Source: Nitrospirota bacterium
GTDB lineage: Bacteria; Nitrospirota; Thermodesulfovibrionia; Thermodesulfovibrionales; JdFR-85
Assembly: GCA_015492645.1 (NCBI GenBank)
Contig: WGER01000020.1
Coordinates: forward strand, 1-34,465
Reading direction: 5' to 3'
DNA: 34,465 bases
Positions 1-34,465 of this stretch are shown here, piece after piece. The notes under the pieces were generated by a model. That model was not told the origin of the DNA. It ran no database searches and saw only the letters and a program-made list of their open reading frames with translations. Numbering within the stretch: the first letter of the stretch is position 1; each line of letters opens with the position of its first letter. The translations under genes and the position numbers were made by a program.

Positions 1-633
1 GCAGACCTTATTGTTGCCTGTTATGGTCCGGCTGTTGGAGTGTTTGGTAAATACGAGCGGGTTGAAAAGGCTGATGGAACGCCAGTGGAGATACCCGAAC
101 TCCTTGAACTTGCCCGCAGGGCAGCCCGCGATGCCATAGCAGGAGAGTTTCAGGGCGATAGTGTCTCCACTCTCTACTATGTCTGGGCAAATCTTTATGG
201 TATCTCTGAGCAGGCATGGGATGATGCCAGGCTGGTGGTTCAGATTGGTGGGGAGGATGAAGACCCCTTTGAGGTTGCCCACAGGCATGGAATATTTGTG
301 GTGAATGGCTCAAAGTGTCGTCTGGCTCTGCTTAAAGACAGGGCAAACCGTCGTGGGATTGGAGTAGACCAGAATCCTCCTTTCATTGATACCCTGCACA
401 GGGCTATGCTTTACTGGAAAGAAGAAAATAGAGGAGAACTTGTGTCCTATCTGGCAGAACGAGGTCTTCTTGAGGACGGTCCATTCTGGAAACTTGCCCA
501 GGCACTTTTTGAGGTTCTGCCAAAGGATATTGAAGACTGGAAAATCATCCATGCCTTATTGATCGAAAGAGAAACCCTCAAGGCTGAGGGCAAGAAAAGG
601 GCAGTAGTAACCGAACAGCCTGATTTATTGTAA
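1..633 (+). CDS. DUF1156-type DNA methylase, C-terminal part (5' end outside window)
   Basis: The reading frame is open from base 1 (it begins ADLIVACYGPAVGVFGKY), so the gene starts before the window; 210 codons are visible to the TAA at 631-633. The segment resembles the C-terminal region of large adenine-specific DNA methylases with an N-terminal DUF1156 domain (COG1743 type), which are usually around 900-1000 residues. The catalytic NPPY-type motif would lie upstream and cannot be seen. Support comes from context: a DUF499 ATPase follows on the same strand, and DUF1156 and DUF499 proteins are known partners in defence islands of bacteria and archaea. It would modify host DNA as the self-marking arm of such a system. 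The next gene starts 9 bp downstream, so they are probably co-transcribed. Confidence is moderate because only the tail is visible. Confidence 0.72.
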   Translation, partial: ADLIVACYGPAVGVFGKYERVEKADGTPVEIPELLELARRAARDAIAGEFQGDSVSTLYYVWANLYGISEQAWDDARLVVQIGGEDEDPFEVAHRHGIFVVNGSKCRLALLKDRANRRGIGVDQNPPFIDTLHRAMLYWKEENRGELVSYLAERGLLEDGPFWKLAQALFEVLPKDIEDWKIIHALLIERETLKAEGKKRAVVTEQPDLL

Positions 634-642
634 AATTAAAAC

Positions 643-969
643 ATGGAAACCAGGGTTAAAATAAATGATTCAATTCTGAATGGATACCTACAATGTTTAA
701 AGGAGCGGTTTGGTTCTCATTTGAGCAAAGTTATCCTTTATGGCTCCCGTGCAAGGGGGGATTTTTATGAGACTTCTGATTATGACCTGATTGTCATACT
801 TGATGAGGTTACAAAAGAAACCTATGACATCCTGGATGAGATATCAGGGGAATTTCTCTATAAATATGGAGTTATTTTGTCGGCCATTGCAGTTACAGAT
901 AAAGAGTTTAAAGAGCAGATATACGATCCTCTGCTTATGAATATCAAAAAAGAAGGAATAACATTGTGA
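643..969 (+). CDS. MNT-family nucleotidyltransferase, no HEPN partner adjacent
   Basis: A 108-residue protein of the minimal nucleotidyltransferase (MNT) fold. The signature GSRARGDFYETSDYD, about residues 31-45, is an exact GSx10DxD match with both metal-binding aspartates present. Such proteins usually transfer AMP or another nucleotide to a partner, classically neutralising a HEPN RNase toxin in MntA/HepT pairs. No HEPN gene (short helical protein with Rx4-6H) adjoins it; neighbours are a DUF1156 methylase 9 bp upstream and a DUF499 ATPase 20 bp downstream. It may therefore modify a component of that defence module, which is inference. No clear Shine-Dalgarno sequence precedes the ATG, so translation may depend on read-through from the upstream gene. 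The C-terminal part is short but intact, so it does not look truncated. Confidence 0.85.
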   Translation: METRVKINDSILNGYLQCLKERFGSHLSKVILYGSRARGDFYETSDYDLIVILDEVTKETYDILDEISGEFLYKYGVILSAIAVTDKEFKEQIYDPLLMNIKKEGITL

Positions 970-989
970 GTGATTTAAGGGAGGGATAG

Positions 990-3791
990 ATGTCTCAACT
1001 CAAACCCTGGTATGCTGTTGCTATTCCTCATGAAGACATAAGGAAAGGAAGACTTGAGGAGTCTGTTTTTGCTGCCAATCTATGGGCGGTGGTTCAGGGC
1101 ACAGCACCTGAAATCTACCTTGACCCTGTAGAGTTTTATCATAAAACCTTCATGACCGTTGGTCTCAGAAATATCCTTTTAAAAGTTGCGAAGGCGCTAA
1201 AAGGAGATGCAGATGCGGGCGATAGGATTATCAGCCTTCAGACCACTTTTGGAGGAGGTAAGACCCATACACTAATTGCATTGTGGCATATGGCTAAGAA
1301 CTTATCAAAAATTTTAGGTTCAGACAATTTAGTAGAGATAAAAAATCTTCTTGAAGGACATGTTCCGGACAAGCCGATTAATGTAGCGGTCTTTACAAAT
1401 CATACATGCGATGCCACACAGGGTCGTCAAACACCCGATGGTGTTCATACCAGGACATTATGGGGAGAGATTGCCCTTCAATTGGGAGGCAGAGAACTTT
1501 ATGAGAAGGTCCGTATTAATGATGAGACCCAGAGAGTGCCTCAGGGTATATTTCTGGATATCTTAAGTGAGACATCTCCCTGCCTGATTCTTCTTGATGA
1601 GATCGCAGACTACTGCGTGGGAGCAGCAGCAGTGCCTGTTGGAGATACTACACTTGCAGACCAGACCATATCTTTTATTCAACAACTGGAGGAGGCAGTG
1701 GCTCAGGTGCCAGGAGCCGTGGTTGTTGCGACACTGCCCGCAAGTCGTTTAGAAGTGGCACAGAGTGAGAAAGGTCAGGAACTTTTTAGTGCACTGGAAA
1801 GGCGATTTCATAGGTTAGGGGCTGACATAAAGCCAGTTGGAGATGATGAAATATATGAGATAGTGCGAGCACGGCTTTTTGAATCTATTAACACAACTGA
1901 TGAACCAGATTATCCAGATAAGGTTGCCAAGGTGTATCAGGGCATGTATGCATCTCATGCTGGTGAGGTCCCACCAGAGGCTTCAAAAACTGCATATCGT
2001 GAGCAGATTAGAAGGGCTTTCCCCTTTCATCCCCTTGTGATAGATGCATTATATACTCGATGGGGTAGTCATCCAGATTTTCAGAGAACAAGAGGTGTTT
2101 TAAGGCTTCTTGCAAGCATAGTGGGTGATCTATGGTCACGCCGGGAAGGAAACACTCAGACACAGCACTTAATCCAGCCCTGTCATATAAGATGGTCTAT
2201 AGATGCACTCCATGCAGCCCTTACGAGGTTGTGGGGACCTGCTTATGAGGCTGTTGTGGCAGGTGATGTGCTTGGTGAAAGGTCAAATGCAGGGATAATT
2301 GATGAAGAAAGAGGCGGGGATTATCGCCGTGAGAAGATAGCTCAGGGACTGGCTTCCGCAATATTATTGGGTTCTTTTGGAGGCAAAGGACACCGTGTTG
2401 GGTTTAGTGCCAAAGAATTGAAACTTGCCACTGCTCGCTATGGGCTTAACTGGAATTATACTGATGGTGCCTTGCTTGAACTTGACAATCGTTGTTTTTA
2501 TTTACACTCAACTTCAGCAGCAGGACTGGGAAAGAGATACTGGTTTAGCACTAAACCGAGATTGACTAAATTGCTTGTGCAGTACAGACAACAGATTGGG
2601 GATGAGACATTTGATGATGAAATATTAGAAACATTAAGGATGCAAGTTCAGAAAGGAGCCACAGGACAGGCAACATGGCGGATAATTGTCAACCCAGAAA
2701 TAGATTTGCCTGAACAGAAGAGTCTGACCCTGCTGATACTTCATCCTTCACTTACATGGACTGAAAACGGTGGAGGAAAGGATGAGATAAAACGGATGAT
2801 TTTTCAGTTAAGTGAGCGTTGTGGGGCAAAAGATAGAATTTACAGGAATACTCTCCTTTTTCTGGTAACCAATCCAAGAGGATTGACAAAACTATACAAT
2901 GCATACAGGGAACGTGCAGCTCTGAGAGGAATTAAATCAGATTATTGGGACCAACTTGATGCTGATGACAGGGAGGAACTCAGCAAACGGCTTGAATCTG
3001 CTGAAAGGGCATCTGTTGAAGCACTTGGACCTGCTTATACAGTAGTCTGTCGCGTTTATGGTCATGAAATAGAGACATGTATTCTTCAAGATGCAAGAAC
3101 AAACTTTCAAGAACATCTTGATTACATCTGGAATACGCTTATTGAAGAAGAGGAGTGGATACTACGTCGCATTGGTTCAGTTATGTTACAGAAAGCAGGG
3201 CTTATTCCTGAAGAAGGGGGTATCAGGATAAGGGATGCTATAGATGCCTTTCTCCGATTTACAGACAAACCAATGATTGCCTCAAAAGAGGCTATAACTT
3301 CAGGACTTGAAATGGGATGTAGAGATGGAATCGTTGGCATTGGGCGTGGAACGAGTCTATCCAATCTAATGGCTCGTTACTGTAATGAGCATGTGTCAAT
3401 TGACCCTAATGAAGAAGGGCTATGGATTATTCCACCTTTTAAAGTTGAAAAGAGAGAGGAATCTGTAGCAGAAGGTGATACCTCATCTGTTGTTAAAGAA
3501 ATTTCAGATAAAGTCCAAATAGATAAGGGGATATCTGCAGAACCTTTAAAGACTAAAGGGACAGTAAGACGATTCAAAATTAAGGGTGCTGTCCCAGTTG
3601 AAAGTTACCCTGAACTTTTCCGTTGTTTTGTAAGTCCAGCAGTTCGTATGAATCTTAAAAAACTCCATCTTGGCATAGAGTTTGAGATGGAAGTTGGTGA
3701 AGGCAATGAACTTGACCCTAATGACCCAACACTGAAAGCAATGAAAGAAGCCGCTTCACAACTGGGGTTGGATTTTGAGATAGAGGAATAG
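990..3791 (+). CDS. DUF499 AAA+ family ATP-binding protein
   Basis: A 933-residue protein matching DUF499 ATPases (COG1483 type). A P-loop TTFGGGKTH is at residues 85-93 and a Walker B strand CLILLDEIADY near 198-208. The N-terminal stretch (PWYAVAIPHEDIRKG, then FAANLW) is also typical of the family, whose members are about 900-1100 residues, so this one is full length. A strong ribosome-binding site (AAGGGAGGG, 977-985) sits 4 nt before the ATG. DUF499 proteins are repeatedly found beside DUF1156 methylases and helicases in defence islands; their mechanism is not established, but they are assumed to couple ATP hydrolysis to DNA sensing or restriction. The C-terminal region around residues 830-870 is lysine/glutamate rich and looks like a linker before a final small domain. 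Its place directly after the methylase and MNT genes supports one operon. Confidence 0.88.
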   Translation: MSQLKPWYAVAIPHEDIRKGRLEESVFAANLWAVVQGTAPEIYLDPVEFYHKTFMTVGLRNILLKVAKALKGDADAGDRIISLQTTFGGGKTHTLIALWHMAKNLSKILGSDNLVEIKNLLEGHVPDKPINVAVFTNHTCDATQGRQTPDGVHTRTLWGEIALQLGGRELYEKVRINDETQRVPQGIFLDILSETSPCLILLDEIADYCVGAAAVPVGDTTLADQTISFIQQLEEAVAQVPGAVVVATLPASRLEVAQSEKGQELFSALERRFHRLGADIKPVGDDEIYEIVRARLFESINTTDEPDYPDKVAKVYQGMYASHAGEVPPEASKTAYREQIRRAFPFHPLVIDALYTRWGSHPDFQRTRGVLRLLASIVGDLWSRREGNTQTQHLIQPCHIRWSIDALHAALTRLWGPAYEAVVAGDVLGERSNAGIIDEERGGDYRREKIAQGLASAILLGSFGGKGHRVGFSAKELKLATARYGLNWNYTDGALLELDNRCFYLHSTSAAGLGKRYWFSTKPRLTKLLVQYRQQIGDETFDDEILETLRMQVQKGATGQATWRIIVNPEIDLPEQKSLTLLILHPSLTWTENGGGKDEIKRMIFQLSERCGAKDRIYRNTLLFLVTNPRGLTKLYNAYRERAALRGIKSDYWDQLDADDREELSKRLESAERASVEALGPAYTVVCRVYGHEIETCILQDARTNFQEHLDYIWNTLIEEEEWILRRIGSVMLQKAGLIPEEGGIRIRDAIDAFLRFTDKPMIASKEAITSGLEMGCRDGIVGIGRGTSLSNLMARYCNEHVSIDPNEEGLWIIPPFKVEKREESVAEGDTSSVVKEISDKVQIDKGISAEPLKTKGTVRRFKIKGAVPVESYPELFRCFVSPAVRMNLKKLHLGIEFEMEVGEGNELDPNDPTLKAMKEAASQLGLDFEIEE

Positions 3792-3840
3792 TATAGGAAT
3801 TTATTTAGTCCATAACTATTTTTATAGAGAGGAAGGGAAA

Positions 3841-4785
3841 ATGCCTTATGCAGTCTATGTCAATTTTCCAAACAATAAAGCAATAATCCATTCTGAAGAT
3901 TGCCCTATATTCAGAAACCGACGAAGTGATGAAACTCCTAATGGTTATTGGAGATGGGGATTTAATGACATTGAGTCTGCCTTAGACTTTGCCAGACAAA
4001 CAGGCAGAAAAACCATAAGGCCTTGTGCCTTCTGTCTGAGAGATTTAGACATTCAAGGTGGTGAGCAACAAGAGAATGAGCATGATGAACAGTTTGAAGA
4101 GAACCGTGAAAACCCATACGTAGACAAAATTGAGGATATTAAAAACAATGCGGAAATATATCATAAGAACTTTTATGAGCATTTCCCCTTCAGTGGACCA
4201 AGTCTTTATTTCCACAGAAGATCTTTAGAAACGAGGTCATTCTTACGCCATTCATGTGATTCTCCTGAGTTCATTCAACACCTTGAGTATGTATATGCCA
4301 CTCTTGCCTCCTGGGGCATGCACAGGATGGGAAGAGGTGGCCCTAAGATGGTTGAGTTTGAGAGTTTCAAAAAAAGCATATGTTCAGTAAAAGACCTTAT
4401 TGTGCGATTACAAGAAGTTGCTGTAGATAATATCGATGATGCAACATGGGATAGCCTTAGAAGAGTCTTCATGGGAATCAACATAATGAAAAGTGGCTCT
4501 AAACTTGTAGGACATTCAAAAGTAATGGCCCAGATGATTCCCAATCTGGTTCCTCCAATTGATAGAGAACATACCTTGAGATATTTAAGAGGTAATACCG
4601 CAGTCCCTTACAGCCCTGAGAGCCAATGGAGAATGATGAAAGAGATAATTTCCTTGTTTTACATTCCATTACTTCAGGATCATGATTTTGTGGAAATGCT
4701 CATTCATTGGAGAGATGACCAGCAGTATCCATGGGATACATCAGAATTCAAAATAATTGACAACCTCATAATTGGAGCCACCTGA
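3841..4785 (+). CDS. Uncharacterised protein with Ada-like His/Cys N-terminus, last gene of defence operon
   Basis: I do not recognise a named family for this 314-residue protein. The N-terminal 75 residues carry a pattern like an Ada-type zinc site: HSEDCP near residues 17-22 and RPCAFC near 60-65, that is H-x3-C followed by C-x2-C. An acidic linker rich in Glu/Gln (about 77-100) follows. The remainder is an apparently helical domain of about 210 residues with the conserved-looking segments YATLASWGMHRMG and SKVMAQMIPNLVPPIDREHT. There is no signal peptide or membrane segment. A purine-rich ribosome-binding site (GAGAGGAAGGG) precedes the ATG. It lies 49 bp after the DUF499 gene on the same strand and is the last gene before the composition shift, so it is probably the terminal member of the defence operon. 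Function is unknown; nucleic-acid binding through the zinc site is a guess. Confidence 0.75.
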   Translation: MPYAVYVNFPNNKAIIHSEDCPIFRNRRSDETPNGYWRWGFNDIESALDFARQTGRKTIRPCAFCLRDLDIQGGEQQENEHDEQFEENRENPYVDKIEDIKNNAEIYHKNFYEHFPFSGPSLYFHRRSLETRSFLRHSCDSPEFIQHLEYVYATLASWGMHRMGRGGPKMVEFESFKKSICSVKDLIVRLQEVAVDNIDDATWDSLRRVFMGINIMKSGSKLVGHSKVMAQMIPNLVPPIDREHTLRYLRGNTAVPYSPESQWRMMKEIISLFYIPLLQDHDFVEMLIHWRDDQQYPWDTSEFKIIDNLIIGAT

Positions 4786-4813
4786 GTGCTATCAAAATAA
4801 CCTCCGATAGTAT

Positions 4814-4935
4814 ACACAGGCGGTGTGCCGAATAGCAGAGGTCGGATATCAGAGGTGAGAAGTCGGATTTTTCCTTAGTTCTCTGACCTCTGACTTCAGC
4901 CTTCTGACCTCTGTTTTTTGGCATACCGCCTGTGT
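4814..4935. repeat. Palindromic MITE-like element between defence operon and core genes
   Basis: The ends are 16-bp inverted repeats, ACACAGGCGGTGTGCC (4814-4829) and GGCATACCGCCTGTGT (4920-4935), pairing at 15 of 16 positions. Between them are short repeated motifs in opposite orientation: AGAGGTCGGA and AGAAGTCGGA on the left, and two copies of TCTGACCTCTG on the right. The whole can fold into a long imperfect hairpin. Size and structure fit a miniature inverted-repeat element or an intergenic palindromic repeat. It encodes nothing, no transposase is nearby, and I see no convincing target-site duplication. It could also act as a transcription stop for the upstream operon, although the only T-run (4914-4919) lies inside the right arm. 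Confidence 0.6.
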
Positions 4936-5022
4936 CTCAATCCTGTTTTGTATAGATATGATAATGAACAAGAGTTTGAAGAAGATAAAGAAGAGGAATT
5001 CAATTCCTTGAAAGATTTATAA
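4936..5022 (+). pseudogene. Possible 3' remnant of a gene truncated by the palindromic element
   Basis: Immediately right of the inverted repeat, one frame reads LNPVLYRYDNEQEFEEDK, then a few acidic residues, NSLKDL and a TAA at 5020-5022. It has the look of an acidic, soluble protein C-terminus rather than random sequence, and it stops 6 bp before the yggU start, as an upstream operon neighbour would. In-frame sequence further left lies within the repeat and meets a stop at 4891-4893, so no full gene exists. In many bacteria DivIVA-like or YggT genes precede yggU; an acidic tail would suit a DivIVA-like protein, but identity is a guess. It could also be coincidence. Confidence 0.28.
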
Positions 5023-5028
5023 TATCTT

Positions 5029-5289
5029 ATGTCCAGACAGAGTACAGGAAAAAAGGGCAGGGTTGTCCTTTCTGTGAGGGTGCAGCCGCGGGCCTCACGG
5101 AATGAGGTATTACAATGCGGGGATGGGTCCCTGAAGGTGAGGGTGACAGCACCAGCAGAGGGTGGAAGGGCGAACAGGATGCTCCTGGAAGTCCTTGCCG
5201 AGCATTTTGGGGTGAGGCGATCCTGTGTCAGGATAATCAGTGGTGAGACCTCAAGGAACAAGAAGATAGAGATAGATGAGGGCAGATGA
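5029..5289 (+). CDS. yggU: DUF167 / YggU family protein
   Basis: An 86-residue protein of the DUF167 (YggU) family. The typical core is present: VRVQPRASRNEV near residues 17-28, KVRVTAPAEGGRAN near 36-49, then a hydrophobic helix LLEVLAEHFGV and the closing IISGETSRNK. The biochemical role of this widespread small family is not established. The length is normal (usually 80-110). No good Shine-Dalgarno lies before the ATG, fitting an ancestral coupling to an upstream gene now lost (see the remnant ending 6 bp before). Its end overlaps the ribD start by 14 bp, so yggU, ribD and the helicase gene are transcribed and probably translated together. Confidence 0.88.
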   Translation: MSRQSTGKKGRVVLSVRVQPRASRNEVLQCGDGSLKVRVTAPAEGGRANRMLLEVLAEHFGVRRSCVRIISGETSRNKKIEIDEGR

Positions 5290-6355
5290 TACTGTATACA
5301 TAAAGAGGGTGCTGAGGCTTGCCAGGAGGGCAGAGGGGATGACGAGTCCCAACCCGATGGTGGGTGCCCTTCTGGTGAAGGATGGAGATGTCCTTGCTGA
5401 GGACTTTCACAGGAGGGCAGGGACACCCCATGCAGAGGCCCTGGTGCTCCGGAAGGCGGGTAAAAGGGCAGAGGGTGCCACCCTTTATGTGAATCTCGAG
5501 CCCTGTTGTCATACAGAGAAGCGGACCCCGCCATGCACAGAGGCGATAATAAGGGCGGGTGTGAAGAGGGTGGTGGCCTCCATGATTGATCCAAATCCGA
5601 AGGTCTCGGGCAGGGGGATTGAGATGCTCCGGAATGCAGGCATAGAGGTTGATGTGGGTATCTGTGAGGCGGAGGCGAGGAGGCTGAACGAGGCGTATGA
5701 GAAGTACATCACAACAGGGCTCCCCTTTGTCACCCTCAAGGTGGCCATGAGCCTGGATGGAAAGGTGGCGCTTCCCACAGGGGAGTCGAAATGGATAACC
5801 TCTGAGAAGTCAAGGAGGATGGTCCAGAGAATGAGGGCAGCCCATGACTGTATACTGACCGGCATTGGTACTGTCAGGGCAGATGATCCATCCCTCACGG
5901 TGAGGCTCAGGGCAGGGAGGTCACCCACCAGGGTGGTGGTGGACCCCCACCTGGATATTGATCCCGGGGCAAAGATACTGATGACACCTCCCGATACCAT
6001 CCTGGTGACCGAAGTGACAGGGGGAGAGAAGATGGAGAAACTTCTCAACAGAGGCATAGAGATCATGACCTATAAGGATGGACTCGACTTCCAGTGGCTC
6101 ATGAGGAGACTTGGTGAAAAGGGGTTTGTCTCTGTGATGGTGGAGGCCGGCTCTACACTGCCATCTTATATGTTGAGGGCTGGGGTGGTAGATAAGGTGG
6201 TCTTCTTTGTGGCACCAAAGATTCTGGGTGGTAGAGATTCATTCCCTGCCATTGGAGGCCCATCCTGTGGGAGGCTGAAGGAGGCATATCAACTAAAGGA
6301 TCTGAAGGTGAAAAGGGTAGGAGAAGACCTGATGATAGAAGGTTATCTCAGATGA
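5276..6355 (+). CDS. ribD: Bifunctional riboflavin biosynthesis protein RibD (deaminase/reductase)
   Basis: A 359-residue protein carrying both RibD activities: deamination of the pyrimidine from GTP cyclohydrolase II, then NADPH reduction of the ribose side chain, two early steps of riboflavin synthesis. The N-terminal deaminase half has SPNPMVG (24-30), the zinc/catalytic HAE (52-54) and PCCHTEKRTPPC (76-87). The C-terminal reductase half begins around 147 (LPFVTLKVAMSLDGKVA) and contains the substrate loop TGIGTVRADDPSLTVR and the late motif VEAGSTLPS. Length is normal for the fused enzyme. The ATG overlaps yggU by 14 bp and the stop overlaps the next gene as ATGA, indicating translational coupling. 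No FMN riboswitch-like leader and no ribE/ribAB genes are in the window, so the pathway is dispersed. Confidence 0.97.
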   Translation: MRADDTVYIKRVLRLARRAEGMTSPNPMVGALLVKDGDVLAEDFHRRAGTPHAEALVLRKAGKRAEGATLYVNLEPCCHTEKRTPPCTEAIIRAGVKRVVASMIDPNPKVSGRGIEMLRNAGIEVDVGICEAEARRLNEAYEKYITTGLPFVTLKVAMSLDGKVALPTGESKWITSEKSRRMVQRMRAAHDCILTGIGTVRADDPSLTVRLRAGRSPTRVVVDPHLDIDPGAKILMTPPDTILVTEVTGGEKMEKLLNRGIEIMTYKDGLDFQWLMRRLGEKGFVSVMVEAGSTLPSYMLRAGVVDKVVFFVAPKILGGRDSFPAIGGPSCGRLKEAYQLKDLKVKRVGEDLMIEGYLR

Positions 6356-8283
6356 GGGAATTCTTCCAGCCAGGAGGCCTCCTTTCCGATACACTCACAA
6401 CCTTTGAATACAGACCCTGCCAGTTGGAGATGGCAGAGGCGGTCTCCAGGGCCCTTGGTGAGGGCAGGGAGATATTGATAGAGGCACCGACCGGTGTGGG
6501 CAAGAGCCTCGCCTATCTCATACCACTTGCGGACCTCATCAACAAAGGCGAGATTGAGAGGGCCGTTGTATCCACCTACACCAAAACACTGCAGAGACAA
6601 CTGATAGAGAGGGATATACCGATTGTTATGGAGAGGTTCTTCCCCCATCTCAGATACTCCGTCTGCTTCGGCAGCGAGAACTACCTCTGTCTGAGGAGAT
6701 TCAACAATGCCTTCAGGGAGGGATTATTTGAAGATTTACAGAACCAGCAGGTGAGTGCCCTCAGGAAGTGGGTTGAATTGACCGAAGAGGGGCTTTATAT
6801 GGAGGTGATGCCACCCTCAGGGTTGTGGATTAGGGTCTGTAGAGAGACAGACCTGTGTCACGGACGGGAATGTGCATATTTTCAGGATTGTTTTTACCAG
6901 AAGGCGAGGCAGAACCACCGGAGGTCACAACTTCTCGTGGTGAACCATCACCTGTTTTTTGCAAACATGGCATCGGGATGGAATGTCCTGCCCGGATTCA
7001 GCCATGTGGTCTTTGATGAGGCCCATGAACTGGAGAGGGTGGCTACAGAGTACCTCGGAGCAGAGGTCTCCAATACAAGACTGAAGTACCTTCTCGACGG
7101 TCTGCTGAACAAGAGGGGCAGGGGTTTAATAAGGAGGCTGCACCTGGAGGGCTTGGATGTCAGAAGGTTGGAAGGCACAATTGGTCGAATCAGGGCCCAG
7201 GGTGAGGAGTTCTTCAACAGAGTTGCCCACTTCCTTGGTCAGGAGAGATCAAGGAGGCTTTCTGCCGATTCACCCTTTGTTGACAACCTATCGGAGCACC
7301 TGGACTATCTGGCAGAGGAGTTGAGAGGACTGAGCCTGATTGCAGAGACAGAGGAACTATCCAAGGACCTGAAGGTATTTTCACAGAGGTGTCGGCAGTA
7401 TATAGAGACCCTTGATCTGATCCTCAAGCAGGGTCTTGAGGGTTACCTCTACTGGGCGGATCGGGAGGGCAGGAGGTTGAGACTTGTAGCCACCCCACTT
7501 GAGCCTGCCGATATACTGAGGAGTCACCTGTTTAAACTCATGGATGCCTCGGTAATCACATCAGCAACCCTCACAGTAGGCGGCTCCTTTGAATATGTCA
7601 AGAGGTCACTGGGGCTCGAAGATGCCGAGACCCTCCTCATAGAGAGCCCCTTTGACTTTCTACACAACGCCCTTCTTTATATCTGTCCTGATATGCCTGA
7701 TCCTGAATCTCCAGTGTATATCGAGAGGGTCACAGAAGAGATCGAGAGGATCCTTGAAGTTTCAAGGGGCAGGACCCTTGTGCTTTACACCAGTTATAGC
7801 CTTCTCAATGATGTGGCATCACGGATCCGGTCCTCTCACCTCACCATATTGAAGCAGGGAGATGAGGACAACTACAATCTGATCATGAGATTCAGGAGAA
7901 CAGATAACGCTGTCCTTTTAGGTACGTACTCCTTCTGGCAGGGGGTTGACATCCCTGGTGATGCCCTGCAGTGTGTGGTGATCACAAAGTTGCCCTTTCC
8001 TGTGCCGACAGAACCCCTGATTGAGGCGAGGATGGAACTCGCCGCGGAAAGGGGACTTGATCCCTTTTATGAAGTCCAGTTGCCCATGGCTGTGATAACC
8101 TTTCGTCAGGGTTTTGGGAGACTGATCAGGAGGGCAACTGACAGGGGCATTGTGGCAGTCCTTGACAGCAGGATCCTCAGAAGGGCGTACGGGAGATCAT
8201 TTCTCAGATCTCTACCTGAGATTCAGATGACCACTGATATAGAGAGGGTGAGGTCCTTTTTCAGATCCGATGTATTGATTTAA
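6352..8283 (+). CDS. dinG: DinG/XPD-like iron-sulfur DNA helicase
   Basis: A 643-residue superfamily 2 helicase of the DinG/YoaA group, 5'-3' ATP-dependent DNA unwinding enzymes for repair and replication-block removal. Visible motifs: a Q-motif-like RPCQLEM (21-27), Walker A EAPTGVGKS (44-52), the DEAH box in VVFDEAHELE (219-228), SATLT in the second half, and motif VI QGFGRLIRR near the C-terminus. A cysteine cluster between motifs Ia and II (C113, C163, C169, C174, C180) fits the [4Fe-4S] domain of XPD-like helicases, which needs four cysteines. There is no N-terminal exonuclease domain, unlike the Gram-positive form. It overlaps ribD by 4 bp (ATGA), so it shares that transcript. Confidence 0.94.
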   Translation: MREFFQPGGLLSDTLTTFEYRPCQLEMAEAVSRALGEGREILIEAPTGVGKSLAYLIPLADLINKGEIERAVVSTYTKTLQRQLIERDIPIVMERFFPHLRYSVCFGSENYLCLRRFNNAFREGLFEDLQNQQVSALRKWVELTEEGLYMEVMPPSGLWIRVCRETDLCHGRECAYFQDCFYQKARQNHRRSQLLVVNHHLFFANMASGWNVLPGFSHVVFDEAHELERVATEYLGAEVSNTRLKYLLDGLLNKRGRGLIRRLHLEGLDVRRLEGTIGRIRAQGEEFFNRVAHFLGQERSRRLSADSPFVDNLSEHLDYLAEELRGLSLIAETEELSKDLKVFSQRCRQYIETLDLILKQGLEGYLYWADREGRRLRLVATPLEPADILRSHLFKLMDASVITSATLTVGGSFEYVKRSLGLEDAETLLIESPFDFLHNALLYICPDMPDPESPVYIERVTEEIERILEVSRGRTLVLYTSYSLLNDVASRIRSSHLTILKQGDEDNYNLIMRFRRTDNAVLLGTYSFWQGVDIPGDALQCVVITKLPFPVPTEPLIEARMELAAERGLDPFYEVQLPMAVITFRQGFGRLIRRATDRGIVAVLDSRILRRAYGRSFLRSLPEIQMTTDIERVRSFFRSDVLI

Positions 8284-8298
8284 GGAGGTGTAGATACT

Positions 8299-9354
8299 AT
8301 GGTTAAGGCCGTTGAATGGGTAAACGGGAAGGTGAGGCTACTTGATCAGAGTAAACTCCCCCATGAGGTCTCCTTTATCGATTGTGAGGACTTTGTGATG
8401 GTGGCAGATGCTATAAGGAGCCTCAAGATAAGAGGTGCACCGGCAATCGGGATAGCCTCTGCAATGGGGCTCGCCCTGGCGGCCCAGCAGACAGAGGTGA
8501 AGGGGGTTGATGAACTTAAGGGGAGGCTTGAGGAGGTGGCCCGGGTGTTTCTATCCACCCGTCCCACAGCCGTCAATATCCAATGGGCGATGCAGAGGAT
8601 GCTCAGGGTTGTAGAGGACGGTAAAGACCTCTCTGTGGATGACCTGAAACAGAGACTGATTGAGGAGGCGAAGGCGATACTTGAGGAGGATATCGAGGTG
8701 AACAGGGCGATAGGTATCTGGGGTGCCAGTTTTATAAGGGATGGGGACACCGTGCTCACCCACTGTAATGCAGGCTCACTTGCCACAGGTGGTTATGGTA
8801 CTGCAACGGCCCCTATACTGGTTGCAAAGGAACAGGGCAAAAACGTCCGCGTCATTGCCACAGAGACACGGCCAGTGCTTCAGGGTGCAAGGCTTACCAC
8901 ATGGGAACTCATGCAGGCAGGTGTTGATGTGACCCTTATAACCGATAACTCTGCAGGTGCGGTAATGAGGAGAGGACTCGTTGATCTCTGTATCGTTGGT
9001 ACAGACAGGACGGTTCTCAACGGTGATGTGGCAAACAAGATAGGCACCTATACTCTTGCTGTGCTTGCCAGGGAGAATGGTATACCCTTCTACGTGGCGG
9101 CCCCGCTGAGTAGTATCGACCCCACCATCGAATCAGGGGAGTTGATCCCTATAGAGGAGAGACCGGCTGAGGAGGTGACCACAATCAGGGGGGTCAGGAT
9201 AGCCCCTGAAGGGGTGAAGGTCCTTAACATGGCCTTTGATGTCACCCCTGCCAGATACATCACCGCCATAATTACAGAAAAGGGTGCCTTCAGACCTCGA
9301 GACATCAGGAAACTCTTTTTGGAAGGATTGAACATCTCAGAGGTGAGGCTTTGA
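8299..9354 (+). CDS. mtnA: S-methyl-5-thioribose-1-phosphate isomerase
   Basis: A 351-residue MtnA enzyme, which converts 5-methylthioribose-1-phosphate to 5-methylthioribulose-1-phosphate in methionine salvage. Family motifs are intact: RGAPAIGIA (45-53), STRPTAVNIQWA (86-97), the catalytic-cysteine stretch THCNAGSLATGGYGTA (C156), TRPVLQGARLT, and GTDR with D236 followed by NGDVANKIGT. Length and spacing are those of the family, which is related to eIF-2B alpha. A strong AAGGAGGTG ribosome-binding site (8283-8291) lies 7 nt before the ATG, only 15 bp after the helicase stop, so it is likely the last gene of the yggU-ribD-helicase run. Other salvage genes (mtnP, mtnB) are not in the window. 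Confidence 0.97.
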   Translation: MVKAVEWVNGKVRLLDQSKLPHEVSFIDCEDFVMVADAIRSLKIRGAPAIGIASAMGLALAAQQTEVKGVDELKGRLEEVARVFLSTRPTAVNIQWAMQRMLRVVEDGKDLSVDDLKQRLIEEAKAILEEDIEVNRAIGIWGASFIRDGDTVLTHCNAGSLATGGYGTATAPILVAKEQGKNVRVIATETRPVLQGARLTTWELMQAGVDVTLITDNSAGAVMRRGLVDLCIVGTDRTVLNGDVANKIGTYTLAVLARENGIPFYVAAPLSSIDPTIESGELIPIEERPAEEVTTIRGVRIAPEGVKVLNMAFDVTPARYITAIITEKGAFRPRDIRKLFLEGLNISEVRL

Positions 9355-9361
9355 ATCTCCA

Positions 9362-9391
9362 TTGACTTTATTCATTTCTGATTGATAGACT
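9362..9391 (+). promoter_or_regulatory. Candidate sigma-70 promoter for pal operon
   Basis: TTGACT at 9362-9367 (5 of 6 to consensus) and TAGACT at 9386-9391 (4 of 6), 18 bp apart, lie between mtnA and pal. The spacing and position, about 100 bp before pal, are reasonable, but this is pattern matching only. Confidence 0.33.
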
Positions 9392-9417
9392 AAATAAATT
9401 TTGAAAGGGGTAGGGGT

Positions 9418-9447
9418 CTCTCTTTAAGAGAGTTAATTTAAAGAGAG
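9418..9447. other. Hairpin in the pal leader
   Basis: A perfect 10-bp inverted repeat: CTCTCTTTAA (9418-9427) pairs with TTAAAGAGAG (9438-9447) around a 10-nt loop. It lies in the mtnA-pal gap. Without a downstream T-run it is a poor intrinsic terminator; it could stabilise the pal mRNA 5' end or be an operator. Confidence 0.4.
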
Positions 9448-9499
9448 GAGGTCCTTGATTTTCAAGGTCTTCAAAAAATCCATAAATAAGGGAGGTAGC

Positions 9500-10066
9500 A
9501 TGAAGAAAACGGTCTTTATTCTGTTTATCGTTGCCTTGGTCTTTTCCTGTGCACCCAGAAAGGTTTCAACCCCTGCTGGTCCTGAGGCAGAGGCTCCTGC
9601 ACCGGAGACCGGTGTGGAGAAGGGTGTACCTGCTGAGGAGCAGAGGATAGGGGAGCAGGAGGTCGAAGGCGTTACAATGGAGAGGGTGGAAGAGCCGAGG
9701 GAGGTGGCTATTTCAGAAGAAGAGAAGGCACAGATCTTCAAGAATATTTATTTTGACTTTGATAAATATGACATCAAAGAAGAGTACCGTGAGGTGCTGA
9801 AAAGGATCGCAGACTGGCTGATAGAGCATCCCTCTGTGAAACTGATAGTAGAGGGCCATTGTGATGAGAGGGGAACAAATGAATATAACCTTGGTCTTGG
9901 TGACAGGAGGGCAAATGCTGTTAAGGATTATCTCATATCCCTCGGGGTTTCTCCAGAAAGGATAGAGACTGTGAGTTATGGTGAAGAAAGACCGGTCTGT
10001 ACAGAGCATAATGAGGAATGCTGGTGGCGTAACAGAAGGGCGCAGTTTGTGGTGGTCGAGGAGTAG
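9500..10066 (+). CDS. pal: Peptidoglycan-associated lipoprotein Pal
   Basis: A 188-residue outer-membrane lipoprotein. The start is taken at the ATG at 9500 because GGAGG (9491-9495) precedes it and the protein then opens with a classic signal, MKKTVFILFIVALVFSCAP; the lipid-attachment cysteine is C17, with a slightly unusual Phe at -2. A Pro/Glu-rich linker (about 20-70) leads to an OmpA-like peptidoglycan-binding domain: IYFDFDKYDIKEEYR, VEGHCDERGTNEYN, LGDRRANAVKDYL and the C-terminal NRRAQFVV. Pal anchors the outer membrane to peptidoglycan and works with Tol proteins. The ybgF gene begins at the next base, but tolB, tolA, tolQ and tolR are not here. Confidence 0.95.
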   Translation: MKKTVFILFIVALVFSCAPRKVSTPAGPEAEAPAPETGVEKGVPAEEQRIGEQEVEGVTMERVEEPREVAISEEEKAQIFKNIYFDFDKYDIKEEYREVLKRIADWLIEHPSVKLIVEGHCDERGTNEYNLGLGDRRANAVKDYLISLGVSPERIETVSYGEERPVCTEHNEECWWRNRRAQFVVVEE

Positions 10067-10921
10067 ATGATGCCGAGGGCCCTCGCCCTGGTCCTGTTGA
10101 TATCACTTGCAGGCTGTGTGGCCACGGCAGATTATACTGTGATGAGAAATGACCTCAACCAGGTCATGGTCACACAGAATGAGTTGAAGAAAGAGGTCCA
10201 TGCCTTGAAAAAGAGACTCACAGAGGTCTCTTCAACAAGCAGGGACCGCCAGATACTGGAGGCGCTGAGACAGTCGCAGGTCTCGCTCAGGGAGGAGATT
10301 GATGCCCTCAGAGGTGACCTGCAGGCCTTACAGGCCGCTGTAGAAGAGGGTCAGTTCAGAGATGAGAGGAGATGGAGGGAAGCAGAGGAGGAGGACAGGA
10401 ACCTGAGACTCGAACTGGAGGCCTTGAAGGAAGAGATAAAGTCACTCCAGAAGGCCATGGCTGAGATAAATGAGAGGATAGCCACTGCCACAGCACCTCA
10501 AGAGGTGCCTCCATCAAAGGAGACACCTGAGGAACTCTACCAGAGGGCACTGCAGACACTGAATCAGGGAGACTTCCAGAAGGCCCGCAGGGAGTTTGAG
10601 GAATTCATGAAGAGATTTCCCCAATCTGACCTGGTGGATAATGCCCAGTTCTGGATTGCAGAGAGTTTTTACAGAGAGGGCAACTATGAAGAGGCGATTC
10701 TTGCCTACGAGAGCCTGAAGAAGAATTATCCCAAGAGCAATAAGATACCTGATGCCCTTTACAAACAGGCGCTCGCCTTTGAGAAGTTGGGTGATCGAAA
10801 TGTGGCAAAGACCATTCTTAAGAGTATAATACAGAAGTTTCCGGATTCTGATGCCGCCAAGAGGGCCAGGGAGACACTCGAAAGGTTTGAGAAGACAACC
10901 CCTGAAAAGACGAGGGGATAA
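10067..10921 (+). CDS. ybgF: YbgF/CpoB-like Tol-Pal accessory protein with TPRs
   Basis: A 284-residue protein beginning with a lipoprotein-type signal ending LLISLAGC (C17; C16 if the second ATG at 10070 is used). E. coli CpoB has a cleaved signal instead, so this version may be membrane-anchored. Residues about 25-140 are strongly coiled-coil (heptads rich in Leu, Glu, Lys), which in the family drives trimerisation. The last 120 residues are three tetratricopeptide-like units starting at EELYQRALQTLNQGDFQKA, QFWIAESFYREGNYEEA and DALYKQALAFEKLGDRNVA. The family coordinates peptidoglycan synthesis with outer-membrane constriction. It starts directly after the pal stop and ends directly before the moaA GTG, so all three are co-transcribed. 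Confidence 0.92.
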   Translation: MMPRALALVLLISLAGCVATADYTVMRNDLNQVMVTQNELKKEVHALKKRLTEVSSTSRDRQILEALRQSQVSLREEIDALRGDLQALQAAVEEGQFRDERRWREAEEEDRNLRLELEALKEEIKSLQKAMAEINERIATATAPQEVPPSKETPEELYQRALQTLNQGDFQKARREFEEFMKRFPQSDLVDNAQFWIAESFYREGNYEEAILAYESLKKNYPKSNKIPDALYKQALAFEKLGDRNVAKTILKSIIQKFPDSDAAKRARETLERFEKTTPEKTRG

Positions 10922-11899
10922 GTGGTCCTGCAGGACAGATACGCCAGGCTGGTTGACTACATCAGGGTCTCAGTAACTGACCGCTGCAATCTCCGATGTC
11001 TGTACTGCATGCCCTACCATAGCCGACCTGTAAGATATAAACATATTCTAACCTATGAAGAGATCCTGAGAGTTTTGAGAATTGCAGCCCGCCTTGGTGT
11101 TATGAGGGTGAGGTTTACAGGAGGTGAACCCCTTGCGAGGAAGAACATACAGTTTCTTATCAGGCAGACAGCCAGGATACCCGGTATAGAAGAGGTCTGT
11201 ATAACCACGAACGGAGTACTGCTCCATCGGTACGTGGACGAACTGAAGGATGCTGGACTGAAGAGGATAAATGTGAGCCTCGATTCTCTGAATCCTGATA
11301 AGTACAGAGAGATAACAGGAGGTGGGGATCTGAGGGTTGTCCTGGATGGAATAGAAAGGGCAGATGCAGTGGGTATCAGGCCGATTCAGTTGAATGTGGT
11401 GGTAATCAGGGGTATAAATGATGACGAGATAGAAACTTTCGGGAGATTTACCCTCAATAATGAGTACCATGTCAGGTTTATTGAATTCATGCCGGGCAAG
11501 GGGAATAACTGGACTGCAGACAGGTGTGTAACAGTGAAGGAGATAAAGGAGAGGCTTGAAAAGGCCCTTGGTCCCCTTGAGCCAGTAGAATACAGGTCCT
11601 CCGGACCAGCCTGTTATTACAGGATTCCATCTGGCAGGGGACTTGTTGGGTTCATAAGTCCGGTATCTGAGCACTTCTGTGGCAACTGTAACCGTTTGAG
11701 GATAACCTCAGATGGGAAGGTGAGGCCCTGTCTATTCTCCGAGACTGAAATAGACCTCAGGGCTCCACTCAGAAGTGGTGCCACAGACGAGGAGATAGAG
11801 AGACTGCTCAGGTTGGCTGTAGAGGCAAAACCAGAAGGCCATCTGCTCAGCAAAGAGTTTAAAGAGATTCCAAAGGCGATGTCAGAGATTGGGGGTTAG
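10922..11899 (+). CDS. moaA: GTP 3',8-cyclase MoaA
   Basis: A 325-residue radical-SAM enzyme that converts GTP to the precursor of cyclic pyranopterin in molybdenum-cofactor synthesis. The N-terminal cluster CNLRCLYC uses C22, C26 and C29, the SAM-binding GGEP is at 67-70, and the second cluster uses C253, C256 (CGNCN) and C270. The C-terminal Gly-Gly tail, needed for activity in studied homologues, is present (MSEIGG). The GTG start abuts the ybgF stop with no gap, and no Shine-Dalgarno separates them, so translation is probably coupled. The cofactor would serve the molybdenum/tungsten formate dehydrogenase encoded at 23346-26021. Its last 18 bp overlap the 3' end of a convergent gene. Confidence 0.97.
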   Translation: MVLQDRYARLVDYIRVSVTDRCNLRCLYCMPYHSRPVRYKHILTYEEILRVLRIAARLGVMRVRFTGGEPLARKNIQFLIRQTARIPGIEEVCITTNGVLLHRYVDELKDAGLKRINVSLDSLNPDKYREITGGGDLRVVLDGIERADAVGIRPIQLNVVVIRGINDDEIETFGRFTLNNEYHVRFIEFMPGKGNNWTADRCVTVKEIKERLEKALGPLEPVEYRSSGPACYYRIPSGRGLVGFISPVSEHFCGNCNRLRITSDGKVRPCLFSETEIDLRAPLRSGATDEEIERLLRLAVEAKPEGHLLSKEFKEIPKAMSEIGG

Positions 11900-12316
11900 A
11901 TGTTGCCTCAGGAGAATGACCTCCTGAAGGAGGCTGATCATCTTTCTGTAGCCTCTGGGGTCTCTCTCAGGCATAACCCGTAGGAGGGTTTCACAGAAGT
12001 ACCATGTACATCTGAAGGGTCTCTGCCACCTGGGAAGGATACACCCCCTGTCTGATAAAAACTGACAGTAATCGTCAGGTGCCCTTTTTGTATCCAGCTC
12101 AGGTGGTTGCGAGTTTAACAGAAAGAAGAGGTGCCTGTCCTCTTTATCAGGGATGCCATGTTTCTGCTTGCAGCAGACATCTCTGCATTCAGGACAGACC
12201 TCTGATGTGAAGTGCTCGATGAGCGGGCTCAGTTCTTCCATCCTCTCCCGGACCTTCAGGGCAATCTGTCTGCCTGAGATAACCTCAGGCCCTGTTGTCC
12301 TTCCGTGCTTCAACAC
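11882..12316 (-). CDS. Small cysteine-rich protein, putative metal binding
   Basis: A 144-residue protein of unknown function. Cysteines cluster in CPECRDVCCKQKHGIP (about 41-56) and in CQFLSDRGCILPRWQRPFRC, with TWYFC immediately after (about 84-108), seven to eight in all, suggesting a zinc or iron-sulfur site broadly like YkgJ-type CxxCxxxCC proteins. The RPFRCTWYFC segment looks strongly conserved. There is no signal peptide, so it is probably cytoplasmic. The GTG at 12316 is the longest start and overlaps the preceding small gene by 32 bp; a shorter start is possible. Its 3' end overlaps moaA by 18 bp in convergent orientation. Confidence 0.68.
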   Translation of the reverse strand: MLKHGRTTGPEVISGRQIALKVRERMEELSPLIEHFTSEVCPECRDVCCKQKHGIPDKEDRHLFFLLNSQPPELDTKRAPDDYCQFLSDRGCILPRWQRPFRCTWYFCETLLRVMPERDPRGYRKMISLLQEVILLRQHLTPNL

Positions 12317-12464
12317 TTCTGATCTCTTCTTCTATGGACCTTATCATCTTCTGGAGCATCTGTTCCTTCTGTTCTGGAGGTGCTGTATGATATCGCCTGT
12401 TTCTCAATAATCGGGAGAGGGCCTTTTTCCACAGGGAGTCCAGTTCTTTCAGTTTCCGTGTCAT
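12285..12464 (-). CDS. Short charged protein of unknown function
   Basis: A 59-residue reading frame starting MTRKLKELDSLWKKALSRLL and ending with a helical, Glu/Lys/Arg-rich stretch. No known family is recognised. It is supported by a TATAAT hexamer ending 7 bases upstream of the ATG on the same strand, and by overlap with the cysteine-rich gene that follows, suggesting a two-gene unit. An in-frame extension upstream to 12518 exists but would read through the promoter hexamer, so the shorter start is preferred. Confidence 0.5.
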   Translation of the reverse strand: MTRKLKELDSLWKKALSRLLRNRRYHTAPPEQKEQMLQKMIRSIEEEIRSVEARKDNRA

Positions 12465-12470
12465 AGTCTC

Positions 12471-12476
12471 ATTATA
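12471..12476 (-). promoter_or_regulatory. TATAAT -10 element for the two-gene minus unit
   Basis: A perfect TATAAT on the minus strand spans 12476 to 12471. A start site 6-7 nt further on would fall at about 12464, the A of the first ATG, implying a leaderless or nearly leaderless transcript. No good -35 hexamer at 16-18 bp is visible. Confidence 0.4.
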
Positions 12477-12498
12477 CCACATATATTGAAGAATAGAG

Positions 12499-12524
12499 CC
12501 AAATTGGCATAAATCCAATTTTGG
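12499..12524. promoter_or_regulatory. Inverted repeat between divergent genes
   Basis: CCAAATTGG (12499-12507) and CCAATTTTGG (12515-12524) form an inverted pair with one extra base, centred between the minus-strand unit and glgB. A shared operator is possible; no regulator is identifiable. Confidence 0.25.
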
Positions 12525-12548
12525 GGTATGGGGCGAAAGATCCTGGAG

Positions 12549-12579
12549 TTGGAATTATCCCCTGTTGTTTACTTATAAT
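12549..12579 (+). promoter_or_regulatory. Candidate promoter for glgB
   Basis: TTGGAA (12549-12554) and a perfect TATAAT (12574-12579) are separated by 19 bp, slightly long. Transcription from here would begin near 12586, excluding the upstream in-frame starts at 12521 and 12578 and favouring the glgB ATG at 12602. Confidence 0.4.
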
Positions 12580-12601
12580 GAGACCTATGAATGTAGGCAG
12601 G

Positions 12602-14497
12602 ATGAGTCTCTTCACAGAGCACGACATATACCTCTTTAAAGAAGGGAGTCACTTCCGTTTATATGAGAAGATGGGTGCCCATCCACTTGTTAAAGAGGGG
12701 GTGAAGGGGACATACTTTGCCCTCTGGGCCCCTAATGCCGAGAGGGTCACGGTCTTTGGAGACTTCAATGAATGGGACAAGGAGTCTCATCCACTTTTCC
12801 AGAGGGAGGACGGTTCTGGTATATGGGAGGGCTTTATACCTCATGTCTCAACCGGTACCCGGTACAAGTATCACATCGTTTCCAGGTACCACAACTACAG
12901 GGTGGACAAGGCTGACCCCTTCGGCTTCTACTCAGAGACCTCTCCAGGGACCGCCTCTGTGGTCTGGGACCTCGGTTACCAGTGGAATGACGGTGAGTGG
13001 ATGAGGAACCGTCACAGGTATAACAGCCTGCAGGGGCCATTTTCTGTTTATGAGGTCCACCTCGGTTCCTGGAAGAGGGTACCAGAGGAGGGGAACAGGT
13101 TTCTCACCTATCGGGAGATGGCCGAGCAACTGCCCCGGTATGTAAAGGAGATGGGGTTTACACATGTGGAGTTCCTGCCTGTGATGGAACATCCCTTCTA
13201 CGGGTCCTGGGGTTATCAGGTGACAGGTTACTTCGCCCCCACCTCAAGATACGGGACACCCCAGGACTTTATGTACCTTGTGGATAGATTACACCAGGAG
13301 GGAATAGGGGTGATCCTTGATTGGGTCCCTTCCCACTTTCCCTCAGACGAGCATGGCCTGGTATACTTTGACGGTACACACCTTTATGAACATGCCGACC
13401 CGAGAAAGGGCTATCACCCCCACTGGCACAGTTATATCTTTAACTACGGAAGGAACGAGGTGAGGAGTTTCCTTATAAGCAATGCCGTGTTCTGGCTCGA
13501 CAGATACCATGCAGATGGGCTGAGGGTGGATGCGGTCGCCTCCATGCTCTATCTTGATTATGGAAGGGCGGAAGGGGAATGGATACCGAATGAATATGGG
13601 GGGAGGGAGAACCTCGAGGCGATATCCTTCCTGAGAAGGATGAACGAAGAGGTCTACAAGGTCTTTCCTGATGTTCAGACGATTGCAGAGGAGTCCACCG
13701 CCTGGCCTATGGTTTCCAGACCGGTTTACTTGGGTGGTCTTGGATTCGGGATGAAGTGGAATATGGGCTGGATGCATGATACACTGGTTTATTTTTCAAA
13801 GGACCCGATATACAGGAAGTATCACCATCACCAACTCACCTTCAGTATCTGGTATGCCTTTACTGAGAACTTCCTCCTTCCCCTGTCCCATGATGAGGTG
13901 GTTCATGGAAAGCGGTCTCTGCTGTGGAAGATGCCAGGGGATCACTGGCAGAAGTGTGCGAACCTGAGGCTGCTTTTTGGATATATGTATGGGCATCCAG
14001 GGAAGAAACTACTCTTTATGGGGGGGGAATTTGGCCAGGACTGGGAGTGGAACCACGATGATGGCCTGAGGTGGCACCTCCTGCAGTATAAAGAGCATCA
14101 GGGGATACAGCAATGGATGAAGGACCTGAACCACTTTTACAGGAACACACCTGCACTTTACGAACTGGACTTTGACCCCAGGGGGTTTGAATGGATAGAT
14201 TATCAGGACTGGCAGCATAGCGTGATCAGTTTTATAAGAAAGGGTGCATCTACTGAGGAGACTGTGCTTGTGGTCTGTAATTTTACACCTGTACCCAGGA
14301 TCAACTACAGAGTAGGGGTGCCAATGGGAGGATACTGGAAGGAGTGTCTGAACAGTGATGCCACCTGCTATGGAGGAAGTGGAATGGGCAACCTGGGTGG
14401 TGCTATGGCAGAGGAGGTGGAGCACCACGGCAGACCATTCAGTCTGAACCTGACCCTTCCTCCACTGGCTGTGCTCTTCTTCAAGAACCCTGCTTAG
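12602..14497 (+). CDS. glgB: 1,4-alpha-glucan branching enzyme (GH13)
   Basis: A 631-residue branching enzyme that cuts alpha-1,4 chains and reattaches them through alpha-1,6 bonds in glycogen. An N-terminal CBM48 domain ([20 protein letters not shown], 36-55) is followed by the GH13 barrel: [19 protein letters not shown] (200-218), DWVPSHFP, nucleophile D310 in [10 protein letters not shown], acid/base E363 in IAEES, and LSHDEVVHG for the third acidic residue. The start at 12602 matches the usual opening of the family ([15 protein letters not shown]) and lies downstream of a likely promoter; the frame is open 81 bp further up. It lacks the extra N-terminal domain of enterobacterial GlgB. A GH57 gene begins one base after the stop, suggesting a shared glucan-metabolism operon. 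Confidence 0.96.
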
Positions 14498-14498
14498 A

Positions 14499-16919
14499 AT
14501 GGACAGATACATCTGTATCCACGGGCATTTCTATCAGCCACCCAGAGAGAATCCCTGGACAGAAGAGGTGGAGACAGAGGACTCTGCCTACCCCTATCAT
14601 GACTGGAACGAGAGGATTACTGCAGAATGCTATGGACCTAATACCGCCTCGAGAATACTGGACCCGGACGGTGTTGTGGTGGACATTGTGAACAACTACT
14701 CCAGGATGAGTTTCAATTTTGGTCCTACACTGCTCACTTGGCTCCAGAAGAAGGCCCCGGAGGTCTATGATGCGGTCATTCAGGCGGACAGGGAGAGTAT
14801 GGAACTATTCTCAGGCCACGGCTCCGCAATAGCCCAGGCTTACAACCATATAATCCTGCCCCTGGCTGATAGCAGGGACAAGAGGACACAGATAATATGG
14901 GGGATCAGGGACTTCAGGTACAGGTTTAAACGTGACCCTGAAGGGATGTGGCTCCCTGAAACTGCTGTCGACCTGGAGACCCTTCAGATCCTGTCAGAGG
15001 AGGGTATAGTCTTTACGATACTCTCTCCCTATCAGGCCTCAGGTGTGAGAAGACTCGGCTCTGGCAGGTCCTTCAGGGATGTCTCGGGAGGGAGGGTGGA
15101 CCCCACAAGGCCATACCTGGTTAAACTTCCATCAGGCAGACAGATTGTCGTCTTTTTTTATGATGGTCCAATCTCTCGTGACATCGCCTTTGGGGGACTC
15201 CTTAACAATGGTGAGGAGTTTGCAAAGAGACTCCTTGCCGCATTCAATGACCAAAGGCGATGGCCACAGATTGTGCATACAGCCACAGATGGAGAGACCT
15301 TCGGTCATCACCACAGAGGTGGTGACATGGCACTCGCCTACTGTCTCTATTACATCCAGAAATCAGGATATGCGGAGATAACAAACTATGGTGCCTACCT
15401 TGAGAGGTATTTTCCTGAATATGAGGCCCAGATTATCGAAAACACCTCCTGGAGTTGTTTTCACGGAGTAAAGAGGTGGGCAGATGACTGTGGTTGCCAT
15501 ACCGGGGTAAACCCTGGGTGGTCACAGGCCTGGAGGAGGCCCCTCCGTAAGGCGATGGATATGCTGAGAGACAGACTTAGGGAACTCTTTGAGAGGGAGG
15601 CTGGGTCCCTCTTAAAGGACCCCTGGCTGGCAAGAGACGAATACATCACCGTGGTGCTGGACAGACGGAGGGAGACTGTCTTGAGATACCTCCAGGACCA
15701 TGCCATTAGACCCTTATGGCATGAAGAGATTGTCAAGGTGTTGAAACTCCTTGAGATGCAGAGACAGGCGTTGTTGATGTACACCAGTTGCGGCTGGTTC
15801 TTTGATGAGATCTCTGGTATAGAGACCCTTCAGGTGATGAAGTATGCAGCAAGGGCCATGCAACTGGCGAGGGAGGTATCAGGGGTTGACCTTGAAACCG
15901 AGTTCCTCCAGATACTGAAGACCGCACCGAGCAATGTATACAGAAACGGTGCAGAGGTCTATGAGAGGTTTGTGAAGACCGCAGAGGTGGACCTCCTCAG
16001 GGTGGGGGCCCATTATGCGATCTCATCCCTTTTCGAGGATTACCCCGAGGAGGTTCAGATCTACCAGTACAGGATAAAGGCTGAAGAGTACAACTTAGAT
16101 ATGGCGGGCAGACAGAGGTTCCTGACAGGCAGGGCAAGGGTCACCTCTGAGGTCACCTGGCAGGAGCAGTCCTTCTCGTTTACGGTCTTCTCTCTGGGTG
16201 ACCATAACATAACTGCCGGTCTTTGTCCTGAGCAGGCCCCCGGTACAGCCACTGCCCAGGCAGAGATAAGGGAGGCCTTTCGGCAGGGTTCTGTGGCAGA
16301 CGTGATAAGACTGATTGACAGGCACTTCAGGGGTCATGTCTACTCACTCTGGCACCTGTTCAGGGATGAACAGAGGAGGATCGTCAGGACACTGCTTGAG
16401 GAGACCTTCCAGGAGATGGACTCATTCTACAGAGACATCTACGAGGATAACTATCAGGTGATGAGTTTTCTCCTTTCCATAGACTCACCTGTGCCAAAGT
16501 CCTTTCTGATGGCAGCAGAACATACACTGAACAGGGAACTGCTTGAGGCCCTTGAGAGTGGAGACCTCCAGAGACTTGAGGCCCTTGTACAGGAGTGCCA
16601 GAAGTGGGGGATACAGGTGAGCAGGGAGTCTCTGTCACTGAAGGTGGCTGAGAAGGCAGAGGAGTTGATGAGATCCCTGCGGGATGCCCCTGAGGAGACC
16701 GTACTGCTTGAGGAACTCTACAGGCTGCTCAGGTTCTCTAAGGACCTGAGACTGGAACCAAACCTCTGGAAGACCCAGAACCTCTATTTTTCTCTGGGGA
16801 AGGTCCTGCTCCCTGACAAGAGGAAACTCCTTCTGCAGAGAGACAGGAATGCACAGAGGTGGGTCGAAATCTTCAGGAAGGTCGGCTACAGTCTGCATGT
16901 GAAGGTCCCCTCAGGCTGA
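14499..16919 (+). CDS. Glycoside hydrolase family 57 protein with DUF3536
   Basis: An 806-residue GH57 protein of the DUF3536-containing type. The N-terminal catalytic module has HGHFYQPPREN (8-18), WLPE with probable nucleophile E154, and TDGETFGHH (263-271) with probable acid D264; HGVKRWADDCGCHTG is typical of this subgroup. The C-terminal half, rich in Leu/Glu/Arg helices, corresponds to DUF3536. GH57 includes alpha-amylases, 4-alpha-glucanotransferases and branching enzymes; the activity of the DUF3536 type is not established. There is no signal peptide, so it acts in the cytoplasm, likely on glycogen. It starts one base after glgB, which already provides branching, so a debranching, transferase or amylase role is more plausible. 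Its last 9 bp overlap the purL end. Confidence 0.92.
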   Translation: MDRYICIHGHFYQPPRENPWTEEVETEDSAYPYHDWNERITAECYGPNTASRILDPDGVVVDIVNNYSRMSFNFGPTLLTWLQKKAPEVYDAVIQADRESMELFSGHGSAIAQAYNHIILPLADSRDKRTQIIWGIRDFRYRFKRDPEGMWLPETAVDLETLQILSEEGIVFTILSPYQASGVRRLGSGRSFRDVSGGRVDPTRPYLVKLPSGRQIVVFFYDGPISRDIAFGGLLNNGEEFAKRLLAAFNDQRRWPQIVHTATDGETFGHHHRGGDMALAYCLYYIQKSGYAEITNYGAYLERYFPEYEAQIIENTSWSCFHGVKRWADDCGCHTGVNPGWSQAWRRPLRKAMDMLRDRLRELFEREAGSLLKDPWLARDEYITVVLDRRRETVLRYLQDHAIRPLWHEEIVKVLKLLEMQRQALLMYTSCGWFFDEISGIETLQVMKYAARAMQLAREVSGVDLETEFLQILKTAPSNVYRNGAEVYERFVKTAEVDLLRVGAHYAISSLFEDYPEEVQIYQYRIKAEEYNLDMAGRQRFLTGRARVTSEVTWQEQSFSFTVFSLGDHNITAGLCPEQAPGTATAQAEIREAFRQGSVADVIRLIDRHFRGHVYSLWHLFRDEQRRIVRTLLEETFQEMDSFYRDIYEDNYQVMSFLLSIDSPVPKSFLMAAEHTLNRELLEALESGDLQRLEALVQECQKWGIQVSRESLSLKVAEKAEELMRSLRDAPEETVLLEELYRLLRFSKDLRLEPNLWKTQNLYFSLGKVLLPDKRKLLLQRDRNAQRWVEIFRKVGYSLHVKVPSG

Positions 16920-19900
16920 TTCATCACACCACCTCCTTGCATTCTGGAACATCCTGAGCCATGGGGAGGCCTTCAGGTCCCACCACTGTTCGGGTATCCA
17001 TGGCCATTGCCAGAGGAGAAATGTCCTCTCGGGATGAGGCATCATCGCCAGGTGTCTTCCGTCAGGTGTACAGAGGGCTGTGATACCATCCTCTGAACCA
17101 TTGGGGTTAAAGGGGTAGCGGGTGGTAACATCACCTGTCTCGTCAACATATCTCAACGGGGCAAGACCCCTTCTCAAGATATCCTCCTTTACAGATGGAT
17201 CAGGAAAGTGGACCCTTCCTTCACCATGGGCGACCCACACGCCCAGTATAGAGCCCTCCATCCCTTGGAGCATTATGGCGGGTGATGGGAGTATCTTCAC
17301 AGTGGAGAACCGGGATTCAAACCTCTCAGAGCGGTTTCTTATAAACCTCACCTGCCTTCTGTCCTCCAGGTCCCTGTAGGGGACCCAGCCGAGCAGTGCC
17401 ATCAACTGGCATCCATTACAGACACCGAGGCTGAAGGTATCAGGTCTGGCATAGAATTCTGAGAACTCCTCCTGCAACCTCGGATTGAATCTTATCACAG
17501 CGGCCCAGCCCTTTGCTGAATCGAGCACATCTGCATAACTGAAGCCTCCAACAAAGGCGACCCCCTTGAACTGCCTGAGTGATACTTCTTCTCGGAGGAG
17601 GTCAGTCATGGTCACATCCCAGACCTCGAATCCGGCCATATGAAAGGCTGCTGCCATCTCACGGTCTCCGTTACTGCCCTCCTCACGGATTATGGCCACC
17701 CTCGGTTTACTCCCCTTTAAGACCTCAGGGCCTGTTGGTGAGGGGGTGAATGTAAGACGGTAGGGTGGTCTCCAACTGCTGCGGAGGCTCTGGTACTCTT
17801 CATCCACACACTCAGGGTCTGCCTGTAGTCTGTCCAGCCTGTAACTGGTCTCTTCCCAGAGGAGCCTCAGACGCGGCATCTCCTCGTTCAGGACCTCAGA
17901 GCCGTTGTGCACAACCACCACCCGTTCCTCATCGGTGGTCCTGCCCACTTCAAGGGGGCTGATCCCCTCCTTGTGGAATGCCCTGATCACCTCCTGCAGG
18001 TCTTCCTCTCTGCACTCAAGGACGAACCCGGGTTCTTCTGAAAAGAGGACCTTCAGGGTGTCCCTTTCCCGGGTTGTAAACTCGATATAGAGACCCCTGC
18101 ATCCCCCGAAGGCCATCTCCAGCAGACAGGTGATCAATCCCCCATCGGAGCAGTCATGACCTGAAAGGAGGAGGTCCCTGTCTATCAGGGACTGCACCAC
18201 TGAAAAGGCCCTCTTAAGTTCCTGGGCGCTGTGCAGGTCAGGACAGTCGTCTCCCACCTGTCCAAACACCTGTGCAAGGGCAGAACCACCTGGTCTGAAC
18301 TGCCATCCTGAGAGATTTATGTAGAGGAGTCTGGTATCCGATCCCTTCAGGTCAGGTGTCAGGACCTTCCTTATATCAGGACAGGGTGCATAGGCTGAGA
18401 TGACCAGGGTACCAGGGGACTTCACCACCTCCTCTGTCCCGTCTGGACTCCTTACAATGGCTGCCATGGAGAGGCTGTCCTTTCCACCGTCTATTGCTAT
18501 CCCGAGTTCAATCAGTATGTCTCTCAGGGCAAGAACTGCCTCATAGAGTTTTATCCCCTCTCCCGGCAACTTGGGGGCCCACATCCAGTTTCCAGAACAC
18601 TTCACATTCTGCAGACTGGTAACCCTGGCCCACATCAGGTTGGTGATCGCCTCGGTGACAGCAAGTCTGGCCATCCTGGAGGGGTCAATGAGGGTCTTTA
18701 TGGGTTGCTCTCCGATGGATATTGCTATACCCCTGGTGCTGAAGTGGCTCTGGGCAACAACAGCCACATCCGAAAGGGTGAGCCCCATGGGCCCCACACA
18801 CTGCTGCTGTGCTATAAGGCCGGTGACGCTTCTGTCCACCTTATTTGTGAGGAACCTCTTTGAACCTACTGAAAGGACCCTCAGCACCCTTTCCAAGGCA
18901 TCCATAACAGAGATGCCATCAGGTATCTGTAGAGGGGTCCTCACCTCTTCTGTCCTCTCCAGGTGGAAGGTCTTCTGTGGCATCTTGCCCAGGACTCTCT
19001 CTAAAGGGAGGTTCACAGGGGTAGAACCATCCTTAGAGTCGTAGAGGACTATATATCCGTCACCTGTCACCTCTCCAACCACCGAGAATGGGAGTTTCTC
19101 CCTTTCGCAGATCCTCCTGAAGGTTTCAATGGACTCTGGTCTTATGAGGATCGCATCATTTTCCTGGTACTCAGCACCCCATATCTCCAGCACTGACAGT
19201 GTCTCATCGCCAAGGAGTATCTTCCTCACCTCAATCCGTGCACCCTCAGGATAGACGATCTCCTTCAGGACATTTGAGTTTCCTCCTGCCCCCTGATCGT
19301 GGATGCTGAGTATCGGGTTTGCATCTGCCATCTCCACGCAGGCCCTGACCACCCTGTTCAGTTTCTGTTCCATCTCGGCGTCTCCACGCTGTACGGCGGA
19401 GAAGTCCAGTTCCTCCACATTCTCACCCTGTATCATGCTTGAGGCAGCCCCGCCACCTATACCGATCCTGTAGGCAGGACCTCCGATCTTCACAACCAGC
19501 ATCCCCACCTCTGGAGGGAACTTCTCCCTGTGTGTGTCTTCCAATTGACCTACACCCCCTGTGAACATGATGGGCTTGACCCATTCCCACCTCTGACCGT
19601 CAGGTGTCCTGAGCCCGAATGCCCTGGTGAACCCCTGTATTACAGGTTCACCGAACTTATTGCCGTAGTCAGAGGCACCGTTGCTCGCCTCTATCTCTAT
19701 CTGCAGTGGTGAGGCGAGATTGCCGGGGTACTGAAAGTCCTCCTGCTCCCAGGGTAGCCTGTAGCCCGGTATCCTGAGATTGCCAACACAGTATGCAGCA
19801 GTGCCTGCTATAACATGGGCACCCCTGCCTGTTGCATGGACATCCCTTATTCTGCCACCCGTGCCTGTCTCTGCGCCTGGAAAGGGGGCCACACCTGTCG

Positions 19901-20846
19901 GGAAGTTGTGGGTTTCTGCCGTAAATATCGGATGAAGTAAAACTGCCCTGGTTTGCATCCTTGATGCCCTTGTGGTCTCTGTGGGTCTGAGCACCTCCAC
20001 CTCAGCCCCCCTTATTGCAGAGGAGTTATCCCTGAAGGCTATTATGGAGTTTGCAGGATTTCTCTCAAGGGGTTCCCTTACCAGTTGCAGGAGGGTGTGG
20101 GGTGCCTCTCTACCCTCAACAATCAGTCTTCCCTTGAAGAACCAGTGCCTTGAGTGTTCACTGTTTGACTGCCCCAGGTCAAAACACTCCACATCCGTGG
20201 GGTTCCGTTTCAGTTCCTCCACAAAGAGTTTGTAGTAATACTGTATGTCCTGTTCGTCCAGACCGAGTCCCATCTGGAGATTCACCCTCCTTAGGGCCTC
20301 GATCCCTTCCTCAATAAGGGGGATAACCTTAACGGGTTCAGGTTTCAGTCCTGGATCAAAGTCCCTCAACCTCTCCGGGTAGGGACACTCTGTCATCCTG
20401 TCATGAATCTTTGGAAGGACCTTCTGATAAAAATCATCCATTTGTGTTTCAGAAAAAACTCTCCTGAAACGGAAGAGGTATCTTCTCGACCTCTCAATCC
20501 TCTTTATGGAGGTGAGACCGGAGTTATGACATATGGAGACCGCATTGGTAGACCAGGCGGTGGTGAAGTTCAGCCTCGGTCCTACCTCTATCAGGAGGTC
20601 TTTACCATTATGGGGTTTCAGAAAACTCTCCTCTGAAAGCCCCTCTGGATGGAATGTCTCTGCAAGGAGCCATCTAAGGACAGTGATTTCAGAGAGATTC
20701 AATTCCCTCTCTGTGAGCACATAAAAGCAGAACTCTGTCTCGAGGGACTCAATCTCTTCTGTGATGTCCCCTTTAATGGCTTCTAACAGGTTTCTGGTTG
20801 CCCCTTCTGAAAGGGCAGGTCTTCTGTAGAACCAGTAGAGCATCAT
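16911..20846 (-). CDS. purL: Phosphoribosylformylglycinamidine synthase, large single-chain form
   Basis: A 1311-residue enzyme of purine synthesis that converts FGAR, glutamine and ATP to FGAM. All three parts occur in one chain: a divergent N-terminal PurS-like region (1-150), the two-lobed ATP-grasp-like synthase with FDLGQSNSEHSRHWFF, FTAETHNFPTGVAPFPGAET and a SIHDQGAGGNSN motif, and a C-terminal class-I glutaminase with C1143 in SLGVCNGCQ and H1271/E1273 in PHPERTF. This is the long architecture best known from proteobacteria and eukaryotes; many other bacteria use separate PurS, PurQ and PurL. Two adjacent ATG codons open the gene (20846 and 20843). Transcription converges with the GH57 gene. 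No PurR-type regulator or other pur genes are nearby. Confidence 0.96.
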   Translation of the reverse strand: MMLYWFYRRPALSEGATRNLLEAIKGDITEEIESLETEFCFYVLTERELNLSEITVLRWLLAETFHPEGLSEESFLKPHNGKDLLIEVGPRLNFTTAWSTNAVSICHNSGLTSIKRIERSRRYLFRFRRVFSETQMDDFYQKVLPKIHDRMTECPYPERLRDFDPGLKPEPVKVIPLIEEGIEALRRVNLQMGLGLDEQDIQYYYKLFVEELKRNPTDVECFDLGQSNSEHSRHWFFKGRLIVEGREAPHTLLQLVREPLERNPANSIIAFRDNSSAIRGAEVEVLRPTETTRASRMQTRAVLLHPIFTAETHNFPTGVAPFPGAETGTGGRIRDVHATGRGAHVIAGTAAYCVGNLRIPGYRLPWEQEDFQYPGNLASPLQIEIEASNGASDYGNKFGEPVIQGFTRAFGLRTPDGQRWEWVKPIMFTGGVGQLEDTHREKFPPEVGMLVVKIGGPAYRIGIGGGAASSMIQGENVEELDFSAVQRGDAEMEQKLNRVVRACVEMADANPILSIHDQGAGGNSNVLKEIVYPEGARIEVRKILLGDETLSVLEIWGAEYQENDAILIRPESIETFRRICEREKLPFSVVGEVTGDGYIVLYDSKDGSTPVNLPLERVLGKMPQKTFHLERTEEVRTPLQIPDGISVMDALERVLRVLSVGSKRFLTNKVDRSVTGLIAQQQCVGPMGLTLSDVAVVAQSHFSTRGIAISIGEQPIKTLIDPSRMARLAVTEAITNLMWARVTSLQNVKCSGNWMWAPKLPGEGIKLYEAVLALRDILIELGIAIDGGKDSLSMAAIVRSPDGTEEVVKSPGTLVISAYAPCPDIRKVLTPDLKGSDTRLLYINLSGWQFRPGGSALAQVFGQVGDDCPDLHSAQELKRAFSVVQSLIDRDLLLSGHDCSDGGLITCLLEMAFGGCRGLYIEFTTRERDTLKVLFSEEPGFVLECREEDLQEVIRAFHKEGISPLEVGRTTDEERVVVVHNGSEVLNEEMPRLRLLWEETSYRLDRLQADPECVDEEYQSLRSSWRPPYRLTFTPSPTGPEVLKGSKPRVAIIREEGSNGDREMAAAFHMAGFEVWDVTMTDLLREEVSLRQFKGVAFVGGFSYADVLDSAKGWAAVIRFNPRLQEEFSEFYARPDTFSLGVCNGCQLMALLGWVPYRDLEDRRQVRFIRNRSERFESRFSTVKILPSPAIMLQGMEGSILGVWVAHGEGRVHFPDPSVKEDILRRGLAPLRYVDETGDVTTRYPFNPNGSEDGITALCTPDGRHLAMMPHPERTFLLWQWPWIPEQWWDLKASPWLRMFQNARRWCDESA

Positions 20847-20941
20847 CTTATTCTAACAGATTTATGCCATCTATTATCCTCTCTTAGATTGGCTTCTTCC
20901 AGATTTACTGTTAGACCTTTGGTTAAAAACCATAGTAAGCG

Positions 20942-20980
20942 GGATTCTGACCCAGGAGAATTACGATTTTCCTGGGATCC
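20942..20980. repeat. Intergenic hairpin, copy A of a dispersed repeat
   Basis: In the 260-bp gap between the divergent purL and formate operons, CCCAGGAGAA (20951-20960) pairs with TTTTCCTGGG (20967-20976) around loop TTACGA, with one G-T pair; outer GGAT/ATCC extends the stem past a 5-nt bulge. The sequence running right from the loop (TACGATTTTCCTGGGATC, then TTGCC and AAAC) recurs, inverted and imperfect, at about 34282-34343. The rest of the gap is A/T-rich with a nine-A run (21001-21009); no confident promoter was found. Confidence 0.45.
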
Positions 20981-21106
20981 TTGCCGAGAAACTCAGGTAT
21001 AAAAAAAAATTATATTTTCTTAGAGGGTGTTTTCTTTCTAAAATCTCTTATGGTATTTTAATTACTCTTTTTAGATTTTTTAGATTCTTGATAATGAGAG
21101 GGAGCA

Positions 21107-21559
21107 GTGGAAGAAAAACTGAAGAAGATATTGGATGAATATGAAAGAGAAGAGGGCAACCTCATATATCTACTACAGTGTCTTGAGAGGGACTTTGGTT
21201 ATATACCAGAAGATGCAGTAAACTGGTTCTCAAAGACCCTTGATGTCCCACCTGCCAAGTTTTATGGCCTTGCCACATTTTATGCCCAGTTTCATCTCAA
21301 GCCACGGGGAGAAAATATCATTACTGTCTGCTGTGGGACGGCATGTCATGTCAAGGGTTCAGAGAGACTGCTCAGTTCTTTAACCAAGGAACTCCAGATA
21401 CCCTCAGGAGAGGATACCTCTGAGGATGGCAAGTTCACTGTAGAGAAGGTCAACTGTGTTGGGGCCTGTAGCATTGCACCTGTAGTAATCATAAACAAAG
21501 ATATTCAGGGCAAAATGACGGCTGACAGATTGATGAAGGAGATAAAGAGGCTCAAATGA
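21107..21559 (+). CDS. NuoE-like [2Fe-2S] subunit of NAD-linked formate dehydrogenase
   Basis: A 150-residue thioredoxin-fold ferredoxin of the NuoE/HoxE/HndA type. Helical N-terminal residues (1-55) precede the [2Fe-2S] domain, with ligands C75 and C80 in VCCGTAC and C117 and C121 in NCVGAC. Family members pass electrons to or from the flavin-bearing NuoF-like partner. The GTG at 21107 is preceded by a GAGGGAG ribosome-binding site. Its stop overlaps the next ATG (ATGA), and the order NuoE-like, NuoF-like, FdhA is that of cytoplasmic NAD(P)-dependent formate dehydrogenases. A NAD-reducing or bifurcating hydrogenase would look alike, but the catalytic gene downstream is clearly a formate dehydrogenase. 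Confidence 0.92.
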   Translation: MEEKLKKILDEYEREEGNLIYLLQCLERDFGYIPEDAVNWFSKTLDVPPAKFYGLATFYAQFHLKPRGENIITVCCGTACHVKGSERLLSSLTKELQIPSGEDTSEDGKFTVEKVNCVGACSIAPVVIINKDIQGKMTADRLMKEIKRLK

Positions 21560-23337
21560 AGGGGAAGGATATCCAGATAAAGGTCTGTATGGGGACGGGC
21601 GGTCTTGCTGCTGGTGGTGAGACGGTGTTGAGAGCCTTCAGAGAGAGCCTGAAGGAAAAAGGGATTGATGCAACTGTGGACAGAAATTGTTCGATTCATC
21701 AGGTGGGTTGCAGGGGGTTCTGTGCAAGGGATGTGCTTGTGGATGTGATAATTGACGGAGAGAAAACCACATACCAGTATATAAAGCCAGAGATGGTCCC
21801 TCAGATAGTTGAGGAACACATAATAAAGGGGATGCCGGTAGAGGAGTGGACTGTAAAAGATGACTACCGCCAGTTCCATGAAAAACAGGTAAAGGTGGTC
21901 CTTGCAGATTGTGGAGAGATCGATCCTGAGGAGATAGACTCATACATAGACAGAGGTGGATATGAAGCCCTTAGAAGGGCCCTAACAGAGATGACACCTG
22001 AACAGATTGTGAATACAATTGAGGCATCTGGTCTAAGAGGCCGTGGTGGAGCAGGTTTCCCCACAGGCCTCAAATGGGAATATGCAAGGAAGAACCCCTC
22101 TGAGGTCAAATACATTATATGTAATGCAGATGAAGGGGATCCAGGTGCCTTTATGGACCGCTCAATTATAGAGGGTAATCCCCATTCGGTAATAGAAGGG
22201 ATGATTATTGGGGCGTATGCAATTGGTGCAAAAAAGGGCTATGTTTATATAAGGGCAGAGTATCCCCTTGCTGTTAAGAGACTGGGTATCGCCTTAGAAC
22301 AGGCAAGGCAGAGGGGGTTTTTAGGGGACGATATTCTTGGCAGCGGGTTTTCCTTTGATATTAAGATAAAACTCGGTGCAGGTGCCTTTGTCTGTGGTGA
22401 GGAGACCGCCCTCATAGCCTCAATTGAGGGGAAGAGGGGGATGCCGAGGGCGAAGCCACCGTTCCCTGTGGAGAAGGGTCTCTGGGGGAAGCCTACAGTT
22501 ATAAACAACGTTGAGACACTTGCAAATGTTCCCTATATAATCAGAAATGGTGCACTCTGGTTTGCTCAATATGGTACTGATAAATCCAAGGGGACAAAGG
22601 TCTTTGCCCTGACAGGCAAGGTGAGAAACACAGGACTCATTGAGGTGCCTATGGGAATAACCCTGCGCGAGATAATCTACGAGATAGGAGGAGGTATTGA
22701 GGGCGACAGAAGACTTAAAGCGGTACAGACAGGGGGACCTTCCGGTGGCTGTATCCCTGCTCATCTAATTGACATACCGGTGGATTATGAAAATCTCACA
22801 AAAGTTGGCTCTATTGTTGGTTCAGGTGGTATGGTTGTGATGGACGAGACCGATTGTATGGTGAATATTGCAAAGTACTTTCTCGAGTTCACACAGGCAG
22901 AGTCATGCGGTAAATGTGTTCCCTGTCGTATAGGTACAAAGAGGCTCCTTGAGATACTGACCAGAATCACAGAAGGCCGTGGTCGCCCGGGTGATATCGA
23001 ACTCCTTGAGGTCCTGAGCAATGATATAAAACTCGGTTCACTCTGTGGACTTGGCCAGACAGCACCGAACCCGGTTCTGAGTACAATAAAGTACTTCCGC
23101 GATGAATACGAAGCCCACATACATGAAAAGCGGTGCCCGGCAGGTGTCTGTAAGAACCTCCTCACCTACACCATACTGGAGGAGTTCTGTAAGGGATGTA
23201 CACTCTGTGCGAAGGTGTGTCCAGCAGGTGCAATAGTGGGAGAGAGGAAACAACCTCACAGGATTGTCCAGGAGATATGCATAAAATGCGGTGCCTGTTT
23301 TGAGACATGTAAGTTTAGTGCAATAAAGAAGGGATAG
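21556..23337 (+). CDS. fdhB: NuoF-like NAD/FMN-binding subunit of formate dehydrogenase
   Basis: A 593-residue iron-sulfur flavoprotein. In order: an N-terminal thioredoxin-like region with VCMGTGGLAAGG and VGCRGFCARD; the NuoF core with the NAD-binding RGRGGAGFPTGLKW (about 157-170) and FMN-binding NADEGDPGAFMDR; a [4Fe-4S] site ESCGKCVPCRIGT plus LCGLGQ; and a C-terminal two-cluster ferredoxin domain (CKGCTLCAKVCPAGA and CIKCGACFETCKFSA). It links pyridine nucleotide, through FMN, to the cluster chain of FdhA. In the N-terminal region the second cysteine of the usual CxGTGC motif is glycine, so that [2Fe-2S] site may be altered. The gene overlaps its upstream neighbour by 4 bp and precedes fdhA by 8 bp. 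Confidence 0.94.
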   Translation: MKGKDIQIKVCMGTGGLAAGGETVLRAFRESLKEKGIDATVDRNCSIHQVGCRGFCARDVLVDVIIDGEKTTYQYIKPEMVPQIVEEHIIKGMPVEEWTVKDDYRQFHEKQVKVVLADCGEIDPEEIDSYIDRGGYEALRRALTEMTPEQIVNTIEASGLRGRGGAGFPTGLKWEYARKNPSEVKYIICNADEGDPGAFMDRSIIEGNPHSVIEGMIIGAYAIGAKKGYVYIRAEYPLAVKRLGIALEQARQRGFLGDDILGSGFSFDIKIKLGAGAFVCGEETALIASIEGKRGMPRAKPPFPVEKGLWGKPTVINNVETLANVPYIIRNGALWFAQYGTDKSKGTKVFALTGKVRNTGLIEVPMGITLREIIYEIGGGIEGDRRLKAVQTGGPSGGCIPAHLIDIPVDYENLTKVGSIVGSGGMVVMDETDCMVNIAKYFLEFTQAESCGKCVPCRIGTKRLLEILTRITEGRGRPGDIELLEVLSNDIKLGSLCGLGQTAPNPVLSTIKYFRDEYEAHIHEKRCPAGVCKNLLTYTILEEFCKGCTLCAKVCPAGAIVGERKQPHRIVQEICIKCGACFETCKFSAIKKG

Positions 23338-23345
23338 GAGGTCTT

Positions 23346-26021
23346 ATGATAACCCTTATAATAGACGGTAAATACGTTGAAGTTCCTGAGGGGGCTACGG
23401 TCCTGGAGGCGGCCAGAGAGGCCGATATTTACATTCCGACCCTCTGCGATGACCCGCGGCTTGAGCCCTTTGGTGCCTGTAGGCTCTGTCTGGTACAGAT
23501 CAAAGGGATGCCGAGGCCTGTGACAGCCTGCACCACCCCGGCGAGGGAAGGGATGGAGGTTACAACCACGAATGATGAGATTGAGAGGATAAGAAGGACC
23601 ATTGTGGAACTTCTACTGAGTGACCATCCCAATGACTGCATGGTCTGTGAAAAGGCTGGAGACTGTACACTCCAGGAACTCGCATATTTCTATGGTCTGA
23701 GAGAAAACAGGTTCTGGGGTGAAAGGCGGCAGTACTCCAAAAAGGACAACAATCCATTCATTGAGAGGGACATGGAGAAGTGTGTCCTCTGTGGCAAGTG
23801 CGTCAGGGTCTGTGAGGAGGTTCAGGGTGTATCTGCCATCGATTTTGCCTACAGGGGTTTCAGGACGATCGTGGCACCCGCTTTTGAGAAGGACCTCAAT
23901 TGTGAGTTCTGCGGGCAGTGCGTGAGTGTATGCCCTACAGGTGCACTTGTCGGAAAACTCTCCCTTGGCAAGGGCCGACAGAAGGATATAAAGAGGGTTG
24001 ACACCATATGTCCCTACTGTGGTTGTGGCTGCAATATAACCCTTCATGTGAGCAGAAACGAGATAATAAGGGTCACCTCTTCCCCTGACACACTGAATGA
24101 GGGCTGGCTCTGTGTAAAGGGCCGTTTTGGTTTTAAGTTTGTAAACCATCCTGACAGACTGAAGAGACCACTTATAAGGAAGAATGGGCGATTTGAGGAG
24201 GTCTGCTGGGACGAGGCCCTTGATTATGTGGCAGAAAGACTCAAAGAGATAAAGGAGAGGTACGGTCCTGATGCGATAGCGGGGCTTTCATCTGCAAGGT
24301 GTACCAATGAGGAGAACTACCTCTTTCAGAAGTTTATGAGGGCAGCCGTTGGCACGAACAATGTTGACCACTGTGCCCGTTACTGACACTCCGCCACTGT
24401 GGCCGGTCTGGCCACTGTATTCGGCTCAGGGGCTATGACGAACTCCATCCAGGAGATAGAGGACAACGATCTGATATTCGTGATAGGCTCAAACACAAAA
24501 GAAAATCACCCGATAGTTGCTCTGAGGATGATAAAGGCTGTAAGGAGAGGAGCAAGGCTGATCGTTGCTGATCCAAGGAGGGTTCCTCTCGTGAGGTTTG
24601 CCCACCTATGGTTACAGCACCGGCCAGGTACAGATGTTGCCCTCCTGAACAGCATGATGCATGTGATTCTGAAGGAGGAACTCTACGATAAAGAATTCAT
24701 CGTTATGATGACAGAGGGGTTCAATGAGGAGTTCCGTACGAATTTAGAGGAATACCCTCCAGAGGTGGGAGAGAAGATCACCGGGGTGCCAAAGGAAAAG
24801 ATAGTTCAGGCTGCCAGGATGTATGCTACTGCAGAAAAGGCGGGTATTTACTATACCATGGGCATTACCCAGCATTCCCACGGCTCAGACAATGTCTTCT
24901 CCATTGCCAATCTTGCCCTGATGACCGGTAACCTCGGAAAGGCCTCTGCAGGGGTGAACCCCTTAAGGGGGCAGAACAATGTCCAGGGCTCCACGGACAT
25001 GGGATGCTCTCCCAACATGTATCCAGGTTATCAGAGGGTTGATATACCTGCGGTGAGGGAGAAGTTTGAGAGACTCTGGGGAGTGAGACTCTCGGACAGG
25101 ATAGGGCTTACCGCATCTGAAATGACCTTTGAGGCCGAGGCCGGCAGATTGAAGGCCATGTACATCATGGGTGAGAACCCTGTCCTTAGTGATCCTGATG
25201 TGGGACACACCGTGAAGGCCCTGAAGGCACTGGATTTCCTCGTGGTGCAGGACATATTTATGACAGAGACGGCTGAACTGGCCGATGTGGTCCTGCCGGG
25301 GGCATGCTTTGCAGAAAAGGACGGGACCTTCACGAACACGGAGAGGAGGGTGCAGAGGGTCCGCAGGGCAGTAAGCCCACCAGGGGAGGCGAGGGAGGAT
25401 TCCTGGATCATTGCGGAATTGAGCAAGAGGATGGGCTATGAGATGACCTACAACACCATAGAGGAGGTCTTTCAGGAGATAGGTATGGCCTGGCCCGCCA
25501 TGGCAGGGATGACATACTCCAGACTGGAGCGCGGGGGTCTCCAGTGGCCCTGTCCTACCACGGACCATCCAGGCACAAGGTATCTGTTCAAAGGGGGTTT
25601 CCCGAGGGGTAAAGCGAGATTTACAGTTGTAAAATACAGACCACCTGCTGAGGAGCCGGATGAGGAGTATCCCTTTGTCCTCACAACCGGCAGGATGCTC
25701 TTTCAGTACCATACCGGGACGATGACACGGAGGGTCCCTCCTATTGAGGTGGTAGCCGGTGAACCCTATGTCGAGATCCACCCAGATGATGCCCTGGCAC
25801 TGGGGATCAAAGAGGGACAGAAGGTGAAAGTGGTGTCCCGAAGGGGTGAGGTGGTGGTCAGGGCGAGGGTTACAAGCAGACCAGACAGAGGTGTTGTATT
25901 CATCCCCTTCCATTACAGGGAGGCTGCAGCAAATGTCCTGACCAGTAGTTTAAATCTTGACCCATTGTGTAAAATACCAGAGTTAAAGGTGGCGTCCGTA
26001 AGGCTGGAGCCCATAGAGTAG
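23346..26021 (+). CDS. fdhA: Selenocysteine-containing formate dehydrogenase alpha subunit (in-frame TGA at 24384)
   Basis: One 891-residue selenoprotein read through TGA at codon 347. Both halves are in the same frame: DHCARY, then TGA, then HSATVAGLA, exactly where Mo/W formate dehydrogenases carry catalytic Sec or Cys (CAR-x-[U/C]-H-x3-VAGL). N-terminal NuoG-like domain: [2Fe-2S] C34, C45, C48, C62; His-Cys3 cluster H94, C98, C101, C107; two [4Fe-4S] sites C146-C156 and C186-C196. Then the molybdopterin domain with its own cluster (CPYCGCGC, 222-229, and C in GWLCVKG) and a C-terminal dinucleotide-binding domain. It oxidises formate or reduces CO2, exchanging electrons with NAD through FdhB. 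The ribosome-binding site AGGAGGT precedes the ATG. Length fits cytoplasmic NAD(P)-dependent enzymes such as acetogen FdhA; no Tat signal. A stop-codon or frameshift reading is unlikely given the SECIS-like hairpin. Confidence 0.96.
24384..24424 (+). promoter_or_regulatory. Selenocysteine TGA codon and bacterial SECIS hairpin
   Basis: TGA is at 24384-24386. GTGGCC (24399-24404) and GGCCAC (24410-24415) form a perfect 6-bp stem capped by loop GGTCT (24405-24409). Below it come a T-T mismatch (24398/24416), pairs C-G and A-T, a small internal loop, and CCG/CGG (24391-24393 with 24422-24424). Exactly 18 nt separate the TGA from the loop, the same as in E. coli fdhF, whose loop is also GGUCU. The loop G/U bases are what SelB recognises in E. 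coli. Confidence 0.92.
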
Positions 26022-26044
26022 TCAAATTGAAAAGGAGGCATTGA

Positions 26045-26503
26045 ATGATCGGAGTAAAGGAGATGAAGAACCAGATACTGTTGAAGGACCTTACAGAGGA
26101 GGAGATAAAGGAGATCAGTAGCAGGATGGTGGCGAAGACCTTTTCAAAGGGGCAGAGTATATTTAAAGAAGGGGAGCCCACTGAAGGGATATATCTGGTG
26201 CACAGGGGGAAGGTGGAGATATCAAAGACGACACCTGACGGCTGGAAACAGACCCTTGCTGTTCTCCCAGAAGGTCATTTCTTTGGTGAACTCTCTGTCA
26301 TAGAAGACAAGAGGTTTCACGGTGCAAATGCAACTGCTATAGATAACACAGAGGTCTTCCTGATCAGGACGGAGGACTTCAAGGCCCTTGAAGAAGAGGC
26401 CCCGAAGATGATGTACAAGATTATGAAGACTATAGCAAGGGTTGCCAGCAAGAATGTCCATTCAATGAATGAAAGACTCGTGAAGGTCCTCATCAGTTAT
26501 TGA
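26045..26503 (+). CDS. Stand-alone cyclic nucleotide-binding domain protein
   Basis: A 152-residue protein made almost only of one CRP-like cyclic-nucleotide-binding beta-roll: [27 protein letters not shown] (residues about 37-63) and the phosphate-cassette-like [22 protein letters not shown] (about 78-99), then a C-terminal helix. There is no helix-turn-helix, kinase or channel domain, so it cannot act as a CRP-type regulator alone. The cassette has ELS followed by RFHGANATA, lacking the usual Arg-Ser/Thr-Ala cAMP contact in that exact form, so the ligand is uncertain. AAGGAGG precedes the first ATG by 6 nt; a second ATG at 26063 is possible. It lies 23 bp after fdhA and 49 bp before fhs, suggesting a regulatory or scaffolding role in formate metabolism. 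Confidence 0.85.
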
Positions 26504-26552
26504 GGTTAAGGCCTCAAGGCCTGACTATAAAACCTTTCAGAAGGAGGTAACT

Positions 26553-28316
26553 ATGCCGCTTGATCCAAGGAAACATGCTGACTGGGAGATTGCTGAGGAA
26601 GCAGAGAAGAATATGAAGACGGTATATCAACTGGCTGAGGAGATGGGACTTGAGAAGCATGAACTCCTCCCCCACGGTCACTATGTCGCAAAGGTTGACT
26701 ACAAGAGTATACTGAACCGTCTTAAGGACCGCCCTGACGGTAAGTACATCGATGTGACCGCGATAACCCCAACTCCACTTGGTGAAGGAAAGTCCACCAC
26801 AACAATAGGTCTGCTTCAGGGAATGGGCAAGAGGGGTAAGAATGTAATGGCAGCCATCAGGCAGCCCTCTGGAGGCCCCACGATGAACATAAAGGGCTCA
26901 GCAGCAGGAGGAGGGCTTTCACAGTGTATCCCCCTGACGCCATTCTCACTGGGCCTTACTGGCGACATCAATGCGGTGATGAATGCCCACAACCTTGCGA
27001 TGGTGGCCCTTACGGCCAGGATGCAACACGAATTCAACTACACCGATGAGCAACTCGCTAAGCGCAACCTCAGGAGACTGAACATAGATCCCCGCAATGT
27101 CCAGATGGGCTGGGTGATTGACTTCTGTGCCCAGGCCCTCAGGAAGATAATCATCGGGCTTGGCGGGAAGATGGACGGCTTTATGATGGAGTCCAGGTTT
27201 GACATTGCCGTCTCATCTGAGGTCATGGCGATCCTTTCAGTGGCAACTGACCTTAAGGACTTCCGGGAGAGGATAGGCAGGATAGTGGTTGCCTATGACA
27301 AGCAGGGTAACCCCATCACCACAGAGGACCTTGAAGTAGCAGGGGCTATGACCGCATGGATGGTGGACGCCCTGAACCCGAACCTGATGCAGTCAATTGA
27401 GGGCCAGCCCGTGCTGGTCCATGCAGGCCCCTTTGCCAATATAGCCATAGGTCAGTCCTCAATAATTGCCGACAAGGTGGGGCTGAAACTGGCCGATTAT
27501 CACATTACGGAGAGCGGCTTCGGTGCAGACATAGGTTTTGAGAAGTTCTGGAATCTTAAATGCAGGTTCTCAGGGCTTAAGCCCCATGCAGCAGTGATAG
27601 TCGCAACCATCAGGGCACTGAAGTGTCATGGTGGTGCCCCGATCCCTGTGCCCGGCAGGCCCATACCGAAGGAGTACTACGAGGAGAACGTGGCATGGGT
27701 GGAGAAGGGATGTGAAAATCTGGTCCATCATATCAATACTGTGAAGAGAGCGGGTATAAACCCTGTGGTCTGTATCAATGCCTTTCATACAGACACAAAG
27801 GACGAGATAGCAACTGTAAAGAGGATTGCAGAGGAGGCAGGGGCTCGTGTGGCTGTAAGTGAACACTGGCTTAAAGGTGGCGAGGGCGCCCTTGAACTGG
27901 CTGATGCAGTGATCGATGCCTGTGAGGACGAGAATAATTTTAAGTTTCTCTACGAGGTTGACCTTCCCCAGAGGAATCGAATCGAGATGATAGCAGAGCA
28001 TGTCTATGGTGCCGATGGAGTGGAATACGCCCCTCAGGCGCTCCAGAAGATCAAGGCGATAGAGGATGACCCTGAACTCTCAAAACTCGGTACCTGTATG
28101 GTAAAGACACACCTCAGCCTCAGTGATAATCCAAACATTAAGGGTGTGCCCAAGGGCTGGAAACTCTTTGTCAGAGATGTACTTGTATTTAAGGGTGCCG
28201 GCTTTGTTGTGCCAGTGGCTGGAGATATAAAACTGATGCCAGGCACCTCTTCTGATCCTGCCTACAGAAGGATAGATGTGGATGTGGAGACTGGAAAGGT
28301 GAAGGGTCTATTCTAA
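26553..28316 (+). CDS. fhs: Formate-tetrahydrofolate ligase
   Basis: A 587-residue enzyme that activates formate with ATP to 10-formyl-tetrahydrofolate. The P-loop-type motif [16 protein letters not shown] is at 72-87, followed by the family signature [14 protein letters not shown] and [12 protein letters not shown]. The C-terminal part includes [19 protein letters not shown] and ends with [15 protein letters not shown]. Size is slightly above the common 555-560 residues, mostly through an N-terminal extension. An AAGGAGGT site precedes the ATG. Sitting downstream of formate dehydrogenase, it passes CO2-derived formate into C1-folate chemistry, as in the Wood-Ljungdahl methyl branch, or works in reverse for formate release with ATP gain. 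folD and metF are not in the window. A strong terminator follows. Confidence 0.97.
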
Positions 28317-28350
28317 GGCAACTTTCAGGGACAGTTAATTTCGGAGATTG

Positions 28351-28384
28351 AGAGAGGACGGGCTCAGCCCGTCCTCTCTTTTTT
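28351..28384 (+). terminator. Rho-independent terminator after fhs
   Basis: AGAGAGGACGGGC (28351-28363) pairs perfectly with GCCCGTCCTCTCT (28367-28379) around loop TCA, followed by six T at 28379-28384. The last T bases are also the end of the convergent symporter gene (stop at 28383-28385), so the hairpin separates two converging operons. On the minus strand no T-run follows, so it mainly ends the formate operon. Confidence 0.9.
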
Positions 28385-30179
28385 ATGCCTCCCTTGGGTA
28401 TCTGAGGTTACGGACCATATGCTGGACCTCCTGGGGAGGTTCCTTTGTCATGAGGGAGACCACTGTGGTGACAATAAAGTTGATGATCATACCGATTGTA
28501 CCGATACCCTCAGGAGAGATACCGAACCACCAGTGCTGTGGATTGTTGGCAGCAGGGTTTATAAACTTGAAGTAGATGATGTATGCAGCAGTGAAGATGA
28601 TACCCGAAAGCATTCCCGCAATCGCTCCTTCTCTTGTAGTCCTGGTCCAGAACACACCGAGCACTATAATGGGGAAGAAGGAAGAGGCTGCAAGTCCGAA
28701 TGCGAAGGCCACCACCTGTGCCACAAAACCTGGTGGATGGATACCGAAATAACCGGCCATCATTACCGCCAGTCCAGCAGCAATCCTCGCAATGATCAAT
28801 TCTGTTCTCTCTGTCATGCTTGGAAAGAAGACGTTTCTTGCAAGGTCATGGGAGAGTGCTGAAGAGATGACCAGTAGGAGCCCTGCAGCAGTAGAGAGTG
28901 CCGCGGCCAGACCACCTGCTGCAACAAGGGCCACCACCCAGGCAGGCAGTCTTGCTATCTCCGGATTTGCAAGGACCATAATGTCACGGTCAACATATAT
29001 CTCATTTCGGGTATTCGGGATCACCTCATTTGCTACTACCACCTGGCCATACTCACCACGCTTCAGGTCTCCACCTTCGGTCTTGATGAGTTTAGGCTTG
29101 CCCTTGAATGGTGCACCAGGGCCATACTGCATCTTACCGTCGCCGTTTTTGTCCACCCACACAATAAGTCCGGTCTTTTCCCAGTTCTTGAACCAGGAAG
29201 GAGCCTCCGTGTATGACTTGTCGTGTGTGGTCTTTATAAAATTCATCTTTGCAAAGGTTCCCACTGCTGGTGCTGTGGTATAGAGAATGGCAATGAAAAG
29301 AAGCGCCCAACCGGCAGATGCACGGGCATCCTTAACCCTTGGTGTGGTGAAGAAACGGATTATGATATGCGGGAGGCCGGCAGTACCAACCATCAGCGCA
29401 AGGGTTATTGCAAACACATCGATCCTGGGCTTCACGCCTTGAGTGAAGGCTGGTAGGCCGAGATCACGTTGTATCTGGTCCAGTTTCTGCAAGAGAAAGC
29501 CTGCATCCTCATGTAGCAGTCGCTGTCCGGCCTCACTGAGTGCAGCCCCAAGACCGATCTGGGGGATTGGGATTCCTGTAAACATGAAGGAGATAAATAT
29601 GGCCGGTATCAGATAGGCGACTATGAGTACACAGTACTGGGCAACCTGTGTATAGGTGATCCCCTTCATTCCACCAAGCACCGCATAGAAGAAGACGATC
29701 GCCATTCCTATCACAACACCCGTGTTTATATCCACTTCAAGAAACCTGGAGAAGACCACACCAACGCCTCTCATCTGTCCAGCCACATAGGTGAAAGAGA
29801 CGAATATTGCACACAGGACCGCTACCACCCTGGCAGTTTGTGAATAGTATCTCTCTCCCACAAACATCGGGACCGTGTACTTGCCATACTTTCTGAGGTA
29901 TGGTGCCAGTAGCATGGCCAGGAGCACATATCCACCCGTCCATCCCATCAGATACATGGAGCCGTCACGACCGAGGAATGCAAACAGCCCTGCCATGGAG
30001 ATAAAAGAGGCAGCAGACATCCAGTCAGCCCCTGTGGCCATTCCATTAAGTACAGGATGAACCTGTCTTGCAGCCACATAGAAGTCTCCTGTGGTTCTCG
30101 CCTTAGACCATATCGCAATCCCTATATACAGGGCGAAGGTTAGACCGACTATTATCCACGTCCATGTTAATATTCCCAT
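28383..30179 (-). CDS. Sodium:solute symporter, acetate permease-like
   Basis: A 598-residue membrane protein of the SSS family, subgroup paired with DUF4212 small subunits, usually importing acetate or other short organic acids with Na+ or H+. About 13 membrane helices are apparent; the core motif GMATGADWMSAASFISMAG (about 46-64) carries the unwound helix typical of the fold, and GGMKGITYTQVAQYCVL follows. The start at 30179 is preferred because GGAGGTGA lies just upstream; an in-frame extension to 30215 overlaps the preceding gene. A hydrophilic loop of about 90 residues (about 310-400) contains DKNGDGKMQ, similar to an EF-hand calcium loop. The substrate is inferred from family and gene partnership, not from the sequence. 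Confidence 0.92.
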   Translation of the reverse strand: MGILTWTWIIVGLTFALYIGIAIWSKARTTGDFYVAARQVHPVLNGMATGADWMSAASFISMAGLFAFLGRDGSMYLMGWTGGYVLLAMLLAPYLRKYGKYTVPMFVGERYYSQTARVVAVLCAIFVSFTYVAGQMRGVGVVFSRFLEVDINTGVVIGMAIVFFYAVLGGMKGITYTQVAQYCVLIVAYLIPAIFISFMFTGIPIPQIGLGAALSEAGQRLLHEDAGFLLQKLDQIQRDLGLPAFTQGVKPRIDVFAITLALMVGTAGLPHIIIRFFTTPRVKDARASAGWALLFIAILYTTAPAVGTFAKMNFIKTTHDKSYTEAPSWFKNWEKTGLIVWVDKNGDGKMQYGPGAPFKGKPKLIKTEGGDLKRGEYGQVVVANEVIPNTRNEIYVDRDIMVLANPEIARLPAWVVALVAAGGLAAALSTAAGLLLVISSALSHDLARNVFFPSMTERTELIIARIAAGLAVMMAGYFGIHPPGFVAQVVAFAFGLAASSFFPIIVLGVFWTRTTREGAIAGMLSGIIFTAAYIIYFKFINPAANNPQHWWFGISPEGIGTIGMIINFIVTTVVSLMTKEPPQEVQHMVRNLRYPREA

Positions 30180-30198
30180 CTTCTCACCTCCTTCACCT

Positions 30199-30459
30199 TT
30201 ATTCTTCCTGTACACCGAATCTTCGGTCCAGGTTGTTCATCAACTTTACATAAACTGCTATCAGGATCACGAATGTTATCTCAGCACCCTGGCAGGCGAA
30301 CCAGAAACCAAGGGGATATCCGAAGATCTTGATCCTGTCAAGTACATCCGCCAGGATGATGCCGAAGAGATAGGAGACGGTAAACCAGATTGAAAGTAGT
30401 ACGACGATATACGTGAGATTCTGTCGCCAGTAAGCCTGTAACTGATCCTTTGTTAACAT
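30199..30459 (-). CDS. DUF4212 small subunit of sodium/solute symporter
   Basis: An 86-residue protein with two membrane helices (about 17-37 and 51-73) and the family pattern YWRQNLTYIVVLLSIWF near the N-terminus and YPLGFWFACQGAEITFV in the middle. DUF4212 proteins are the obligate small partners of one SSS symporter group. The start at 30459 follows AAAGGAGGT; the frame is open to 30522 but that part lacks a good site. The stop lies 20 bp before the symporter ATG. Upstream (30477-30496) is a 9-bp A/T inverted repeat with a 2-nt gap, of unknown role. Confidence 0.92.
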   Translation of the reverse strand: MLTKDQLQAYWRQNLTYIVVLLSIWFTVSYLFGIILADVLDRIKIFGYPLGFWFACQGAEITFVILIAVYVKLMNNLDRRFGVQEE

Positions 30460-30518
30460 CTGTCTGACCTCCTTTCTTTTTGTTTGAAAACAAAAAAGAA
30501 AAAGACCTGCTCTTCCTA

Positions 30519-31178
30519 TCACCTCCCCTCTGACTGACCGATTCTTAATAGGTCTCTCAGTTCCCTTACGCCTCTTTCAATGAGTTTTGGTAAAAACCTC
30601 TGAAATAACTGGGCTGTTATATAGGCATCGTAGAGTGCATCGTGGACTCTGTTCACAGTAATGCCAAAGGCACCTGCAATATCAAAGAGAGTTTCTGACT
30701 CCTTTGGTTCTTCGTAGAAGGCATCTGCCCCTATCTCCAGCCGCTTAAGCCATTTGTAGATCCTGAAAGTATCTATTGAGGGATTTGTCAGGGCAGTTCC
30801 ATAGTTCTCCTTGAGTTCTCTGTTTATAAAGGTGAGATCTATACCAATACGGTGGCCGACCAATACAGCACCCTCACAGAAGGATACAAACTCCGGGAGC
30901 ACTGCCTCGATCTTGGGACATTCCATCGTCTCCTGAGGAGTGATTCCATGGATTGGGACTGCTGAGACATCAACACAGGCTGGCGCGACCACCCTGTAGA
31001 AAGTCCTGCCCAGCAGAATCTTTGATCCCTCCATCTCAATTGCGCCGATTGAGACTACAGAATCCTTCCTGGGATCAAGACCCGTGAGTTCTGTATCAAT
31101 TACCACATATCTGGCCCTGTCAATCGGGGTGGAAAGGGTGTATCTCTTCAAAAAGAAGTACCTGATTAGATCAAGCAC
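30519..31178 (-). CDS. DEDDh 3'-5' exonuclease (DnaQ-like)
   Basis: A 219-residue exonuclease with all five DEDDh residues: D28 and E30 in VIDTELTG, D114 in GHRIGIDLTFI, and H179 and D184 in HDALYDAYITAQ. The fold is that of the DNA polymerase III epsilon subunit, but without the clamp-binding tail, so it is a free-standing or partner-bound nuclease whose target is unknown. The GTG start at 31178 shares one base with the TAG stop of the upstream CNB-CBS-DUF294 gene, implying tight coupling. The pairing of such an exonuclease with a DUF294 protein and an acetate-type symporter is familiar from other bacteria but has no obvious mechanistic explanation. Confidence 0.9.
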   Translation of the reverse strand: MLDLIRYFFLKRYTLSTPIDRARYVVIDTELTGLDPRKDSVVSIGAIEMEGSKILLGRTFYRVVAPACVDVSAVPIHGITPQETMECPKIEAVLPEFVSFCEGAVLVGHRIGIDLTFINRELKENYGTALTNPSIDTFRIYKWLKRLEIGADAFYEEPKESETLFDIAGAFGITVNRVHDALYDAYITAQLFQRFLPKLIERGVRELRDLLRIGQSEGR

Positions 31179-33082
31179 TACATAACCCTCCCCAACATAT
31201 AGTGTTGTTCAATGATCTCCTGCGTCTTTCGGATAATCTGACAGGCATCCTTCAGGGTCTTCTTCTCTAAGTTTGTCAGTGTGTCAGGGTTTATATAATT
31301 GTCAGGTTCCCTGCCAGAGAGCACCTGTTCATATTGATGATGAAGCCTTAGGGTCATGACAAACTCAAAGGCATAGGCGAGTTCTTCACCAACCTCTTTC
31401 ATCACAGGATGTATCTGCTTGAGGCGTTCTATCCTTTCAATTGTCGGTGTCTCGGGGATCGCCGTTTCAAGGCTGTAGAGTCTGACTATGTTAATAATTG
31501 GTGCTATCAGGCGAAACTTGAGGTTTAATTCATTCTTATGTTCTCCACTCTTTTCGACTACAAAGGTCCTGAAGAAACCGAGTGGAGGTTTCACATTTAC
31601 TGTGAGTTTTGCCATGTGAAGGAGAAATATATCCTTGCCCTTGAGGGTGTTCAGGAGATGTTCCTTCAACTCCCTGGCAAGGTCTGTATCACCGTACAGA
31701 GCCCTGAAATCAAAGAGGATGACCGATTGAAGTATCGCCTCTGGTGTTGGTGTGTTGATCCACTCAGAAAAATACCTCTTCCAGACACTGAGAGGCCTTC
31801 TCCATTTCTCGTTGGATGCCATGTAGTTGCCCTGGCAGGAGGCAAACCCGCACCGCAGAAGGGATTCCTTCACGAACTCAGAGAATTCACTGAAATACCT
31901 TTCAGCCTCTGTTGCCTCAGAGGGTGTGCCAGGGTCTCTGTATATGATCCCGTTGTCCTGGTCCGTCTTGAAGGTCTGTTCCTTTCTTCCTTCTGAGCCA
32001 TAAACAATAAAACAGTAGGGCAGGGGGGGTGGTCCGAACTTTTTTTCAGCAATCTCCAGGACCCTTCTGATAAGACTGTCGTTCACCTCAGAGATGATCC
32101 TGGTGATAGTTCTCGCCTTTGCCTCCTCCTTTATGAGGAGGCCAATCAGTCCTGTTATTTTCTTTGAGACCTCTGCCAGGCCATCAATGCTGTCCTGGTT
32201 TCTTATCTCCTGGGCCACTGAAACCGGGGAAGAGCCCTGAAGGAGCATAAGGTCATGATTTGTGACCATTCCATAGAGTTTGCCATCCTTTACCACAACA
32301 AGATGATGTATGTTATTCCTTATCATCTCCATTATCGCCTCATAGCAGTATCGCCTCCCGTCTATCTTTTTCAGTGGATAACTCATGATATTCCTTACAG
32401 GTTCATTCAGGTTCCTGCCCAATGCAACAACCTTTTCTCTCAGATCTCTGTCTGTAATGATCCCTACAGGTACGTCCTCCTCATCCACGACTATAAGGGA
32501 ACTGATCCTTTTTTCTGCCATCTTTTTTGCGGCTTCCTGTATGGGTGTATCAACCTTCACTGTGACAGGTTCAGTGGAGGCAATGTTTATTACAGGAGTT
32601 GTGAAGATCGCCCTTTCCACTTCTCTCTGAGAGAGTCCCTTCTGAATCCGTTCTTTCAGGGCCTTGTCCAGATACTTTGAGATATGGGATCTGAGGAAAT
32701 ATTCAGTAAATATGGCATTAGTATCCAGTAAGTGTTTGACCCTCTCTTTGGGCAGCAGGTAACATATTGTGTCCTCAATCGCCCTAACTGTGGTCTTCTG
32801 TTCCCCTTCAAGTAAGGACCACAGGCCAAAGGTCTCTCCTTCTCCCCTTACATCTATAATCAATTCTTCGCCCTTTTCTCCTTTTATGGATACCTGCACT
32901 GCTCCTTTTTTAATAATCCTCAGGGCATCACTTGGAGGACCTCCTTCTTGCAAGATTACGGCCCCCTTTGGGTAGAACTCCATGTTCATGCCTGGAACAA
33001 TAGAGTAAAGGTCCTCCTCCTCAAGAAACTGGAAGGGAGGAACTTCCTTGAGGAACTCTATAACCTCTTCATGCACTGGCAT
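31178..33082 (-). CDS. CNB-CBS-DUF294 putative nucleotidyltransferase
   Basis: A 634-residue cytoplasmic signalling protein. In order: a cyclic-nucleotide-binding domain (about 10-120, YPKGAVILQEGG and GETFGLWSL); a pair of CBS domains (about 165-285, including IPV-type VPVGIITDRDLREKV and LYGMVTNHDLML); a DUF294 nucleotidyltransferase-like domain with GSEGRKEQTFKTDQD near 362-376, a GSx10DxD pattern; and a helical DUF294 C-terminal domain. It resembles proteins proposed to sense nucleotides and control transporters or signalling, with GlnD-like chemistry. ATG 33082 is chosen because a likely sigma-54 promoter puts transcription start near 33093, below the alternative GTG at 33103. No clear ribosome-binding site precedes either. 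First gene of the four-gene operon with exonuclease, DUF4212 and symporter. Confidence 0.92.
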   Translation of the reverse strand: MPVHEEVIEFLKEVPPFQFLEEEDLYSIVPGMNMEFYPKGAVILQEGGPPSDALRIIKKGAVQVSIKGEKGEELIIDVRGEGETFGLWSLLEGEQKTTVRAIEDTICYLLPKERVKHLLDTNAIFTEYFLRSHISKYLDKALKERIQKGLSQREVERAIFTTPVINIASTEPVTVKVDTPIQEAAKKMAEKRISSLIVVDEEDVPVGIITDRDLREKVVALGRNLNEPVRNIMSYPLKKIDGRRYCYEAIMEMIRNNIHHLVVVKDGKLYGMVTNHDLMLLQGSSPVSVAQEIRNQDSIDGLAEVSKKITGLIGLLIKEEAKARTITRIISEVNDSLIRRVLEIAEKKFGPPPLPYCFIVYGSEGRKEQTFKTDQDNGIIYRDPGTPSEATEAERYFSEFSEFVKESLLRCGFASCQGNYMASNEKWRRPLSVWKRYFSEWINTPTPEAILQSVILFDFRALYGDTDLARELKEHLLNTLKGKDIFLLHMAKLTVNVKPPLGFFRTFVVEKSGEHKNELNLKFRLIAPIINIVRLYSLETAIPETPTIERIERLKQIHPVMKEVGEELAYAFEFVMTLRLHHQYEQVLSGREPDNYINPDTLTNLEKKTLKDACQIIRKTQEIIEQHYMLGRVM

Positions 33083-33103
33083 AAAAGTGTAGTTAAGAAT
33101 CAC

Positions 33104-33119
33104 AGCAACTTTAATGCCA
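33104..33119 (-). promoter_or_regulatory. Candidate sigma-54 (-24/-12) promoter of the symporter operon
   Basis: On the minus strand the bases read TGGCATTAAAGTTGCT. The invariant GG and GC dinucleotides are exactly 10 bp apart, and the flanks agree well with TGGCAC-N5-TTGCW. Transcription would start about 12 bp on, near 33093, leaving an 11-nt leader before the ATG at 33082. No such match was noticed upstream of the other operons examined. Confidence 0.65.
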
Positions 33120-33151
33120 GTTGTGAAGGAAGGCTAAAAAACCTCAAGTTT

Positions 33152-33170
33152 TCAACATATTAAATGTTGA
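33152..33170. promoter_or_regulatory. Perfect palindrome, possible activator site
   Basis: TCAACAT (33152-33158) and ATGTTGA (33164-33170) form a perfect 7-bp inverted repeat around ATTAA. Its centre is about 68 bp upstream of the predicted sigma-54 start site, a plausible place for an enhancer-binding regulator, though closer than usual. No regulator gene is adjacent. Confidence 0.4.
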
Positions 33171-33254
33171 TCTACTGTGGAGATCTTCGCTGAAATGTAA
33201 CTTAAAGTAATGGATGAGAATATTCGTTACATTGTGTTTCTGGGTTCAGAACCA

Positions 33255-33282
33255 TTGTTAAATAAGGGGTTTTGCTTAAAAT
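33255..33282 (+). promoter_or_regulatory. Candidate sigma-70 promoter for htpX
   Basis: TTGTTA (33255-33260) and TAAAAT (33277-33282) are 16 bp apart, roughly 95 bp before the htpX ATG. Each matches the consensus at four to five of six positions. No heat-shock-type element was recognised. Confidence 0.3.
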
Positions 33283-33378
33283 TCATCCTTACGGTCCACT
33301 TGTCATAGGAGGCTCAATTCTGTTATTAATATTAATAGGGCTTGGCCCGTTAATTACTGCTAATGAGGGAGGTTCCCT

Positions 33379-34221
33379 ATGAATACATTTAAGACATTTA
33401 TGTTGTTACTGATACTCACCCTATTTTTCATCTGGATAGGGGGATTGATTGGTGGAAAGGCAGGGATGACCGTTGCTCTGATATTTGCCGGGTTGATGAA
33501 CTTCTTTGCCTACTGGTTTAGCGATAAGGTGGTCCTTGCCATGTATCGAGCACGGGAGGTGACAGAGGCAGAGGCCCCTGAGTTGTACTCCATTGTGAGG
33601 TCCCTTGCCCAGAAGGCGGGGATGCCGATGCCGAGGGTTTATATAATCAATGAAGAGCAACCGAATGCCTTTGCCACGGGCAGGAGCCCCAAACATGCAG
33701 CAGTTGCTGTTACTACAGGGATAATGAGAATTCTGTCACCTGAGGAACTCGCCGGGGTGATAGGACATGAACTGGCCCATATAAAGCACAGGGATGTGTT
33801 GATCAGCACTGTGGCAGCCACGATTGCGGGCGCTATAAGTTATCTTGCCCAGATGGCCCAGTGGGCCTTCATATTTGGAGGTTACAGGGGGGATGATGAC
33901 GAAGGTGGACATCCTGTGGTTGCCCTAATAATGATGATAATTGCCCCCATAATAGCGCTTATCGTACAGATGGCGATCTCCAGATCAAGGGAGTTTGCAG
34001 CAGATGCAGGTGGGGCAAGGATTGCAGGTAATCCGAGGTTTCTCGCCAATGCCTTGAGAAAACTCCAGTGGGCTACCCAGAGGATACCCATGCATGCCAA
34101 CCCTGCCACCTCTCATATGTTTATTGTAAACCCCTTATCAGGTAAAAGCCTTGTAAAGCTCTTCAGCACCCACCCACCTATTGAGGAGAGGATTGCAAGG
34201 CTTGAGGCGATGAGTCTTTAA
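33379..34221 (+). CDS. htpX: HtpX-family membrane zinc metalloprotease
   Basis: A 280-residue M48 peptidase that in E. coli helps FtsH clear misfolded membrane proteins. Two N-terminal helices (about 5-25 and 28-48) precede the catalytic site [10 protein letters not shown], with zinc ligands H130 and H134 and catalytic E131; the third ligand is the glutamate in [11 protein letters not shown] (near 206). Two further hydrophobic segments lie at about 142-170 and 178-200. Length matches the compact HtpX type. A GGGAGG site precedes the ATG. It is monocistronic here, divergent from the symporter operon across a 296-bp gap containing the promoters listed. Confidence 0.95.
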
Positions 34222-34230
34222 CTTGGAATT

Positions 34231-34251
34231 CCCCGTGGTCTTGCCACGGGG
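34231..34251. terminator. Hairpin after htpX, weak terminator candidate
   Basis: CCCCGTGG (34231-34238) and CCACGGGG (34244-34251) form a perfect 8-bp stem with loop TCTTG, starting 9 bp after the htpX stop; AACTT/AAGTT can pair further out. The downstream sequence is only mildly T-rich, so termination strength is doubtful. Confidence 0.5.
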
Positions 34252-34281
34252 ATGAAGTTATTGTGATAAGGGCGAGGATGA

Positions 34282-34343
34282 ATTTACGATTTTCCGGGGA
34301 CCCTGTTTTGAGGCAGTGATCCCTGAAAGATCGTAGATTTTTC
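34282..34343. repeat. Inverted intergenic repeat, copy B of the dispersed repeat
   Basis: TTTACGATTTTCCGGGGACC at the left is matched in inverted orientation at about 15 of 20 positions by TCTACGATCTTTCAGGGATC (minus strand) at the right. The right arm, read on the minus strand, also aligns with the hairpin at 20961-20990 (shared TACGAT, GGGATC, TGCC and AAAC with the same spacing). No coding potential. Confidence 0.4.
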
Positions 34344-34377
34344 AGGGCCTCAATCTACCCTAAAATCCCCTCATTTT

Positions 34378-34463
34378 AATAACTATTTTCAAAAGTTATT
34401 TTTAAATATCAATAAGTTAGACAAAAATATCAAGCAATTTTGATAGTTATTAATAATAACTAT
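34378..34463. repeat. A/T-rich tail with repeated AATAACTAT motif
   Basis: AATAACTAT occurs at 34378-34386 and 34455-34463, and its complement ATAGTTATT at 34443-34451; the last two form an inverted repeat with a 3-bp centre. A further AGTTATT (34394-34400) pairs with the first copy. No gene is visible from here to the window end. Could be operator or promoter DNA of the next gene. Confidence 0.35.
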
Positions 34464-34465
34464 GC

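Follow-up and report, generated by a model that had tools for sequence, protein, structure and literature searches.

A methylase fragment, a lone minimal nucleotidyltransferase (MNT), a DUF499 ATPase and an unrecognised protein stand close together on one strand at the start of the 34,465-nucleotide stretch of Nitrospirota DNA that we analysed (the window), and they raise the question of whether they form a defence system of an undescribed kind or an incomplete view of a known one. The original prediction favoured the former, with nucleotide transfer by the MNT controlling the ATPase or the methylase. The four frames that it listed are confirmed, and so are the gaps between them (9, 20 and 49 bp; Table 1). 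Our comparisons lead to another reading, to which we give a probability of about 70%: the genes would belong to a cut Hma antiphage operon, of the Type-1 DUF499-centred BREX-related class, in the order hmaA - gap - hmaB - MNT - hmaC - P4, with a restriction-modification-like core, the MNT as cargo without its toxin, and the unrecognised protein, here called P4, as an accessory.

Table 1. Genes of the locus and its chromosomal flank, with positions in the window
Feature	Position	Strand	Evidence and remarks
hmaB, C-terminal part (DUF1156-family N6-adenine methylase)	1..633	+	PADLOC HmaB 2.8e-7; open at the 5' contig edge
Lone minimal nucleotidyltransferase (MNT, MntA-like, PDC-S09), 108 aa	643..969	+	NTP_transf_2 7e-11; PDC-S09 8.8e-22
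hmaC, DUF499 AAA+ ATPase, 933 aa	990..3791	+	HmaC 1e-130; DUF499 6e-28
P4 (unnamed protein), 314 aa: N-terminal Zn-motif domain and all-helical domain	3841..4785	+	No family match; relatives in 68 loci
Chromosomal flank outside the system: DUF167-like, RibD-like, DinG-like helicase and MtnA-like genes	5029..9354	+	Open reading frames; names by reading

The first base of the window is also the first base of contig C20 in a 2.43-Mb, 91-contig assembly, so the methylase was truncated by the assembly and not by the choice of window; C20 holds no sequence 5' of the hmaB fragment. About 210 C-terminal amino acids of HmaB are present, with a match to positions 765-909 of the 967 in the PADLOC profile, and the same region in relatives is the end of the methylase that adjoins hmaC. 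The predicted methylase family is right, although the DUF1156 domain itself does not lie in the window: together with the catalytic core it falls in the assembly gap. C20 carries the sole HmaB and the sole HmaC matches of the genome, and a genome search recovered no further hmaB sequence elsewhere in the assembly.

The helicase, whose slot was thought to have been taken by other genes, is present in the genome. The end of contig C83 carries the genome's only full-length HmaA match (1166 aa, 9e-202), which has SNF2, Helicase_C and NOV_C domains, points outward and lies 56 bp from the 3' contig end. There, a small frame with the start MDRDNLKELHFIAHI shares sequence with the stop codon of hmaA and continues to the contig end (L068:10361-10427); it has no relative among the fetched loci. 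The hmaA gene at the end of C83 and the hmaB-hmaC genes at the start of C20 thus occupy two contig ends in matching orientation. Most likely this is an ordinary Hma (Type-1 "BR") system split by an assembly gap inside hmaB, and the simplest reading joins C83 to C20 into one operon. The gap may hold another gene between hmaA and hmaB besides hmaB.

Joining the contigs has a cost. A same-genus genome, G001, whose contig C2 carries genes resembling a CRISPR-Cas locus by eye upstream of its DUF167-ribD block (L229:1739-9842), has the flanks of C83 and C20 73 kb apart and in opposite orientation, so that the join needs a rearrangement. One inversion would unite both flanks of G001; in no relative examined do they stand side by side. 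The block of flanking genes downstream of P4 recurs elsewhere in G001, and the flank upstream of ribD may be a gathering site for defence genes.

The ATPase was correctly assigned to DUF499, and it carries the Walker A motif GGGKT at residue 88 and the Walker B motif LILLDE at residue 199. It starts at the ATPase domain, without an N-terminal HEPN fusion. A length of about 1110 aa is common among other HmaC proteins and would agree with an N-terminal HEPN (Swt1) fusion; such a fusion has been known since 2013 (PMC3710099), and plasmid-borne HmaC relatives are annotated as Swt1 family HEPN. The plasmid search with HmaC returned distant DUF499 proteins only, at about 34% identity or less, and a scan of genome_contigs gave no confirmed match. 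Within the phylum, too, the window HmaC is divergent, with a best identity of about 35% to the HmaC proteins compared. It forms a long branch of unsure placement in the HmaC tree, and we therefore claim no origin for it.

We gathered HmaC loci from relatives and from the phylum, in which 44 of 396 genomes have HmaC at E ≤ 1e-20, and read the genes between hmaB and hmaC. Apart from the window, 13 loci match the MNT profile in or beside the hmaB-hmaC junction. MNT genes accompanied by HEPN or DUF86 genes occur within hmaB or at the junction in L044, L045, L047, L048, L050, L052, L194, L195, L196 and L202. Four of these have MNT and HEPN between hmaB and hmaC (L045, L194, L195, L196), L048 has HEPN and MNT at the junction, L050 is a same-genus remnant with MNT and HEPN, and L202 has two MNTs with a DUF86-type partner. 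Between the two MNT genes of L202, at its degraded junction, lies a protein that looks to be of TIR type (L202:1889-2728). Elsewhere, in one genus, hmaB itself is split into N-terminal and C-terminal frames with the MNT between the halves (L044:4423-7850, L047:3948-7332, L052:4118-7482 and L192:2322-5783); a DUF86 (HepT-like) gene is present in the first three and a HepT-like frame with an internal stop in L192. In two further loci, L177 and L203, the MNT immediately precedes hmaC and no HEPN separates them; each lies at a contig edge, with the upstream side, where a HEPN might still stand, off the contig.

Unrelated genes fill the junction in other loci. L042 has a HicB-like pair there, L046 a TIR protein and L193 DUF433 with DUF5615; PD-(D/E)XK proteins occur in L191 and, by similar sequence, L186, AAA ATPases in L188 and, by similar sequence, L190, and a protein of about 320 aa without a Pfam match in L189 and L196. 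Because MNT/HEPN genes and unrelated cargo recur at this junction, the MNT of the Hma operon is one case of a general cargo habit and not a new regulatory design. The junction serves repeatedly as a docking site, both for toxin-antitoxin genes and for defence genes of other kinds, and the HEPN toxin is sometimes absent from it while the nucleotidyltransferase remains. "Hma-embedded candidates", some of them antiviral, have been found by guilt-by-embedding in a 2024 preprint cited in PMC12988326, and PDC-S09 is already among the catalogued candidates.

The MNT identification was borne out by Pfam (42.8 bits against a cut-off of 21) and by PADLOC, whose PDC-S09 model (PDLC04903) matches residues 9-108 of the 108. 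Its catalytic motif, GSRARG..SDYD, is intact, and the NCBIfam MntA model scores it at 28 bits against the 60 required. No HEPN toxin gene adjoins it, the 9 bp to hmaB and 20 bp to hmaC leaving none on either side. The HEPN matches of the genome lie on contigs C1, C3 and C35, most of them adjoining an MNT of their own. Of the seven MNT relatives that come nearest to it in the phylum, six have an adjacent HEPN-like gene, directly downstream in five as read from the sequences (L213 to L217) and by profile in L212; the closest relative, L211 (44% identity), has no HEPN beside its MNT.

These comparisons suggest that a HEPN/MNT (type VII) pair lost its toxin here and that the MNT is the antitoxin which it kept. 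Such a loss is suggested by L177 and L203, in which the MNT likewise stands directly before hmaC, and loss of the toxin first with the antitoxin kept is the economical explanation, since the reverse order would do harm. The intact motif and the tight spacing also agree with a working role of the MNT in the operon. With L211 lone as well, lone MNTs might be functional, and it is possible, from adjacency, that the MNT has gained a function toward HmaC.

A stronger form of that idea sees a separate variant in the locus: the MNT would nucleotidylate HmaC or HmaB and so keep the system inactive until infection occurs, and P4 would count as a fourth core component. The close spacing, the intact motif and the two further genomes with an MNT directly before hmaC speak for it. 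Against this, the hmaB-hmaC slot hosts many unrelated cargo genes, relatives of the MNT are normally one half of a HEPN/MNT pair, and the reaction known for MntA is that it AMPylates HepT toxins (PMC7641770). Conserved co-occurrence was the check that the original prediction proposed for itself, and the complete set of four did not turn up in the 199 relatives searched for HmaC, the 199 searched for P4, the 396 phylum genomes (searched with HmaC) or the 68 P4 loci, the search beyond the phylum covering the ten genomes of P4 loci. Since the set is in no other genome searched, the claim of an undescribed four-part system fails its own test, and the MNT part of it is usual, already catalogued junction cargo. 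The MNT and P4 families do recur in defence loci, which also tells against their being random insertions, the outcome named beforehand as evidence against the proposal; the more modest statement that each extra gene comes from a defence-linked family stands. We consider a control system of this kind improbable. Nor do we think it probable that the locus is simply decaying, with hmaB truncated, the toxin lost, the MNT and P4 as leftovers and no working defence. The assembly's want of further hmaB sequence, the partnerless MNT and a same-genus genome in which the hmaC that follows MNT and HEPN is shortened to 547 aa would all suit decay, but HmaA and HmaC are full-length and open with their motifs intact, and hmaB ends exactly at the contig edge, where an assembly gap explains it.

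P4 is the sole element here without a tie to a described family. That it is unrecognised and of Zn type agrees with what we see: no Pfam, PADLOC or NCBIfam family matches it above threshold, and residues 1-66 hold a motif, recognised by eye, of H17, C21, C62 and C65. Residues 89-314 form an all-helical C-terminal domain that belongs to an unnamed defence-associated family, not represented in Pfam or PADLOC. Weak similarity to DUF6308 (PF19827) at the C-terminal end lies far under the cut-off (13.3 against 27.3 bits), and only one of 44 P4 relatives matches DUF6308 at E ≤ 0.01. Relatives of the domain occur in 68 loci of genome_contigs, in Nitrospirae, Deltaproteobacteria, Bacteroidetes, Acidobacteria, Planctomycetes, Chloroflexi, Bacillota, Actinomycetota and archaea; the search of plasmids and phages gave no match. 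The 44 members share 14 invariant columns, including W-G-M-H-R-M-G, K141, P148 and D155 (domain numbering). AlphaFold2 predicts the domain as entirely helical with a pLDDT of 95.8 and a pTM of 0.92, and models built from 5 and from 44 sequences found no match at E ≤ 0.001 in Foldseek searches of the PDB and BFVD, nor did the P4 profile match any PDB sequence. We also considered P4 as a disguised HEPN toxin. Its RSFLRH matches the HEPN motif but does not fall in the columns that the family conserves, and neither a HEPN family nor a HEPN fold was matched; we rejected the idea. The N-terminal extension differs in some members and, by reading, looks like a helix-turn-helix (HTH) in L109 (MTFTDAVREILLSANRALTPQEIRKLIKER). 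A stand-alone 69-aa copy of the Zn-motif domain (63% identity) stands beside genes read as HicAB-like at L057:827-1036.

The genomic company of the relatives is mixed. In three type-3 BREX loci a P4 relative lies between pglXI and brxHII (L055:9034-9729, L087:9652-10389 and L089:9962-10660; L055 is the same locus as L091; the gene families were checked in L055 and assigned by similarity in the other two), and genes overlap or nearly overlap in two of the three. Another relative lies directly before hmaA (L114), others lie beside Type I restriction-modification (RM) genes (L058, L104, L128), and the remainder stand alone or beside metabolic genes. The relatives in type-3 BREX are possibly an unrecognised BREX accessory gene. 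More broadly, and tentatively, P4 would found an undescribed defence-associated family with a fold so far missing among solved structures, a domain of about 225 all-helical residues with the core GPS.YFH / WGMHRMG / SK..H..P...PPxDR.YT / K..DN, recruited by BREX type 3, Hma and Type I RM. In this proposal variable N-termini would direct it to DNA or to a complex; that the Zn motif here and the HTH-like extension in others are such variants is a similarly cautious suggestion.

P4 may instead be no Hma accessory but a defence gene that acts by itself, or a mobile gene, which landed behind hmaC by chance. Recognisable multi-gene defence operons house only a minority of the 68 relatives, many of the relatives have no same-strand neighbour or have metabolic ones, and their N-terminal extensions differ, all of which would be expected of such a gene. 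Yet P4 sits on the same strand as hmaC, 49 bp downstream, its relatives adjoin HmaA and Type I RM subunits, and in the three BREX loci they keep a fixed slot with genes that in two overlap or nearly so. Chance arrival is a serious possibility that we nevertheless hold to be somewhat short of even odds, and we continue with P4 as an accessory of the cut Hma operon.

If the operon is continuous, its core may work as family knowledge of these systems (PMC12839542) would have it, in the manner of restriction-modification. HmaB would place an N6-methyladenine mark on self DNA, the HmaC ATPase would organise recognition of unmarked DNA, and HmaA, through its SNF2 helicase and NOV_C (PD-(D/E)XK-type) domain, would cleave that DNA. 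The MNT would ride in the hmaB-hmaC slot as embedded cargo, probably an antitoxin remnant; if still active, it would adenylylate a HEPN-type target elsewhere, not HmaC. P4 would be an operon accessory whose Zn-motif and all-helical domain are of a kind recruited by several defence types, and its most likely role, which we put forward with reserve, would be that of a nucleic-acid- or complex-binding adaptor or effector.

Among known systems, the locus comes closest to Hma, defined by the HmaA helicase, HmaB methylase and HmaC ATPase (PADLOC, PMC8565338) and classified as the Type-1 DUF499-centred BREX-related (BR) system (PMC12839542). It shares the DUF499 ATPase with Walker motifs adjoining the HmaB C-terminus, and the genome contains the SNF2 helicase with its NOV_C nuclease-type domain, probably in the same operon; a helicase with NOV_C fits Type 1 under that classification. 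It differs in that its gene order is known from two pieces, that an MNT sits between hmaB and hmaC with P4 behind hmaC, and that its HmaC is divergent. Type-2 BR systems have a standalone DUF3780 and an HKD-nuclease helicase; the visible genes here include no DUF3780, and the helicase is of the NOV_C kind, with no HKD reported. The PglZ and iSTAND genes of Type-3 BR are not among the visible genes, the assembly gap lying outside view.

For the MNT, the nearest counterparts are the PDC-S09 Hma-embedded candidates, likewise a lone MNT of the same family inside an Hma locus, with no important difference seen. The type VII HEPN/MNT (HepT/MntA) systems (PMC7641770, PMC11586414) share the MNT fold and catalytic motif, but the window MNT has no adjacent HEPN toxin and falls below the threshold of the MntA model. 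An Hma/Type-1 BR system with an embedded PDC-S09 MNT is thus already known, and the fresh element is the unnamed P4 accessory. The P4 family is worth following for the constant position that it takes in some of the type-3 BREX operons, its spread over many phyla and a confidently predicted fold that resembles nothing solved.
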